Below, piece by piece: positions 1-64,000 of a stretch of 64,000 bases of DNA. The number at the start of each line of letters is the position of its first letter. The first letter of the stretch is position 1. The notes under the pieces are model-generated. The model searched no databases, had not been told where the DNA came from, and saw only the letters and a list, made by a program, of their open reading frames with translations. The DNA is taken from positions 682,001 to 746,000 of the forward strand of contig NZ_RKRA01000001.1 in the NCBI RefSeq assembly GCF_003814705.1, read 5' to 3'. This DNA comes from Georgenia muralis. Lineage in GTDB: Bacteria > Actinomycetota > Actinomycetes > Actinomycetales > Actinomycetaceae. The position numbers and the translations under genes are program-made.

Positions 1-514
1 ACGGCTCGTCCTCGAACGGTGTCTCGTCGCCGTCGGAGTCGGTCTCGCCGAAGCAGATGAGGCCGGAGTAGTGGAGGACGACGTCGTTGAGGTCGATGGC
101 CCCGACGTCGGGCCACCAGTACACGGCCCCGCGCTCGAAGACGGTGACCCGCCCGCCCTCGGGGAGGTCGGCCTCGTCGGTCAGCGGCAGCCCGAGCCAG
201 CTGGTCGCGCCGCCGAGCTCGTCGTAGCGCTGCCCGATCGCCCCGTAGACGTAGCAGATGCCGCCGTCGCGGCGCTGGTACATCGTGCCGTGCTGGTAGC
301 GCACCCGGAGCCCGGTGCCGACCGGCTCGGGCAGGGCGGCCGGCGCCAGCGGCGCACCCGGTGCGCCGCCCAGCGCCGCGTGCTTCTCGTTGAACGGCGC
401 CCACTGGAGCGTGTGCAGGTTGAAACCCTGACGGACGACGTCGATCACCTGCTCCGCACGCCTGGAGATCGTCCTCGTGTCGACCGTCTCGTCGAGACGA
501 ACCTTTGCGGGCAT
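1..514 (-). CDS. LGFP-repeat protein, N-terminal part (runs off the window)
   Basis: The reading frame is open from an ATG at 514 to the window edge, so only about 171 N-terminal residues are visible. After a polar N-terminus it shows a clear LGFP-type repeat: VYGAIGQRYDELGGATSWLG followed by LPLTDEADLPEGGRVTVFE and a GAVYWWPDVGA segment. In actinobacteria, LGFP repeats occur in cell-wall-associated and secreted proteins and are thought to bind the envelope. No signal peptide is visible at this N-terminus, which is odd for a surface protein. The gene is divergent from the LysR gene at 771. The 13-bp inverted repeat at 592-622 lies between them. Confidence 0.8.
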   Translation of the reverse strand, partial: MPAKVRLDETVDTRTISRRAEQVIDVVRQGFNLHTLQWAPFNEKHAALGGAPGAPLAPAALPEPVGTGLRVRYQHGTMYQRRDGGICYVYGAIGQRYDELGGATSWLGLPLTDEADLPEGGRVTVFERGAVYWWPDVGAIDLNDVVLHYSGLICFGETDSDGDETPFEDEP

Positions 515-591
515 GGTGGCCTCCGGTGCTCGGACGTCGGCAAGGTCGCCGTGCGTCAGGTGGATCGTCCGGCCGACCGGGTGAGGGACGG

Positions 592-622
592 AAGAGGTGG
601 TTCCTCCCTGGAACCACCTCTT
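592..622. promoter_or_regulatory. 13-bp perfect inverted repeat between divergent genes
   Basis: AAGAGGTGGTTCC (592-604) and GGAACCACCTCTT (610-622) are exact reverse complements with a 5-nt spacer (TCCCT). The site lies between the divergent starts at 514 and 771, so a transcription terminator is not expected here. It has no T-run. An operator, perhaps for the LysR-type regulator or another repressor, is the simplest reading, but no binding protein can be named from sequence. Confidence 0.6.
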
Positions 623-770
623 GACGCGGCGGGGGTCGGCGGGCTGCGGCAGCGCGGGTCCGCAGCCTGCTCCACGAGCGAGGGTCTGCGGCACGGACCC
701 TTCTGCCACACCCCTCCGCGGCCCTACGATCGGCATCTGCGAGCGCTCCGGCGCCGGGAAGGTGGACGAT

Positions 771-1766
771 GTGCACCTCGACCTCGACTGCGCCGAGAGT
801 TTCGCGGTGCTCGCGCAGGAGCGGCACTACGGACGCGCGGCGGCCCGGCTCCACCTCACGTCACCGACGCTGACCAAGCGCATCCAGCGGCTGGAGCGCC
901 AGCTCGGGGTCCAGCTGCTGCTGCGAGGGCCCGGCGGCGTGGTGGCCCTGACCGCCGGCGGTGCCCGGCTCGCGGCCGAGCTGGGACCGCTGCTGGCCCA
1001 CGAGGTGCGGGTGCGGCGGGCGAGCCGTGGCCGCGGCACCACGCTCGTCGTCGGCATCCCCCACGACGGCGACGACGACACGCTCGACGAGCAGCTCGCC
1101 GACGTCCAGAAGCTGGTCCGGCTCGAGAACCCCGACGTGACGATGCTCCGCCGCCGGACGCCGTTCCCGCTCATGACCACCTGGCTGCTGGACGGCCGCG
1201 TGGACGTCCAGCTCACCGCGGGGGCCGTCCGGCACGCCGCCATCCGCTCCACACCGATCGCCGCCGTGTCGCGGATCGTTGCCGTGGGGCGGCGCAGCGC
1301 CCTGGCCGAGGCCTCCTCGCTGGCGGTGGACGACGTCGTGGACCTTCCGCTCCTCTACGACCCCGGGCTCCCGGCGGACTTCATGGAACCGTTCTGGCTC
1401 GCCGACGTGCGCCCGGCCGCCCAGGCCCGGCTCGTCGGCATCGTGGCCCGCGACAGCCGGGCGGTGCTCGAGCACGTGCTCCGCGACGTGGGGGTCATGG
1501 TCCTGCTCCCCATCCAGGCGGCCGGCGTCCCGCCCGGGGTGCGCCTGCTGCCGCTGGCCGGTCTGCCACCGCTCGTCCTGCATGCCGCGACCCGGATGAG
1601 CGACCGGCGCGCCGCGGTCCACTCCGTCCTGGAGGCTCTGCGCTCGCTCCGCGGCGGCATGGCCTCGCCGCCGGAGATCGCGGACCGGCCGAGGCGGGAC
1701 CGCACACCGGTGCGCAGGACGGACCACACGACTGACGACGCCGCACCGCGCGGAACCCGCGGGTGA
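771..1766 (+). CDS. LysR-family transcriptional regulator
   Basis: A 331-residue protein with the LysR layout: an N-terminal winged helix-turn-helix (FAVLAQERHYGRAAARLHLT, then SPTLTKRIQRLERQLGVQLL) and a C-terminal periplasmic-binding-like effector domain starting near VVGIPHD. GTG at 771 is chosen because GGGAAGG lies just upstream and the HTH starts at the normal distance; the frame stays open further upstream without LysR-like content. The C-terminal 30 residues are Arg/Pro-rich and poorly ordered. No obvious target operon is attached; the only divergent neighbour is the LGFP protein gene. Effector unknown. Confidence 0.85.
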   Translation: MHLDLDCAESFAVLAQERHYGRAAARLHLTSPTLTKRIQRLERQLGVQLLLRGPGGVVALTAGGARLAAELGPLLAHEVRVRRASRGRGTTLVVGIPHDGDDDTLDEQLADVQKLVRLENPDVTMLRRRTPFPLMTTWLLDGRVDVQLTAGAVRHAAIRSTPIAAVSRIVAVGRRSALAEASSLAVDDVVDLPLLYDPGLPADFMEPFWLADVRPAAQARLVGIVARDSRAVLEHVLRDVGVMVLLPIQAAGVPPGVRLLPLAGLPPLVLHAATRMSDRRAAVHSVLEALRSLRGGMASPPEIADRPRRDRTPVRRTDHTTDDAAPRGTRG

Positions 1767-1887
1767 GAGCCGGTTTGGATTCGACGAAGATTCGATGTCG
1801 GGCCTGTCTGGCCGGGCACCGGGGTGCTTCGATGGTTCAGCCGGGCTCTCACCGGCTGCTCCCCCCACCTCCCAGAACGGACTCACC

Positions 1888-2085
1888 GTGAAGCTCACCC
1901 GCACAGCACTCGTCGCCGCCGCCGTCGTCGGACTCACGATCACCGCCCTTCCTGCCGGCGCGGCGGAGACGGGCACAGGTCGGGACTTCGCCGAGCACGT
2001 CGTCATGCACAACGACCGCTTCTCGGGCGAGATGAACCCGGGCATGCACCAGGGCTACGCCGGCTGGTCGGACCACCAGATGTGA
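1888..2085 (+). CDS. Small secreted protein (65 aa)
   Basis: The protein starts with a typical Sec signal peptide (VKLTRTALVAAAVVGLTITA, then LPAGAAET) followed by about 40 mature residues ending FSGEMNPGMHQGYAGWSDHQM-like. The FSGxxNPGMHQG core resembles short secreted proteins of unknown function seen in other actinobacteria (recalled, not searched). GTG at 1888 is chosen because it places the signal peptide at the very N-terminus. The gene stands alone between the LysR gene and the convergent DUF2071 gene. No function can be assigned. Confidence 0.6.
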   Translation: MKLTRTALVAAAVVGLTITALPAGAAETGTGRDFAEHVVMHNDRFSGEMNPGMHQGYAGWSDHQM

Positions 2086-2185
2086 GGCGACCGACGGCGC
2101 TCCGACACCCCCTCGGCTCCGTCCGACGCGTCGGCGCGCGTACCGGCTGGGTGGCGGTCGTGGTCCCGGACCTCCGAAGACGCCG

Positions 2186-2887
2186 TCACGCCGGGCGGGG
2201 TGCACCGACCCGCACGTGGACTGCCGGCGCGTGGTGGACCAGCGGGTTGCCGTCCGGCGTCGGCAGGCCGTTCGCAGCCAGGAGCCGGCCGACGTCCAGC
2301 TGCGCGCGCGCCTCGCACAAGGGCCACGGCTCGTGCTCGACGGGCACCCGCCAGAGCCTCCCCCACCGCTCGGTGTAGGCGTTCCACCGTCCCGTCAGCC
2401 CGTTGACGAGGGCGTCCGGCTCAGGCAGCGGTGCGCCGGGGTGGGTCCGCACGACCAGCTCGCCACCCTCGCGCTGCCGGCGCGAGGCGTACTCCACGTG
2501 CCGGTCGTGCGTGCGCACCGTGGTGCGCGCACGGACGTACGGCAGGCCGATCGTGCGCAGCGCCGCGACCACCGGCAGCCGGCCGCAGTCCAGCGAGAAG
2601 AACCAGATCCCGTCGTGGCCGTCGGGGCCGGTGACGTAGGTGCGGACGTTGACCTCGACGAAGTCGGGGACGACGGGCACGGGCCACCCCGGAACGCGCA
2701 CCTGCCGCATGACGAAGGGCGTGACACCGATCCACGCGGAGCCGTCGACCTCGTCCACCACCAGGCGCGGCGGGAGCATCGGCTGGAGCAGCGCCGCCTC
2801 CACGCGCCAGTGGAGGAAGGTCACGAGGTGCCACTGCTGGAGGTTCAGCGGCACCCGCACGGCGGCGTCCGGACACCTGCCCGCCAT
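2186..2887 (-). CDS. DUF2071 (YqjF-like) family protein
   Basis: A 233-residue protein with the DUF2071 pattern: an N-terminal QQWHLVTFLHWRVEAALLQP stretch, then LPPRLVVDEVDGSAWIGVTPF, and VRTYVTGPDGHDGIWFFSLD in the middle. These lipocalin/acetoacetate-decarboxylase-like proteins have no firmly assigned reaction. ATG at 2887 is supported by GGAGGAGG about 10 nt upstream; an earlier in-frame start at 2953 has no such support. The gene lies just downstream of the small Cys-pair protein on the same strand (26 bp gap), so the two may be co-transcribed. Confidence 0.8.
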   Translation of the reverse strand: MAGRCPDAAVRVPLNLQQWHLVTFLHWRVEAALLQPMLPPRLVVDEVDGSAWIGVTPFVMRQVRVPGWPVPVVPDFVEVNVRTYVTGPDGHDGIWFFSLDCGRLPVVAALRTIGLPYVRARTTVRTHDRHVEYASRRQREGGELVVRTHPGAPLPEPDALVNGLTGRWNAYTERWGRLWRVPVEHEPWPLCEARAQLDVGRLLAANGLPTPDGNPLVHHAPAVHVRVGAPRPA

Positions 2888-2912
2888 GGCTTCGTCCTCC
2901 TCCGGTCGCGGC

Positions 2913-3227
2913 TCAGGGGCGCGGGTCGACCCGGCGCCACCTGCGCTCACCACGCCGGGCGCCCATGCCGGCCGCGCACCTCGGGCACACCTGCGTCACC
3001 TCGTCGGCGTGCCGGCCGGTCGCCGGCTGGACGTCGGCCCAGCCGACGTGCGAGAACCAGAACCGCTCGCGGCTCAGCGCCCGACCGCACAGCGTCTGGT
3101 TCTGGCCCGGCACCCAGGCGTGAACCTCCCCTGCCGGGGCGCGCATGCGGTCCGGGCCGGTCCACTGCCCCGTGGCGACGACCGACGCGGCCGACCTCTT
3201 CCTGCCGCTCGACCCCTTCGTCTTCAT
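2913..3227 (-). CDS. Small protein with Cys pair (104 aa), hypothetical
   Basis: The N-terminus is basic (MKTKGSSGRKRS). The body contains WVPGQNQTLCGRALSRERFW, then HVGWADVQPATGR, and a CPRC pair (VCPRCAAG). Together with the earlier LCG cysteine this could form a partial zinc-binding site, but only three cysteines are visible. The ATG at 3227 has a strong GGGAGGAGG ribosome-binding site. Similar short proteins occur in actinobacteria (recalled), without known function. It sits directly upstream of the DUF2071 gene on the same strand. Confidence 0.6.
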   Translation of the reverse strand: MKTKGSSGRKRSAASVVATGQWTGPDRMRAPAGEVHAWVPGQNQTLCGRALSRERFWFSHVGWADVQPATGRHADEVTQVCPRCAAGMGARRGERRWRRVDPRP

Positions 3228-3470
3228 CTGCTGCCTCCTCCCTGTGCCCCGCCGGTCAGGTCGTGTCGGTCAGCGGGTCGCCGGTGGCCGCGGGTGGCGC
3301 ACTGCTCGACGCACCGGGGTCAGGAGTGGCTCGCTCGTCACGCATGGTCCGCCGCCGTGCGACCGTCGGCAACCTGAAGGGCTGTCGTGGCCGGCGTCGA
3401 GGACCTCGTGCCGTGCACCGGTGCCGGGTGCCACCACGCCGGGGCGGGCACGTCGGTGGCGCTGAGGCGG

Positions 3471-4280
3471 TCAGGCCGCTCTGACGATCAGGACGACGAC
3501 GTCGACCAGGGCGACCGCCATCGCCACCCGGAACGGTGTCCTGCCCTCGGAACGGACGCCGACGACGACCAGCGCCGCGACCCCGACGAGTGCCGCCCAG
3601 GCCCACACCGGAACCGGCCCGGTGGGCCCGACGACGACGAGGACCGACGCGCCGCCGAGGAGCACGAGGGCCAGCAGGCTGCTGCGGCGCCCGCCGAGCC
3701 GGTGCGGGAGCCCGTGGACCCCGGTCGCGGCATCGTCCTCGAGGTCGGGAAGGACGTTGAGCAGGTGGGCTCCCAGACCCAGCATCGCCGCGGCGAGAAC
3801 CAGCCACCACGGCGCGGTCTGGGGCGGGTCGAGCGAGGTGCGCACCACGACGGGCAGGGCCCCGAACGCCACGACGTAGGGCAGCCAGGACCACACGGTC
3901 CGCTTGAGGACCAGGTTGTACGCCCACCCGGCGGCCACGCCCAGCAGGTGCGTCAGGCCGGGGACGGCACCGAGGGCGAACGACGCCAGGACACAGACCA
4001 CGAGGGCGACGACGGTCGCCGCCCGGACCGTGGCGGCGCTGACCTCGCCCGTCGCGACCGGTTTGTCGGCACGACCGGCCGCGGTGTCCCGAGCGGCGTC
4101 CACGAGGTCGTTGGACCAGCCCACGGACAGCTGCCCGGCGAGCACGGCCACCCCGAGCAGCACGGTGCGGGCACCGAGCCCCGAGGAGACGCCGAGCAGG
4201 ACCGTGAGGCTGGTGACAGCGGCTGTCGGCAGCGGGTGGCTCGCGCGGACGACCGCCGTGACCGACCGGGCTCCCGTCAC
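3471..4280 (-). CDS. UbiA-family prenyltransferase
   Basis: A 269-residue polytopic membrane protein with about eight hydrophobic segments. The first Asp-rich motif characteristic of UbiA enzymes is present as SNDLVDAARDTAAGRADKP (NDxxDxxxD). A second acidic region follows in VLPDLEDDAATGVHGLPHRL. The family transfers isoprenoid chains onto aromatic or other acceptors (menaquinone, heme O, ubiquinone-like). There is no pathway neighbour, so the acceptor cannot be named. The gene points away from the decayed MFS region. The ATG at 4280 gives a normal family length. Confidence 0.85.
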   Translation of the reverse strand: MTGARSVTAVVRASHPLPTAAVTSLTVLLGVSSGLGARTVLLGVAVLAGQLSVGWSNDLVDAARDTAAGRADKPVATGEVSAATVRAATVVALVVCVLASFALGAVPGLTHLLGVAAGWAYNLVLKRTVWSWLPYVVAFGALPVVVRTSLDPPQTAPWWLVLAAAMLGLGAHLLNVLPDLEDDAATGVHGLPHRLGGRRSSLLALVLLGGASVLVVVGPTGPVPVWAWAALVGVAALVVVGVRSEGRTPFRVAMAVALVDVVVLIVRAA

Positions 4281-4619
4281 CGTGCGACCGGACGATGCTC
4301 GAGGTCTTCGAGGAGGGAGGCGTCGACGGAGGCGCGCTCGACCCGGTGGCCCCCCGGGACGACGTCCTGCTGGGACACGCTCACCCTCCTGGCATCGAGC
4401 GATGGAGCGGTTCTCGGGTCACCGTCGCACCACCTCCGGACGAGCGCATCTCGCGGCAGGCGGGGTCCGCAGCAGCACCGCCCGTTCGCCGCGCGCCACC
4501 TTCTCTCGGATGCCGGCGCAGCGGCAGCACGGCACCATGGGCACGCCTCACGACCTCGCAGACGAACCGGACGGTTCGGCTCGGGGCAGGCGCACGCCGC
4601 ACACCGCACACCGCACACC
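4281..4619. other. Intergenic stretch, no intact gene
   Basis: No supportable open reading frame. Around 4593-4625 there is a short simple repeat built from CGCACACC units. The stretch precedes the decayed MFS gene and probably contains its lost N-terminal coding part, but no recognisable transporter sequence remains before about 4620. Confidence 0.4.
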
Positions 4620-5600
4620 GAGTGCTCATCGCGGGACCGCTCGCCGCCCGTCGTGGTACGCGCGCTCCGACGACCGTCGGCGGGGCCTGCGGCGCCCTGG
4701 GCGCGGTGATCGTGACGTTCGCGCAGTCCGGAGGTGCTCGCCGTCGGTGCCGTCCTCGCCGGTAGCGCGGGTGGTTGGGTCTGGGCGCCCTACTCCGACA
4801 TCGTGACGCGTCTGGTGCCTGGCCAGCAGCGGCCGCGAACGTTGGCGATCATCACGACCGGCACCAGCAGCGGACTGGTCGCACTGGGTGGCCTCGCCCT
4901 CCTCGCCGCAGCGGGGTCGTGGCGCCTGGTCTGGGTCGGTGTCGCCCTGGCTGCCGTGGTCGCCGCCGCGCTGAACCTCCGCCTGGTCCCCCGAACCAGG
5001 CCCGGCCCCCACCCGGAGGGACGGCACGGCGTCTCCTCGCTGGCGAGAGCCCTCCGACTCCCCGCCGCCTACTCCGTCGTCTACTTCGCGGTCGTCGTGA
5101 TCTGCTTCACCTACGCCGCGGAGGTCCTCGACGACGGCGACCTCCCGGCGGCGGCGGTCGCGGCGCTCTACGCGACCATCGGCGTCACCGGCGTGCTGGC
5201 GGTGACGACCGGTGCCCTGGTGCAGCGCCCGGGCAGCCTCCGGGTCGCGGCGCTGTGTCTCGTGACGGTGGCTGCGGCGTCGGCGCTGCTGAGGCCGGCC
5301 GGGGACTCCCCGGTGGCGACGGCAGCCTCGGCGTGCGTCTTCGGTGCGGGGTACATGACCGGGTCGGCGGTGCTCGCGGTCTGGACCGCCGAGCTGGTGC
5401 CCGACCGCGCGAGCGCGGCGTTCACGGGGTGCCTCGTCGTGGGAGCCGTCGCTCGATCGCGGCGCCGGCCCTCGCCGGCGCGGTGATCCCTGCCCTGGGG
5501 CTGGAGACGCTGCTCGTCCTCACTGCCGCGGTTGTCGCTGCTGAGCGGGGTGGCGCTGGTCCTGCGCGGGGCGTCGCGGCACGAAGCCGTCCGACCTCGC
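4620..5600 (+). pseudogene. Decayed MFS transporter
   Basis: Transporter-like sequence is spread over several frames. At 4620-4730 one frame reads LIAGPLAARRGTRAPTTVGG followed by ACGALGAVIVTFAQS. From 4734 another frame continues LAVGAVLAGSAGGWVWAPYS and runs through about eight hydrophobic helices to GCLVVGAVA near 5450. There the frame shifts and continues as SIAAPALAGAVIPALGLETL. A further shift near 5530 gives LLSGVALVLRGASRHEA. The first helices are missing and at least three frame changes are needed, so this is a broken major-facilitator efflux gene. The longest intact piece is 4734-5486. The remnant ends at the tRNA gene. Confidence 0.75.
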
Positions 5601-5607
5601 CCGGAAC

Positions 5608-5683
5608 TGGTGCCCTCGGGCAGATTCGAACTGCCGACACCCGCTTTAGGAGAGCGGTGCTCTATCCCCTGAGCTACGAGGGC
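5608..5683 (-). tRNA. tRNA-Arg (CCT anticodon)
   Basis: Read on the minus strand, the acceptor stem is GCCCTCG (5683-5677) pairing with CGAGGGC (5618-5612). The D-arm is AGCTCAGGGGATAGAGC, the anticodon loop CTCCTAA gives anticodon CCT, and the T-arm contains GCAGTTCGAATCTGC. CCA is encoded at 5610-5608. Total length 76 nt. It decodes AGG. No integrated element is visible at its 3' end, although the pseudogene at its flank suggests past disturbance. Confidence 0.93.
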
Positions 5684-5762
5684 GGGGACCGGGGAACAGG
5701 TTACCGGCCCCTGCCCCTCCCGCCCGAACCGGGCGCGGGCTCACGCCTGCACCCGGACGGGC

Positions 5763-6857
5763 TCAGGCCTGCCCCGCCTGGCTCTGCAGCACCCGCGCCT
5801 GGTTCTGCGCCCGCACGCTGAGCTCGGCTGCCTTGAACGCGTGCTCCTGCGCCATGGCGGTCTCGGTCCGCTCGAGGCAGTCGGTGATGAGCCGGCCGAA
5901 GTACGGGTGGCCGACCGTCCCCTCCGCCCGGATGTGGTGCTCACCCCGGCCGTCGACGAGGAAGACGTGCCCCGGCTTGGCCTCGGCGGCCACGTCGACG
6001 TACTTGCGCATCTCGATGTAGCCGTCCGTCCCGAGGATGAACGTGCGCCCGTCGCCCCACGTGCTCAGGCCGTCCGGGGTGAACCAGTCCACCCGGCAGT
6101 AGCCGCTCGCACCGTTGTCCATGACGGCGTGCGCGTCACCGAAGTCGTCGAGCTCGGGGTGCTCCGGGTGGTGGTAGTTGGCGATCGAGGAGCTGACCAC
6201 CTCGGCGTCGGTCGCGCCGGTGTAGTGGAGCATCTGCTCGAAGTTGTGGCTGCCGATGTCGCAGAGGATGCCGCCGTACTGCTCCTTGACGAAGAACCAG
6301 TCCGGACGCGCGGTCGGGTCGCCCAGACGGTGCGGGCCGAGCCCGACGAACTGCAGGACGCGGCCGATCGCACCCTGCTCGATGAGCTGGCCGGTGAGCA
6401 CCGCGGCCTCGACGTTGATCCGCTCCGAGTAGTAGACCGCGTACTTCCGGCCCGTCCGCGCGACCGCCTCCCGGGCGACGGCGAGCTGGTCCAGCGTGGT
6501 GAGGGGGGCCTTGTCGGTGAAGTAGTCCTTGCCGGCCTCCATGACCCGCACGCCGATGTCGCACCGCTCGGAGGTGATCGCCGCACCCGCGACCAGGCGC
6601 ACCTCGTCGTCGTCGAGGACTTCGGCCTCCGACCGGGCGACGCGCACGTCGGGGAACCGCTCGCGGAAGGCCTCGACCTTCGCCGGGTCCGGGTCGTAGA
6701 CCCACCTCAGCGTGGCGCCGGCGTCGAGGAGCCTCTCCGTCATGCCGTAGATGTGGCCGTGGTTGAGGTGCGTCGCCGCGATGACGAACTCACCGGGACC
6801 CACCACGGCACCGGGCGACGGCGTGAGCTCGAGGTGGGCGGGGAGCTGGTCGGTCAT
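5763..6857 (-). CDS. Gfo/Idh/MocA-family oxidoreductase
   Basis: A 364-residue protein. The N-terminal NAD(P)-binding region has FVIAATHLNHGHIYGMTERL, a diverged Rossmann start in which GxGxxG is replaced by THLNHGH. KDYFTDKAPLTTLDQL is the EKP-like motif (here DKAP). The C-terminal domain contains GGILCDIGSHNFEQMLHYTG with the DxGxH motif typical of dehydrogenases of this family acting on sugars or inositols. ATG at 6857 has GAGGACG upstream. The substrate is unknown and no sugar genes are adjacent. This subgroup with THxNHGH often occurs in carbohydrate catabolism (family knowledge). Confidence 0.85.
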   Translation of the reverse strand: MTDQLPAHLELTPSPGAVVGPGEFVIAATHLNHGHIYGMTERLLDAGATLRWVYDPDPAKVEAFRERFPDVRVARSEAEVLDDDEVRLVAGAAITSERCDIGVRVMEAGKDYFTDKAPLTTLDQLAVAREAVARTGRKYAVYYSERINVEAAVLTGQLIEQGAIGRVLQFVGLGPHRLGDPTARPDWFFVKEQYGGILCDIGSHNFEQMLHYTGATDAEVVSSSIANYHHPEHPELDDFGDAHAVMDNGASGYCRVDWFTPDGLSTWGDGRTFILGTDGYIEMRKYVDVAAEAKPGHVFLVDGRGEHHIRAEGTVGHPYFGRLITDCLERTETAMAQEHAFKAAELSVRAQNQARVLQSQAGQA

Positions 6858-7076
6858 CAGGTCGTCCTCGGGGTCCGTCGTCCGGCCGCCACCACGCGAC
6901 CGCGGTCGCTCCCATTCTCCGGCAGACCGGTGATGGGGTCGGACCCCACGCCGACGCACCCGCCGTCATCCACGCCGGACACCACGGCCGGCCTGACGGT
7001 GCTCGGGGGACGCCGGGGCACCGCCACGAACCGCGGCACCCGAGACCCACAGGGGTTGGCCTCGGATGCCGCACAC

Positions 7077-7604
7077 TCAGCGCACGGGCGTCCCGCCCGC
7101 GACGAGGGAGCCCAGCTCCTCGCCCCACGCCCGCGCCCGCTCGGCCTCACCGGCGTAGAGCGGACCCTCGTAGCCGTGGACGTAGAACGACGTCGGGCTG
7201 CCGACGACGTTCGCGCCGAGACGGCGCAGCCGCTTCTCCGCGGCGTGGCCCGCCCGCCCCGGCAGGTTCGGGACCCGCACGTGGGTGTCGAAGCAGGCGA
7301 CCGGCAGGTCCCGCGGCGCGGAGTAGGCCTCCGCGAGCCACTCGCGCATCCCGGTCGTGTCGGAGATGACCGCGTGCCCGACCCGCTCCGCGGCGTCCCT
7401 GCGGGTCTCCGGGCGGCTGAGCCCGAACGCGTGGGTGGGTGCGCCGACCACGAGGAGGTCGACGTCGTCGAGCAGCTCGAGCAGGGGCGCCCGGGAGACC
7501 TCGAGGACCTCGACGTCCATCACCGCGCGCAGCCCGTCGGCGACCGCCTCGGCCACCGCCTCGGTGTTGCCGAACATCGACTCGTAGACGACGAGAGCAC
7601 CCAC
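7077..7604 (-). CDS. Flavodoxin-like protein
   Basis: A 175-residue protein starting with the flavodoxin phosphate-binding signature (VGALVVYESMFGNTEAVAEA, T/SxxGNT). A GAPTHAFGLSRPETR segment forms the FMN-ring loop. GTG at 7604 is chosen because it places the first beta strand at the N-terminus and GGGAAGGGGCGGG lies upstream. Such proteins carry electrons or act as FMN-binding quinone-type reductases. Actinobacterial members of this group often look like stress-linked flavodoxins. It is downstream of TrkA on the same strand with a 95-bp gap, and is not obviously functionally linked to it. Confidence 0.85.
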   Translation of the reverse strand: MGALVVYESMFGNTEAVAEAVADGLRAVMDVEVLEVSRAPLLELLDDVDLLVVGAPTHAFGLSRPETRRDAAERVGHAVISDTTGMREWLAEAYSAPRDLPVACFDTHVRVPNLPGRAGHAAEKRLRRLGANVVGSPTSFYVHGYEGPLYAGEAERARAWGEELGSLVAGGTPVR

Positions 7605-7699
7605 GGCCCGCCCCTTCCCGGCTGGACCCGGCGCCACGCCGGGCCACGTCTCCACAGTGGCACGCGCTCGTTTCGGACGAATGGGACAGAGGTCCCCGC

Positions 7700-8392
7700 T
7701 CACGCCATGTCGATGAAGCTCTCCGCGATCTCCTTCGGACCCATGACGATGATCTGGTCGTCCCAGCGCGGCACGGTCTCCCCCGTCGCGTGCTCCCACT
7801 CCCCCTCGGGCCGGCGCACCGCGACGACGTTGAGGTTGTACTTCTTGCGGAACCCGATCTCCTCGAGCGAGCGGCCCACCATCGACGGCGTCGGGGCGGC
7901 GGTGACCATGGCGAAGCCGCCGCCGATCTCCTGGTAGTCGGCGATCGAGCCGCGCAGCAGGTGGGCGACCCGCCGGCCCATGTCGGCCTCGGGGTAGACG
8001 ACGTGGTGGACGCCGAGCTGCTTGAGGATCTGGCCGTGCGGCTCACTGATCGCCTTGGCCCAGATCGCGGGGATCTCGAACCTCAGCAGCCAGGACGAGG
8101 TGAGGATGGATGCCTCGATGTTCGACCCGATCGCCACCACGGCGTGGGTGAACTCGGCGACCCCGAGCTGGTGGAGCACCTCCTCCCTGGACGCGTCGGC
8201 GCGCACCACCTGGGTGAGGACGCCGTTGAGCTCCTGGACGATCTCCTCGTCGGTGTCGACGCCCATGACCTCGACGCCGGACTGGGCGAGCTCGACGGCC
8301 AGGGCCCGGCCGAAGCGGCCGAGCCCGATGACGACGACCGAGTCGCCCTCGGAGAGGGTGCGTGCGCGCCGGGCGCGGAAGGCGTTAGCCAA
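7700..8392 (-). CDS. trkA: Trk/Ktr potassium uptake regulatory subunit (RCK protein)
   Basis: A 230-residue cytoplasmic regulator. The RCK_N Rossmann domain (VVVIGLGRFGRALAVELAQS, with GVDTDEE binding the adenine ribose) is followed by an RCK_C (TrkA_C) domain from about residue 135. It gates the TrkH channel by binding NAD(H) or ATP. The start is read as TTG at 8392, inside the trkH stop region: ATTGGCTAA overlaps both genes. It has AAGGAGAG nine bases upstream. The next Met would delete the nucleotide-binding motif. The overlap implies translational coupling with trkH. Confidence 0.85.
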   Translation of the reverse strand: MANAFRARRARTLSEGDSVVVIGLGRFGRALAVELAQSGVEVMGVDTDEEIVQELNGVLTQVVRADASREEVLHQLGVAEFTHAVVAIGSNIEASILTSSWLLRFEIPAIWAKAISEPHGQILKQLGVHHVVYPEADMGRRVAHLLRGSIADYQEIGGGFAMVTAAPTPSMVGRSLEEIGFRKKYNLNVVAVRRPEGEWEHATGETVPRWDDQIIVMGPKEIAESFIDMA

Positions 8393-9848
8393 TGACGGGT
8401 CTCTCCTTGGGCAGTTCGTACAGGAGCTTGCGGCTGCGCGTGGCGAGCGCGGTCCCGAGGGTGATGGGGCCGAGCCGGCCGATGAACATGATCGCCGCCA
8501 GCATGATCTTGCCCGCATCCGGGACGGCCGGGGTGATGCCGGTGCTCAGACCCACCGTGCCGAACGCGGAGACCACCTCGAACAGGATCTGGTCGAGGGT
8601 GAAGTGGGTGGTGATGAGCAGCACCCACGTACCGGTCATGACGACGGCGACGGCGAGCAGGGCCACCGTCACGGCCTCGCGGTGGACGGACCGCGCGAGC
8701 CGCTTGCCGAACGCGTTGACCGCCGTCTCCCCGCGCAGCTCGGTGAGGATGATGAAGAACAGCACGAGGAACGTGGTGATCTTGATGCCGCCGGCGGTGC
8801 CGGCGGGACCGCCGCCGATGAACATGAAGATGTCCTGCGCGAACCACGTCTGGGTGTGCATCGCCGAGACGTCGACGGCGTTGAAGCCGGCGGTGCGGGT
8901 CCACGCTGCCGCCGTGAAGGCGTTGAGGAGCTTGGCCGGCCAGTCCAGCGGGCCGAGGGTGCCGGGGTTGGTCCACTCCAGGGCGGCGATCGTCACGGTG
9001 CTCACCGCGAGCAGGCCGGCGGTGCCGGCCAGGACGAGGTTGGTGTTCATCGACCAGCGCAGGCGGTCGCCGAGGTGGCGGCGCAGCTCGAAGATCACCG
9101 GGAAGCCGATGCCGCCGGTGATGACCGCCAGGGTGATGGGCAGCAGGACCAGCGGGTCGGTGGCGAAGCCCATGAGGTTGTCGCTCGCGAGGGCGAAGCC
9201 GGCGTTGTTGAAGGAGGAGCCCGCGAGGAAGACGGCGTTCCACGCCGCCGCCCCGGGGCCGAGGTCGTGCGTGGTGAGGAGCCGCACGAACAGGATCGCG
9301 GCGACGACGGCCTGGACCGTGCCCGCGACCCGGGCCACGCCCAGCACCACCCCGCGCAGGTCCTCCATGCCGACCGTGCGGACCGAGGCCGAGGTCTGGA
9401 GGCGGCCGCGCAGGCCCAGGCGGCGGGCCATGAGGATGGCGAGGAGGGAGGCGAAGGTCATGATGCCCAGGCCGCCCACCTGGATGAGCGCGAGGATGAC
9501 GGCCTGGCCGAACGGCGTCCAGTAGGTCGCCGTGTCGACCACGACCAGGCCGGTGACCGCCACGGCGGACGACGCGGTGAAGACGGCGGTGACGAAGGTG
9601 GCGCCGCCGACCGCGGTGGTCGGCGCCGGCATGAGGTCGGTCGGCGGTTCGGCGACCACGGAGACCGGCAGCATGAGCAGGGCCGTGCCGATCGCGAGGG
9701 CCACGGCGAAGCTGAGGGCCAGCACCTGGGCCGGGTGCCGCTGGAAGGGCTGGAGCGGCGGCCGCGGCCGGCGGGTGTGCGGCCCGTCCGGGGTCCGGGG
9801 ACGGCCCGGTCCGGCAGGAGGTCGGGCCGCGGGCCCGTCGTTCAGCAC
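8385..9848 (-). CDS. trkH: TrkH/KtrB-type potassium transporter
   Basis: A 487-residue membrane protein with the repeated M1-P-M2 folds of the TrkH/KtrB superfamily. Selectivity-filter-like segments include TGLVVVDTATYWTPFGQAVI, GSSFNNAGFALASDN and TAGFNAVDVSAM. Two to four M1PM2 units are recognisable. GTG at 9848 is chosen; GGAGG lies about 13 nt upstream. The first 45 residues are Pro/Arg-rich and cytoplasmic. The gene overlaps the downstream regulatory subunit by 8 bp, giving a two-gene K+ uptake operon. Confidence 0.88.
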   Translation of the reverse strand: MLNDGPAARPPAGPGRPRTPDGPHTRRPRPPLQPFQRHPAQVLALSFAVALAIGTALLMLPVSVVAEPPTDLMPAPTTAVGGATFVTAVFTASSAVAVTGLVVVDTATYWTPFGQAVILALIQVGGLGIMTFASLLAILMARRLGLRGRLQTSASVRTVGMEDLRGVVLGVARVAGTVQAVVAAILFVRLLTTHDLGPGAAAWNAVFLAGSSFNNAGFALASDNLMGFATDPLVLLPITLAVITGGIGFPVIFELRRHLGDRLRWSMNTNLVLAGTAGLLAVSTVTIAALEWTNPGTLGPLDWPAKLLNAFTAAAWTRTAGFNAVDVSAMHTQTWFAQDIFMFIGGGPAGTAGGIKITTFLVLFFIILTELRGETAVNAFGKRLARSVHREAVTVALLAVAVVMTGTWVLLITTHFTLDQILFEVVSAFGTVGLSTGITPAVPDAGKIMLAAIMFIGRLGPITLGTALATRSRKLLYELPKERPVIG

Positions 9849-9934
9849 GCGGGCAACGTAGTCCTCCGTCCGTCGCCGCGGCCAGCCCGCGCGGTGTCTG
9901 GTGCGACACAGGTGGGACCCGGCGGGAACGCGCC

Positions 9935-11773
9935 TCAGGCCAGGTAGGCCCGGGACTCCCACGGGGCCAGGCTCACCCGCTCGCCGTCGGCCGGGGCGCC
10001 GTCGGCGTGGGTGGCGATGAGCAGGGTGCCCGCCACGGTCGCCGCCTGCCCGGGCAGGTCGACCACGGCCGGCGCGCTCGAGAGGTTCGCGACCATGAGG
10101 AGCGTCTCGTCCCCGAGGCTGCGGGTGTAGGCGAAGACCTGCTCGTGATCGGGCAGCAGCAGGGCGAAGTCACCCTCGACCACCACCTCGTGCGCGTGCC
10201 GGAGCTCGATGAGCCGGCGGTAGTGGTGGAAGACCGAGTCGGGGTCGGCGACCGCGGCCTCGGCGTTGACAGCCGGGTAGTTGGGGTTGACCGCGAGCCA
10301 CGGCGTCCCCGTGGTGAAACCGGCGTGCGGCGTGTCCGACCACTGCATCGGGGTGCGGGCGTTGTCCCGCGAGACCGGCCCGATGCCCGCCATGACCTCG
10401 CCGTCGCTGGCGCCGCCGGAGACGGACTCGCTGTAGTAGTTGAGCGTCTCGATGTCCTGGTAGCTGCCGATCTGGGACCAGCCCACGTTCGTCATGCCGA
10501 GCTCCTCGCCCTGGTAGACGTACGGCGTGCCGCGCAGCAGGTGCAGGACGGTGCCGAGGCTCTTGGCGGAGGCGACGCGGTGCTCGGCGGAGTCGTCGCC
10601 CCACCGGGAGACCACGCGGGGCTGGTCGTGGTTGTTCCAGTAGAGCGAGTTCCAGCCGACCGCCATGAGGCCCTCCTGCCAGCGGGCGAGGTTCGCCTTG
10701 AGGTCGGGCAGGTGCAGCGGACGCAGCGCCCACTTGCCACCGGGGCCGTGGTCGATGCCGACGTGCTCGAAGGTGAAGACCATGTCGAGCTCGCGCCTGG
10801 CCGGGTCCGTGACCTTCCGCGCCTCCTCCAGGGTGACGCCGGGCATCTCGCCGACGGTGATGAGGACGTCCCCCGACGCCGCGCCGTGGGCGAGGACCTC
10901 GGTGTGCATCTCGTGGAGGAACTCGTGCAGGCGCGGGCCGTTGGTGTAGAACGGCGAGCCGTCGGCGTAGCGGCTGACCCCGGCGGGGAGGTCGGTCCCC
11001 ACGACGCCGTCGGGCAGCGCGCCGTCGTCGCAGACCACCTTGGAGATGAGGTTGATGACGTCCATCCGGAAGCCGTCGACACCGCGGGCGACCCACCACC
11101 GCATCATCGCGTAGACCGCCTGGCGGACCTCGGGGTTCTCCCAGTTGAGGTCGGGCTGCTTGCGGGCGAAGAGGTGGAGGTAGTACTCCCCCGTCTCCGG
11201 GTGCCACTGCCAGGTCGAGCCGGAGAAGAACGAGTGCCAGTTGGTCGGCTCCGCGCCGCGCTCGCCGCCGACGAAGCCCTCGCGGGGCGGGCGCCACCAG
11301 TACCAGTCGCGCTTGGGCGAGTCCTTCGACGCCGCCGACTCCACGAACCACTGGTGCTCGTCCGAGGTGTGGTTGACGACGAGGTCCATGACCAGCCTCA
11401 TGCCGCGGCTGTGCAGACCGGCGACGAGCTCGTCGACGTCCTCGAGCGAGCCGAACGTGGGGTCGATGCCCTGGTAGTCGGAGATGTCGTAGCCGTTGTC
11501 CGCCTGCGGGGAGGTGAAGATCGGCGAGAGCCACACGACGTCGACGCCGAGCGACCTGAGGTGGTCGAGCTTGGCGATGACGCCGCGCAGGTCGCCGATC
11601 CCGTCGCCGTCGGAGTCGGCGAACGATCGGGGGTAGACCTGGTAGACGACGGCGGAGCGCCACCAGGGGCTGCCGCGGCCGGCGTCGTCCCCCGTGCCTG
11701 CCTCGTCACGCCTGCCGGCGTCCTCCCTCGTGTCGGAGTGGTCCGGGGCGGGCTTCGGCTCGGGGCTCGTCAT
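9935..11773 (-). CDS. GH13 alpha-glucosidase / oligo-1,6-glucosidase type
   Basis: A 612-residue glycoside hydrolase family 13 enzyme. Conserved regions are visible: VVNHT (132-136), the QPDLNW signature (206-211) typical of oligo-1,6-glucosidase/alpha-glucosidase subfamilies, the nucleophile D238 in GFRMDV, the acid/base E309 in ITVGEMPG, and D383 in NNHDQPR. It lacks a signal peptide; about 33 N-terminal residues are a charged linker. It is therefore likely cytoplasmic, cleaving imported malto- or isomalto-oligosaccharides or sucrose-like substrates. It is divergent from the sugar ABC importer at 12021, whose substrate it probably degrades. ATG at 11773. Confidence 0.9.
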   Translation of the reverse strand: MTSPEPKPAPDHSDTREDAGRRDEAGTGDDAGRGSPWWRSAVVYQVYPRSFADSDGDGIGDLRGVIAKLDHLRSLGVDVVWLSPIFTSPQADNGYDISDYQGIDPTFGSLEDVDELVAGLHSRGMRLVMDLVVNHTSDEHQWFVESAASKDSPKRDWYWWRPPREGFVGGERGAEPTNWHSFFSGSTWQWHPETGEYYLHLFARKQPDLNWENPEVRQAVYAMMRWWVARGVDGFRMDVINLISKVVCDDGALPDGVVGTDLPAGVSRYADGSPFYTNGPRLHEFLHEMHTEVLAHGAASGDVLITVGEMPGVTLEEARKVTDPARRELDMVFTFEHVGIDHGPGGKWALRPLHLPDLKANLARWQEGLMAVGWNSLYWNNHDQPRVVSRWGDDSAEHRVASAKSLGTVLHLLRGTPYVYQGEELGMTNVGWSQIGSYQDIETLNYYSESVSGGASDGEVMAGIGPVSRDNARTPMQWSDTPHAGFTTGTPWLAVNPNYPAVNAEAAVADPDSVFHHYRRLIELRHAHEVVVEGDFALLLPDHEQVFAYTRSLGDETLLMVANLSSAPAVVDLPGQAATVAGTLLIATHADGAPADGERVSLAPWESRAYLA

Positions 11774-12020
11774 GACAGCCAGGGTAGGAGGCGGCCCGGC
11801 ATCGCACCCGTCGACCGGAGGTCCGTCGGAGGACGGTCGGCGTGGCGGTGGCGGTTCACGACCGGCGGTGGCGGTGCGCGACCGGCGATGGCGGGGATGG
11901 TGGCGGTAGGCCCTGCCTCCGGTTGCCGCCCCCCATGATCGGGACTACACAAGATGCGGATGGGACCTACGTCACACCGGCACGGTGGACGTCCAGCGGA
12001 CACGAACCCCGAGGTGGTCC

Positions 12021-13274
12021 ATGAGTCGACGAGGACTCCGCAGCACCGCCGCCCTGGCGGCGGTGACCATGCTCGCCGCGTGCGCGGGCGGAGCAGGGGA
12101 TCGCACCGAGCTGGTGTTCTTCCAGTTCAAGGGTGAGGCGGTGCAGTACTTCGAGGAGCTGGCCGCGCGGTTCGAGGCCGAGAACCCCGACATCGACATC
12201 ATCGTGGACAACGTCCCCGACGCCGAGACGGCGCTGCGCACCCGGCTCGTCAAGGAGGACGTGCCCGACGTCCTCACCCTCAACGGCAACGCCACGTTCG
12301 GTGAGCTCGCCTCCGCCGGGATCTTCATGGACCTCGCCGGCGAGCCGGTGCTGGAGGACGTGAGCGAGCAGTACGTCGAGACGCTCCAGGAGCTCGGGGC
12401 GAGCACGCCGGACGCGGTCAACGGTGTGCCCTTCGCGGCCAACGCCAGCGGGGTCCTCTACAACGTCGAGATGTTCGAGGAGTACGGCGTCGAGGTCCCG
12501 CAGACGTGGTCCGAGCTCATCGAGGTGGCCGAGACGTTCGAGGCCGAGGGCATCACGCCGTTCTACGGCATGCTCGCCGACGCCTGGACGGCACAGGCAC
12601 CGATGGCGCCGATCATGTCCCAGACCACGCCCGAGGACTTCTACGTCGACCGCTTCGCCGGGGAGGCGTCGTTCCAGGAGGCCTGGCCCGAGGGCGTGGA
12701 GAAGCTCGCGACGCTCTTCGAGTACACCCAGCCCGACCCGCTCGCCGACGGCTATCAGGAGGGCACCCGGGCCTTCGCCGAGGGCCAGTCGGCCATGCTC
12801 CTCATCGGCAGCTACGCCGTCCCGCAGGTGCGTTCGTTCGAGCCGGACTTCACGATCGGGACCTTCGCGCTGCCGGCCACGGAGAACCCCGAGGACACCC
12901 GGCTGGTCTCCGGCGTCGACGTCGTCATCGCGGCCGGCGCCAACGGTGCACACCCGGAGGAGTCCATGCGCTTCATCGAGTTCCTCATGCAGCCCGACGT
13001 CGTCGAGGAGTACGCGGAGCAGCAGCTCGCCATACCCACCCTCGAAGGCGTGACCAACGACGACCCGGCGCTGGCCGGCGTGCGCAGCTACATCGAGGAG
13101 GGACGTACCGTGGGCTTCTTCGACCACCAGTTCATCCCGGCGATCCCGCTCGGGCCGCTCCTGCAGCAGTACCTCAGTGACGGCAACACCGACGCGTTCC
13201 TCGGCACGCTCGACGAGAACTGGGACCGGGTGTCGCAGCGGCGCTCCTGGGGCCTCGGGGCGGTGGAGAGCTGA
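12021..13274 (+). CDS. Sugar ABC importer, solute-binding lipoprotein
   Basis: A 417-residue family-1 extracellular solute-binding protein. The N-terminus MSRRGLRSTAALAAVTMLAAC has a lipobox LAAC with Cys21 for lipid anchoring. The mature part has the alpha-glucoside-type pattern (FFQFKGEAVQYFEELAARFE, PDVLTLNGNATFGELASAGI, VPFAANASGVLYNVEMFEEY). ATG at 12021 is preceded by GAGGTGG. The stop codon overlaps the first permease start (TGATG), so the three genes form one operon. It delivers an oligosaccharide, probably an alpha-glucoside given the divergent GH13 enzyme (inferred), to the permease pair. Confidence 0.9.
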   Translation: MSRRGLRSTAALAAVTMLAACAGGAGDRTELVFFQFKGEAVQYFEELAARFEAENPDIDIIVDNVPDAETALRTRLVKEDVPDVLTLNGNATFGELASAGIFMDLAGEPVLEDVSEQYVETLQELGASTPDAVNGVPFAANASGVLYNVEMFEEYGVEVPQTWSELIEVAETFEAEGITPFYGMLADAWTAQAPMAPIMSQTTPEDFYVDRFAGEASFQEAWPEGVEKLATLFEYTQPDPLADGYQEGTRAFAEGQSAMLLIGSYAVPQVRSFEPDFTIGTFALPATENPEDTRLVSGVDVVIAAGANGAHPEESMRFIEFLMQPDVVEEYAEQQLAIPTLEGVTNDDPALAGVRSYIEEGRTVGFFDHQFIPAIPLGPLLQQYLSDGNTDAFLGTLDENWDRVSQRRSWGLGAVES

Positions 13275-14206
13275 TGGCCACCGCGACCGACAGGGCTGTC
13301 CGTCCCACCGGCACGGACGGCGAGCGGGGTGAGCGACGCCGGAGGAGCGGGCTGGACCGTGCCTACTACTGGATGGTCGTGCCGGCCTTCATCCTGTTCT
13401 TCATCTTCCACACCCTCCCGGTGCTCCAGGGCGTGTTCTTCAGCCTCACGGACTCCCCCGGTTACGGGTCCTGGAACTTCGTCGGGCTGTCGAACTACGC
13501 CGCCCTCTTCGGCGACGACCGGGTCCGGAGCACCTACCTGTTCACGTTCCAGTTCGCGCTCGTGGCCACCGTGCTGGTCAACATCATCGCCCTGTCGGTC
13601 GCCGTCGGGCTCAACGGGAAGATCAAGTTCAAGAACACCCTTCGCGGCGTCTACTTCATCCCGAACGTCCTGGCGCTGATCGTCGTCGGGTACGTCTTCC
13701 AGTACCTGTTCAACCAGTCTCTCCCGGCGATCGCGTCGTCCCTCGGCATCGAGCGGCTCTCGACGTCGATCCTCACCGACCCGAGCCTGGCGTGGATCGG
13801 GATCGTCGTCATGACGGTCTGGCAGGCGGTCGCGTTCAACATCATCATCTACATCGCCGGTCTGCAGACCGTGCCCATCGAGCTGTACGAGGCAGCCTCG
13901 ATCGACGGGGCGAGCCCGTGGACCCGGTTCTGGCACATCACCATGCCGATGATCTGGGCGTTCTTCACCATCAACATGGTCCTGTCGCTGAAGAACTTCC
14001 TCCAGGTCTTCGACCAGGTCATCGCCATGACGGGCGGCGGTCCGGGAACGTCGACCGAGACCATCGCCGTCCTCATCTACCGGGGCGGCTTCCAGGGCGG
14101 TGAGTACGGCTACCAGATCGCCAACGCCGTCATCTTCATGATCGTGATCATGGTCTTCGCCGTCGTGCAGCTCCGCGTGCTGCGGCGTGAGGAGGTGTCC
14201 GCCTGA
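13274..14206 (+). CDS. Sugar ABC importer permease, MalF type
   Basis: A 310-residue inner-membrane protein with six predicted helices and the cytoplasmic EAA loop (YEAASIDGASPWTRFWHITM) that docks the ATPase. The start overlaps the stop of the binding-protein gene and its own stop overlaps the next permease (TGATG). Gram-positive operons of this type commonly lack a nucleotide-binding subunit and share an MsiK-like ATPase encoded elsewhere. None is present here. Confidence 0.92.
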   Translation: MATATDRAVRPTGTDGERGERRRRSGLDRAYYWMVVPAFILFFIFHTLPVLQGVFFSLTDSPGYGSWNFVGLSNYAALFGDDRVRSTYLFTFQFALVATVLVNIIALSVAVGLNGKIKFKNTLRGVYFIPNVLALIVVGYVFQYLFNQSLPAIASSLGIERLSTSILTDPSLAWIGIVVMTVWQAVAFNIIIYIAGLQTVPIELYEAASIDGASPWTRFWHITMPMIWAFFTINMVLSLKNFLQVFDQVIAMTGGGPGTSTETIAVLIYRGGFQGGEYGYQIANAVIFMIVIMVFAVVQLRVLRREEVSA

Positions 14207-15081
14207 TGTCCGCCACGTCCGTCACCCTGCCGGAGCCGAAGCAGGCCCGCCGTTCCCGTCGGGAGCGCAGCGGCGCGAACCTGTGGCTCACGGCGCTCCT
14301 GATCGTGCTCTCCCTGACGATCTTCATCCCCTTGTACTTCACGGTCGTCACGGCACTGAAGACCCCCGACCAGCTCGGCGGGTCCGGGTTCGCCCCGCCG
14401 AGTGAGGTCGCGTGGGGGAACTTCTCCCAGGCGTGGACCCTGACCAACTACCCGCGGGCGTTCCTCAACAGCGCGTTCATCACCGTGGGCGCCGTGGTCC
14501 TGACCCTGCTGACGAACTCGATGGTCTCGTACGCCATCGCCCGTCACATGGACCGGAAGCTCTTCAAGGGCCTCTTCTTCTACTTCATCTCCGCCCTGTT
14601 CATCCCCTTCCCCATCCTCATGCTGCCGGTCGCGAAGCTGACCGCGACCCTGGGCCTGGACAACCAGATCGGGCTGGTCCTGCTGTACACGGTCTACGGG
14701 CTGTCGTTCAACGTCTTCATCTACACGGCGTACATCGCCTCGATCCCGCGCGAGCTCGAGGAGGCGGCGCGTATGGACGGGGCGAGCACGTGGGGGGTGT
14801 ACTGGCGCGTCGTCTTCCCGCTGCTGGCCCCGATCAACGCCACGGTCGGGATCCTGACCTGCCTGTGGGCGTGGAACGACTTCATGCTGCCGCTCATCAT
14901 CATCTCGGACCCGGGCGGCGCGACGATCCCGCTCGTGCAGTACGTCTTCCAGGGGCAGTTCTCGGCCGACTTCACGCTCGCGTTCGCCTCGTACCTGCTG
15001 GCCATGACGCCGCTCCTCATCGTCTACCTCTTCGCGCAGCGGTGGGTCATCTCCGGCGTCACGCGGGGTGCGATCAAGTAG
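14206..15081 (+). CDS. Sugar ABC importer permease, MalG type
   Basis: A 291-residue membrane protein with six helices and the EAA motif EEAARMDGASTWGVYWRVVF. It is the last gene of the importer operon and pairs with the MalF-type permease to form the channel. The C-terminus (QRWVISGVTRGAIK) matches the usual MalG-family ending. No ATPase gene follows; the next gene is the convergent HNH gene. Confidence 0.92.
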   Translation: MSATSVTLPEPKQARRSRRERSGANLWLTALLIVLSLTIFIPLYFTVVTALKTPDQLGGSGFAPPSEVAWGNFSQAWTLTNYPRAFLNSAFITVGAVVLTLLTNSMVSYAIARHMDRKLFKGLFFYFISALFIPFPILMLPVAKLTATLGLDNQIGLVLLYTVYGLSFNVFIYTAYIASIPRELEEAARMDGASTWGVYWRVVFPLLAPINATVGILTCLWAWNDFMLPLIIISDPGGATIPLVQYVFQGQFSADFTLAFASYLLAMTPLLIVYLFAQRWVISGVTRGAIK

Positions 15082-15233
15082 TCGTCGACGCGGGCGGTCG
15101 GTAGGCCCGGCCGGAGTTCGCAGCGCACCGGTCGTCGGTCCAGCCCGTCCGGACGGACCACGTACCTCGTCCAGCGGTCCGGCTCGAGGGCCCGGCCGCC
15201 GCTGCTCGGCGACGACCGGGCGCTGTGCGACGG

Positions 15234-16790
15234 CTAGGTGCCCGGCGGTGACCCTGAGGTCGGTGGTGACCCTGGGGTCGGTGGTGACGCCGAGGTCGGC
15301 GGTGACCCTGGGGTCGGTGGTGACCCTGAGGTCGGTGGTGATGCCGGGGTCGGGGGCGACCCGGGGCTCGGTGGCGATCCGGGGCTCGGTGGTGTTCCGG
15401 GGGTGGTGATGGGGGTGGTGCCGGTGGGGGTGCCGTGGCGGTCGAGGAAACGCCAGTGGGTGGGGTGGCGTTCGATGGTGAGGTGTTGGGCGTGGACGTG
15501 GTCGTGGTGGTGCCAGCACAGCAGGATGGCGTTGGTGATGTCGGTGGGGCCGTGGTGGGCGTACCACCAGAGGTTGTGGTGGATCTCGCCCTCGCCGGGT
15601 GGGGCGTCGCAGCCGGGGTACTGGCAGTGCCGGTCGCGGGCGATGATGGCGCGGGTCTGGGCGGTGGTGAAGAGGCGTTCTTCGCGGCCGACGTCGAGGA
15701 TCTCGGCGTCGGGGCCGAAGATGACGCGGTGGACGGCGCTGGCGCAGGCCAGGCGTTGGAGCAGGGTGAAGGGGATGGGGGTGTTGTCGGCCAGGGTCGC
15801 GGCCTCGATCCCGGCGAGGACACCGGGGTCGAGGTCGGCGGTGATCCGGGCGAGGGCGTCCCCGTCCTCGCCCGCGTCCTCGACGCCGCCCGTGCCGGCG
15901 TCACCCCGCCCGGGGCCGCCGGCGCCGCCGGTGCCGTGTGCGGAGGCGGCGGTGAGGGCGAGGAGGGTGTCCAGGGTGGTGGTCACGGCCAGGTGGGGGC
16001 GGATCCGGGCGGTGGGTTGGAGGGTGCCGGAGTCCAGGGCGAGGTGGGTGAGGCCGTTCAGGGCCGCGGCGCGGCGTTGGGCGGGGGTGCGGGTGTCCCC
16101 GGCGGGCGGGACGCCGGTGCGGGCGGTGAGGGCTTCTTTCAGGGCGGTGGCGTTGGCGGTGGCGAGGAAGCCGCGTAGGAGGGACCCGCCGGGGACGTCG
16201 GAGATGAACAGCTCCTCACGGTCCAGGTCGTCGGTGTAGGACCGGTCGGCGGCGTCGGGGTCGGTGCGGATGGCCCAGTGCTGGACCAGGCGGGTGAACC
16301 GGGCCACGTCCAGGCCCATCGCGTGGGTGAGGAGGAAGTCCTCACCCAGCTCGGGGTCGGCCAGCTGCGCCACCCGGGCGGGGGTGTCGGTGGCGTGGCG
16401 GATCAGGACCCCGACGTGCTCGTCACTGATCATCCCCGCGGACAGGGCCGTGGCGGTGGCGGGCAGGACCTCGCGCAGGGCCCGGGCGGTACGGACCCGC
16501 CGGGCGGCGGTGGCGGGGTGGGCGCCGGTGGTCTGGCGGACCCAGGCGGGCAGGGTCCTGGCCCCGCCGGTGGCCCACCGCCCGTCGGCGTCGACCGCGG
16601 CCAGGACCTTGGCCTCCAGGCCGGTGAGGTGACGGCGGACCCGCTCCAAGTCCTGGGCGGTCTGGGCCAGGGCGGTGAACGCCAGCCCGTGCACGTCCAG
16701 CTCCGCCAACCCCGCGCACGCGGTCAGCAGGTCGGCGACCCCGGCCGCCAACGCGGTCCCGGGATCGACCACCGCCTCCGCCGCCACCAC
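15234..16790 (-). CDS. DUF222 / HNH endonuclease-domain protein (13E12-repeat family)
   Basis: The long N-terminal DUF222 domain is followed by an HNH region near residues 380-440 (RDRHCQYPGCDAPPGEGEIH, then HHNLWWYAHHGPTDITNAIL and LCWHHHDHVH), with Cys and His residues suited to metal binding. The C-terminal 55 residues are nine hexapeptides of the form (G/A)SPP(T/S)(P/S). These multi-copy actinobacterial proteins behave like mobile genetic units, but their activity is unproven. Start is uncertain: GTG at 16790 or 16787 after GGGGGG, or GTG at 16808. Convergent with the sugar importer. Confidence 0.82.
   Translation of the reverse strand: MVAAEAVVDPGTALAAGVADLLTACAGLAELDVHGLAFTALAQTAQDLERVRRHLTGLEAKVLAAVDADGRWATGGARTLPAWVRQTTGAHPATAARRVRTARALREVLPATATALSAGMISDEHVGVLIRHATDTPARVAQLADPELGEDFLLTHAMGLDVARFTRLVQHWAIRTDPDAADRSYTDDLDREELFISDVPGGSLLRGFLATANATALKEALTARTGVPPAGDTRTPAQRRAAALNGLTHLALDSGTLQPTARIRPHLAVTTTLDTLLALTAASAHGTGGAGGPGRGDAGTGGVEDAGEDGDALARITADLDPGVLAGIEAATLADNTPIPFTLLQRLACASAVHRVIFGPDAEILDVGREERLFTTAQTRAIIARDRHCQYPGCDAPPGEGEIHHNLWWYAHHGPTDITNAILLCWHHHDHVHAQHLTIERHPTHWRFLDRHGTPTGTTPITTPGTPPSPGSPPSPGSPPTPASPPTSGSPPTPGSPPTSASPPTPGSPPTSGSPPGT
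15243..15404. repeat. 18-bp tandem repeats, nine units, in the HNH gene 3' end
   Basis: Nine imperfect 18-bp units built around GGTCGGTGGTGACCC code for hexapeptides GSPPSP, GSPPTP, ASPPTS and similar. Copies differ mainly at third codon positions and at one Ala/Gly and one Ser/Thr position, so the array has been kept in frame. It probably varies in copy number between strains (inference). Confidence 0.9.
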
Positions 16791-17208
16791 ACACCCCCCA
16801 GGGCACACCGCCCCGTTTCACGGGGCGTTTCGAATCGACTCCTCTACCTGCCACCAATTTATCGAACGCGCGTACGGGACCGCAATACCTCCGACTCGTG
16901 TAAATCAATTTGTGGATAAACGCAGATATCCACAGCTGCCGCATTTCTTGAATGCACGCGCACCGATGCGTCGGCGCACCCCGGAACCGGAGAACACAGA
17001 GCCGGGCACCAGGAGGAGGAATGCGAGGGCATCGCGGCGCTGAAGCACCCGGCACCCGGTCAGGGCGGGAGCGTCACAGCACGGCTGTGACGGCGCAGCC
17101 GTGGTGCCGGACGCGCAGACGAGGACCGGCCGGCGGAGCGGTTCTCCCCGCGGCCCGGACTCCGCGCCCCGGATTGCCGACCCGCCGACCGCGCCGCAGA
17201 GTTGCCCC
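16791..17208. other. Upstream region of the HNH gene with two inverted repeats
   Basis: About 420 bp without a gene, unusually AT-rich for this window in its middle (16850-16960). It holds a CGCCCCG-TTTCA-CGGGGCG hairpin at 16809-16827 close to the HNH gene start, and the TGTGGATA/TATCCACA pair at 16911-16934. The promoters of the HNH gene and of the helicase gene are expected here; no clear -10/-35 pair is claimed. Confidence 0.5.
16911..16934. promoter_or_regulatory. Inverted DnaA-box-like pair
   Basis: TGTGGATA (16911-16918) and TATCCACA (16927-16934) are exact reverse complements with an 8-nt spacer. Each resembles the DnaA box (TTATCCACA). They lie in an AT-rich pocket upstream of the DUF222/HNH gene. 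This may be a DnaA binding site, a site recognised by the HNH protein, or chance. Confidence 0.45.
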
Positions 17209-18894
17209 ATGCCTGCCCGTCCCACGTCCCGCGCGGCCTCACGTCCCGCCACGACCGTCACCGCGCGCACGCCCGCCGCACCCGCCGACACCGCCGACGT
17301 CGAGCGGGTCGCCCGGGAGACGTTCGGCTGGGTCGAGCTCCGCCCGGGCCAGGGAGAGGCGATGGCCGCGGCGGTCGCCGGTCGCGACGTCCTCGCGGTC
17401 ATGCCCACCGGCTACGGCAAGTCGGCCGTGTACCAGGTGCCGGCGGTCCTGCGGGACGGCCCGACCGTCGTCGTCTCCCCGCTCATCGCCCTTCAGGCGG
17501 ACCAGGTCGCCGGGCTCGTCGAGGCCGGCGGGCCCGAGGCGGTGGCGGTCAACTCCGCGCAGAACGCGCGGGAGAACGCCGAGGCGTGGGAGGCCGTGCG
17601 CGAGCACGGGGCGGAGTTCCTGTTCCTCGCACCCGAGCAGCTCGCGAAGGACTCGGTCCTCGACCGGCTCCGGGAGTCCCGCCCCTCGCTCCTCGTCGTC
17701 GACGAGGCGCACTGCGTCTCGTCCTGGGGTCACGACTTCCGGCCGGACTACCTCGCACTCGGATCCGCCGTCGACCGGGTCGGCCGGCCACCGGTCGTGG
17801 CGCTGACCGCGACGGCGTCCGGCCCGGTCCAGCGCGAGATCATCGAGCGCCTGGGTCTGCGGGACCCGCTCGTCGTCACCCGCGGCTTCGACCGGCCCAA
17901 CCTCACGCTCGAGGTCCACCGTCACACGACCGCCGACGACAAGCGCCGTGCCGTCGTGGCGCAGGTGAGCGAGCTCGCCGGCCCCGGACTCCTCTACGTC
18001 GCGACCCGCAGGGAGACCGAGGCCTACGCCGCCGAGCTGGCCGCCCGCGGCCTCCGGACCGCCGCCTACCACGCCGGACGCCGGGCGGACGAGCGGGAGG
18101 AGGTCCACCGGGCCTTCCTCGACGGCGTGCTCGACGTGGTGGTCGCCACCTCGGCGTTCGGCATGGGCATCGACAAGCCGGACGTGCGCCACGTCGTCCA
18201 CGCCGACGCACCCGAGTCCCTCGACAGCTACTACCAGGAGATCGGACGCGCCGGTCGCGACGGCGAGCCCGCCCTCGCGTCCCTCCACTACCGTCCCGAG
18301 GACCTCGGGCTGCGCCGGTTCTTCGCGACGACGTCGGTGGACGAGGACTCCCTGCGCGCGGTCCTCGCGGCTCTGCGCGCTGCGGACCGGGCCGTGCCGA
18401 TGACGGCGCTGCGCCGCGAGCTCGGCATGCCCGCCCGCCGGCTCACCAACCAGGTCAACCTCCTCACGGAGGTCGGTGCGGCGGCGCGGGGCCGCCGGGG
18501 GGTGCGGGCGGTCGGCGACGACCGGCCGGCCCGTGTGGTCGAGGCGGCGGTCGAGTCGACCGAGTCCCGGGAGCGGATCGCCGGCTCCCGGATCGAGATG
18601 ATGCGCGGCTACGCCGAGACCACCTCCTGTCGGCGCGACTTCCTCCTGGGGTACTTCGGGGAGGAGCACACCGGGGCGTGCGGCCGGTGCGACGTCTGCC
18701 TCTCGGGGACCGCCGCGCACGACGACGACGACGCGAGCGAGGCCTGGCCGCTCCAGGCCGCCGTCGTCCACGCGACGTGGGGGCCGGGCGTGGTGATGCG
18801 CCACGAGGGCGACCGGATCACCGTCTTCTTCGAGACCGAGGGCTACAAGACCCTCTCCCGTGACCTCGTCGACGGGCTGCTCCGTCGGGCGTAG
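17209..18894 (+). CDS. recQ: RecQ-family ATP-dependent DNA helicase
   Basis: A 561-residue superfamily-2 helicase. Motif 0/I ([24 protein letters not shown]), motif II ([19 protein letters not shown]), motif III (ALTATA), motif V ([20 protein letters not shown]) and motif VI ([12 protein letters not shown]) are all present. They are followed by a zinc-binding region ([18 protein letters not shown]). A C-terminal segment with [20 protein letters not shown] replaces the HRDC domain. ATG at 17209 precedes a 30-residue Ala/Pro/Thr-rich leader. It unwinds DNA in recombination and repair. Convergent with lysE. Confidence 0.9.
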
Positions 18895-18949
18895 GGACGG
18901 CCGCACGACCAGGGACGGCGGCGGCTCCACCGACGCGCCGCCTCGCGGA

Positions 18950-19546
18950 TCAGCCCCGGACCAGGTTGACGGCCAGCAGGAGCATCATCACCCCGATCAC
19001 CACGTCCACCGTCTGCCAGGTCCGCGGGCTCCGCAGGACCCCCGAGAGCGCCCGGGCGCCGTACCCGAGCGCGGAGAACCACACGACGCTGCCGGTGACC
19101 GCGCCGGCCGCGAAGACCCACCGGGCGTCCGGGCCGTGCTGGTTGGCGAGGCTGCCGACCAGGACGACGGTGTCGAGGTAGACGTGGGGGTTGAGGTACG
19201 TCAGCGCGAGGGTGGTGACGATCACCGAACCCTTCGACCTCGGCGCCTCGGCAGCCAACGACGACGGCCGGGACGCCGAGACGAAGGACCGCACGGCCCA
19301 CCACGTGAGGTAGGCGGCCCCGCCCCACCGCAGGACGTCGAGCGCCGCCGGGAAGCGCGACACGAGCGCCCCGATGCCCGCCGTGCCCCCGAGGATGAGC
19401 ACGGCGTCGCTGACCGCGCACAGGACCACCACGACGCCGACGTGCTCACGCCGGATGCCCTGGCGCAGGACGAACGCGTTCTGCGCACCGATCGCGACGA
19501 TCAGCGCCAGGCCGGTCATGAGGCCGGCCCCCCAGATGCTCCACAC
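18950..19546 (-). CDS. lysE: LysE-family basic amino-acid exporter
   Basis: A 198-residue, roughly six-helix membrane protein of the LysE/ArgO family: GLALIVAIGAQNAFVLRQGI at the N-terminus (conserved GAQNAFVL), SDAVLILGGTAG, and LTYLNPHVYLDTVVLVGSLA with the NPHxYLD signature. It exports L-lysine and/or L-arginine. The start is GTG at 19546. It is divergent from the LysG/ArgP-type regulator at 19618, the standard control arrangement for this exporter. Confidence 0.92.
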   Translation of the reverse strand: MWSIWGAGLMTGLALIVAIGAQNAFVLRQGIRREHVGVVVVLCAVSDAVLILGGTAGIGALVSRFPAALDVLRWGGAAYLTWWAVRSFVSASRPSSLAAEAPRSKGSVIVTTLALTYLNPHVYLDTVVLVGSLANQHGPDARWVFAAGAVTGSVVWFSALGYGARALSGVLRSPRTWQTVDVVIGVMMLLLAVNLVRG

Positions 19547-19617
19547 GACGGTGACGGTACGGAGCGGCTGCTGCCGCAGACAAATGCGCGGATCTACGCG
19601 TCGTTAAGGTCTGCTTC

Positions 19618-20535
19618 ATGAACTTCGAACAGCTCCGGGCCCTCTCGGCGATCGTCGACGAGGGGACCTTCGAGGCCGCGGCGGACCTGCTGCGGATCAC
19701 CCCGTCGGCGGTCAGCCAGCGGATCAAGGCCCTCGAGCGGTCGGTGGGACAGGTCGTCGTCCGCCGGGGCGCGCCCTGCACCCCGACCGAGGCGGGGGCA
19801 GTGCTGCTGCGCACCGCCCGTCAGGTGCAGGTCCTCGAGGCGGAGACGAGGACTGCGCTCGGCACCGGCGCCGCCTCCCGGGCGGTCACCCCCGTCGCGG
19901 TCAACGCCGACTCCCTGGCGACGTGGTTCGTCGGTGTCCTGCGCGAGGCCGCAGGCTGGCCCGACACCACGGTGAGGCTCCACGTCGAGGACCAGGACCA
20001 CAGCAGCACGCTGCTGAGCCGCGGGGACGTCGTCGGCGCCGTCACCGGCAGCCCGACGCCCGTGAACGGCTGCCGCGTCGAGCGGCTCGGCTCGATGCGC
20101 TACCTCCCGGTGGCCGCCCCCGCACTGATCGAGCGGTTCCGCGTCGGATCCGGCATCGACTGGGCCGCCATGCCCGTGCTGGAGTTCAACGCCAAGGACG
20201 GCCTCCAGGACGAGGTCCTCCGCGCCCGCGGTGTCGACCCGGCGCCGCCGACGCACACGATCCCGTCCTCGGAAGCGTTCCTCGCCGCCCTGCGGGCCGG
20301 TCTGGGGTGGGGGATGATCCCCGAGCTCCAGCTCCGCACTGACCTGAGCGACGGCTCCCTCGCCCTCCTCGAGGACGACGCGCACCGCGACGTCGCGCTC
20401 TACTGGCAGGTCTGGACGCTCGAGGCCGAGCGGCTGGACCGGATCAGCGAGAGCGTCCGCCGGCTGGGTCGGCAGGCCCTGCGAGACGCCGGGGCCGGGC
20501 GAAATTCGCTCGACGGCACCGCGGTGCCGGACTAG
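19618..20535 (+). CDS. lysG: LysG/ArgP-type LysR regulator
   Basis: A 305-residue LysR-type activator of the ArgP/LysG subgroup: NFEQLRALSAIVDEGTFEAA and LRITPSAVSQRIKALERSVG form the HTH. The effector-binding domain includes AVNADSLATWFVGVL. Members sense intracellular lysine, arginine or histidine and switch on the divergent lysE. The 71-bp intergenic region with ATCTACGCGTCGTTAAGGTC should hold the shared operator and promoters. ATG at 19618. Confidence 0.92.
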   Translation: MNFEQLRALSAIVDEGTFEAAADLLRITPSAVSQRIKALERSVGQVVVRRGAPCTPTEAGAVLLRTARQVQVLEAETRTALGTGAASRAVTPVAVNADSLATWFVGVLREAAGWPDTTVRLHVEDQDHSSTLLSRGDVVGAVTGSPTPVNGCRVERLGSMRYLPVAAPALIERFRVGSGIDWAAMPVLEFNAKDGLQDEVLRARGVDPAPPTHTIPSSEAFLAALRAGLGWGMIPELQLRTDLSDGSLALLEDDAHRDVALYWQVWTLEAERLDRISESVRRLGRQALRDAGAGRNSLDGTAVPD

Positions 20536-20679
20536 CGTCCACGACGGCGCCACGACAGCGCCGACGTCGTCGTCCGAGGAGGTGAGGGCAGTGGTCGTTC
20601 TCCCGCAGTGCCCGCCCACCCCCCGGATGCCCCCGTCGCCCTGACGTACGCGGCATCCCCACCCGAAGGATGCCCCAAC

Positions 20680-21819
20680 GTGACTGCACCACGTCAGACC
20701 CAGCTCGGCCCCTCTCATCCGATCCGCCCCGACCTCCCCGCGCTCGGCTGGACCGACGCCCTGGCCGCGACCCTGCCGCCCGGCACCGAGCCCGACCGCG
20801 TGAGCCGCGTCGACCGTGGCGCCGTCGAGGTCCTCACCGCCACCGGCGCCGAGCACGCGCGGCTCGCCGCCCCGGTGCGCCGGGCTGCCGCCGCCGACCC
20901 CGTCGCGCTCCCGTGCGTCGGCGACTGGGTGGCGCTCGTCGCCCTGCCCGAGGGCCGCCGCGAGGTGGCGGCCGTCCTGCCGCGCCGGTCCGCCGTCGTG
21001 CGTGGCGGCGTCTCCCGGACGTCGCGCGAGGGCCTCTCGGGCGACGGGCAGGGTCAGGTGCTCGCCGCCAACGTCGACGTCGTCGTGGTCGCCGAGCCGG
21101 CCCGCCACGCCGACGACCTCGCGGACCTCGGGCGCATCGAGCGCCTCGTCGCCCTCGCCTGGGACAGCGGCGGCACGCCCGTCGTCGTCCTCACGAAGGC
21201 CGATCTCCTGCCCGGCGGGCTGCCGCAGCTGCTCGCCGACGTCGGCGCAGCCGCGCCGGGTGTGGACGTCCACGCCGTCTCGGCGGTGACGGGCGGCGGC
21301 GTCCCCGCGGTGCGCGGATACCTCACCGGCTCGGCGACGGCGGTGGTGCTCGGTCCCTCGGGCGCGGGCAAGTCCACCCTCGTCAACGCCCTGGCCGGTG
21401 GCGAGGTCATGCCCACCCAGCAGGTCCGCGCCGCCGACGGCCGTGGGCGGCACACGACCGTCCACCGAGAGCTCGTCGTCCTCCCGGGCGGCGGCCTCGT
21501 CATCGACACCCCCGGACTGCGCCGGGTCGGGCTGTTCGACGTCGGCGACGGCGTCGACAAGGTGTTCGCCGACGTCGAGGAGCTCGCGGCGTCGTGCCGC
21601 TTCGCGGACTGCAGCCACCGGGGCGAGCCCGGCTGCGCCGTCCTCGCGGCCGTCGAGTCCGGGGAGCTCCCCCGGCGCCGCCTCGAGAGCTGGCTCCACC
21701 TCCAGCGCGAGGCGGCGTGGATGGCGACCCGGTCCGACGTCCGCGTGCGGCGCAAGCAGGCCCGGCAGTGGGGCTCGATGCACCGGCAGATGCGCCGGGA
21801 CGGGGTCATCCGGCGCTGA
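20680..21819 (+). CDS. rsgA: Small-subunit ribosome-dependent GTPase RsgA
   Basis: A 379-residue circularly permuted GTPase. After an OB-like N-terminal domain come the G4 motif TKAD (172-175), then G1 GPSGAGKST (225-233), G2/G3 GRGRHTTVHRELV and DTPGLR, and a C-terminal zinc-knuckle (CRFADCSHRGEPGC). It acts in late 30S subunit maturation. The start is GTG at 20680, with GAAGGA nine bases upstream. Confidence 0.93.
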   Translation: MTAPRQTQLGPSHPIRPDLPALGWTDALAATLPPGTEPDRVSRVDRGAVEVLTATGAEHARLAAPVRRAAAADPVALPCVGDWVALVALPEGRREVAAVLPRRSAVVRGGVSRTSREGLSGDGQGQVLAANVDVVVVAEPARHADDLADLGRIERLVALAWDSGGTPVVVLTKADLLPGGLPQLLADVGAAAPGVDVHAVSAVTGGGVPAVRGYLTGSATAVVLGPSGAGKSTLVNALAGGEVMPTQQVRAADGRGRHTTVHRELVVLPGGGLVIDTPGLRRVGLFDVGDGVDKVFADVEELAASCRFADCSHRGEPGCAVLAAVESGELPRRRLESWLHLQREAAWMATRSDVRVRRKQARQWGSMHRQMRRDGVIRR

Positions 21820-22141
21820 GCCGGGGCTCGGCCGCCGGTCCGGAGGCCGGTCCGGACGCCGGTCCGGCCGCCGGTCCGGCCGCCGCCGGGATGCGGGACC
21901 CGGCACGGCGGCGCACCCTGGAGAGGAGATCGGCGAGTCTGCGGAGGTCTCCATGGAGCGGTAGAGCCGGTGACGGTGTCCCGGGGGGTCGCGCCATGAC
22001 GCCCGGCGGCACCGTCGCCCTGGGGGCCCGTCCCGGCCATGTGTCGCGCCCCCCTGCGCCAAGGTGGGACGGGCCTCCTCCGCGTCCGGGCACGCACCGC
22101 CACCGCGCGAGACGGGCGCGTCGCCCGCGTAACCTGCGGGG
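21820..22141. other. Intergenic stretch with 12-bp tandem repeats
   Basis: No gene seen. At 21834-21881 four 12-bp units of GCCGGTCCGG plus two variable bases are repeated head to tail directly after the rsgA stop. The remainder shows no clear motif apart from the expected promoter and leader of the hydrolase gene at 22142. Confidence 0.5.
21834..21881. repeat. 12-bp tandem repeat x4
   Basis: Four copies of GCCGGTCCGGNN in register. Each contains the palindrome CCGG..CCGG, so the array can fold into several alternative hairpins. It may act as a transcription terminator for rsgA. Confidence 0.85.
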
Positions 22142-22963
22142 ATGAGTCGTCTGCGCCAGTACGGCCGAGGGAGCCTCCTCTTCGACGTGCGGGACGAGGG
22201 GCCGGTCGACGGCGAGAGCGTCGTCCTCCTCCACGGCTTCCCCCAGAGCTCCGCCGCGTACGACAAGGTGGTCCCCGCCCTGCACGGCGGTGGACTGCGC
22301 ACCCTCGTCCCGGACCAGCGGGGGTACTCCGCGGGCGCCCGGCCGGCCGCCCGCGCCGCGTACCGGCTCGAGTGGCTCGTCGCCGACGTCCTGGCCCTCC
22401 TCGACGCCGCCGGCCTCGAGCGTGCGCACGTCGTCGGTCACGACTGGGGTGGCGGCGTCGCCTGGGCCCTGGCCTCCGCCCACCCGGACCGCGTCGCCTC
22501 CCTCACCGCCCTGTCCACGCCGCACCCGCGCGCGATGGTGCGGTCGATGCTCAACCCGGCGCAGCTGGTGCGCTCGTCCTACATGCTCGCCTTCCAGGTC
22601 CCCCGGCTGCCCGAGGCGGCGCTCGGGGAGCGGCTGGAGGCGGCGCTGCGCGACAGCGGGCTCCCGGCGCCGGACGCCGCCCGGTACGCCGCGCTGATGG
22701 ACGAGCCCGGTGCGCTCACCGCCGCCCTCAACTGGTACCGCGCCCTCCCGCTCACCCGGCTGGACGTCGGACCCGTCCAGGTGCCGACGACGTTCCTGTG
22801 GGGCAACCGCGACCCGTACCTGTCCCGGTCGGCTGCGGAGCGCACCGGCGACCACGTCGAGGAGCGGTACCGCTTCGTCGAGCTCCCCGCGGGGCACTGG
22901 CTGCCCGAGCGGGAGCCGGACGAGGTCTCCGCCGCCATCCTCGACCTCGTCGGCACCGGCTGA
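22142..22963 (+). CDS. Alpha/beta hydrolase, epoxide-hydrolase-like
   Basis: A 273-residue protein with the alpha/beta-hydrolase core. The oxyanion motif is LLHGFPQSS, the nucleophile elbow VVGHDWGGGVAW carries Asp as nucleophile (typical of epoxide hydrolases and haloalkane dehalogenases), the acid comes late in FLWGNRDPYLS, and the His in LPAGHWLPER. Substrate unknown. ATG at 22142. It is convergent with the hydroxyacid dehydrogenase, with 4 bp between the stops. Confidence 0.88.
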   Translation: MSRLRQYGRGSLLFDVRDEGPVDGESVVLLHGFPQSSAAYDKVVPALHGGGLRTLVPDQRGYSAGARPAARAAYRLEWLVADVLALLDAAGLERAHVVGHDWGGGVAWALASAHPDRVASLTALSTPHPRAMVRSMLNPAQLVRSSYMLAFQVPRLPEAALGERLEAALRDSGLPAPDAARYAALMDEPGALTAALNWYRALPLTRLDVGPVQVPTTFLWGNRDPYLSRSAAERTGDHVEERYRFVELPAGHWLPEREPDEVSAAILDLVGTG

Positions 22964-22967
22964 CCGG

Positions 22968-23939
22968 TCAGTACCCGCGCCCCAGGTCGACCGTCGTCGG
23001 CGGCCGCCGCCCCGCGGCGAGGTCCGCCCGGACGGCGAGCAGCTCGGCGGCGATGTCCGCCGCCTCGGTCGGCCCCGAGACGTGGGGCGTGAGGGTGACC
23101 CCCGGGTGGTCCCAGCGCCAGTCCTCGGCCGGCAGCGGCTCGGTCTCGACGACGTCGAGGACGGCCCGGCGCACGGAGCCGGCGTCGAGCGCGGCCCGCA
23201 GCGCACCGGGGTCGAGGGTCGCGCCGCGGCCGACGTTGACGACGACGGCGCCGCGCAGCGACCCCAGGACGACCGGTCCCACCAGACCTCGGGTGCTCTC
23301 GGTGAGCGGGAGGGCGAGGACGAGGAGGTCGGACGCGACGAGGTCCGCGGCGCCGTCGGCCAGGGCGACGACCCGGTCGAACCCGGGCCGGTCCCGGCCG
23401 GACCGGCTGAGCCCGGTCACGGCGAAGCCGACCGCCCGCAGCACCTCGGCGACCCCCGCACCGATCTCCCCGGTGCCGAGGACGACGGCGCGCCGGCGCT
23501 CCACCCGCGCGGGCTCGAGCCGCCGCCACTCGTGGCGGTCCTGCTGCGCCCGGTAGTCGGCGACGTGCGTCAGCCCGGGGAGCACGTGCGCGAGGACGTG
23601 CGTGCCGATGGCCCGCGGCATCGACCCGATGGTCCTGGTCAGGACGACGTCGCTGCCGGTCAGCGCCGCGACCATCCCGTCCACGCCCGCGGCCATCGTG
23701 TGGACCCAGCGGATGCCGGCGGTCGTCAGCCCCGGCGGGGCCGCGACGCCGGAGAAGCTGTCGGCCCAGGCGAGGTCGTCCGCCGTCGCCGCTGCGTCCA
23801 GGACCCGCAGCTCGAGGTCGGGTCCGCGCCCCGGGTCCGTGCCGTCCGGCTGGTCGGGTTCGCCCGGACGCTCGTGCAGGTGCTCGGCGACGGCGGGGGC
23901 GAGCTCCCCGGCAAGGAGGAGGCGGCGGGCGAGGAACAT
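22968..23939 (-). CDS. D-2-hydroxyacid dehydrogenase
   Basis: A 323-residue NAD(P)-dependent oxidoreductase: VVLGTGEIGAGVAEVLRAVG is the dinucleotide fold, NVGRGATLD carries the catalytic Arg region, DVVETEPLPAEDW the Glu loop, and TPHVSGPTEAADIAAEL the catalytic His. The N-terminal catalytic half is diverged. It reduces 2-oxoacids or oxidises D-2-hydroxyacids; the substrate cannot be told. ATG at 23939 matches the normal family length; the frame continues upstream without conserved content. Confidence 0.88.
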   Translation of the reverse strand: MFLARRLLLAGELAPAVAEHLHERPGEPDQPDGTDPGRGPDLELRVLDAAATADDLAWADSFSGVAAPPGLTTAGIRWVHTMAAGVDGMVAALTGSDVVLTRTIGSMPRAIGTHVLAHVLPGLTHVADYRAQQDRHEWRRLEPARVERRRAVVLGTGEIGAGVAEVLRAVGFAVTGLSRSGRDRPGFDRVVALADGAADLVASDLLVLALPLTESTRGLVGPVVLGSLRGAVVVNVGRGATLDPGALRAALDAGSVRRAVLDVVETEPLPAEDWRWDHPGVTLTPHVSGPTEAADIAAELLAVRADLAAGRRPPTTVDLGRGY

Positions 23940-23973
23940 GCGCCCATCCTGCCCGGCGCTCGCGGCAGGGGCC

Positions 23974-24420
23974 TCAGCCGTCCGCCACGCAGAAGTATTG
24001 CAGCTCCGCCGGCCCTGAGGAGACGTAGTGCAGGCCCGTGAAGCCGTGCGAGGTGGACGAGAGGTCGGCGCCGGCGTCGACCTGGTAGAGCACGTGGTGC
24101 AGGGGCTCGCCGGCGGGGTCGTCGACGGCGATGCGCACCGAGGCACCCTCCGGTCCGGCGGCGACGTAGACGACCTCCATCCGGAAGTCGGGCAGCTCGG
24201 TCACCGCCGGTGCGGTCGCCGGTCCGGTCGTGCCCAGCACCTCGACGGTGCCGCTGCGCTCACCGGCCGACGCCCCCGCATCGGGACGGTACTGGTAGGT
24301 GCACCCGATGGTCGCGGGCAGGTCCGGTGGCGGCGGCGAGCACGCGCCCAGCTGCGCGGCGGCGCCGACCAGCGCGACGACGACGCGCACCCGTCGCCGC
24401 GGTCGACCCATGTCGCTCAT
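23974..24420 (-). CDS. Small lipoprotein, hypothetical
   Basis: About 148 residues. A basic N-terminus (MGRPRRRVRVVVALVGAAAQ) leads to a lipobox LGAC, so the protein is probably lipid-anchored. The mature region begins SPPPPDLPATIGCTYQYRPD and ends with a Cys (YFCVADG), allowing one disulfide. No recognised domain. The start is uncertain among ATG codons at 24423, 24420 and 24411; the last gives the most compact signal peptide. Confidence 0.65.
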   Translation of the reverse strand: MSDMGRPRRRVRVVVALVGAAAQLGACSPPPPDLPATIGCTYQYRPDAGASAGERSGTVEVLGTTGPATAPAVTELPDFRMEVVYVAAGPEGASVRIAVDDPAGEPLHHVLYQVDAGADLSSTSHGFTGLHYVSSGPAELQYFCVADG

Positions 24421-24560
24421 CATGCCGCGTGCCGGTGCCGTGGCGGCGCCGCTGCGTACCGGAGCCAGCACCCGCACGCCTCCGCGCCCGGCCGACGTCG
24501 ACCTGCGACGATGGTGACCGGCGCCGGGACACCGGACCGTGAACGAGGAGAGGAGCGCCG

Positions 24561-24986
24561 GTGCGCCGTGTCCTGCCCGTCCCGGCCGAAGTGGCCTTCA
24601 CGCTCATCGGCGACCTCGCCGGCCACGACCGCTGGATCCCGCTGACCACGATCGACGCCCCGCCCGCACCACCGCGCCCGGGTGACCTCATGGAGGCGGT
24701 GACGACAGGATTCTTCGTCGACCGGATGCGGGTGGAGGAGGTCCGGGCGCCCGAGGGCGGCCGACCGGGGCTGCTCCGGGTGCGCAAGATCGGCCCGGTG
24801 CTCCTCGGTGACGTCTCCATCGAGGTCGAGCCGCTCGGCCCGGGACGCTGCGCCGTCGACTGGGGCGAGCAGGTCCACCTGCGCGGGCCGTTGCCGCGCA
24901 GGTTCACGACGGCGCTGCTCACGCCCGTCCTCGAGGGCATGACCGCGCTGGCCCTGTGGCGGATCGAGCGGTACCTCACCCGCTGA
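24561..24986 (+). CDS. SRPBCC-family (START/Bet v1-like) protein
   Basis: A 141-residue protein with the SRPBCC pattern: RVLPVPAEVAFTLIGDLAGH, DRWIPLTTIDAPPAPPRPGD, then alternating strands and a C-terminal long helix (ALLTPVLEGMTALALWRIER). Such folds bind hydrophobic ligands; a ligand cannot be inferred. GTG at 24561 with AGGAG upstream is chosen. It is divergent from the lipoprotein gene and convergent with the dicarboxylate symporter. Confidence 0.78.
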   Translation: MRRVLPVPAEVAFTLIGDLAGHDRWIPLTTIDAPPAPPRPGDLMEAVTTGFFVDRMRVEEVRAPEGGRPGLLRVRKIGPVLLGDVSIEVEPLGPGRCAVDWGEQVHLRGPLPRRFTTALLTPVLEGMTALALWRIERYLTR

Positions 24987-25120
24987 GCCCGCGCAGCCGG
25001 GCCGGAATGTGCGGTGCCTCCCGGGCGTTCTCCCTGATGACCGATCCGACACTGCCCCCGGGCTTCAACGCCGAGCCGCTTCGAGCGGCCCTACCGCCGA
25101 GAGGCGCTGCGGACGGTCAC

Positions 25121-25147
25121 GGAGCCCGCCCCGAGGGGGCGGGCTCC
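25121..25147. terminator. Strong hairpin terminator between convergent genes
   Basis: GGAGCCCGCCCC-GAG-GGGGCGGGCTCC forms a perfect 12-bp stem with a 3-nt loop. It lies between the SRPBCC gene (ends 24986) and the convergent dctA-like gene (ends 25229), so it may serve both strands. Confidence 0.8.
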
Positions 25148-25228
25148 GCTTCGTGCGACCGTTCGGGCTGGGGTGTTTCGGGTCGGCCGAGGTGTCGGTC
25201 GGTCCGAGGTGCCAGGCGGTCCGAGCTG

Positions 25229-26689
25229 TCAGCGCCGGGCGTCGGACGCGACCGGCTCGGCCCCGCCGCCCGAGCCGACGAGCACCGGAGCCGCGCCGTC
25301 CGCGCCGACCTGCGCGGCGTCGTCGACGACGTCGTCGACGTCGTCGGTGAAGAGGTCCTCGGCGTCGGCCGACTCGTACTGCTCGACGTCGAGGATCCCC
25401 TCACGCTTGGCCACGATGACCGGAACGAGCGCCTGACCGGCGACGTTGACCGCAGTGCGGCCCATGTCGAGGATCGGGTCGACGGCGAGCAGCAGACCGA
25501 CGCCCTCGATCGGCAGGCCGAGGGTGGAGAGGGTGAGGGTGAGCATGACGGTCGCGCCGGTGAGCCCGGCGGTCGCCGCGGAGCCGACCACGGACACGAA
25601 GGCGATGAGCAGGTAGTCCGTCACGCCGAGGGAGATCCCGAAGAACTGGGCGACGAAGATCGCCGCGATCGCCGGGTAGATCGCCGCGCAGCCGTCCATC
25701 TTGGTCGTCGAGCCCAGCGGCACCGCGAACGAGGCGTAGGCGCGGGGCACGCCGAGGTTCCGCTCGGTCACGCGCTCGGTCACGGGCAGGGTGCCGATGG
25801 ACGAGCGGGAGACGAACGCGAGCTGGATCGCCGGCCACGCGCCACGGAAGTAGCGGCCCACCGACAGACCGTGCGCACGCAGGAGCACGGGGTAGACGAC
25901 GAAGAGGACGAGCGCCAGGCCGACGTAGATGGCCAGGGTGAACGTGCCGAGCTGGGCGATGGAGCCCCAGCCGTACGTCGCGATGGCGTTGCCGATGAGA
26001 CCGAGGGTGCCGATGGGCGCGAGGCGGATGATCCACCACAGCACCTTCTGGATCACGGCCAGCAGCGAGCGGTTGAAGGTGAGGAACGGCTCGGCCTTCT
26101 GGCCCACCTTGAGGGCGGCGACGCCGACCACGAGGGCCATGACGATGATCTGCAGGACGTTGAAGCTCACCGCGGTGCTCACCCCGGCGACGGCGCCGTC
26201 GGCGCCCGTCTGCAGGCTCCCGGAGGAGGTCAGGCCGAGGAAGTTCGCGGGGATGATGCCCTTGAGGAAGTCGAGCCAGCTGCCCGTTCGTCCCGGCACG
26301 GACGCGGCGGACGCGTCGGCGCCGGAGTTGATGCCCGGCTGCAGGAGCAGGCCGAGCCCGATGCCGATCGCGACGGCGACCAGGGCGGTGATCGCGAACC
26401 ACAGGAGAGTCTGGCCCGCCAGGCGGGCGCCGTTGGCGACCCCGCGCAGGTTGGCGATCGAGGCGACGATGGCGGTGAAGACGAGCGGCGGGACGACAGC
26501 CTTGAGGAGGCTGACGAAGGACGAGCCGATCGTCGCCAGCGCGACGGTCAGGCCGTTGGGCTCACCCTCGGCGCCGGTGCCGATCTCGAGGGCGAGCCAG
26601 CCGAGGAGGACGCCGACGACGAGGGCGATGAGGATCTGCGCGCTGAACGACGGCAGGCGCAGACGCCTCCGGGTGGGAGCGGTGGACAC
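25229..26689 (-). CDS. Dicarboxylate/amino acid:cation symporter (DAACS, DctA/GltP-like)
   Basis: A 486-residue membrane protein. Signature elements: FVSLLKAVVPPLVFTAIVAS, the serine-rich hairpin SRSSIGTLPVTERVTERNLG, PLGSTTKMDGCAAIYPAIAA (the XMDGxxxY/NMDGT-like substrate and Na+ site), and AVDPILDMGRTAVNVAGQAL (DxxRTxxNV). It imports C4-dicarboxylates or glutamate/aspartate with Na+ or H+. The C-terminal 55 residues are acidic. GTG at 26689 is preceded by AAAGG; earlier starts lie in repeat-rich sequence and are unlikely. Confidence 0.9.
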   Translation of the reverse strand: MSTAPTRRRLRLPSFSAQILIALVVGVLLGWLALEIGTGAEGEPNGLTVALATIGSSFVSLLKAVVPPLVFTAIVASIANLRGVANGARLAGQTLLWFAITALVAVAIGIGLGLLLQPGINSGADASAASVPGRTGSWLDFLKGIIPANFLGLTSSGSLQTGADGAVAGVSTAVSFNVLQIIVMALVVGVAALKVGQKAEPFLTFNRSLLAVIQKVLWWIIRLAPIGTLGLIGNAIATYGWGSIAQLGTFTLAIYVGLALVLFVVYPVLLRAHGLSVGRYFRGAWPAIQLAFVSRSSIGTLPVTERVTERNLGVPRAYASFAVPLGSTTKMDGCAAIYPAIAAIFVAQFFGISLGVTDYLLIAFVSVVGSAATAGLTGATVMLTLTLSTLGLPIEGVGLLLAVDPILDMGRTAVNVAGQALVPVIVAKREGILDVEQYESADAEDLFTDDVDDVVDDAAQVGADGAAPVLVGSGGGAEPVASDARR

Positions 26690-26818
26690 GGGTGGTGCCT
26701 TTCTGGTCTGGCGGCGGCGGGCCGGGTGGCCGGCCGGGGTGGGTTCGAGGGGCACCTGTGCCATGACGGGACGGCGCTGGTGCGGTGAGGTGCGACTGGC
26801 TGCAGCAGGTGGTGGACC

Positions 26819-26888
26819 GGGACGCAGGCCCGACGAGCGGCCGGGACGCAGGTCCGCCGAGCGGCCGGGACGCAGGCCCGCCGAGCGG
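26819..26888. repeat. 24-bp tandem repeat x3
   Basis: Three head-to-tail copies of GGGACGCAGG-YCCGMCGAGCGGCC, nearly identical, about 130 bp upstream of the symporter start. No coding role is apparent. Confidence 0.85.
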
Positions 26889-27069
26889 TGCGGCGACCGG
26901 TGGGGCCTGCGACGCACTGGGCACGTCTCGGCCGGCGGCCTGCTGGGCCCGGCCGCCCGGTGACACCAGGCCCTGCCACCGTCGGCGGCCCTGCGTGGCG
27001 GGGTCACCGTGCGGTGGGCGGGGCGGTCACCGCCGAGTGGTGGCGCGGTCCCCGTGCGGGTGGGGCGGT

Positions 27070-27145
27070 CACCGTGCGGGTGGCGCGGTCACCGTGCGAG
27101 GCGCCGCCACCGTGCGGGTGGCGCGGTCACCGTGCGAGGCGCCGC
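27070..27145. repeat. 38-bp perfect direct duplication
   Basis: Two exact copies (27070-27107 and 27108-27145). Each contains CACCGTGCG twice, within a larger zone from about 27010 that is rich in GCGGTCACCGTGCG. It lies some 150 bp outside the candidate left end of the mobile element. Confidence 0.85.
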
Positions 27146-27301
27146 CGAGTCGTCGCTCGGTCAGCTCAACAACAGGACGCCGGCACACACATCGCACCGG
27201 CCTGCCGACGGAGGTCGACGACGAGGCGGGTGGTGAGGTTCCAGACGTTGAACTGTTCGAACCTGTCCTGGCCTGGGGTTTCGCCCTGAGCTCGGACGCT
27301 A

Positions 27302-27321
27302 TGGGGGAACCATGGGGGAAC
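27302..27321 (+). other. Candidate left att/integrase arm site
   Basis: Two TGGGGGAAC motifs start 11 bp apart (27302 and 27313). The same geometry and orientation recurs at 47528 and 47539 next to the integrase gene. Direct repeats at both ends are expected for attL/attR or arm-type integrase sites. The actual crossover core is not resolved. Confidence 0.5.
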
Positions 27322-27783
27322 AGGGCCGTATGTGCTCTCCCCCGCCGAAGCAGAGGTGGCGAGACCCCGACGGTTATCGTCGTGAACTCGGATGGGTAGC
27401 GCACCCACCACCGTCACCCTACCGAGCCCGGTCGGATCCGCCTCACTTTCGAGCGTTGCCGACAACCGCGATGGCGCAGTTCTGCCTCTCACGTAGCAGA
27501 TTTCGAGTTGTGCAACGCCAGCTTGCCACCATCGAGAGAGCCCGCCCGCCCCTCTCTCACGACAAACCAGGTTGCACGCCGGCTCCCTTGTCATTCACCG
27601 TTTCGCCGGTCACACCCGCGACGGAGAATCGAGCGAGGACTCGAGCAGCGGCGGCGAGAGCCGCGCCGCCCCGGCTCCGGAAGCACCTGACCGCGGCGGC
27701 GGATGGTTCGCGTGCGGGTGCGGGTGATGTCCGGACGCGGTTTGATGTTGTTGGACAAGTGCCGAGCCGCCCTGGAGGTTTCC

Positions 27784-28068
27784 GTGACGAGTCCGTCCCC
27801 CGAACCGGGAACGAATGCGCGCCGGTCATCGATCCTCGCGGCGGCGATGATCGGGGTCGGGCTGATGGCGGCCATCGACGAGATCGTCTTTCATCAGATC
27901 CTGGCCTGGCACCACTTCTACGACCAGTCCACCAGCGCGGTCGCGTTGATGTCCGACGGACTCCTGCACGCGGGGGAGCTGGTCCTCATCGTCGGTGGGT
28001 TCCACCTCGCACCGAAAGTCAGGCCACCGCGCGATCGACGCCTAGTCAGCTACCTGGCTCCAGTCTGA
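27784..28068 (+). pseudogene. Truncated DUF2243 membrane protein
   Basis: GTG at 27784 with GGAGG upstream opens a frame matching the N-terminal half of DUF2243 proteins: ILAAAMIGVGLMAAIDEIVF, HQILAWHHFYDQSTSAVALM, SDGLLHAGELVLIVGGFHL. The family normally has four transmembrane segments; here only two remain, followed by an unrelated tail (KVRPPRDRRLVSYLAPV) and a stop. The 3' end overlaps the convergent HxlR gene by 27 bp, suggesting that an insertion or deletion joined the two and removed the rest. Confidence 0.65.
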
Positions 28069-28389
28069 AGCCCAGGACGAGATTGAGTCGATCACCGGCT
28101 CCAGAGCCCGCCCCTTGGCCGTCAGCACGTATCGCGGCGCGCCGCTGCTCACCGGGCAGGTGCGCGAGAGAAGTCCTTCACGTTCCAACTCTCGCAGCCT
28201 TTCGGCCAGCAGGCGGTCGGACAGCCCCGGTATCGCGGCGCGGATCTCACTGAAGCGCTCCGCGTGAGCCATCAGCGCATGAAGGATGACACCGTTCCAT
28301 CGCCGACCGAGCAGCTCGACGGTCTGGTGGAAGGACGGGCAGTACCGTCCGCAGTCACCACCCATGAGGCCGCTCCCCTCGTCCGCCAC
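28042..28389 (-). CDS. HxlR-family transcriptional regulator
   Basis: A 115-residue winged-helix protein: CPSFHQTVELLGRRWNGVIL, then AHAERFSEIRAAIPGLSDRL, LAERLRELEREGLLSRT and a beta-wing YVLTAKGRALEPVID. The N-terminal Cys residues (CGRYCPSF) are typical of the family, which often senses redox or electrophile stress. It is divergent from the DoxX gene at 28491, its likely target. Paired AGTACT motifs lie in the 101-bp intergenic region. Confidence 0.88.
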   Translation of the reverse strand: MADEGSGLMGGDCGRYCPSFHQTVELLGRRWNGVILHALMAHAERFSEIRAAIPGLSDRLLAERLRELEREGLLSRTCPVSSGAPRYVLTAKGRALEPVIDSISSWASDWSQVAD

Positions 28390-28433
28390 CTTGCCCTCCT
28401 ACCTCCGCTCAAGCGTGATTGACCTGAGCTCAG

Positions 28434-28456
28434 AGTACTGCTATACCTCAAGTACT
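28434..28456. promoter_or_regulatory. Paired AGTACT operator candidate
   Basis: Palindromic AGTACT occurs at 28434-28439 and 28451-28456, 17 bp apart, in an AT-rich stretch (CTATACCTC between them) and within a wider GAGTA...TACTC inversion. It lies between hxlR-like and doxX-like genes, where an HxlR dimer would be expected to bind. Confidence 0.5.
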
Positions 28457-28490
28457 TACTCTTGGTAAGCGGCGACCTCGGGAGGATAAC

Positions 28491-28910
28491 GTGGATGTCC
28501 TGGTGCTCCTCGGTAGGGTGCTTTTCGGCCTGCTCTTCGTCGGGTCAGGCTACGGCCACCTGGCACAGAGGCAGATGATGGCTGCTTACGCCGCGGGCAA
28601 GGGCGTGCCGGCCGCCAACGTGATGGTCCCGCTGACGGGGCTGCAGATCCTGGTCGGCGCCCTGATGGTGGCCCTGGGGATCTGGCCCGACGTCGGTGCC
28701 CTGCTGCTGGTGGCGTTCCTGGTACCCACAGCCTTCATCATGCACGGCTTCTGGGCCGAGACCGATCCCGGAGCCAAGGCCATGGAACAGACCCAGTTCC
28801 TCAAGGACCTGGCCCTGGCCGGTGCGGCGCTGGTGATGTTCGCCGTCTTCGCCTACCTCGGTGACGATCTCGGTCTCGTCCTGGTCAGCCCGCTGTTCAC
28901 CCTGTCATGA
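28491..28910 (+). CDS. DoxX-family membrane protein
   Basis: A 139-residue four-helix membrane protein: LVLLGRVLFGLLFVGSGYGH, VPLTGLQILVGALMVALGIW, FLVPTAFIMHGFWAETDPGA and FLKDLALAGAALVMFAVFAY. DoxX proteins are small quinone-linked or stress-linked membrane proteins, often under redox-sensing regulators. GTG at 28491 with GGAGG is used. The stop overlaps the start of the DUF5519 gene (ATGA), showing translational coupling. Confidence 0.88.
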   Translation: MDVLVLLGRVLFGLLFVGSGYGHLAQRQMMAAYAAGKGVPAANVMVPLTGLQILVGALMVALGIWPDVGALLLVAFLVPTAFIMHGFWAETDPGAKAMEQTQFLKDLALAGAALVMFAVFAYLGDDLGLVLVSPLFTLS

Positions 28911-29440
28911 GCAACGCCGACCCCGTGGCCATGCCTCATCGCCCTGGCCCACGACCCTCCACGACCTCGACCAACCCGCACACCCAGCTCGACCAGCAGC
29001 CCGACGACGACCAACCGCGGCAGTACCTCATCGGGCAGCTCATCGACCTGCCAGGTGTGGTCTGGGCGAGCTCGATGATCTCCGTCCCGGGTGCACGAGC
29101 GCTCACGCTTCCCCGGGGCCGAGCCCAAGGCCCACCCGATTCCTTCATGGTCGACACCGAGTTCGCCCACCTCCATCCAGCCCCCGACCATTCCTTACAC
29201 CTGGTACTACCGCCGACGGCCGCCAAGGCTGCGATCGAAGCAGGCTGGGCCGAGCAGCACCCCGTCGCCCGCCTCGGGATCATCGCGCCGGGTGCGGTCA
29301 TGGTCTACGCCCCACGCGACGCGTACGAGGCGGACATCGCCGCCGGTCTCGTAATGGCGTCATACGCCTACGCAACAGGAGCAGAACCTCCGCTCAGATC
29401 AGAGCCGGGGACCACACCGGGCCCTGAGGGCACGGCCTGA
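28907..29440 (+). CDS. DUF5519 'luciferase domain' protein
   Basis: A 177-residue protein whose central part matches the small luciferase-family domain: SVPGARALTLPRGRAQGPPD, SFMVDTEFAHLHPAPDHSLH, LVLPPTAAKAAIEAGWAEQH, and APRDAYEADIAAGLVMASYA. The first 35 residues are low-complexity. Its reaction is unknown; despite the name it lacks a demonstrated flavin site. It is coupled to DoxX by a 4-bp overlap and followed 46 bp later by an SDR, so the HxlR-controlled unit probably includes all three. Confidence 0.8.
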   Translation: MSNADPVAMPHRPGPRPSTTSTNPHTQLDQQPDDDQPRQYLIGQLIDLPGVVWASSMISVPGARALTLPRGRAQGPPDSFMVDTEFAHLHPAPDHSLHLVLPPTAAKAAIEAGWAEQHPVARLGIIAPGAVMVYAPRDAYEADIAAGLVMASYAYATGAEPPLRSEPGTTPGPEGTA

Positions 29441-29486
29441 CGCTCAGGTCGCGCTGGTCCGGGAACTAGTCAAGAAGGAGTACCTC

Positions 29487-30341
29487 ATGGCGGGACGACT
29501 CGAGGGCAAGGTAGCCCTGATCACCGGCACGGCAGACGGGCAGGGACGGGCGGCCGCGCTCGCCTTCGCTATGGAAGGCGCCAAGATCGTGGGCTGCGAT
29601 CTCAAGGCGGACCTAGCCGAACAGACCGTCGAACTCGTCCGGGCACACGGCGGTGAGATGGTCTCGATGCAGCCGCTGAACCTGGGTGACGAAGCCGGGG
29701 TGCAGCGCTGGATCGACTTCGCTGTCAAGGAGTACGGCGACTTCGACATCCTTTACAACAACGCCTCGGGCGTGCGCGGCGGCACCATCGAGTCCTTGAC
29801 CCGCGTGGACTGGGACTTCGACATGACCAACGAGGTCACGATCTTGTTCCTGGCGATCCAGAAGGCCCTGCCGGTCTTCAAGCGCAAGGGCCGCGGCACC
29901 ATCCTCAACACCGGCTCGGTCGCCGCGATGGTCGGCTCGGCCATGCCCGGGAACGTCGCAGGCAACCTGGTGCACAACGTGGCCAAAGCCGCTGTCCTGC
30001 GGCTGACCACCAATCTCGCCGTTGAGCTGTCACCGTGGAACATCCGCGTCAACGCCGTCTCCCCAGGGTTCATCGACACCCCCGCGACACGACCACTGCT
30101 GGAGGCCGGCGGGCGCGCACCGGTCGAACGCGCACTGCTCAACCCCCGCATCGGGCGGCCTGAGGACATCGCGATGGCAGCGGTGTACCTGTGCTCGGAC
30201 GAGGCCGACTACGTCACCGGTGCGAACCTGGTCGTCGACGGCGGCTGGGTCGCAGCCGGCGGCGCCGGCCGCCCCGACCCCGACATCGGGCAGATCTTCG
30301 TTGACGTGATGAAGAAGTTGACCAACGCCCCCACCGCCTGA
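29487..30341 (+). CDS. SDR-family oxidoreductase with His in place of catalytic Tyr
   Basis: A 284-residue short-chain dehydrogenase. The cofactor motif is TGTADGQG (14-20), then NNAS near residue 91, catalytic Ser144 (LNTGSVAAM), Lys167 and a PG motif (VSPGFIDTPA). The usual YxxxK reads H163-N-V-A-K167, with an insertion of about six residues between Ser and Lys. It is a paralogue of the SDR at 39013 (near-identical first 25 residues and the same Tyr-to-His change). Strong site AGAAGGAG precedes ATG at 29487. Substrate unknown. Confidence 0.88.
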   Translation: MAGRLEGKVALITGTADGQGRAAALAFAMEGAKIVGCDLKADLAEQTVELVRAHGGEMVSMQPLNLGDEAGVQRWIDFAVKEYGDFDILYNNASGVRGGTIESLTRVDWDFDMTNEVTILFLAIQKALPVFKRKGRGTILNTGSVAAMVGSAMPGNVAGNLVHNVAKAAVLRLTTNLAVELSPWNIRVNAVSPGFIDTPATRPLLEAGGRAPVERALLNPRIGRPEDIAMAAVYLCSDEADYVTGANLVVDGGWVAAGGAGRPDPDIGQIFVDVMKKLTNAPTA

Positions 30342-30508
30342 CAATGGGATGCGAGGCGAGCCCCGCAGCGGGCTTCCTGACCTCCGCGTGACTGACTTCG
30401 GGTCTTCGACGAGACCGACCGTCCGGCACCGTGAGCACGCACCCACTACCCTCTCCCTGCGGCGAACCTCTCGTCGCGGCAGCAGTAAGGCGAAAGGTGA
30501 TCGCTTTG

Positions 30509-31078
30509 ATGGCTGACGTGGAAGCGATGCTCGCGCACTGGGCCGAGAGGGCCGGGCCCCACCCAGATGGCGCGATGCTGCCACCGCACCACGAACAGTG
30601 CCTTGGCTGCGGCCCCGACAACGCCCACGGCCATCACCTCCAAGTCAACCGCCGTGGGGACGGGGTGGCGGCCGACCACGTCTTTGACGACCGCCACGTG
30701 GGAGCTCCAGGAGTCGTCCACGGCGGCGCGGTCGCCACCGTCCTCGATGACTTGTCGGGGTTCCTGCTGTACCTGGTGGGGACGCCGGCAGTCACCCGCC
30801 AGCTCACAGTGGACTACCTGTCACCTGTCCTCGTGGGGGTCACCTACCGGATGGAGGCGAGGGTGACGAGCCGTGAGGACCGGAAGTTCTTTGTTGCTGC
30901 CACCCTGAGCGACCTCGACGGATGCACCGTGGCCACGTCGACGGCGGTGTTCGTCACGGTCGGTGTCGAACATTTCGCCCGGCACGGAGCCGTATCCGGC
31001 GGTAGCCCCACGCCACCCGTCGCGGATGATCACCGCGACAGCGGTCGGGAGGGTGCGGTGGGTCAGCAACGCGGGTAG
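30509..31078 (+). CDS. PaaI-type hotdog thioesterase
   Basis: A 189-residue protein with the PaaI/YbgC hotdog core. CLGCGPDNAHGHHLQVNRRG is the common N-terminal hairpin, GAPGVVHGGAVATVLDDLSG the central helix with HGG and D/E catalytic elements, and RQLTVDYLSPVLVGVTYRME the following strand. It hydrolyses acyl-CoA thioesters. ATG at 30509, preceded by AAAGGTGA, is preferred over an earlier GTG at 30431. It follows the SDR by 167 bp. An SDR plus thioesterase suggests breakdown of a ketone or acyl-CoA (inference). Confidence 0.82.
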   Translation: MADVEAMLAHWAERAGPHPDGAMLPPHHEQCLGCGPDNAHGHHLQVNRRGDGVAADHVFDDRHVGAPGVVHGGAVATVLDDLSGFLLYLVGTPAVTRQLTVDYLSPVLVGVTYRMEARVTSREDRKFFVAATLSDLDGCTVATSTAVFVTVGVEHFARHGAVSGGSPTPPVADDHRDSGREGAVGQQRG

Positions 31079-31335
31079 TGCGCGTCTCGGCGGTCTTCCG
31101 CGGGGCCGCGGCATGCCTTAGCTCCCGGTACGTAGCAACGTGGACCGCGTTGGTCGGGGGTTCGTCATGGTAGTGCCGTGACACGGCACTCGACGACCGC
31201 ACCCCTCGGGCAGCCAGCCCACCGACGCGTGTGGAGTAAAGTCACGAATAGCGGGCAGGGCTGCTTGCCGAGACTCCACACTGGGGACGCGTAGATAACC
31301 CGGTGCAGCGTCGTCAGAAACAGGGTGAACCGCGC

Positions 31336-31905
31336 CTAGCCTAGGGAACTCACGGATTCCCTTGTGTTTCCGGGGAACCGGGCGGTTCGCTCAGTCTGAG
31401 TGTAGTGGGTCCGCGAGGCGCTCGGGCTCGGGCAGACCGTGCGCCACAGCGTCTTCCATGACGTCCCGAGCCGGCGGGCGAGGCCCTGGATCGTGGCGTG
31501 CTCACGGCGCAGCTGCCCGATCGCCCAGGTGATCGCCCAGGTGGTGATTGAGCCACGGGCGGCGACGAGCCCTGGGACCTGCTCCACGAACGTGCCCCTG
31601 GGGCAGCCGCGGTCCGGGCAGCGCCAGGTCCGCTAGCGCCACAGCACTTGTACCGCCACAGTTCCGGAAACGTCGTGCAGGACGCGCAGGCGCCGGCCGC
31701 GGCTCGGGGCGACGACCCCGCAGGTCGGGCAACCGATCAACTGCCAGGGCGTGGAGACCGTCACGGTCATCACCGTCTCCACGGTCATCACCGTCTCGTC
31801 GCGATCGACGCCCTCGGCCCGGACACGGTCCAGGCCGAGCAGCACGTCACAACGCGAGCAGGGATCTGTCGTGGGTGCGGCAACGCACCCCGTAGCGTTG
31901 GGCAA
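31336..31905 (-). pseudogene. ISL3-family transposase, N-terminal remnant with amber stop
   Basis: One frame carries LLGLDRVRAEGVDRDE, a zinc-finger-like CPTCGVVAPSRGRRLRVLHD, VSGTVAVQVLWR, then TAG, then RTWRCPDRGCPRGTFVEQVP and ITTWAITWAIGQLRREHATI (HTH). TAG at 31630-31632 probably replaces AAG of an RKR motif. After WKTLWRTV the sequence leaves the family, so the DDE catalytic domain is missing. An in-frame 18-bp duplication (31763-31798) adds ETVMTV. Dead on two counts. Confidence 0.8.
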
Positions 31906-32270
31906 CGTCGAGGTCCTCGGGTTGAGCGGTTGCTTGGTCGCTACTGATCATCGGGGACCTCGACCCCTACCCAGCCGTGATCACACCGCGAGTCTCACTC
32001 CCCACCGGATGTTCGAAGAGCCGCTTTGGGCCCTCGCGGCGGCAACGGTCCAGCCTCGGAGGGTACGAGGCCGGCAGGAACGGCGAGGTAGGTCACGGCG
32101 TGAACGCGGCCAGGGCGACTCCTGCTTGGACCTCCAGAGCAGGCGCCTCACCCGGATTGGTAATCGCCTTGATTAACCATCGGAGAGGACGTCGACGGGA
32201 ATCCGTTCAGGTCGAGTGGTTCGGCACTCAGCCGAAGCGTGACCGAGGGCCCCGGCGGCTGCTGAAGTCG
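31906..32270. other. Intergenic, upstream remnant of the ISL3 copy
   Basis: No coding sequence supported. The part next to 31905 (with GGTAGGGGTCGAGGTCCCC on the minus strand) looks like the noncoding end of an ISL3-type element. No terminal inverted repeat pair could be matched because the other end is lost. Confidence 0.4.
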
Positions 32271-32999
32271 TCAGGACTTCGCTATTCCACCGTTTCGGAG
32301 GTGTCGCTCGAAGAACCTGAAGATGCGGTCCCAGGCGTCTTCCGATGACGGGTGGTGGTAGTTGAAGCCGCCGATCCGTTCAACCACAGCGAGAGGACCG
32401 CTGTTGTGCCGGTTCATGAAGGAGTGACCCGCGTCGGGATACTCCTTCACGTCGCGCTCAACTCCGAGACCTGAGAGCGCGCGGTCCAGTCGCTCGGCCG
32501 CCCCGGGCAGCGTGCGGTCTCGAGCTCCGTAGCTGGCAACCACCGGACAGGCGCCCAGGAGGGCGCTGTCGGCGTCCTCGGGGAGTTGGCCATAGTTGGC
32601 AGCGGCAGCGTCGAAGCCGCGGGTGGCGGCGAGGAGAGCGAAGCCCCCGCCCATGCAGAAGCCGAGCACGCCGACCCGCCCGGTGCAGTCGGCGCGTTCG
32701 TCCAGCCACGCCCGAGTGGCCGCCAAATCGTCGAATGCAGGGCCCTCCCCGCGGGCGAGCGCCCGAAACGTCGATCTCAGGCACCGCATCGGACCACCGG
32801 CGGTGAACAGGTCGGGCGCCACGGCCAGGTAGCCTCCAGCTGCGAGCCGGTCCGCCTGCTGCCTGGTGTCGTCGGTCAGCCCGAAGGCCTCGTGCACTAC
32901 CACGACACCCGGCCAGGGCCCTTCCCCGATCGGAGGGGCGGCCAGGTAAGCACGCAGAGAGGGCGCACTGGCGCCGGCCGGGATGGTCGTCTCGGGCAA
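32271..32999 (-). CDS. Dienelactone hydrolase family protein
   Basis: A 242-residue alpha/beta hydrolase. The oxyanion/Glu segment is [13 protein letters not shown] (E37), the nucleophile elbow GFCMGGG (Cys115), then an acid in [11 protein letters not shown], and His in [12 protein letters not shown]. The Cys-Asp-His triad is that of carboxymethylenebutenolidase-type enzymes. TTG at 32999 after GGGGG is preferred because homology begins there; ATG at 33095 is the alternative. It stands alone between IS remnants, so its link to aromatic degradation is only by family. Confidence 0.85.
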
Positions 33000-33840
33000 T
33001 GTGGTCCCCCAGCGATCGCGATGCGGGCAGGGACGTCGTATCGAGTTCTGCGAACTCGGACGATCCTCCTGACTCGCTGTACGGTACCGGAGCATCGGAG
33101 ATGCGATAGGCCCGGAGCCATGCTCAGCTGCGAGTCGCGAATCAGAGGGCTCATGTCCACACACCACGTCAGCGGTTTGACGGCTCCATCGGAGAATCGG
33201 TGGGGTGAGGCCGCCCTCCGACGAGGAGCATCCTGAGTCGGTAGTTGGTGGGGTTGCGGAAGCCGCGGGCGATGCGGCGGTGGACTTCTACGATCCCGTT
33301 CAGCTAGCTAGACGTGACGATCGCGTTTGGTAGTGCTCGGCCGACCGGGACTGGGTCGCCGCGTTCCAGCAGCTGTCGCTGGTGGACCTGAGCACGGCGC
33401 AGATCGCCAAGCGCACCAAAGGCCTGAATGCACCACGCGGTCCCACCGTTGGGGCCGCTCACCTAGACGACGGTCTATGTCTCCGAGATGGCCAACAGGC
33501 CCTCGCCCGCCCCCCGGTGATCGACTCCCGCACCCGGGCGCTGCAGGAGCCTCACAGTTGCCTACCGGCGTCGCACTGCTGACCTGCTACGCCCACCACG
33601 CCCCGGGCGAAGGATGCTGTGGGCCAGCCGCGCGCCGTTGTACGCGCACTTACGAAGGATGCTTACTATTCGTGAGGACCTGATCTAGAATGGATGGTGG
33701 CCTAGGGTGCCGGCACGGGCATGCCGGCGCCCATCTCCAGGTGGAAGGATCGGTGCGGACACTGTGGACGTGGTCCTCTCGATTGGGCGCAGCTTGCCGC
33801 GCGATCCGCACCGGTCCCTCTCGTGCGGGTGGAGTCGTAG
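33000..33840. other. Degenerate stretch with IS and ParB-like remnants
   Basis: Besides the ISL3 C-terminal fragment at 33169-33303, one plus-strand frame near 33355-33440 reads WVAAFQQLSLVDLSTAQIAK then RTKGL, reminiscent of ParB-like proteins of actinobacterial elements, but it is short and leads into a degenerate frame (weak). The 33635-33720 part, with CTTACGAAGGATG and TTCGTGAGG, is likely the promoter area of the peroxiredoxin gene. Confidence 0.35.
33169..33303 (-). pseudogene. ISL3-family transposase C-terminal fragment
   Basis: The frame reads [20 protein letters not shown] followed by [10 protein letters not shown] and a stop, the usual C-terminal end of ISL3-type transposases. It cannot be the missing end of the 31336-31905 copy, because on the minus strand a C-terminus should lie at lower coordinates. 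It therefore comes from a second copy or a rearrangement. Confidence 0.7.
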
Positions 33841-34320
33841 ATGAGCAGCGTACTAGGCGTCGGTGACCTTGCCCCGGACTTCGAACTCCCCGACCAGCAT
33901 CAGACTGCCGTTCGGTTGAGCCGGCTGCTAGTGGCCGGGCCGGTGGTGCTGTTCTTCTATCCGTTGGCGATGAGCCGAGGCTGCACCGCGGAGAGCTGCC
34001 ATTTTCGTGACCTGGCCGCGGAATTCAACGCCGTCGGTGCGAGCAGGGTCGGGATCAGCCGCGACACCGTTGCTCGGCAACGTCAGTTCGACGCCGAACA
34101 CCACCTCGGGTACCCGTTGCTGTCCGACCCGGATGGGACCGTCGCCTCCGACTACGGCATCCAGAGGAACCTTCCCGGGCTCCCACCGCGACGAAGCACG
34201 TTTGTGATCGGCTCCGACCGTCGGGTACGAGGAGTCATCCGTAGTGAGCTGCGGATGGAGACTCATGCGGACGAGGCGTTGCGCATATTGAAAGCCGAGG
34301 AGCCGGCGGCGCCACTGTGA
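33841..34320 (+). CDS. Peroxiredoxin, BCP/PrxQ type
   Basis: A 159-residue thiol peroxidase: VGDLAPDFELPDQHQTAVRL, then VLFFYPLAMSRGCTAESCHF with peroxidatic Cys48 and a second Cys five residues later (CTAESC, as in PrxQ), GISRDTVARQRQFDAEHHLG and PLLSDPDGTVASDYGIQ. The normal TxGC context is SRGC here. It reduces hydroperoxides. ATG at 33841 has GGTGGAG upstream. No thioredoxin partner is adjacent. Confidence 0.9.
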   Translation: MSSVLGVGDLAPDFELPDQHQTAVRLSRLLVAGPVVLFFYPLAMSRGCTAESCHFRDLAAEFNAVGASRVGISRDTVARQRQFDAEHHLGYPLLSDPDGTVASDYGIQRNLPGLPPRRSTFVIGSDRRVRGVIRSELRMETHADEALRILKAEEPAAPL

Positions 34321-34519
34321 CGCGTGGCCTCGGCTTGCAGCCGCACAATTGATGGGCTGGCTGGAGGTCGGGCGCCGTGCTCGTTCACGTAGGCAGCGAT
34401 CTTCGGGTCCGTGGTCACATCGCTGTGGCAGGAGGGCGGGCGTCAGTGACAGCCCGAAGTGGCCCCGCTTGGGGCTGTGGTGCTTAAGCCCAGCAGCACA
34501 GCGGGGCAAGATCGAGTGG

Positions 34520-34978
34520 TCATTCGCGACCGTAGACCTGCTCTGCGGCTCGACGCAGCGCCGCGAACGCCGTCGCGATGGTCTGAACGCTCTCGTCGTC
34601 CAGGCGGGACAGGAGCGCGACGCGATGTCCGGCACCTTCGGCCATCAGCTGCTCCACCAGGTGTGAGCCTCGAGCTGTGGGATGTATGTGTCGGGCACGA
34701 CGGTCCGCCGGATCCGCTACTCGCTCGACGAGCCCCCGGTCTGCGAGTCGATCCACCAGACCGGTGACCGATGCCGGGCTGATCTTCAGCGCGTCGGCCA
34801 GCTCGTGACTCATCAGCGACCCGTCCACGTGCAGCAGCAACAGGACCTTGAGTTGCTGCATCGTCAAGGTGGTCTGCAACAGAGCGGTGAACTGCGCCCT
34901 CGAGAAGAGGCGTAGCAGCGCCGCCTCGTCCTCGGCGATGGCCGCCATCACTCCGTCCCGATCCACCGCGTGCCCCAA
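34520..34978 (-). CDS. MarR-family transcriptional regulator
   Basis: A 152-residue winged-helix regulator: TMQQLKVLLLLHVDGSLMSH, ELADALKISPASVTGLVDRL, ADRGLVERVADPADRRARHI (the DxRxxxx wing). It lies divergent, 53 bp from the RND pump gene at 35032, and most likely represses it in response to a drug or phenolic ligand (inferred from the arrangement). ATG at 34978; an internal ATG at 34948 is possible. Confidence 0.9.
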   Translation of the reverse strand: MGHAVDRDGVMAAIAEDEAALLRLFSRAQFTALLQTTLTMQQLKVLLLLHVDGSLMSHELADALKISPASVTGLVDRLADRGLVERVADPADRRARHIHPTARGSHLVEQLMAEGAGHRVALLSRLDDESVQTIATAFAALRRAAEQVYGRE

Positions 34979-35031
34979 TTCTTCGGCTAAGCCGTACTAT
35001 TCACCTCGCACCGACTATACGGGAGATTCCT

Positions 35032-38000
35032 ATGACTCGTCTTGCCCGCCTGAGCCTCTCCAACCGCGCTGTGGTGGCGTTGGCCACGCTGATCCTCATC
35101 GTGGCGGGGGTCTTCTCCACCACGTCGCTGAAGCAGGAGCTCATTCCGTCCTTGGAGATCCCGCTCGCGGTGGTCGTGACCCCTCTTCCGGGTGCCGCGC
35201 CGGACGTGGTCGAGCGGCAGGTGACCGAGGTGGTCGAGGCCGCCGTCAGCGGTGTGGAGGGTCTGGAGGGGACCGAGTCGACCAGCAGCAACAGCCTGTC
35301 GGTCGTGTCGGTGGAACTGGCCTACGGCACGGACATGAAGGCTGCCCAGCAGGACCTGGAACAGGCCGTGTCCCGCCCGGGCACCGGTCTTCCCGCGGAC
35401 GCCACACCGTCGGTGATCACCGGCAGCATCGACCAGCTTCCGGTGGTGCAGCTGGCGGTGGCTGCCCCGGAGCTGGACGAGCAGGAACTCGTGACCCGGG
35501 TGGAGGAAGAGATCCTTCCGCAGTTGCGCGGGGTGGAGGGATTGCGTGAGGTCACCCTGTCCGGTGCGCGGGAGATGCGCGTGGAGGTTGTCCCGGATCC
35601 GGCTGCCATGGCGGCCGCGGGGATCGGTTTCGACGCTGTGAGCTCGGCACTGCAAGCCAATGGTGTGGTCATCCCGGCCGGCACGGTCACCGACGGACAG
35701 CGCAGCCTGAACGTCGTGGTGGGCGAGCGGCTGTCCTCGGTGCAGGACATCGCCGCGATCGCGCTGCCCGCCGCCAACCCCTCCGGTGCACCGGTCCTGC
35801 TGGGTGACGTGGCTACGGTCGAGCAGGCCGCGGTCTCCGCCACCTCGTATGCGCGGACGAACGGTCAGGCGAGCATCGCCCTGGCGATCACCAAGACTCC
35901 CGACGGCAACACCGTCAGCGTCTCCAACGACGTGCGGGACCTGATCCCGGGGATGGAGGCAGCGCTGGGTGAGGGTGCTGCGGTCGACGTGGTTTTCGAC
36001 CAGGCACCGTTCATCGAGAAGTCCATCGAGGACCTGAGCACCGAGGGCCTCCTCGGTCTGATCTTCGCAGTGATCGTGATCATGCTCTTCCTGCTGTCGC
36101 TGCGGTCCACGCTGGTCACGGCGATATCGATCCCGCTGTCGTTGCTTATCGCGATGACCGGGCTGTTGGTCGGTGGATACTCGCTGAACATCCTGACCCT
36201 CGGGGCGCTGACGGTCGCGGTCGGGCGGGTCGTGGACGACTCCATCGTGGTGATCGAGAACATCAAACGCCACCTCGGTTACGGGGAGCCCAAGGAGCAG
36301 GCGATCCTGGCCGCGGTGCGTGAGGTCGCCGGTGCCGTGACGTCGTCCACCATCACCACCGCGGCGGTGTTCGTGCCGATCGGGATCGTCGGAGGTCAGG
36401 TCGGTGAGCTGTTCCGGCCCTTCGCCTTCACCGTGGCTGTGGCGCTGCTGGCCTCGCTGCTCGTCTCCTTGACCATCATCCCGGTGCTGGCCTACTGGTT
36501 CCTGCGCGCCCCGGCCGACCACCCGCACACGGCTGTGGACCGAGACCGCGTAGAGCAGCGAGAACGCCGCGGACTCCTCCAGCGCAGCTACCTGCCAGTG
36601 CTTCGGGGAGCGCTTGCCCACCCGGTGATCACCTTGGTCATCGCGACCGCCGTGCTCGGCGGAACCGTCGCAGCCGCCCCGCGGCTGGAGACCAACTTCA
36701 TCGGCGACGCCGGCCAGAACACCCTCAGCGTCGACCAGCAGCTGCCGGCCGGGACCAGTCTGGAAGTCACCGACGCCGCGGCACGGAAGGTCGAGGACGT
36801 CATCGCCGACCTGGACGGGGTCGAGACGTACCAGGTGACCGTCGGCTCCGGTGGAGACGGACTGGAGACCGCCTTCCTGGGCGGTGGCGGCGGGTCCAAC
36901 ACGGCCACCTTCGCGATCACCACCGACCTGGACGCCGACCAGGCCCGCGTCGAGCAAGATCTTCGTGCCGCGATCACGGACCTGGACGATGCCGGGGAGC
37001 TGACCGTCACCACCGGCCAGGCCGGGTTCGGGCTGCCGCCGGTAGAGGTCGTGGTCCGCGCCGTCGACGACCAGACCCTTCGCGAGGCCGCAGACCTTGT
37101 CGCCGTTGCCATGGCGGACGTCCAGGGTACGACCGACGTCGTCAACAACCTCGCCTCGGACGCACCCGCCATCCAGATCCAGGTTAACCGCGAGGCGGCC
37201 GTCCAGGCCGGCACGAGCGAGAGCGAGATCGGGCAGGCCATGGCCGGGCTGCTGCGCGGTGCGCCGATCGGTCAGGCGGACATCGCCGGACGCACGACCG
37301 ACGTCGTGGTGCTCCTGGGCCAGGCGCCCGCCGACGTACAGGCACTGCGCGCCACCCCGATCCCCACCGCCACCGGGATCGTCCCCCTGGGTCAGGTCGC
37401 TGAGGTGAGCGAGGTCCAGCAGCCCACCAGCCTGACCCGCCAGGACGGGGTGCGCACCGCCACGGTGACCGCCACCGCGACCGATCAGAACCTTGGAGGA
37501 ATCACCACCCGGCTGCAGGAACAGCTCGACGCCCTCAACCTGCCCGAGGGCGCAGAAGCCGAGATCGCAGGCGTCAGCGCGGAGCAGCAATCCGCGTTCG
37601 ACGACCTGTATCTGGCGCTGCTGGCATCCATCGCCATCGTCTACCTGGTGATGGTGGCCACGTTCCGCTCCCTGCTTCAGCCGGTCATACTCCTGGTGTC
37701 GGTGCCGTTCGCCGCCACCGGTGCAGTGGCACTGCTGCTGCTCACCGGCACACCCCTGGGTGTGCCGTCGATGATCGGGCTGCTCATGCTCGTCGGCATC
37801 GTCGTCACCAACGCGATCGTGCTCATCGACCTGATCAACCAGAACCGCGAGCACGGCCTGAGCGTCCTCGACGCGGTGATCGAGGGCTCCCGGTACCGGC
37901 TGCGGCCGATCCTGATGACCGCGGCGGCGACCATCGGCGCCCTGACCCCGATGGCACTGGGACTGACGGGGGGCAGCGTGTTCATCTCCCAGCCGCTCGC

Positions 38001-38139
38001 GTTGGTGGTCATCGGCGGACTGACCACCTCCACCCTCCTGACGCTGGTGCTCGTCCCGGTCCTGTACCACTTGACCGAACGCGCCAGCGCGGCCCTGCGT
38101 GAGCGGCGAGGCCGCCGCCCGGCCACCCTCCCGGCGTAA
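35032..38139 (+). CDS. RND-family efflux transporter (AcrB/SwrC-like)
   Basis: A 1035-residue protein with the full RND layout: an N-terminal helix (AVVALATLILIVAGVFSTTS), a first large extracytoplasmic loop, six helices, a second loop and six helices. TM4 carries the proton-relay pair VGRVVDDSIVVIENIKRHLG (Asp-Asp), and the second half LVGIVVTNAIVLIDLINQNR. In Gram-positive bacteria such SwrC-type pumps work without an outer-membrane channel; no adaptor gene is present. Control by the divergent MarR is likely. ATG at 35032 with GGGAGA. Confidence 0.92.
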   Translation: MTRLARLSLSNRAVVALATLILIVAGVFSTTSLKQELIPSLEIPLAVVVTPLPGAAPDVVERQVTEVVEAAVSGVEGLEGTESTSSNSLSVVSVELAYGTDMKAAQQDLEQAVSRPGTGLPADATPSVITGSIDQLPVVQLAVAAPELDEQELVTRVEEEILPQLRGVEGLREVTLSGAREMRVEVVPDPAAMAAAGIGFDAVSSALQANGVVIPAGTVTDGQRSLNVVVGERLSSVQDIAAIALPAANPSGAPVLLGDVATVEQAAVSATSYARTNGQASIALAITKTPDGNTVSVSNDVRDLIPGMEAALGEGAAVDVVFDQAPFIEKSIEDLSTEGLLGLIFAVIVIMLFLLSLRSTLVTAISIPLSLLIAMTGLLVGGYSLNILTLGALTVAVGRVVDDSIVVIENIKRHLGYGEPKEQAILAAVREVAGAVTSSTITTAAVFVPIGIVGGQVGELFRPFAFTVAVALLASLLVSLTIIPVLAYWFLRAPADHPHTAVDRDRVEQRERRGLLQRSYLPVLRGALAHPVITLVIATAVLGGTVAAAPRLETNFIGDAGQNTLSVDQQLPAGTSLEVTDAAARKVEDVIADLDGVETYQVTVGSGGDGLETAFLGGGGGSNTATFAITTDLDADQARVEQDLRAAITDLDDAGELTVTTGQAGFGLPPVEVVVRAVDDQTLREAADLVAVAMADVQGTTDVVNNLASDAPAIQIQVNREAAVQAGTSESEIGQAMAGLLRGAPIGQADIAGRTTDVVVLLGQAPADVQALRATPIPTATGIVPLGQVAEVSEVQQPTSLTRQDGVRTATVTATATDQNLGGITTRLQEQLDALNLPEGAEAEIAGVSAEQQSAFDDLYLALLASIAIVYLVMVATFRSLLQPVILLVSVPFAATGAVALLLLTGTPLGVPSMIGLLMLVGIVVTNAIVLIDLINQNREHGLSVLDAVIEGSRYRLRPILMTAAATIGALTPMALGLTGGSVFISQPLALVVIGGLTTSTLLTLVLVPVLYHLTERASAALRERRGRRPATLPA

Positions 38140-39012
38140 CCATGCCAGACCCCAAGTCTCACGGGGTCGGAGGAGGCCGAGCCGACTGATGGAAATCGCG
38201 TGATGACCTTCTGCGCACGCTGATGACCCGTTCAGGATGCGGGGACGGCAGTTCCCACGGACACCCAACCGCAGGTCCGACTGGAGGGCCTTGCGAGCTG
38301 CGCGCAAGGCACCTCGTCGATGAAGGCCGCCCCGGGTGCCGGGCATCGCCACGGCGGAGCGCCCGCGACGGTGTTGGACGACCTCTCCAAGAAGTACGAG
38401 CTGGAGTCCAAGTACCGTGCGGTGCTCATGGGTGCTGGACGGCCGCGACGGCTACGGGCCCTGGCCTCTATCGAAGGGTTCAGCCGGCGACGCGCGGGCG
38501 GTGCCGACCCGCAGGAGCTGCGAGGCCTTCCTGTGGTCCGGGCGCCGCCTGACGTCGCGACCGCGTCACTGCACTGCAACACCGACCAGGTCGGGCCAGT
38601 ATTCGGCCGGGCGCGTCGGACTGGTCTTCGACCACTGGTTGAACACCACCACGCGGCTGCACCCCGCCCTGGAGTACGCCGCCCGAACCGAGCACGAGAG
38701 CCGCTACCGTATTCTGCACGTCCCACCAGGCGGCCCCGCGGACATCGCGGCGGCGGCCTAGCGATTCCTGGAGGCCCCCGCTCTACGTCTTCGAGGCCGC
38801 CGGGTTCGAGACGTGCCTGGTGAACGCAAAAGGATGTCAAGTACCTGTCCGGGCGGCCCAAGTCTCGACCGGCTCGATGCGGCATGGCCGTGCACCACGT
38901 CTTCGACCTGAACTCGGCGACACCGTCACTTGCAGAAGTCGCCTCACCGCCTTTCCCAGGTACCCCGCCAAGCTCACCGACATTTTTTCGGGTTAGCGCA
39001 GCCCAGGGCCGA
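38140..39012. other. Gene-free stretch with a probable IS3-type remnant
   Basis: No intact gene. A plus-strand frame near 38600-38700 reads VFDHWLNTTTRLHPALEYAA then RTEHESRYR, which resembles the C-terminus of IS3-family transposases (NTTRxHxxLxYxxPxEHE). The part 38330-38560 has no recognisable relative. The RND gene terminator, if any, is not obvious. Confidence 0.4.
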
Positions 39013-39789
39013 TCAGATCGCCGAAAATCCCCCGTCGACGACAAAGTTCTGCCCTGTGACGTAACCCGACTCGTCCGAGGCCAAGTAGAGGGCGCAGGAT
39101 GCAATGTCCTCTCCCATGCCAACTCTCTTGATGAGGGAACCGTCGATGATGGTCTGCCTCAGTTGGTTCACCATCTCCTCGCCCAAGGTCTGCCAAGCCG
39201 GCGTGTCGATCCCACCTGGAGCGATGGAGTTGACGCGGATGCCATATTCGGCGAGGTCCGACGACAACGTCCTCGTCATCGCGATCACCCCGCCCTTAGT
39301 GGCAGAGTGCGCGAACTCGTGCAAGCCGCCGATGACTCGCCCGGTGAGACCCGCCACGGAGGCCGTATTGATGATCGATCCCCCTCCGCGAGCCCGCATA
39401 TGGGGTAGAGCGTGCTTGATGGCGAAGAAGATCAGGTCGAGTTCATTCCTGATCGTGAAATGCCAATCCTCGCTGGAGAAGTCGGCGATTCTTCCAAATC
39501 GAGGAGCCGACGCATTGTTATAGAGAACGTCAAACTCACCGAACTGCTGGACAGCGAAATCTATCCACTGGCGAACTTGCTCTTCGTCCCCGAGGTCGAC
39601 CGGCTGCATCGAGACCATCTCGCCCCCCTCGGCCTTGACCAGAGCCACCGTCTCCTCGGCCTCGGCCACCTTCACGTCACAGCCGACTACCTTCGCCCCC
39701 TCCCGAGCGAACAGCAGCGCCGCTGCCCGCCCCTGCCCCCCGGCCGTCCCCGTGATGAGGGCAACCTTGCCCTCGAGTCTCCCGGGCAT
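39013..39789 (-). CDS. SDR-family oxidoreductase, paralogue of the 29487 gene
   Basis: A 258-residue short-chain dehydrogenase: cofactor motif TGTAGGQG, NNAS (YNNASAPRFG), catalytic Ser in INTASVAGLTG, and H-S-A-T-K where YxxxK is expected, with about four extra residues between Ser and Lys. ATG at 39789 has AGGAG. A perfect operator-like repeat at 39825-39839 and a poly-C tract lie directly upstream. A TetR gene on the same strand begins about 1.16 kb upstream and may control it (inference). Confidence 0.88.
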   Translation of the reverse strand: MPGRLEGKVALITGTAGGQGRAAALLFAREGAKVVGCDVKVAEAEETVALVKAEGGEMVSMQPVDLGDEEQVRQWIDFAVQQFGEFDVLYNNASAPRFGRIADFSSEDWHFTIRNELDLIFFAIKHALPHMRARGGGSIINTASVAGLTGRVIGGLHEFAHSATKGGVIAMTRTLSSDLAEYGIRVNSIAPGGIDTPAWQTLGEEMVNQLRQTIIDGSLIKRVGMGEDIASCALYLASDESGYVTGQNFVVDGGFSAI

Positions 39790-39824
39790 CTCCGTACTCC
39801 TCTCGCCGCCAGCGGCACCCGTTG

Positions 39825-39839
39825 CTTACGGTGCGTAAG
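39825..39839. promoter_or_regulatory. TetR-type operator candidate
   Basis: CTTACG-GTG-CGTAAG is a perfect 6+3+6 inverted repeat 36 bp upstream of the SDR start codon. TetR proteins commonly bind such short palindromes overlapping promoters. The TetR gene at 40293-40952 is the obvious candidate. Confidence 0.6.
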
Positions 39840-39854
39840 TAACGCATCGAATCT

Positions 39855-39891
<37 letters not shown>

Positions 39892-40292
39892 GCGCCGGTT
39901 TGGATACCCTCCCGGCGCGGACCTAGTGAACCGTGACTTCGGGGCTACAACCGGGATGACGTGGCGGATGACCGACCTGGGCCCTATGCTGCCGACCCAC
40001 TCCGGGGTGGGGTATGTGTGTTCACCCGGCGACGCGTAGGGACTCCGACCCTGGAGGCCGGCCCCGACGTGTTGCCCGGCTGGGACTCGCTGGGCGAGCT
40101 AGGAGCGTGTACGGCGTCTCGACCGCGGTGGACGGGGCCTGCCCGAGTTCACCCGTTGGCCTTAACCAAGGTCTCCATCAGCCCCAGGACCGGTTCGGAC
40201 GGGTTCGCCTACAAGATTGCCCTTCGGGGCGGTCGGATCAGGACGGCGCCAGGGTTGCCTTCAGACAAGGGGTTCTACTTCTGCGGCGACGC

Positions 40293-40952
40293 TCACCACG
40301 CCGGCGGATCAGGGCTCCGTCGCTGCGGCAGTCCGCGGAGCAACCAGTCGACGAGCTCAGTGACGTACTGCGGCAAGGTCTCGGCGATCTGGTCTTTGGA
40401 TGGGCGGCCAGGCGCGATGATCGTGTGGAAGACGATCGCCCCTTCGAGCGCCTCAAGGAACTGGGCAGCGGATGTACCGATGGGCATCTCCCCTTCGGCG
40501 ACGGCCTGCTCGAGCCGGCCCATCAAAGCGAGCACCCCTCGGTTGAGGCTCTCGTTCTGGATGTCCGCGTACTCGTCTGGATTTGCCACCGCAGCCGAGA
40601 TGATCGCCGCCATGGTGGCCCCCTGCTTGCCCAGAAAGAGTGCCGCCCGGGCAACCGCGTATTCGACGAGGTAGTCGCGGATGGGGAGCGACGGGTCCGC
40701 CGGGTTGACGTGCCGGGTCTCGAAGTCGCGAACTGCGTCCAGGAGCAGCTCGCGCTTGTCCTTCCACCGGAGGTAGATCGACGACTTTCCGACTCCAGCG
40801 TGCTGGGCGACGGCGTCCAGACTGAGTCCTGCCCAGCCCCTCTGGCCGAACAGCTCGAGGGCGGACCGGTAAGCACGTTCTTCGGTGTCGGCGTGCCGTG
40901 GACGCCCGGGACCGCGGCGGGCTGGCCGCGAGTCGTCAGAGAGAAGTGTCAT
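40293..40952 (-). CDS. TetR/AcrR-family transcriptional regulator
   Basis: A 219-residue regulator. After a basic leader (RRGPGRPRHADTEERAY) the HTH reads SALELFGQRGWAGLSLDAVA, QHAGVGKSSIYLRWKDKREL. The ligand-binding part contains a TetR_C-like region (GRLEQAVAEGEMPIGTSAAQ, FLEALEGAIVFHTIIAPGRP). ATG at 40952 is the first Met consistent with family length; an open frame extends upstream to 41042. It is followed on the same strand, after 0.5 kb, by the SDR gene it may regulate. Confidence 0.88.
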   Translation of the reverse strand: MTLLSDDSRPARRGPGRPRHADTEERAYRSALELFGQRGWAGLSLDAVAQHAGVGKSSIYLRWKDKRELLLDAVRDFETRHVNPADPSLPIRDYLVEYAVARAALFLGKQGATMAAIISAAVANPDEYADIQNESLNRGVLALMGRLEQAVAEGEMPIGTSAAQFLEALEGAIVFHTIIAPGRPSKDQIAETLPQYVTELVDWLLRGLPQRRSPDPPAW

Positions 40953-41471
40953 CGCTCCCGCCCTCTCACTAGACCGCAATATCCTGGCTCGAGAGCCACA
41001 CACCTCATTCTCGGGTGGTAGTGCTCTTCCAGCCGACTCCACTCGGCGCGACGGTCGTTCTCAGTATGACCCGCTATAGGCGCAAAATGTCCGAAACCAC
41101 ACCGCGGTGTTGTGTTGAGTGACACGGCGGCGGTGCTCGGGGCCAGTGTCCGTGTCGTGTGCAGCTAACGGGACATGCCGACCTTGTTCAGACGGATACG
41201 TACTTCCCTGCTGACGGACAGTTGATCTCCGCGTATGTGGCCATGGGCCGGTCGTGTCGCTCCCGACGTACGCGTCCCTCCGGGGATTCGCTCGAGGTCT
41301 TCGACCACGAGGAACCGCCGGACGTACCGGCCGTGGATCGCCGAGCCGGGCTGTGGCTGCAGCCCGACAGGGCGAGGGCCAAGGGTCGCAGGCCCGGACG
41401 GGACTCTGCGGCGGACGTTATTGTTCTCTCCGGCCAGGTACGCGCGCGATTCGGACGAGGCCTGGGCCGTC
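40953..41471. other. Gene-free stretch between TetR and relaxase genes
   Basis: No family-like frame on either strand. Lower GC at 41060-41240 hints at promoter sequence for the TetR gene or remnants of lost element genes. Confidence 0.4.
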
Positions 41472-44400
41472 CTAGAGGCTGCGCGCGTGGGTTTGCGCCC
41501 TGGTGCCGTCGGTCCTGCGCGTCTGGATGATGGCCCGGGCGCGGTGGAGGGCTTCGTTGGCGCGGCGGCGGTCGCGTCCCGGTGCGAGTGTGTGGGTGGA
41601 GGGTCCGAGGGGCGCGGGGCCGGTGATGGCGTACCGGTCGCGGTAGGCCGCGATGACGGTCAGTTCGGCGAGCCACCCTTGGTAGTCGCTTGCACCGTTC
41701 GGCCGCTCCCCAGTGTGGGACACCCAGGGCGCCCGGTCGCGGACAGCGGCCTCGGCGAGGGTGTGGGCGCGGGTCTCGATGAGCTGACGTCGTTCGTCCA
41801 GCGCGCGGGCGAAGTCGGCGGGCAAAGGGCCGGACGCGGCCGGGATGAGTCCGGCGATGAGGTCCGGGGTCGTGCCGGGTGCGGGCTGTCGCGTGGCTCG
41901 GCCGAGGCGGGCGGTGAGTACGGCGGCGATGTCGTCGGCGTCGAGCAGGGTGCGTTGGGTGACCAGGCGCGGCAGGAGGGTGTCGAGGTCGTGGTGGTGG
42001 GCCTCGGCGCGGCGCAGCTCAGCCATGAGGACGGCGAAAGCCTCAGACTTAGTGGCCTGCGCGGCTTCGGCCGACGTGAGCCCGCCCGCCCCGGTGAGGG
42101 CGTCGGTGACGAGCCGGGTCCACCGGCCGTGTTGGGCGGTGGTGGCGATGGTCTCGTACTCGGCGGCGAGCTGGGCGATGCCGGTCCACCTCTCTTGCTC
42201 GGCGGTGATGGTCTGGTGGGCGGAGAGCTCGAGGGCGGAGTGGTTGAGCACGCCGAACAGGACGGTCCGCGCGGTGGTTTCCGTCTCGGCGGGGGTGGCG
42301 TGGAGTGGGTCGGGCTGGTCGAGGGCGACGTAGGCGGTGTTCGCGTGCCGGCCGCGGGTCATGGACACGTACAGGTTCTCGCGGGTGGTCGAGGGGGAGA
42401 CGACGACGTGGGCGGTGTCGACCGTCAGGCCCTGGGCGCGGTGGGCGGTGACGGCGTAGCCGAGGTCGACGTGCCGGGCGACGTACCCGGCCGGCAGCCT
42501 CACGCCCGCGCCGCTGGCGTCGCCGGCTTGGCGGACGCCGAGCGTGCCGTCGCGGCCGACTCGGGTGACGGTCCACCGGTCGCCGTTGCGGACCCAGGTG
42601 CCGGGGCTGGTGCGCAGGCGGCGGTCGTTGCGCCGCGTGATGACCACATCACCCACCGATGCGCGGGCCTCATCGCGCAGTCCGACCTCGCGCAGCGTGG
42701 ATGTCACACCCGACCGGATGCGGTCGGCGCGGGCGCGGTCATTGAGGTGTCGCACGGAATCGGCAGCCTCGGTGACCAGGATGGACGACCGGCCGGCAGT
42801 CAGGTCGTGCTGCCACGCCTGGTAGGCGGTGTCGATCATGGCCTCGGTGGTGCCCTCGACGATCCGGCCGTGGCCCGCGTATGCGTCGATCGCGGCCGGG
42901 TCGCCGTCGCGCAGGGCGAGGGAGGCGTCCTTCTCCCAGACGTGGATGAACCGCCGCACCTCCACCAGCTGTGCCAGGTCGCCGCCGCGGGCCGCGGTGA
43001 GCATGTTGAACGCACCGCCGGCGTCGACGGACTGCAGCTGGGCCGGGTCGCCGACGAGGACGACCTTCGCGCCGGCCTCGGCGGCGCGGGTGGCGATGGT
43101 CTCCAGGGTGCGGGTGGAGGCCAGGGTGGCCTCGTCCAGGATGACGAGCTCGCCCGGGCAGAAGTCCGCCCTGCCACGGGCGTGGTCGTACACCCACTTG
43201 GCGGTGTTGTCACAGCCGAGGCCGATGTCCTCGGCGAGGACCTGTGCGGCGGCGGCCGACGGCGCCATCCCGACCACGGACCCGGGCCCGTGCACCGCTG
43301 TCCAGGCACCGGCCAGGGCGGCCATCGCGGTCGACTTCCCGGTCCCGGCCGGACCAACCAGCACATCCAGACGTCGGCCCGAGGTGAGGATCTGCGTGAT
43401 CGCGGCGGCCTGCTCCCCGCCGACCACCACACCGTCACCCCGGGAACCGGTGACGTTCCCGGCGAGGTGCTGCGGGACGACAAGGGACGCGTCGTGGTCG
43501 TCGGCCAGGGTGAGCAGCCGGTCCTCCGCGCCGAGCAGACGCTCGCTCGAGTAGTAGGTGGAGTGCCGGGGCCGCAGGGGGCTGGTGCCGTCACCGCGCC
43601 GCATCCCGGCCGGGACGGTAGCGACCTCGCCCGGGGTGAGCCGGACCGACCGCCCAATGGCCGCGTCGGTGATGAGCGCGATCACCTGTTCCCGGTCCGC
43701 GGCGGCGACGAAGCGCCAGCCCATCGTGCGGCGCGAGGCCTCGGCCCACAGGTTCCAGTGCCGCCAGGTCGACCGCCGCTCCGCCACCGCCTCCACCACG
43801 TCGGCGGCGGCCTGGTCGACCAGGAACATCGGCACCGACTCCCCGGTCAGCGCCCGCGCCGGCTCTCGGGTGGTGGTGAGGATGCGTGCCCACGCCGTGG
43901 GATCGCCCCCCACCAGGTCCCGCGCGCGTGCCCGCCACTCGGCCGTCAGGTCGGCCAGGGCCCGGATGGCCTTCTCGGGGCGGGTGTCCAGGGTGGCCTC
44001 GGCGCGCAGCTGCACGATCCGCCGGCCGGTGGGCCGGCGGCCGTGCTCGGCCACGTAGGCGGCGATCTTCGCGTCCGTGGCGACGTCGATCGCCCGGGCC
44101 CGGCTGGAGAACTCGGCGATCAGGGCTTCACTGACACCTTGGATCTCCCACTGGCCGGTGCGGTCCTCGCCACGCTCGCGCCGCTCCCACGACAGCCCGA
44201 ACGTGCCCGTGAGCCGGTCCGCGAGGACGGCGTTGTAGTGCTCGGACAGGCCAACGAGCGCGTGGTGGACCGCCCGGGAGTCCAGGGTCCGCCACCGCCC
44301 GTCGTGGGCCGTCATCACCTTGTTCGAGACCACCACGTGGGTGTGGAGCTGGGGGTCGTTGGCCCGCGAGTCCCAATGGTCATACGCCGTCGCGGCAACC

Positions 44401-45005
44401 CCCACGACCGACACCTGCGCGATCCCGGCATGCCCGGTGCGGGTGGCCGCAACCTCCCGCTCAAAGAAATCGAGCACCTGCGCGACGGCGGCATGGTGGG
44501 CCTCGACGATCAGGCCCTGGATGTTCGCGTCCGCCACGCTCCACAGCACCGACGCCGACTTCGGCACCGAGAACGTCAGATCGAACCCCGCCGTCGCCGT
44601 CTGTGGCCCACGGGCGGCCTGCTCGGCCCGGATCCGGGTCACCTCGGCGTCGAACTCCCCCGCCGGCAGCGCCCGGTCCACCCGGGCGGTCAGCGCCGCG
44701 GTCCGCTCGGCCACGCTCGGGTACTCCCGAAACGGCCGACCCAGGCTCACCCCCGTGACCGGGTCGCTCCCCCGACCCAACAGCGTCCGCAGCTGCTCGG
44801 GAGTCACCGCCATGCCCGGGCGCAGCTCCCCCGCCCCGAAGAACGCGACCCCCTTCCCCATCCACACCCCCGGCGGGGTACCCGCCTCCGTGAAGTACCG
44901 CGTGAACCCCGTCGCCTGCGCGACGTTCCCATCACCTTGCACGACCGAGCGCAGCAGGTACCCGTACCCCTTGCCCGCCGAGACCACCCGCATCGAGACC
45001 GTCAC
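41472..45005 (-). CDS. MobF relaxase-helicase (TrwC/TraA-like)
   Basis: A 1177-residue conjugative relaxase. The N-terminal TrwC domain has tyrosines in AGKGYGYLLRSVVQGDG, ATAGFDLTFSVPKSASVLWS, and the metal-binding three-His motif in NDPQLHTHVVVSNKV. The C-terminal helicase has Walker A VGPAGTGKSTAM, Walker B VILDEATLAS, and GYAVTAHRAQGLTVDTAHVV with a late STTRENLYVSMTRGRH motif. It nicks oriT and unwinds the transferred strand. The start is GTG at 45005 (GGTGGGT upstream) or ATG at 44993. No transfer genes accompany it. Confidence 0.88.
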   Translation of the reverse strand: MTVSMRVVSAGKGYGYLLRSVVQGDGNVAQATGFTRYFTEAGTPPGVWMGKGVAFFGAGELRPGMAVTPEQLRTLLGRGSDPVTGVSLGRPFREYPSVAERTAALTARVDRALPAGEFDAEVTRIRAEQAARGPQTATAGFDLTFSVPKSASVLWSVADANIQGLIVEAHHAAVAQVLDFFEREVAATRTGHAGIAQVSVVGVAATAYDHWDSRANDPQLHTHVVVSNKVMTAHDGRWRTLDSRAVHHALVGLSEHYNAVLADRLTGTFGLSWERRERGEDRTGQWEIQGVSEALIAEFSSRARAIDVATDAKIAAYVAEHGRRPTGRRIVQLRAEATLDTRPEKAIRALADLTAEWRARARDLVGGDPTAWARILTTTREPARALTGESVPMFLVDQAAADVVEAVAERRSTWRHWNLWAEASRRTMGWRFVAAADREQVIALITDAAIGRSVRLTPGEVATVPAGMRRGDGTSPLRPRHSTYYSSERLLGAEDRLLTLADDHDASLVVPQHLAGNVTGSRGDGVVVGGEQAAAITQILTSGRRLDVLVGPAGTGKSTAMAALAGAWTAVHGPGSVVGMAPSAAAAQVLAEDIGLGCDNTAKWVYDHARGRADFCPGELVILDEATLASTRTLETIATRAAEAGAKVVLVGDPAQLQSVDAGGAFNMLTAARGGDLAQLVEVRRFIHVWEKDASLALRDGDPAAIDAYAGHGRIVEGTTEAMIDTAYQAWQHDLTAGRSSILVTEAADSVRHLNDRARADRIRSGVTSTLREVGLRDEARASVGDVVITRRNDRRLRTSPGTWVRNGDRWTVTRVGRDGTLGVRQAGDASGAGVRLPAGYVARHVDLGYAVTAHRAQGLTVDTAHVVVSPSTTRENLYVSMTRGRHANTAYVALDQPDPLHATPAETETTARTVLFGVLNHSALELSAHQTITAEQERWTGIAQLAAEYETIATTAQHGRWTRLVTDALTGAGGLTSAEAAQATKSEAFAVLMAELRRAEAHHHDLDTLLPRLVTQRTLLDADDIAAVLTARLGRATRQPAPGTTPDLIAGLIPAASGPLPADFARALDERRQLIETRAHTLAEAAVRDRAPWVSHTGERPNGASDYQGWLAELTVIAAYRDRYAITGPAPLGPSTHTLAPGRDRRRANEALHRARAIIQTRRTDGTRAQTHARSL

Positions 45006-45329
45006 ACCCACCAGGTGCGCGACCCAATCCACCTCGGGTGCCAGAGGTGTGAAGACCACAGCCCGCGGCCGTCTCGGACTGCTCCGGCCGGGTGGCCGGG
45101 ACGCGGGCAAGCCGTCCACGCGGACCTCCGCTCCGCCACCGCGTCTCCGCCCGGCGCCGGACGTCCGGAGCCGCGGTGGCTTGGCCTCTGGCGCCGGGGG
45201 CACACCTGATAGTCGAACAGCCCTTCCCGGACGCTGTCGCCCCGCGTGGGCGCGCTGGTCGACGAGCAACCACGGGAGGGCGGAGAGGAGGGAACTTGGG
45301 GGCCGGACGCCAAGACGCGGCGACCTTCT

Positions 45330-45420
45330 CCCCGTACGCACCCTGACCTGGGCCGATATTCGCCGCCATGGTGCGTACGGGGTGCGTACGGGGTGCGTAC
45401 GGGGTCAGGCACCCCGTACG
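45330..45420. repeat. GGTGCGTACGG iterons and hairpin, oriT candidate
   Basis: Three perfect 11-bp direct repeats GGTGCGTACGG occupy 45370-45402. CGTACGGGGT (45396-45405) and ACCCCGTACG (45411-45420) form a perfect 10-bp stem with a 5-nt loop. A further inverted copy, CCCCGTACGCACC, lies at 45330-45342. Iterons plus a hairpin 325-415 bp upstream of a relaxase gene are a common oriT layout. Confidence 0.6.
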
Positions 45421-45520
45421 TTCTCGGCAACGCACCAGCGCGAGAGTAAGACCCATGCAACTCGCGATCACACAGGCGAGCCGGACGCCGGCAACGCGAG
45501 GCACGCCGACGCCGGCCACC

Positions 45521-45740
45521 GCGGGGAAGAGAGCGGTGGTGATGAGTCATCACGACCGCGGACACGCCGCCGGGCGGGCAGGCGACCCGTTTCCGTAGAG
45601 ACGCACCTCGGGGGAAGGGAAGGTGGTGACGACTCGTCACCACCGCGGACACGGCCACCATCCCCGGCAACTGTGCTTCGGTGGAGCCGGCAACCTCGGG
45701 GGAAGAGGACGGTGGTGGGGAGTCCTCACGACCACGTCGG
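45521..45740. repeat. Three spaced 45-bp repeats, each with a central palindrome
   Basis: Copies at 45521-45565, 45608-45652 and 45696-45740 (spacing 87 and 88 bp) share GGGGAAGRG-N-GGTGGTG and a central dyad. The dyads are GTGATGA-G-TCATCAC in copy 1, GGTGGTGACGA-C-TCGTCACCACC (perfect 11+1+11) in copy 2, and GTGGGGA-G-TCCTCAC with one mismatch in copy 3. The even spacing of about eight helical turns suggests ordered binding of a dimeric protein. Confidence 0.8.
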
Positions 45741-45855
45741 GCGTTCACCTCTCGTCGTTGCTGCAGTCACGAGGAGCGAGTGACTCGACATTTCGGCGGT
45801 CACCGGGACGGGTGCTGCGTCGTGACCTTCAAAGACGAGACGCCGCGCGCGGCCT

Positions 45856-46068
45856 TCACCGCGTCGTCGGGATCTTGATGACGAGCGCCCGGCGGAGCTC
45901 CTCGAGGTCGACCCGGATGACGCGGCCGACCTTGTACCCGGTGACCGTGCCGTCGGCGATGCGTCGCCGGATCGTCTTGGTACAGACGCTGAACTCTGCT
46001 GCGGCGTCGGAGAGCGCGACGAGCTTGCCGCTCGGCACCCGCGTGGTCGCCCGCCGGTTCGTGGTCAT
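45856..46068 (-). CDS. Excisionase / MerR-like HTH protein
   Basis: A 70-residue protein with a helix-turn-helix of the excisionase family: LVALSDAAAEFSVCTKTIRR RIADGT, then VTGYKVGRVIRVDLEELRRA. ATG at 46068 has AGGAGG. It lies 35 bp downstream of the integrase gene on the same strand, so it is likely co-expressed and sets the direction of recombination. It could also regulate the repeats just downstream. Confidence 0.85.
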   Translation of the reverse strand: MTTNRRATTRVPSGKLVALSDAAAEFSVCTKTIRRRIADGTVTGYKVGRVIRVDLEELRRALVIKIPTTR

Positions 46069-46103
46069 CTCGTTCCTCCTGGTCGTGTCGAACGCACCGT
46101 CCG

Positions 46104-47414
46104 TCACATCTGAGGTGTGCGCCCTGCCCCTTCGGGCCCTCCCTGTCCGCTTGAGCCCACCGACCGCGCACCCCCTTCGACGCCCGTCGCACGCCGAGCA
46201 CGCCGCTGGGCGAGCTCGTCGGTGAAGGCGGCCCCCACCTTCTCGGCGATGGCGTGGCGACGTTCCTCGTCACCGATGTGCTGATAGCGGAGCGCGATGG
46301 TGGGGTTCTTGTGGCCCGCGATCGCCATGAGCTCAGCCAACGTCGCACCCGAACGAGCGGCCCACGTCAGCGCCGTGTGCCGCAGGTCGTGGATGTGCAG
46401 GTCGTCCAGTCCCACCTGCTTGCGCACGGTCTGCCAGTTCGACTCGACGACGGACGCGTGCAGCACCGCGCCTTTCCGTCCGACGAAGACGAAGCCGTCG
46501 TCACCGGGCTGTGCGTGCTTCTCGAGGTGAGCCTGCAGGATCGGCACGACGAACGACGGGATGGCGACGTCCCTCCGGGATGCCTTCGTCTTGGGTTCTC
46601 CGATCTCGTTGAACCTGCCACGGACCCTGTTGTTGGCCGCGGTGCCCCGTACCTGCACGACGGCGCGTGCCGGGTCGTCCAGGTGCAGGTGCCGGCGCCG
46701 CAATGCCCGCAGCTCACCGTGACGCAGCCCGGTGGTCGCCGCCAACGGCACCAGTGCTGCCAGGTAGTCCGGCATCAGCTCGTGCAACGTCCACATCTGC
46801 TCCGGTGTCAGCACCACGGGCTCGTGGACGGCGTCGTACCGCAGTGCCCCCTTGACGCGGGCCGGCGAGGTGTCAAGGAGGTCGTGGTCGACGGCGTCGT
46901 TCAGCACCGAGGACAGCACCTGGTAGGCGGAGAACGCCGCGCCACGACCTTCGCCCTTGCGCTGTGCGGCCCTGGCCTCGGCGGCCAGCTGCGCCCGCAT
47001 CTTTGTGTACCAGTTGGTGATGTCCAGCCGCGACAGGTCCCGCAGCGGGATGTCTCCGAGATCGGGCAGCACGCGTCTGCGCAGTGTCTGCTCGTACCGA
47101 TAGCGGGTCGAGGGGCGCAGCTGTTTGCCGGCGATCGATCGCTCCGCCCACTCGGCGAACGTGATCCCGCGCTGGGCAGCCAGCCGCGCGCGGCGCTCCC
47201 GGTCGCGCGGTGGGGTCCACAGGTCGCGGTCGATCAGGAGCCGCTCGGCGTTGAGCCAGGCCTCGGCGGCCATCTTGTCGCCGAAGTTGCGCGAGTGGCG
47301 CATCAGGTCGGGCCCGGTGTAGCGGGCGCGCCAGCCGGTGACCGCTCCAGCCTGCTGGCTCCTGCGTCGCTCCAGCTCGCCGAAGGTCCGCTTTCGTCCT
47401 TGCTTCTCGGTCAT
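46104..47414 (-). CDS. Tyrosine site-specific integrase
   Basis: A 436-residue phage/ICE-type integrase. It has an N-terminal arm-binding segment (GWRARYTGPDLMRHSRNFGD), a SAM-like core-binding domain (TFAEWAERSIAGKQLRPSTR YRYEQTL), and a catalytic domain with Arg in TTGLRHGELRALRRRHL, HxxR in LHIHDLRHTALTWAARSG, and H...Y in IAGHKNPTIALRYQHIGDEE. All catalytic residues are present. ATG at 47414 has GGAGG seven bases upstream. The TGGGGGAA pair lies 114 bp upstream of it. Confidence 0.92.
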   Translation of the reverse strand: MTEKQGRKRTFGELERRRSQQAGAVTGWRARYTGPDLMRHSRNFGDKMAAEAWLNAERLLIDRDLWTPPRDRERRARLAAQRGITFAEWAERSIAGKQLRPSTRYRYEQTLRRRVLPDLGDIPLRDLSRLDITNWYTKMRAQLAAEARAAQRKGEGRGAAFSAYQVLSSVLNDAVDHDLLDTSPARVKGALRYDAVHEPVVLTPEQMWTLHELMPDYLAALVPLAATTGLRHGELRALRRRHLHLDDPARAVVQVRGTAANNRVRGRFNEIGEPKTKASRRDVAIPSFVVPILQAHLEKHAQPGDDGFVFVGRKGAVLHASVVESNWQTVRKQVGLDDLHIHDLRHTALTWAARSGATLAELMAIAGHKNPTIALRYQHIGDEERRHAIAEKVGAAFTDELAQRRARRATGVEGGARSVGSSGQGGPEGAGRTPQM

Positions 47415-47952
47415 GGGTGTGCCTCCACCCATCAGGTGTCCCGCCCGGACCTCCTCTGGTGGGGGAATCGCACACCCGACAGCGCCGACGACCTGGGCTC
47501 CGGCCTGCGCAGACGGACCGAAATCTGTGGGGGAACTGTGGGGGAATGACGTGCCCTGAGAGGGCCTTTCAGTCCACCTGGGTCCCCGACGGAAGAGTCT
47601 GTCGTCGCAGGTCAGGCGGCATCTCCGCCGATCCGGCGATCAGCGGGACACCGCGAAAAATCTCAGACGTTGAGCACGAGCGCTCCCGGATCAGGCGGGC
47701 CGCGGTCCGGCCCGGTAGGTGACCGCCACACCGAACCACGTCCCACGGCTCGGGGGCAGCTGAACCACCGGTCTTCTCACCCATCGAGACGCGGGCACGC
47801 CGCTCACCGCCCGCCGGCGCCGCCGAGAGCCGGGCGCGGAAGCCGCCGGACGCCTGCCGATGCACGTGGACGCGCACGATCCTGCGGGTCCCTGCCGCTG
47901 CAGGGCCGCGGGCTGAGACACTGGTCACACCGCTGCCACCCCAGGAGGATCC
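47415..47952. other. Element-chromosome junction, gene-free
   Basis: Contains three TGGGGGAA motifs (near 47460, 47528, 47539) and a small GCCCT-GAG-AGGGC hairpin followed by CTTTC (47553-47570). A 10-bp word CAGACGTTGA at 47664 also occurs at 27242 near the left end; this may be chance. GC rises to core level from about 47690. Promoter of rocD expected at the right side. Confidence 0.5.
47528..47546 (+). other. Candidate right att/integrase arm site
   Basis: TGGGGGAAC at 47528 and TGGGGGAA at 47539, 11 bp apart, mirror the left-end pair in spacing and orientation; only the two bases between the motifs differ (TG versus CA). A single extra copy lies near 47460. Confidence 0.5.
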
Positions 47953-49290
47953 GTGCTCGACCCCCGCCAGGCGCCCCCCACCCTCTCGGCGCCGCACCGC
48001 TCCGCCACCCCGGACGACGCCGCCCGGCACACCCCGGACGACGCCACCCGACCGGCGTCGCACTCCCACGCCCCGGGGCGCCACGCCGCCCCGCCGAGCT
48101 CGCTCGCCCCGAACTACCACCCGCTCCCCATCGTCCTGCACTCAGGCGAGGGGTCGTGGGTGACCGACGTCGACGGCCGCCGCTACCTCGACTGTCTCGC
48201 CGGCTACTCCGCCCTCAACTTCGGCCACCGCCACCCCGCGCTCGTCGAGGCCGCCAAGACCCAGCTGGACCGGATCACCCTGACCTCGCGCGCCTTCGAC
48301 CACGACCTCCTCCTGCGGTTCTCGGACGCCGTCACGACGCTGACCGGCACGGAGATGCTGCTGCCGATGAACACCGGTGCCGAGGCGGTCGAGACGGCGG
48401 TCAAGGCCGCCCGCAAGTGGGGCTACGAGGTCAAGGGCGTGCCCGACGGCGAGGCGACGATCGTCGTCGCCGAGGGGGCGTTCCACGGCCGGACGACGAC
48501 GATCGTCTCGATGAGCTCCGACCCCGAGACGCGCGACGGGTTCGGCCCCTACACCCCGGGCTTCCGGATCGTGCCGTACGGCGACGCGGACGCCGTCGCC
48601 GCGGCCATCGACGAGACGACGGTCGCGGTCCTCGTCGAGCCGGTGCAGGGTGAGTCGGGCGTGATCATCCCGCCGGCGGACTACCTGCCGAGGCTGCGGA
48701 ACCTGTGCGACGGCGCGAACGTCCTGCTGGTCCTCGACGAGATCCAGTCCGGTCTGGGCCGCACGGGGACCACCCTCGCCCAGGAGGTCGCGGGGGTGCG
48801 GGCCGACCTCACCACGCTGGGGAAGGCGCTCGGCGGCGGGATCCTGCCGGTGTCCGCGGTCGTGGGCCGGCGCGACGTCCTGGAGGTCCTCTCCCCCGGC
48901 ACGCACGGCTCGACGTTCGGCGGCAACCCGCTGGCCTGCGCGGTCGGCCTGGCCGTGGTGGACCTGCTCGCACCGGGCGACCTGCAGGCCCGGGCCCGCG
49001 AGCTCGGCGCCGAGCTCACCACGCGGCTGGAGGACCTCGTGGCCGAGGGGCTGCTCGCCGAGGTGCGCACGATCGGGCTCTGGGCGGGCCTGGACGTCCA
49101 GCCGGCGCTGGGCCTGAGCGGACGGGCGACGTCGGAGCGCCTGGCCGCGTGCGGCGTCCTCACCAAGGACACCCACGGGAACACGCTGCGGCTGGCCCCA
49201 CCCCTGACGATCTCGCGCGGGGACATGCACCTCGCGCTGGACACCCTCGCGGAGGTGCTGCGGGAGGAGGCCCGCGAGGCGGGCCGCTGA
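47953..49290 (+). CDS. rocD: Ornithine--oxo-acid transaminase
   Basis: A 445-residue class-III PLP aminotransferase. Substrate/PLP elements: LDCLAGYSALNFGHRHPALV, MNTGAEAVETAVKAARKWGY, AEGAFHGRTTT, LDEIQSGLGRTG (Asp262) and TLGKALGGG with Lys291 as Schiff-base residue. The GAEAVETAVKxAR pattern is typical of RocD. It converts ornithine and 2-oxoglutarate to glutamate semialdehyde and glutamate. GTG at 47953 with AGGAGG adds a 50-residue polar leader. No arginine-pathway neighbours. Confidence 0.9.
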   Translation: MLDPRQAPPTLSAPHRSATPDDAARHTPDDATRPASHSHAPGRHAAPPSSLAPNYHPLPIVLHSGEGSWVTDVDGRRYLDCLAGYSALNFGHRHPALVEAAKTQLDRITLTSRAFDHDLLLRFSDAVTTLTGTEMLLPMNTGAEAVETAVKAARKWGYEVKGVPDGEATIVVAEGAFHGRTTTIVSMSSDPETRDGFGPYTPGFRIVPYGDADAVAAAIDETTVAVLVEPVQGESGVIIPPADYLPRLRNLCDGANVLLVLDEIQSGLGRTGTTLAQEVAGVRADLTTLGKALGGGILPVSAVVGRRDVLEVLSPGTHGSTFGGNPLACAVGLAVVDLLAPGDLQARARELGAELTTRLEDLVAEGLLAEVRTIGLWAGLDVQPALGLSGRATSERLAACGVLTKDTHGNTLRLAPPLTISRGDMHLALDTLAEVLREEAREAGR

Positions 49291-49321
49291 CGCCGGCGGT
49301 CACGGCGCCGATGCGCCCCGG

Positions 49322-49654
49322 TCAGGCGGGTCGGGGCGCGTACATGATCAGGGCGACCCCGACGAGGCAGACCAGTGCACCCGCGACGTCCCAACGGTCC
49401 GGGCGGAAGCCGTCGACAACCGCCCCCCAGACGAGCGAGCCCGCCACGAACACCCCGCCGTAGGCGGCGAGGACGCGGCCGAAGCTCGCCTCCGGCTGGA
49501 AGGTGGCCACGAGGCCGTAGAGGCCGAGCGCGATCGCACCGAGTCCGACCCACAGCCAGCCTCGGTGCTCACGCACCCCCTGCCAGACCAGCCACGCACC
49601 ACCGATCTCGAGCAGGGCGGCCAGGACGAACAGCAGCATCGAGCGCAGGGGCAT
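49322..49654 (-). CDS. UPF0060 (YnfA-like) small membrane protein
   Basis: A 110-residue four-helix protein: [60 protein letters not shown] and [20 protein letters not shown]. The family resembles small multidrug-resistance exporters but its function is unproven. ATG at 49654 has GGAGA upstream. It is convergent with rocD (31 bp apart). Confidence 0.88.
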
Positions 49655-49793
49655 GGCGTCTCCTCGTGTCGGCCACGACGGTACCGGGTCCAAATTCCCT
49701 CGACGGCGCCCACCTCGGCGCGCGATGCTCGTCCCATGTTCACCTCGTGATGCAGACGCGCGACCCATCGGCATCGAGGAGAAGGAGGTAGCC

Positions 49794-49919
49794 GTGCGAG
49801 CTCCCAAGAAGGTGAGCCCGGCCGGGAAGCAGCCGCCCGGGCAGCGCCGGTCGCAGGGCTTCGTGCCCCACGAGACCCGCGCCCAGCCGGCCCGGCAGTG
49901 GCACGCCCGCCGCACGTAG
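49794..49919 (+). CDS. Very small basic protein (41 aa), hypothetical
   Basis: GTG at 49794 is preceded by an excellent AAGGAGGTA site. The product [20 protein letters not shown] then [20 protein letters not shown] is short, basic and without hydrophobic segments. It is followed by a hairpin (49963-49985). The ribosome-binding site and terminator support real expression; no function can be suggested. Confidence 0.5.
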
Positions 49920-49962
49920 CCCGGCAGGCCCGGCCGGCCGAGAGCGGTCCGGCACGAAGGAT

Positions 49963-49985
49963 GGCCCCGTCGCACGGGCGGGGCC
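49963..49985. terminator. Hairpin between convergent genes
   Basis: GGCCCCG (49963-49969) pairs with CGGGGCC (49979-49985), with an inner CCGT/ACGG pairing. It lies between the 41-aa gene and the convergent membrane protein gene ending at 50003. Confidence 0.6.
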
Positions 49986-50002
49986 GTCCGACGGCGAGCG
50001 CG

Positions 50003-50731
50003 TCAGCGGGGCAGCAGACCACCCGGCAGGGCCGACAGGACGAACGGCAGCACGGTGACGCTGACGAGGAAGGCCCAGCCGCCGGTGAGCCGCCGCCGGA
50101 CGGGCAGGGGCGACCGCGACCACAGCGGCGCCGGCTCCAGCAGCACGAACACCAGCCAGACCGGAGCCGCGGCGACGGCGAGCCAGAACCACGCCCACCT
50201 CGTCGCCAGGCGGGGCTCGGGGCCGAGGACCAGCACCAGCAGGGCCGCGAGCGCCACGGCCGACCACACCGGACCGGCATCGTCCCGTTCGACGAAGGCG
50301 AACGGCTCGGTCTGCACCAGGACGCCGCCGTCCCTGGCGGCCGCGAGGATGGTGAGCCCCTCGTCCTCCTCGCCGGGCACCGTGCTGAACCAGTAGGTCG
50401 CCCAGAAGGTCCGCCCGTCGGTGGTCCACTGCACCTCGGCCTCGCCGGAGGTGACGGACTGCGGGTCGGGACGCTCGATGGTCAGGCTCATCACCTCACC
50501 GACCGCCAGGTCGGTGAGGAGGTCACCGGTGGACCGCTCGACCGGGCCCCCTGCGGTCTGCGCCCACGCGAGGAGCAGGCCGACCGCCACGAGGACCCGC
50601 ACGAGCACCGATCCCGCGCGGGCCGGGCCAGCGGGCGGGGCCGCACCACCGAGGTGCGCCGGCGCACCGTCGAGGTGCCCGGCCGCTCCGCCGGTGCGGG
50701 CCGCCCGGGCTTCCCCGGGTCTGTCCTCCAT
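50003..50731 (-). CDS. Membrane protein, hypothetical
   Basis: A 242-residue protein with an N-terminal hydrophobic helix (AGSVLVRVLVAVGLLLAWAQ), an extracytoplasmic part of about 90 residues (TDLAVGEVMSLTIERPDPQS, TTDGRTFWATYWFSTVPGEE), and three C-terminal helices (VWSAVALAALLVLVLGPEPR onward). No family recognised. ATG at 50731 is the first plausible start for the helix; upstream sequence overlaps the divergent frameshifted gene. Confidence 0.7.
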   Translation of the reverse strand: MEDRPGEARAARTGGAAGHLDGAPAHLGGAAPPAGPARAGSVLVRVLVAVGLLLAWAQTAGGPVERSTGDLLTDLAVGEVMSLTIERPDPQSVTSGEAEVQWTTDGRTFWATYWFSTVPGEEDEGLTILAAARDGGVLVQTEPFAFVERDDAGPVWSAVALAALLVLVLGPEPRLATRWAWFWLAVAAAPVWLVFVLLEPAPLWSRSPLPVRRRLTGGWAFLVSVTVLPFVLSALPGGLLPR

Positions 50732-50804
50732 CCCACGACCGTAGCCGACGGGATGGGGAGTTCTCCCCATGTCACGGGGGCAGATTCTCCGCCAGGATGA
50801 GCCG

Positions 50805-51539
50805 GTGAGCACGCTCCGGGTCGACGAGCCCCGCCCCGCGCCCTCCCCGGTGCACGTCACGCTCGACGTCGCGGCGTGGCCGACCTCGCCCCCGCGTTCG
50901 TCGCCGGCCTGGTCCTGGTCGCCGCGCCGGGCCTGCGCATCCGTGTCAGCGCCACCCTCGGCGGCGTGGCGCTGACCCAGGTGGTCGCCTGGGACGGCGA
51001 CAAGGCGGTCGCCCTGTCGCGCCGTCGCCGCTCGACCGGGGCGCTGACCGCCGCGGGAGCCGTCGCGCGCGACCTCGTAGTCGACGTTGACGTCGGCGTG
51101 GAGCGGGTCGGACCCGTCGGGCACCCGGCGCCCGCCCCCACCCACCGGGCGGTCTGGCTCTGGACCAGCTCCGAGGCGCCGCCTCCGCCGCCGACCTCGA
51201 GCGCGAGGCCGACCGGCTCCGCGCCGAGATGGCCGCCCTGCCGGGCGTGTGCGACGCGGACGTCGTCGTCGAGCAGGACGAGAAGTCGGGCCGGGCCGTG
51301 CGGGGCACCGTCACCGCCCCGGGCGACGCCACCGCGCTCCTCGGCCTGCTCGACCGCGCCACCGAGCCCGGCTGGGACACCGAGCGTTCGTCCCGCAGGC
51401 GGTCGAGGTCCGCGTGGTCGGGGACGACGGCGCCACCCTCGACGCCACCGACCTCGGCCTGCCCGGACCGGCCGCCACGCCCACCGGGTTGCACGAGCAC
51501 TACGGCCCACCGGCGGCGGACCCGGACCTCGAGGGCTGA
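50805..51539 (+). pseudogene. Frameshifted gene of unknown family
   Basis: GTG at 50805 begins VSTLRVDEPRPAPSPVHVTL, but meaningful protein continues in other frames: LAPAFVAGLVLVAAPGLRIR and GGVALTQVVAWDGDKAVALS (to about 51050), then GLALDQLRGAASAADLEREA and AALPGVCDADVVVEQDEKSG (51140-51390), and finally VEVRVVGDDGATLDATDLGL to a stop at 51539. Three frame changes are needed, from real decay or sequence errors. The last part resembles nothing I can name. It is convergent with the universal stress gene, 4 bp apart. Confidence 0.5.
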
Positions 51540-51543
51540 GCGG

Positions 51544-52467
51544 CTACTGGTTCCAGGGCACGTCGGTCGGTGCGGCGCCCTCGTCGGCGCTGCGCGACGG
51601 CACGACCATGACCGGGCACACGGCGTGGTGGAGAACGGCCTGGCTCGTCGAGCCCAGGAGCAGCCCGGCGAAGCCGCCGCGGCCGCGCGAGCCGACGACC
51701 ACCAGTTCCACGGCGGTGGAGAACTCGGCCATGAGCGCGGCGGCGTTGCCGTCCAGCGCGTGCTGGCGCACGCGGACGTCCCGGTCGCCCACCGCGGCCT
51801 TGACCGCGACACCCAGACCCTCACGGACGTCCGCGAGCACCTCGTCGCGGTCGACGGCGGCCGGCAGCCAGGCCATGGCGCCCGCACCGGTCGCGATCGG
51901 CACGGCGGCGACGGCGCTGAGCTCGGCGTCCCAGACGATCGCCTCGTCGACGGCTCGCCGCAGGGCGATGCGGGCGGACTCCGAGCCGTCCACCCCGACG
52001 ACGATGCGCCGTACCGGCAGGAAGGACCGCGCGGGCGACAGCGGCACGACGACCGTCGGGCAGTGCGCGTGGGCGGGCAGGGCCGAGGACACCGTCCCCA
52101 GCAGCCGGTCGGTGAACCCGCCGCCGCCGCGGGTGCCGACGACGACGAGCGCGGCCTCGCGCGAGAGGTCCACGAGCACCCCGGCCGGGTCGCCGGTCTC
52201 GAGGGAGGACGTCACCCGGAGCCCGGAGTCCGCGGTGCGGGCGACGGCCTCGTCGACCACCGCCTGCGCACCCTGCTGGATGGCGGTGTCGTCCATCGCG
52301 GCGTAGCCGCCGTCGAGCGAGGCCGCGGTGAAGGACGGCAACGCGTACGCGCAGACCACGTGGAGCCGGTGCCCGGTCCGGGACGCCTCGGCAACGGCCC
52401 AGTCGACGGCGGCGAGGCTCGCCTCGGACCCGTCGACCCCGACGACGATGACCTTCTCGTGCGACAT
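51544..52467 (-). CDS. Tandem UspA-domain universal stress protein
   Basis: A 307-residue protein with two UspA domains. The first is KVIVVGVDGSEASLAAVDWA ... VVVGTRGGGGFTDRLLGTVS; the second is RRIVVGVDGSESARIALRRA ... VVVGSRGRGGFAGLLLGSTS. Both keep the G-2x-G-9x-G(S/T) ATP-binding pattern. Such tandem Usps are abundant in actinobacteria and are induced by hypoxia or stationary phase. ATG at 52467 has GGGGAGAG. Confidence 0.92.
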   Translation of the reverse strand: MSHEKVIVVGVDGSEASLAAVDWAVAEASRTGHRLHVVCAYALPSFTAASLDGGYAAMDDTAIQQGAQAVVDEAVARTADSGLRVTSSLETGDPAGVLVDLSREAALVVVGTRGGGGFTDRLLGTVSSALPAHAHCPTVVVPLSPARSFLPVRRIVVGVDGSESARIALRRAVDEAIVWDAELSAVAAVPIATGAGAMAWLPAAVDRDEVLADVREGLGVAVKAAVGDRDVRVRQHALDGNAAALMAEFSTAVELVVVGSRGRGGFAGLLLGSTSQAVLHHAVCPVMVVPSRSADEGAAPTDVPWNQ

Positions 52468-52570
52468 GGACTCTCCCCGGCGGTGGTTCGTCGATCCGTT
52501 GCCCACATTGTGCCCCTCCCCGTCCGGGGGACGTGGGGTTTCGCCTGGCGGTTCGGGTGCGGCCTCGCCG

Positions 52571-52796
52571 CCCGCAACCCAGCGACTCAGTCGCGAACGG
52601 TCGAGCGAGCACCTCCCGGGGTGACTCAGCGGCACCGTCCCCACGCGCTCGACCCGACACCCACGACTTCACCGCACCCCGAGCCCGCAACCCAGCGACT
52701 CTGTCGCGAACGGTCGAGCGAGCACCTCCCGGGGTGACTCAGCGGCACCGTCCCCACGCGCTCGACCCGACACCCACGACTTCACCGAACCCCGCG
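52571..52796. repeat. 113-bp tandem direct duplication
   Basis: Copy 1 (52571-52683) and copy 2 (52684-52796) are almost identical, differing by A/T at one hairpin loop base and a few bases at the end. Each contains the palindrome GCGACT-C-AGTCGC (copy 2 GCGAC-TCT-GTCGC). No coding sequence. It fills the intergenic space between the Usp and NlpC/P60 genes. Confidence 0.9.
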
Positions 52797-52820
52797 TCAC
52801 CGCCGGGCGTACGACGACGG

Positions 52821-52851
52821 CGGCCCGCCCCTCACGAGGAGGGACGGGCCG
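52821..52851 (-). terminator. Terminator hairpin of the NlpC/P60 gene
   Basis: CGGCCCGCCCCT (52821-52832) pairs with AGGGACGGGCCG (52840-52851) with one mismatch and a 7-nt loop, 23 bp downstream of the NlpC/P60 stop codon. Confidence 0.7.
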
Positions 52852-52873
52852 TCGGGTGCGGCTGGAGGCTCGC

Positions 52874-53695
52874 TCAGCCGGTGACCCGGATGAAGACGGG
52901 GTTGGACATGTAGATGGGGCTCTCGTACAGCGCGGTGCCCGGGTTGCGGGCCGCGATGTGCTGGCCGTTGCCGGTGTAGATGCCGCTGTGGCCGGGGCCC
53001 CAGATGATGTCGCCGGGACGCGCCTCGGCGGCGGAGACCCGGTAGCCGACGCTGCCCTGGGCGGAGGACGTGCGGGGCAGCGAGATGCCGACCTGCGCGA
53101 AGACGTACTGGATGAAGCCGGAGCAGTCGAAGCCGGCCGGGGTCGCGCCGCCCCAGACGTACGGGACGCCGACGTACTGGCGGGCGATGTTGACGATCTG
53201 CTGTCCGACACCCGAGGCGGCGGCGACCGGGGCGGGCGCCGGCGTCGGGGCGGCCTCGGCGGGGGCCGGAGCAGCGGTCCGGGCGGCGGGCGCCTCGATC
53301 GCTGTGCGCTCGGCGGTGCGCGAAGCCGCGGCGGTGTCGCGCTCGACGACGGGCTCCGGCTCCGGCTCGGGCTCCGGCGGCGGAGGCGGCGGGGTGGCCT
53401 CGGCGGAGGCGACGACGTCGGCGGACCAGGTGATGTCGGCCGGCACGGTGACGGTCGGGGTGGTCACCATCGCGGTGAGCGCCTCGGACGTCGCGGCGGA
53501 GATGTCGACGTTCGGCAGGGCCGAGGTCTGCGGGGCCGCGGAGGCGGAGGTAGCCGCCATCGTCAGGATGAGACCGGAGGAGGCGACGGCGGCGATGCCG
53601 CGGCGCGCGCCCTGGCCGGAGAGGGCCACGGTCAACGGTGTGGAGGGACGGCGGGCCGCACGGTGGCGGGCGCCCTGGGGCGTCATGGTGGTCAC
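52874..53695 (-). CDS. Secreted NlpC/P60 cell-wall endopeptidase
   Basis: A 273-residue exported protein. The N-terminus contains a long signal sequence (VASSGLILTMAATSASAAPQ), then a Pro/Glu-rich spacer of PPPPPPEPEPEPEP type and an Ala/Pro linker. The C-terminal NlpC/P60 domain has Cys in PAGFDCSGFIQYVFAQVG, His in IIWGPGHSGIYTG and a third polar residue in HIAARNPG. It cleaves peptidoglycan stem peptides. Expression is likely controlled by the c-di-AMP riboswitch directly upstream, linking wall hydrolysis to osmotic or cell-cycle signalling. ATG at 53695 or 53686. Confidence 0.92.
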   Translation of the reverse strand: MTTMTPQGARHRAARRPSTPLTVALSGQGARRGIAAVASSGLILTMAATSASAAPQTSALPNVDISAATSEALTAMVTTPTVTVPADITWSADVVASAEATPPPPPPEPEPEPEPVVERDTAAASRTAERTAIEAPAARTAAPAPAEAAPTPAPAPVAAASGVGQQIVNIARQYVGVPYVWGGATPAGFDCSGFIQYVFAQVGISLPRTSSAQGSVGYRVSAAEARPGDIIWGPGHSGIYTGNGQHIAARNPGTALYESPIYMSNPVFIRVTG

Positions 53696-53712
53696 GGATT
53701 ACCTCTCCTGGC

Positions 53713-53892
53713 TGCCTACGGAGTGAGCTGTCGGGTTCGGGTGGGAGAACACCCGGCGCGGTTCCTGCTGCAGGAAGGCCGCACTTCACCCCGAGGCCCC
53801 GGTCTCCCGGAGCCGTCCATCACTTGGTTCCCCCGTCCCCGCCGCTGTTCCTACTCGATGCTGACTCCGGGGCGGCGGCAGGGTTAGGCGTC
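53713..53892 (-). ncRNA. ydaO/yuaA-type c-di-AMP riboswitch
   Basis: Read on the minus strand, the leader contains the conserved blocks of the ydaO motif in order: CGCCTAACCCTGCCGCC, GGGGACGGGGGAACCA, CTCGGGGTGAAG, and CCCGAACCCGACAGCTCAC followed by GTAGGCAGC near the 3' end. It lies 18-200 nt before the NlpC/P60 start. In actinobacteria this riboswitch class turns off cell-wall hydrolase genes when c-di-AMP is high (known for the class). Confidence 0.88.
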
Positions 53893-54399
53893 CGCCCGAA
53901 GACTTCGCGGAGGAGGGTTCCGGAAGCGATCTGGACACTACAGCCAGATTCTGGCTATGTCACGTTTCGATCACGACCCTGGGGATGTCACGTCGGCGCG
54001 GGTGCGGTGAGGTCCGCGGCGACCTCTCCGCCGAAGGCCGCGGCCAGCACCCACGGGGCGGTCACGTCAGAGGGTGTCGTCGCAGGTGAAAGGGCCACAG
54101 GGGGCCAGGGCCCACTCGCCGCCGACCACGCCCCGGGGTGGTCGGGAAGCGCTTCTCAGCATCGGGTTCGTGAGGCGGCTCACACCCGCCGACGCGCGTG
54201 GCGCCTCGGTGGATGCATGGCGCCCGGCTCCGGGGGACGCGCGTGGCGCCGCGGTGGATGCATGACGCCCGGCTCCGGGAGACGCGCGTGGCGCCGCGGT
54301 GGATGCGTGACGCCCGGCTCCGGGGGACGCGCGTGGCGCCGCGGTGGATGCATGGCGCCCGGCTCCGGGAGACGCCGCCACGTGCGCCCCGAGCGCTCG
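53893..54399. other. Gene-free stretch, mostly 45-bp repeats
   Basis: The first part holds the promoter of the riboswitch transcript, including an AT-richer stretch (ACACTACAGCCAGATTCTGG area at 53934-53960). The remainder up to 54374 is occupied by a tandem array. No gene is supported. Confidence 0.5.
54195..54374. repeat. 45-bp tandem repeat x4
   Basis: Four contiguous 45-bp units (54195, 54240, 54285, 54330) starting CGCGTGGCGCC and containing GGTGGATGCATGRCGCC then GGCTCCGGG. Differences are single bases. The length is a multiple of three, but every frame is interrupted or lacks a start, so it is not obviously coding. Confidence 0.92.
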
Positions 54400-55200
54400 T
54401 CAGGTGGTGACGAACAGGTGCCGGGTGATCTCCTCGGGCAGGTCCAGGACCGTCTCGGAGCCCGGCGCGTGCAGCGAGACGACGTCCCCGCCCGGCCGCA
54501 CCCGGACCTCGACGCGCACCCCGGGCCGCAGCCCCGACTGGTCCATGCGGGAGAGGAGGTCGACGTCGACCTGCAGGGGCTCACCGATGCGCGCCAGCAC
54601 GACGTCGGCACGGAGGTCGCCGACGTCCGCGCGGGCGGACTGCTCGTCCACGCGGCGGCTCTCCCCGTGTACGGGGGCCTGCGGGGCGAAGCGCTCGCCG
54701 TCGTCGCCGGCCGGGAGGAGCTCGGCGGCGACGTCGGCGAGGGACCGGACCTCCTCACGCGGCGCCACGACCTCCTCGTCCCCCGTCAGCGCGTCGAGGC
54801 CGGGGATCGGGTTGCCGTAGGGGTCGACGTGCGGGTGGTCGAGCAGCTCGAGGAGACGGCGCTCGACCCGCTCGCTCATGACGTGCTCCCACCGGCAGGC
54901 CTCGTCGTGGACGTACGCCCACTCCAGGCCGACGACGTCGGTGAGCAGCCGCTCGGCGAGCCGGTGCTTGCGCATGACCTCCGTCGCTCTGCGGCGACCG
55001 GCGTCCGTGAGCTCGATCTGCCTGGTCCCGGAGAGCAGGAGCAGCCCGTCTCGCTCCATACGGGCCACGGTCTGGGACACGGTCGGGCCGGAGTGGCCCA
55101 GTCGCTCCGCGATGCGCGCACGCAGCGGCACGACGCGCTCCTCCTCGAGCTCGTAGACGGTCTTGAGGTACATCTCCGTCGTGTCGATGAGATCGCTCAC
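54400..55200 (-). CDS. DtxR-family metal-dependent regulator
   Basis: A 266-residue protein with the DtxR/IdeR/MntR layout. The winged HTH is MYLKTVYELEEERVVPLRAR, IAERLGHSGPTVSQTVARME; the dimer/metal domain has Glu/His/Cys ligands in RHKLAERLL-type helices and VHDEACRWEHVMSERVERRL; the C-terminal FeoA/SH3-like domain ends EITRHLFVTT. It represses metal uptake when Fe(II) or Mn(II) is sufficient. GTG at 55200 follows GGGAG. A stretch of acidic/Ala linker separates the domains. The target is not adjacent. Confidence 0.88.
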   Translation of the reverse strand: MSDLIDTTEMYLKTVYELEEERVVPLRARIAERLGHSGPTVSQTVARMERDGLLLLSGTRQIELTDAGRRRATEVMRKHRLAERLLTDVVGLEWAYVHDEACRWEHVMSERVERRLLELLDHPHVDPYGNPIPGLDALTGDEEVVAPREEVRSLADVAAELLPAGDDGERFAPQAPVHGESRRVDEQSARADVGDLRADVVLARIGEPLQVDVDLLSRMDQSGLRPGVRVEVRVRPGGDVVSLHAPGSETVLDLPEEITRHLFVTT

Positions 55201-55352
55201 GTACTCCCGCTCTCTTCCGCGCGCGCCCCAGCGGCCGCGTCGCGACGGCTGGTCATGGGCATGCCTGTCCTCAGGATAGGGATGCCCGGCCACAACGGGC
55301 AGCGCCCCGGCCCGGTGGAGGGCAGTTTTCCGTTCTGTCCACTTCCGGCTCT

Positions 55353-56423
55353 ATGGTTCGCGTGATGCCGCTCACCCCTCCTCGCCTCCCGCTGCCCGAC
55401 CCGGGCACCGCGCCGCCCCTGTACGCGTACGCCGACGGCGAGCCGCTCTACCGCGGCCGGCGGATGCGCGACCTCGTGGGCACCCCGTTCGAGGAGATCT
55501 GGGGCCTGCTGGTCGACGGCGAGGGCGGCGACGCCCTCCCGCCGGCGGAGCCGTTCAACCTCCCCGTGCGCACCGGCGACACCCGGGTCGACGTGCTCTC
55601 CGCCCTGGCCCAGCTCACCCCCGTGTGGGGATACCGGCCACTGGTGGAGATCGACTCCACGCGCGCCCGGGAGGACCTCGCTCGGGCGTCGGTGATGACG
55701 CTGAGCTTCGTGGCCCAGTCGGCGCGGGGCGAGGACGTGCCGGCAGTGCCCCAGCGCGAGGTCGACATGGTCACGACCATCGCGGAGCGGTTCCTCGTGC
55801 GGTGGCGCGGCGTCGCCGACCCGGAGGCCGTCGCGGCGCTCGACCTGTTCTGGCTCGCCGTCTCCGAGACGGGTCTGGTCCCCTCCACCCGCACCGCGCG
55901 GACCGCCGCGGAGATGGGGGCCGACGCCGCCTCGTGCCTCGCCGCCGCTGTCGCCGTCGCGGGAGCACCCTTCGGCGGTGGCGCGGCCGCCCGGGCGCTG
56001 GCGATCGTGGCGGAGGCCGAGCGCACCGGCGACGCCGACGCCGCCATCGCGGCGCACCTCGCGCGGGGTGGCGACCTCGCCGGCTTCGGCGACGAGCTGG
56101 TCCCCGCCGACGCCCGTGTGGGGATGCTTCGCGACGCCTGCGTCCGGGCCGGCGCGCGCCGGCTCGAGTCCGCCGAGGCGGTCGCCCGCGCGGGCGCCGA
56201 GACCCTGGCCCGCGCGGGCGCCGAGACCCTGGCCCGCGCGGGCGCCGAGACCCTGGCCCGCACCTCCGGCCCGACCCCCGGGGCGAACACGCTCTTCTGG
56301 GGCGGCGTGCTGCTCGACCACGTCGGGGTCCCGCCCCAGCTCTTCTGCGCCCTGTACCTGTGCGGACGCACCGCCGGGTGGTCCGCGCACGTCCTGGAGG
56401 TCCAGCGCCTGCGGCACCTGTGA
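55353..56423 (+). CDS. Citrate-synthase-like protein lacking catalytic residues
   Basis: A 356-residue protein with the citrate-synthase fold pattern (ADGEPLYRGRRMRDLVGTPF near the start and VPPQLFCALYLCGRTAGWSAHVLE at the end). The catalytic positions do not fit: GPLHGGA is GAPFGGGA (F207), GFGH is GFGD (D247), and NVDF is NTLF (L314). An in-frame 24-bp array gives three ARAGAETL repeats (residues 278-301). Its place beside serC matches the citA-serC neighbourhood known in mycobacteria. Probably a non-enzymatic or altered paralogue. ATG at 55353 or 55365. Confidence 0.75.
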   Translation: MVRVMPLTPPRLPLPDPGTAPPLYAYADGEPLYRGRRMRDLVGTPFEEIWGLLVDGEGGDALPPAEPFNLPVRTGDTRVDVLSALAQLTPVWGYRPLVEIDSTRAREDLARASVMTLSFVAQSARGEDVPAVPQREVDMVTTIAERFLVRWRGVADPEAVAALDLFWLAVSETGLVPSTRTARTAAEMGADAASCLAAAVAVAGAPFGGGAAARALAIVAEAERTGDADAAIAAHLARGGDLAGFGDELVPADARVGMLRDACVRAGARRLESAEAVARAGAETLARAGAETLARAGAETLARTSGPTPGANTLFWGGVLLDHVGVPPQLFCALYLCGRTAGWSAHVLEVQRLRHL

Positions 56424-56442
56424 CCTGTCGCCCGCCAGGGCG

Positions 56443-58459
<2,017 letters not shown>

Positions 58460-58538
58460 CGGGCGCAACACTCGGCCCGAGGGCCCTGACGGCGGGAGGG
58501 CTCCCGCCCGGCCGGACGACCCGGCGCATCATGGACGG

Positions 58539-59156
58539 GTGGACAGCGCCGTCGAGATCCGCCCGCTCACGCCGGCCCGGTTCGGCGACCTCGAGCACCT
58601 CTTCCGGCGCCGCGAGGACCCCGCGAGCTGCTGGTGCATGTGGTGGCGGCTCTCCCCCGAGGAGTTCTCCGCCTCCCGCGTCGCGCAGCGGCACGACCTC
58701 CTCGCGGCCCGGGCCGGCGAGGCACCCGCGCCGGGCCTGCTCGCCTACGCCGGCGGTGAGGCGGTGGGCTGGGTCGCGGTCGCCCCACGCCCGGAGCACG
58801 CGCGCATCCCCCGCTCGACGATCATCGCGCTCGAGGACGTCCCCGACTGCTGGTCGGTCACCTGCTTCTACGTCCGTGCGGACCACCGCGGCGAGGGCGT
58901 GACCGGCGCGCTCGTCAGCGCCGCGGTGGACCACGCCCGGGGCCACGGCGCCCGCTTCGTCGAGGCGTACCCGGTGGACACCGGCGCGGACGCCGGACCG
59001 CGCAGCAGCTCGAGCCTGTTCCGCGGCACCCTCGCCACGTTCGTCCGGGCCGGATTCGTCGAGACCGGCCGACGACGGGGCCGCCCCACCGTGCGACTGG
59101 CCCTGGAGCCGCACGAGGATTCCCCTGCGCCCCCAACGGCGGGGCCCCTACGCTGA
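58539..59156 (+). CDS. GNAT-family acetyltransferase
   Basis: A 205-residue protein: VEIRPLTPARFGDLEHLFRR, CWCMWWRLSPEEFSASRVAQ, LLAYAGGEAVGWVAVAPR and the acetyl-CoA loop FYVRADHRGEGVTGALVSAA (R/QxxGxG/A variant RGEGV). The CWCMWWR motif is typical of a small actinobacterial subgroup of unknown substrate. GTG at 58539. It follows serC by 79 bp on the same strand. Confidence 0.85.
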   Translation: MDSAVEIRPLTPARFGDLEHLFRRREDPASCWCMWWRLSPEEFSASRVAQRHDLLAARAGEAPAPGLLAYAGGEAVGWVAVAPRPEHARIPRSTIIALEDVPDCWSVTCFYVRADHRGEGVTGALVSAAVDHARGHGARFVEAYPVDTGADAGPRSSSSLFRGTLATFVRAGFVETGRRRGRPTVRLALEPHEDSPAPPTAGPLR

Positions 59157-59206
59157 ACACATCCGGACACCGCGCCGGGACTGACATCTGAAGAGCGGGA
59201 CCCGCC

Positions 59207-60316
59207 ATGTCGAACCCTCCCGACGACCGTTCGCCCTACGCCCCGCCGCCTCCGCCCGGGCAGGCCGGCCGCCCGGCCGGGCAGGGTTCGGATGGTGACA
59301 CGCCTGGCCAGCCCTACCAGCAGGGTGACGGGCAGTCCTCCGGTGGCCGGCAGGGCTACGGCCAGGAGCCGTACGGTCAGCCCTACTCCGGCCAGCAGCC
59401 CCGCTCCGGCCAGCAGCCCTACACCGGCCAGCAGGCCTACGGTCAGGGCTACGGGTACCAGCAGCAGTACGGGCAGCCCACGGGCCAGCCGCAGCGCACC
59501 AACGGTCTGGCCGTGGCCGCCTTCGTCGTCGGCCTGCTGTCGATCCTCGTCGCGTGGATCCCCGTGGTGGGCATCGCGGGGATCATCGGCGGCATCGTCG
59601 CCGTCGTCCTCGGCATCATGGCGATGACCAAGGCCAACAAGGGCCAGGCCGGCGGCAAGGGGCTGGGGATCGCCGGGCTCGTGCTCGGCGTGCTCTCGGT
59701 CCTGCTCGGGCTCGTCGTGTCCGTGATCCTCGGGGCGGCCCTCACGGCCTTCCAGGAGAGCGACCTGGGTGCTCCCGAGCCGGTCGTCGAGGAGGAACCC
59801 GCCCAGGAGGCCCCGGCCGACGAGGACCTCACGGACGCCCCCACCGGCGACGACGCGACGACCGCCCCGGACGGCGCCGCGGGTGACGCCCCCGACCTGG
59901 CCGCCGCCCTGCCGTTGGGGCAGGGAGCCGAGGTGGGCGACTACACCGTCACCGTCACCGGTATCGACCTCGACGCCGACGAGGAGATGGGCGCCGTCGA
60001 GTTCAACGAGGCCGCCGAGGGCCGGTACGTCCTCGCCGACGTCTCCGTGGTCTTCAACGGCACGGACGAGGGCGATCCCTGGATCGACCTCAACCACGTC
60101 TTCGTCGGCGCCGACGCCCTGCAGTACGACTGGGCGTCCTGCACGGCCACCGAGCCGAACCCGGTGTTCGACGTCCCCACGATGGGCACCGGCGCGAGCG
60201 CGAGCTACCAGGTCTGCATGGACGTCCCGCCCGAGGCGATCGAGGGCGGCAGCTTCTTCATCGAGGAGCTCTTCGCGTTCGACGACGCGAGCCGGGCGGT
60301 CTGGGAGATCCGCTGA
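59207..60316 (+). CDS. DUF4190-type membrane protein with extracytoplasmic domain
   Basis: A 369-residue protein. About 95 residues of Gln/Gly/Tyr/Pro-rich sequence (YGQPYSGQQPRSGQQPYTGQ style) precede two hydrophobic helices (AVAAFVVGLLSILVAWIPVV, LGIAGLVLGVLSVLLGLVVS) with the DUF4190 pattern. An acidic linker and a C-terminal beta-rich domain (DYTVTVTGIDLDADEEMGAV, GRYVLADVSVVFNGTDEGDP) follow, similar to the DUF4352 immunoglobulin-like fold. Likely an envelope protein; function unknown. ATG at 59207. Confidence 0.82.
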   Translation: MSNPPDDRSPYAPPPPPGQAGRPAGQGSDGDTPGQPYQQGDGQSSGGRQGYGQEPYGQPYSGQQPRSGQQPYTGQQAYGQGYGYQQQYGQPTGQPQRTNGLAVAAFVVGLLSILVAWIPVVGIAGIIGGIVAVVLGIMAMTKANKGQAGGKGLGIAGLVLGVLSVLLGLVVSVILGAALTAFQESDLGAPEPVVEEEPAQEAPADEDLTDAPTGDDATTAPDGAAGDAPDLAAALPLGQGAEVGDYTVTVTGIDLDADEEMGAVEFNEAAEGRYVLADVSVVFNGTDEGDPWIDLNHVFVGADALQYDWASCTATEPNPVFDVPTMGTGASASYQVCMDVPPEAIEGGSFFIEELFAFDDASRAVWEIR

Positions 60317-60370
60317 CCCCGAACGCCCCGTGAGGCCCCGGGCGGGACCCGGACGCCCAGCCGTCGTCGG

Positions 60371-61435
60371 TCAGCCCTTGAGGACCGGCGCCAGCCAGGC
60401 CACCTGCTTGGCGAACTGGTGCACCTGGCCGCCCTCGTGCTGGTTGAAGGGGTAGACGACGATCTCCTTCGCCGGCCGGTCGGTCCCGGCGCCCGCGTCC
60501 GTACCGGCGCCCGCACCGGAGCCGGCAGCGGCTGCGGTTCGGACGCCTGCACCCGCGCCCGTCCCCGCGCCGTAGTGGTTGAACGCGGCGTAGACCGTCG
60601 ACGGCGGGCACGTGGCGTCCATGAGCGCCACCGAGAACAGCGCCGGGGCGTTCGCGCGCCGGGCGAACGTGACGCCGTCGAGGTAGGACAGCGTCTGGAA
60701 GACCCGGTCGACGCCGTCACGGTGGACGGCGAGGTACCGGGTGATCTCGGCGTACGGCAGGGAGTCGGTGATCTCCGTGGCGCGGCGGTAGTGGCACAGG
60801 AACGGCACGTCCGGCAGCACGGCGGCGAGGTCGGGGACCAGCCCGGCGACGGCGAGGGTGATGCCGCCGCCCTGGCTGATGCCGGCCACCGCCACACGCG
60901 CCGGGTCCACCCCGGGGACCGCGCGCACGGCCTCGACGGCGCGGACGGCGTCGGTGAAGACCCGGCGGTAGTAGTGGCCGGCGGGGTCTTCCACGCCGCG
61001 GGTGAGGAAGCCCGGCGCCGCGGGCCCGGCCCCGACCGGGTCGGGCGTGTGCCCGCCGCCGCCCCACGACGAGCCCTGGCCCCGGGTGTCCATGACGAGG
61101 TGGGCGTAGCCGGCGCTCGCCCAGCCGATGCGCTCGTGGGGCAGCCCTCGGCCACCGCCGTAGCCGACGTACTCCACGACGGCGGGCAGCGGGCCGGCGG
61201 CCCCGGCGGGCCGGGTCAGCCAGCCCTTGACCGGGTGGCCGCCGAAGCCCGCGAAGGTGACGTCGAAGGTCTCGATGAGCTCGAGGCCCGTCTCGACCCG
61301 CTCGAGCCGCAGCGCGAGGTCGTGCCCGCGGGCCTCGGCCAGCGTGGTCGACCAGAAGGCGTCGAAGTCGGCGGGCTCGGCGACGTCGGGCAGGTACGAC
61401 TCGAGGTCGCTCCGGGGAAGGTCGAACAGCGGCAT
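60371..61435 (-). CDS. Acetyl-xylan-esterase-like hydrolase (AXE1 / CE7)
   Basis: A 354-residue cytoplasmic alpha/beta hydrolase: MPLFDLPRSDLESYLPDVAE, HLVMDTRGQGSSWGGGGHTP (CE7 RGQ motif), nucleophile elbow GISQGGGITLAVAG, acid in ALMDATCPPSTVYAAFNHYG and late His in FNQHEGGQVHQFAK. It deacetylates xylo-oligosaccharides or cephalosporin-like esters. An Ala/Gly-rich insertion (residues about 295-325) precedes the last strand. It is divergent from the Gfo/Idh gene. Confidence 0.9.
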   Translation of the reverse strand: MPLFDLPRSDLESYLPDVAEPADFDAFWSTTLAEARGHDLALRLERVETGLELIETFDVTFAGFGGHPVKGWLTRPAGAAGPLPAVVEYVGYGGGRGLPHERIGWASAGYAHLVMDTRGQGSSWGGGGHTPDPVGAGPAAPGFLTRGVEDPAGHYYRRVFTDAVRAVEAVRAVPGVDPARVAVAGISQGGGITLAVAGLVPDLAAVLPDVPFLCHYRRATEITDSLPYAEITRYLAVHRDGVDRVFQTLSYLDGVTFARRANAPALFSVALMDATCPPSTVYAAFNHYGAGTGAGAGVRTAAAAGSGAGAGTDAGAGTDRPAKEIVVYPFNQHEGGQVHQFAKQVAWLAPVLKG

Positions 61436-61697
61436 GGGCGGGAACCTACCGCAGCCCGTGCGGACGCCGCGCCCGGTCACGAGTGCTCCGACCTGCGAGG
61501 ACGTCCCGGCCGGTGGAACCGTGACCGTCGACGTCGGCTACGCCGCAGCGGGCGGCGCAGGCGTCAGCCGCGCGGCGGCAGAAGGTAGGTGCGCAGCCAC
61601 CCGCACATGCCGGCGCGGCCCGGGGTCGGCGACGACGGAGCACGTCGTGGTCGCCCGACGTGTGCCCACGCCGAGCCTATGCTCGTCAACGGCGGCC

Positions 61698-61711
61698 TGC
61701 AAACGCTTTCG
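61698..61711. promoter_or_regulatory. LacI-type operator upstream of the Gfo/Idh gene
   Basis: TGCAAACGCTTTCG fits the LacI/GalR consensus TGnnAnCGnTnnCA except for the last base. It lies about 37 bp upstream of the start at 61748. Confidence 0.7.
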
Positions 61712-61747
61712 CCGCCACACTCGCACGTCGCGACCGAGGAGAGGCTC

Positions 61748-62815
61748 ATGACCCGTTTCGCCGTGATCGGCAGCGGCTTCCGCGCCGAGGCCTTCCTGCG
61801 GGTGGCGAGCCTCGTCCCCGGCCTCGAGGTCACCGGCGTCCTCGCCCGCGACCCGGGCCGCGGCGCACGGCTCGAGCGGGCCTTCGGCGTGCGCACGCAC
61901 CGCGACCTCGGCGCTGCGCTGGCCGGCGACCCGGACTTCGCCGTCGTCGCCGTCGCGAAGGCCGCCTCGGAGGAGGTGGTCACCGCGGTCGCGGCCACGG
62001 GTCTCCCCGTCCTGGCCGAGACCCCGCCGGCGCCCGACGTCGCCGGGCTCGCCCGGCTGCACGCCCTCGTGCAGGGCGGCGCGCGCATCCAGGTGGCCGA
62101 GCAGTACCACCTCGAGCCGATGGTCAGCGCGCAGATCGCCGTCGCCCGCTCGGGCCTGCTCGGGGACGTCAGCGAGGCGCTGGTCTCCGTGGCCCACGAC
62201 TACCACGGCATCTCGGTGCTGCGGCGGCTGCTGGGGATCGGGTTCGAGGACGCCACGGTCACTGCGTACGAGTCGGTCGCGCCGCTGGCCGGCGGGCCGG
62301 ACCGGGCCGGCGACCCCGCCGCCGAGCGGGTGCTCGAGGAGCGGCACGTCACCGCGCGCCTCGACTTCGGCGGCCGCGTGGGCACCTACGACTTCAGCTC
62401 CGACCAGTACCGCTCGTGGATCCGCTCGGGCACGGTGCTCGTGCGCGGGGACCGCGGCGAGCTCCGCGACGAGACCGTGCGTCGGATGGTCGACCACCGC
62501 ACCCCGCTGCGCACCCGCATCGAGCGGCTGGCCGCCGGCGGTCCCGGCAGCCACGAGGGCATGTTCCTGCGCGGGCTCACCCTGGGGGACCGGTGGCTCT
62601 ACCGCAACGACTTCCTCCGGGCCCGGTTGCCCGACGAGGAGCTGTCCGTGGCGGCGGTGATGCGCGCCATGGGCGAGCACGTCGCCGGCGGCCCCGAGGT
62701 GTACAGCCTCGCCGATGCGGCGCAGGACCACTACCTCGGCCTCGAGGTGCGCCGGGCGGTCGAGACCGGCGCTCCGGTCCGCACGAGCCGGCAGGTCTGG
62801 GCCCCTGAGCCCTGA
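61748..62815 (+). CDS. Gfo/Idh/MocA-family oxidoreductase
   Basis: A 355-residue protein: FAVIGSGFRAEAFLRVASLV (GxGxxxE Rossmann start), VLAETPPAPDVAGLARL (EKP-like motif, here ETPP), VAEQYHLEPMVSAQIAVARS, and YDFSSDQYRSWIRSGTVLVR in the C-terminal domain. The weak EKP motif suggests altered substrate handling. ATG at 61748 has GAGGAG. LacI-type operators on both sides place it in a sugar-responsive unit with the regulator at 62945. Confidence 0.86.
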   Translation: MTRFAVIGSGFRAEAFLRVASLVPGLEVTGVLARDPGRGARLERAFGVRTHRDLGAALAGDPDFAVVAVAKAASEEVVTAVAATGLPVLAETPPAPDVAGLARLHALVQGGARIQVAEQYHLEPMVSAQIAVARSGLLGDVSEALVSVAHDYHGISVLRRLLGIGFEDATVTAYESVAPLAGGPDRAGDPAAERVLEERHVTARLDFGGRVGTYDFSSDQYRSWIRSGTVLVRGDRGELRDETVRRMVDHRTPLRTRIERLAAGGPGSHEGMFLRGLTLGDRWLYRNDFLRARLPDEELSVAAVMRAMGEHVAGGPEVYSLADAAQDHYLGLEVRRAVETGAPVRTSRQVWAPEP

Positions 62816-62825
62816 CGAGCCGAGT

Positions 62826-62839
62826 CGCAAACGATTGCA
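62826..62839. promoter_or_regulatory. LacI-type operator upstream of the lacI-like gene
   Basis: CGCAAACGATTGCA matches the LacI consensus with one mismatch at the first base. It lies 10 bp after the Gfo/Idh stop. Confidence 0.65.
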
Positions 62840-62902
62840 GTGCCGGTCCCGCAGATAACGGGGTCGCTGGGCGCGACGCAACGGCGAACCCTTGACGTGA
62901 GA

Positions 62903-62916
62903 TGAGAACGCTTGCA
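62903..62916. promoter_or_regulatory. LacI-type operator (perfect consensus)
   Basis: TGAGAACGCTTGCA fits TGnnAnCGnTnnCA at every defined position, 28 bp upstream of the regulator start, so autoregulation is likely. Confidence 0.75.
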
Positions 62917-62944
62917 GGATGGCGCCCACACGAGGGGGTGTGGG

Positions 62945-63964
62945 ATGCGGGTCACCGCACGCGACGTCGCCGAACGGGCCGGTGTGTCCGTCTCGACGGT
63001 CTCCCGCGCACTCTCCACCCCCACCACCGTCTCACCGGGCGCCCGCCGCAAGGTCGAGTCCGCCGCCCGCGAGCTGGGCTACGAGCCCAACCCCACCGCC
63101 CGCGGCCTGGTCACCGGACGGACGCACGCCATGGGCCTGGTCGTCCCGGACCTCGAGAACCCGTTCTTCGCCGCGACGACGAAAGCTGTGCAGGCGCGGG
63201 CGTGGTCGATGGGCTACGCCCTCGTGGTGGCCGACTCGGACGAGGACCCGAACCACGAGCGACGACTCGCCCGCAAGGTGTCCCAGCAGGTCGACGGGCT
63301 CATCCTGTGCTCGCCGCGCTCCAGCGACGCCGAGCTCGAGGCGCTTGCCGGTCGGGTCCCGGTGGTCCTGCTCCACCGGGGCTCCGGGGAGCTGTCGCAC
63401 GTGGTGGCGGACAACGTCGAGGGCGTGAGGATCGCGCTGCGGCACCTGCGCGCCCTGGGCCACCGCCACATCGCCTACGCGGGCGGGCCCCATCGATCCT
63501 GGAGCGACGGTCAGCGACGTGAGGGACTGACGCGCGCGGCCGACACGTTCGGCGACATCACGATCGAAGACCTCGGCTCCTTCCAGCCGTTCTTCTCCGG
63601 CGGGGTGGCGGCGGCAGACCTGGTGCTCGCCAGCGACGCCACCGCCGTCCTCGTCTACAACGACCTGATGGCCCTGGGGCTGCTCTCCCGGGCCGGTGAG
63701 CGCGGGGTCGACGTGCCCGGCGGGCTCAGCGTGGCGTCGTTCGACGACATCCCGCTCGCCGGTGGCGTCGGTGTGCCCCTGACCACGGTCGCCATCCCGA
63801 TCGGGCCGCTCGCCCGGGCCGCGGTCGACGTCCTCGCCCACCTCATCGAGGACGGCGCGCCCGCCCGGGCCGCCGACTCCCCGCTCGGTCACCGGCTGCC
63901 GGTGGAACTGATGGTCCGCGAGACCACCGGCCCGGTGCCGAGCCCCACGGTTCCCATCCGGTAA
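62945..63964 (+). CDS. LacI-family transcriptional regulator
   Basis: A 339-residue repressor: the HTH is VTARDVAERAGVSVSTVSRA with hinge helix ARRKVESAARELGYEPNPTA RGL, followed by a periplasmic-binding-like domain (TGRTHAMGLVVPDLENPFFA, VLVYNDLMALGLLSRAGERG). It probably controls the preceding Gfo/Idh gene, the gene beginning at 63995 and itself through the three operators. ATG at 62945 has GAGGGGG. The sugar effector is unknown. Confidence 0.93.
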   Translation: MRVTARDVAERAGVSVSTVSRALSTPTTVSPGARRKVESAARELGYEPNPTARGLVTGRTHAMGLVVPDLENPFFAATTKAVQARAWSMGYALVVADSDEDPNHERRLARKVSQQVDGLILCSPRSSDAELEALAGRVPVVLLHRGSGELSHVVADNVEGVRIALRHLRALGHRHIAYAGGPHRSWSDGQRREGLTRAADTFGDITIEDLGSFQPFFSGGVAAADLVLASDATAVLVYNDLMALGLLSRAGERGVDVPGGLSVASFDDIPLAGGVGVPLTTVAIPIGPLARAAVDVLAHLIEDGAPARAADSPLGHRLPVELMVRETTGPVPSPTVPIR

Positions 63965-63994
63965 CGAAGCCGGAAGGAGAGGAAGGAAAGCGAT

Positions 63995-64000
63995 ATGTCA
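63995..64000 (+). CDS. Start of the next gene (only two codons visible)
   Basis: ATG at 63995 with GGAAGGAAAG upstream, 30 bp after the regulator stop. The product cannot be judged; the position suggests a sugar-transport or catabolic gene under the LacI regulator. Confidence 0.5.

Follow-up and report, generated by a model that had tools for sequence, protein, structure and literature searches.

What does a bacterium do with a citrate synthase homologue whose catalytic residues have all been replaced? The window, a stretch of 64,000 nucleotides from Georgenia muralis, contains such a gene, which could be a relic in decay, an enzyme with another activity, or a protein kept for something other than catalysis.

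Loss of the catalytic triad in a citrate synthase homologue

The open reading frame at 55353-56423 matches the citrate synthase family PF00285 at 1.9e-35, with 123 bits where the cut-off is 27, and aligns with Mycobacterium tuberculosis CitA, so that its description as a citrate synthase homologue in a previous, sequence-only reading holds. Its best-scoring NCBIfam model is NF009005 (PRK12350; CitA or 'citrate synthase 2'), which it matches with 293 bits, below the cut-off of 332; two of the six proteins of its kind that we tested pass that cut-off. The locus has the following features.

54400..55200, minus strand: DtxR-family regulator, divergent neighbour (279 bits to the NCBI DtxR model, cut-off 290)
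55352..55357, plus strand: putative -10 element TATGGT, just 5' of the probable leaderless start, proposed from the TATCCT of relatives
55365..56423, plus strand: coding sequence of the triad-less CitA (pseudo-CitA), 352 amino acids, from its likely true start
56184..56261, plus strand: 24-bp tandem repeat in 3.2 perfect copies, coding for ARAGAETL, within a part of the small domain that varies in length
56443..57414, minus strand: GDSL-type lipase gene, between citA and serC and on the opposite strand
57347..58459, plus strand: serC, phosphoserine transaminase (TIGR01366, 556 bits, cut-off 402), downstream of citA on the same strand

The start at 55365 lies four codons downstream of the ATG at 55353, in the same frame. 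Eight of the nine nearest relatives (L005-L013) have an ATG at this place and the ninth a GTG, and seven of the nine have TATCCT a few bases 5' of the start, where the window has TATGGT. Leaderless actinobacterial genes typically have a -10-like box a few bases before the start codon. Given the conserved start codon and the upstream box, the window gene looks leaderless from the ATG at 55365, and we count residues from there (the earlier numbering is higher by four).

We mapped functional positions by aligning the protein to M. tuberculosis CitA and to 21 further sequences. We take His274, His320 and Asp375 of the pig enzyme to be the catalytic triad, His238 to bind oxaloacetate, and Arg329, Arg401 and Arg421' to bind citrate. 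The corresponding residues and two further segments of the window protein, all on the plus strand, are these.

55536..55727, plus strand: residues 58-121 (LPPAEPFNLPVRTGD...FVAQSARG)
55788..55802, plus strand: R142 to R146 (RFLVR), aligned with R149 and R153 of M. tuberculosis CitA
55869..55871, plus strand: Thr169, at the oxaloacetate-binding His position (pig His238; alignment column 'H235')
55974..55976, plus strand: Gly204, at the catalytic His274 position
56091..56093, plus strand: Asp243, at the catalytic His320 position
56115..56117, plus strand: Arg251, at the citrate-binding Arg329 position
56292..56294, plus strand: Leu310, at the catalytic Asp375 position
56367..56369, plus strand: Arg335, at the citrate-binding Arg401 position

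Compared with an active citrate synthase, the window protein is missing the His/His/Asp(Glu) triad; the arginines at 329 and 401 are present, and the one at 421' is missing along with the C-terminal RPSARY tail that bears it. The sequence-only reading had put Phe207 at the His274 position, which is one residue early: the residue is Gly208 in its numbering (Gly204 here). It was right about the other two triad positions, which it numbered Asp247 and Leu314, and about a change in the HxLNxS region, where Thr169 has replaced the oxaloacetate-binding His and the Asn of the motif is gone too. The alignment against citrate synthases and CitA proteins that it recommended finds the triad replaced. A displaced catalytic His is not apparent because, of the four His in the window protein (231, 319, 342 and 351), just the one at 342 is conserved in the family.

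That the fold is retained, as had been supposed, agrees with an AlphaFold2 model of the window protein (mean pLDDT 91.8, pTM 0.90), built on 64 family sequences that comprise the window's and unaltered locus proteins and include active CitA relatives. The predicted structure has the citrate synthase fold. VIA-align superimposes it on CitA 8gi7_D with Z 43.0 at 2.0 A over 320 residues (45% identity), and on Thermus citrate synthase with Z 35.1. Confidence is lowest at the N-terminus (51), at 241-250, the former His320 loop (71), and at 291-300, where the repeat ends (74).

The ARAGAETL repeat, which the earlier reading had singled out, is real but is not a shared feature: the sister genome (G006; 96% identical) has one copy of the unit where the window has three, and the other eight sequences compared at this site have different lengths or insertions. 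The repeat is, judging from these sequences, a local expansion, and we rejected it as a functional element on the same two observations. Repeats also occur elsewhere in the window. A tandem array of a 45-bp unit (4.1 copies, 94% matches) lies at 54191-54375, between an NlpC/P60 gene and dtxR, and at 52570-52794 two head-to-tail copies of a 113-bp unit, 98% alike, lie around the start of a universal stress protein reading frame and beyond, before the NlpC/P60 gene.

A clade of CitA orthologues without the triad

We collected family members by searching relatives, the family, the order and the class, from fetched stretches, and by a scan of named genomes. The resulting 218 reading-frame hits represent 181 distinct sequences, in 148 of which the triad reads His, His, Asp/Glu; it is absent from the remaining 33, which we call pseudo sequences. 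His274 is lost in all 33, His320 is retained in three, and an acid at 375 in one. The substitutions across the clade are varied: G/A/S/L/C/E/Q at His274, D/Q/L/P/H/N/E/T and others at His320, and M/L/N/A/V/E/T/H at Asp375.

We computed a tree from 74 of the 181 rows (all 33 pseudo sequences and 41 of the 148 others) after removing the H235, H274, H320 and D375 columns. All 33 pseudo rows fall inside the CitA branch (68 rows, support 100/100), outside which stand L001 and L002, the two other citrate synthases of the window genome, and L025. A single clade holds 32 of the 33 (bootstrap 99, SH-aLRT 97) and spans four families of the order (f1, f7, f12 and f13); its nearest outside group is the active CitA of genus f17.g60 (support 91/69, not marked as a supported node). 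The remaining sequence, L183 (G273, f15.g78; L183:184-1293), has Q, L and E at the triad positions, retains the C-terminal Arg421 and stands apart from the clade in the tree, and therefore two changes are needed. One genus of f1 (g14, L024) has an intact triad and is placed elsewhere in the tree.

Within the window's genus, the gene is present in all nine genomes searched, and all nine have lost the triad. More widely, most genomes have no copy: of 200 searched in the family 17 gave a match at 1e-30, and of 396 in the order 65 did, 52 of which were read for their residues. The class search gave a match in 248 of 296 genomes, of which we read 58, the best 30 and 28 low-scoring ones. The 29 reading frames from the 28 low-scoring genomes have His, His and Asp/Glu wherever these are covered; for this reason, triad loss looks confined, within the sequences read, to the order of the window's genome. 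The 80 loci listed in the scan of named genomes, mostly Streptomyces, include no member of the pseudo clade. That scan also supplied 79 of our 131 active CitA reference sequences, 64 of them from Streptomyces, so that the reference set is unevenly sampled.

Gene order agrees with the tree. The sequence-only reading had pointed to a serC neighbourhood, and this is confirmed by the TIGR01366 match at 57347..58459 and by serC near the relatives' loci: serC lies downstream on the same strand in 18 of the 24 pseudo loci that we read, and two of the six misses (L184 and L198) are cut by a contig end. A dtxR gene is near citA in 21 of the 24, although 4 to 6 kb away in two; the alignment of most relatives to the window's dtxR reading frame, as listed, begins at residue 32. 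Among active loci, 7 of the 10 read have serC near citA. By its place in a dtxR–citA–serC order, the window gene is the positional orthologue of CitA and no stray paralogue. An inverted repeat at 55258-55286, in the gap between dtxR and citA, was considered as a DtxR operator and rejected, as only the window and its sister carry it among the intergenic stretches compared by eye. The sister's copy differs by one base in the left arm, and the right half contains the -10-like box of the dtxR side, a box also found in further members of the genus.

Each of the 33 pseudo genomes yielded one match at a stringency of at least 1e-30, with the best 5 or 10 candidates per genome scored, so an active CitA beside the pseudo copy was not seen. 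In all 33, one or more other PF00285 genes are present, the best of them full length (2.7e-127 or better), and on this ground citrate synthesis is very likely covered by other genes. The window genome, the one genome in which their residues were compared, has a canonical citrate synthase (L001; 648 bits, cut-off 505) and a 2-methylcitrate/citrate synthase (L002; 633 bits, cut-off 479). These share PF00285 with the window protein, but unlike it keep H/H/D and the arginines at 329, 401 and 421.

Some genomes of the order have PF00285 genes in other arrangements. Nine carry divergent pairs 300-430 bp apart (G048:C18, G039:C7, G258:C1, G375:C13, G406:C1, G462:C11, G274:C33, G552:C1 and G385:C2); these occur in pseudo-CitA and active-CitA genomes alike and are perhaps two-gene citrate/methylcitrate synthase units. 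A single genus of the family has an active-type CitA, and there the gene is immediately preceded, on the same strand, by a second PF00285 gene (G021:C1:1246449-1248613; L024 and L204).

Selection and the possible roles of the protein

No internal stops were found in the listed matches of the relatives, family and order searches. We estimated dN/dS by the Nei-Gojobori method for close pairs, a few sequences being used in two pairs; the 11 pseudo pairs range from 0.057 to 0.266 and the 10 active pairs from 0.040 to 0.157. Pooled values are 0.152 for pseudo-CitA (0.130-0.180; 9 pairs) and 0.095 for active CitA (0.078-0.119; 7 pairs). The pseudo pairs are under purifying selection, and the gene is maintained, as the sequence-only reading had proposed; clear pseudogene signs are absent from the relatives. 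The greatest difference is in the small (catalytic) domain, at 0.174 in pseudo-CitA versus 0.086 in active CitA, about twice; residues 303-345 give 0.130 versus 0.065, residues 58-121 give 0.101 versus 0.107, and residues 122-203 give 0.117 versus 0.108. Among 16 pseudo and 22 active representatives, chosen by hand, mean identity within residues 58-121 is 0.72 and 0.77, respectively, and within residues 204-260 it is 0.42 and 0.76. Constraint on pseudo-CitA, as read from these substitutions, is shifted and somewhat relaxed, not lost.

The catalytic motif is gone and the predicted fold and selection are kept, which is what characterizes a pseudoenzyme; the stops, frameshifts and dN/dS near 1 that characterize a pseudogene were not found. 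The explanation that we favor, by a modest measure, is that this is a maintained pseudoenzyme: an orthologue of CitA that lost its chemistry and is kept as a folded, non-catalytic protein, probably a ligand-binding regulator. Because relatives in several families have also lost the triad yet keep the gene, pseudo-CitA is probably a regulator or sensor and no enzyme.

The retained arginines suggest what such a regulator might bind. Pyruvate is said to be an allosteric regulator of CitA, and R149 and R153 reportedly form the charged part of the pyruvate pocket, perhaps an allosteric one, in the paper by the depositors of the CitA structures. By their titles, PDB entries 8gmk and 8glb are pyruvate-bound CitA, and 8gll and 8gmf are the variants R149E and R153M; the E at position 149 was observed as well. 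R149 is present in 33 of 33 pseudo sequences, 131 of 131 active CitA and 2 of 17 other citrate synthases, and R153 in 29 of 33 (the other four have Thr), 130 of 131 and 1 of 17. These arginines are not required in active-type CitA, since among the 29 reading frames from the 28 low-scoring class genomes R149 is Q in eight and R153 is Q or E in six; their retention in pseudo-CitA may for that reason reflect inertia or structure.

Triad loss, predicted fold, clade, purifying selection, synteny and the further full-length citrate synthase match in each of the 33 genomes are results of computation; for the dimer state, ligand, partner and output of pseudo-CitA, we infer the following. Condensation chemistry would have been lost once for 32 of the 33 sequences in the tree, and CitA would since have been kept as a folded, probably dimeric, non-catalytic protein. 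Since the R149/R153 pair remains, along with two of the three arginines taken to bind citrate, a 2-oxo acid or carboxylate, with pyruvate as the first candidate, may bind and change its shape. The conserved 58-121 stretch might then relay the state of the ligand to a partner, most likely one of the cell's true citrate synthases or SerC. Counting against this reading are the Thr at R153 in four pseudo sequences, the Arg421 position without a residue in 28 of the 33, the faster evolution of the catalytic domain and the lack of a copy in most genomes searched. The fullest form of this proposal, which we offer tentatively and consider rather doubtful, is that throughout the clade a dead citrate synthase has become a sensor: with the pyruvate pocket kept and the catalytic pocket discarded, it would signal pyruvate, or some other 2-oxo acid, either to the citric acid cycle or, via SerC, to the serine/PLP branch.

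The same conserved stretch, the modeled citrate synthase fold and the presence of a full-length citrate synthase match in every pseudo genome would also suit a non-catalytic subunit, one that forms a hetero-oligomer with a canonical citrate or methylcitrate synthase of the cell and tunes or stabilizes it, with no need of a ligand of its own. The window protein is, however, only 23-24% identical to L001 and L002, both are far off on the chromosome, and there is no evident reason why CitA-specific arginines should persist in such a subunit, which makes this explanation a possible but rather unlikely one.

Less probable still is that the fold hosts a new or residual enzyme activity, with the retained arginines serving, for example, a hydrolase or a lyase. 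The arginine at 329 is present in all 33 pseudo sequences and the position of 401 holds R in 31 and K in two, which, with the fold kept in the model, is what such an enzyme would call for. Yet the triad positions are occupied by many unrelated residues, with no new invariant polar residue among them; R324 is retained in one of the 33, and the Arg421 position has no residue in 28 and Arg in just two. The only positions that are invariant in the clade and have a different commonest residue in active CitA are Thr70, Cys191 and Leu316. The sequence-only reading had suggested a regulatory or new-function paralogue. A non-catalytic role is indeed likely; a single match per genome and the conserved gene order speak against a paralogue, and a new catalytic function is unsupported because the triad positions have no common substitution.

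Because the small domain evolves at twice the dN/dS of active CitA, the data also fit a relic in slow decay, retained temporarily, whether by chance or because it belongs to an operon. Two other observations point the same way: most genomes searched in the family and order lack the gene, and an adjacent pdxH has been lost in part of the clade. Of the 10 active genomes searched, 8 have pdxH no more than 1 kb from citA, as do all three genomes of the basal pseudo genus f7.g57; a link between the loss of pdxH and that of the triad was rejected on the latter observation, since the two were not one event. A whole-genome search for pdxH (TIGR00558) gave no match in the window genome (G000) and its sister, and matches below the cut-off in the other seven genomes of the genus searched. 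Against decay, one loss is common to 32 sequences from four families whose frames are open, dN/dS in close pairs is 0.06-0.27, and the intervals of all nine pseudo pairs lie below 0.4, so that we regard this as very unlikely. A sequencing or assembly artefact has nothing in its favor and a negligible probability, since the triad is likewise missing from separate genomes, both within the genus and in other families.

Known systems and meaning

Among solved structures, CitA of M. tuberculosis and of M. bovis are closest to the window protein (E about 1e-78, the best 7e-79). M. tuberculosis CitA (Rv0889c; PDB 6wgy, 8glb and 8gmk; NF009005) resembles the window protein in its N-terminal half and in R149/R153, and the gene order near serC is common to active loci; unlike it, the window protein has lost the triad, the H-x-x-N motif, the GFGHRVYR loop and the C-terminal RPSARY tail. 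Overexpression of M. tuberculosis citA has been found to raise the flux of acetate into the citric acid cycle (PMC3101192), which agrees with the triad-bearing CitA being an enzyme.

There is a precedent for a citrate synthase as a regulator in Caulobacter crescentus CitA, whose control of the cell cycle survives catalytic inactivation (PMC7083601). The Caulobacter protein is an active enzyme inactivated by design, whereas the window protein lost its residues by evolution, and the shared name CitA does not imply the same subfamily. Pseudoenzymes in general, the subject of the reviews PMC10211241 and PMC5106787, resemble the window protein in that the fold is kept, the catalytic motif lost and the gene maintained. 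We found no description of an inactive citrate synthase clade in the open-access literature, which is weak evidence as most subscription papers lie outside such a search.

Genes of this clade may be named 'citrate synthase' automatically despite the loss of the catalytic residues, as the passing of the NCBI family cut-off by some of them warns. A naturally inactive, long-conserved citrate synthase is a clean system for the non-catalytic roles of a textbook central-metabolic enzyme. In pseudo-CitA, the CitA pyruvate site could also be tested without catalysis confusing the result.
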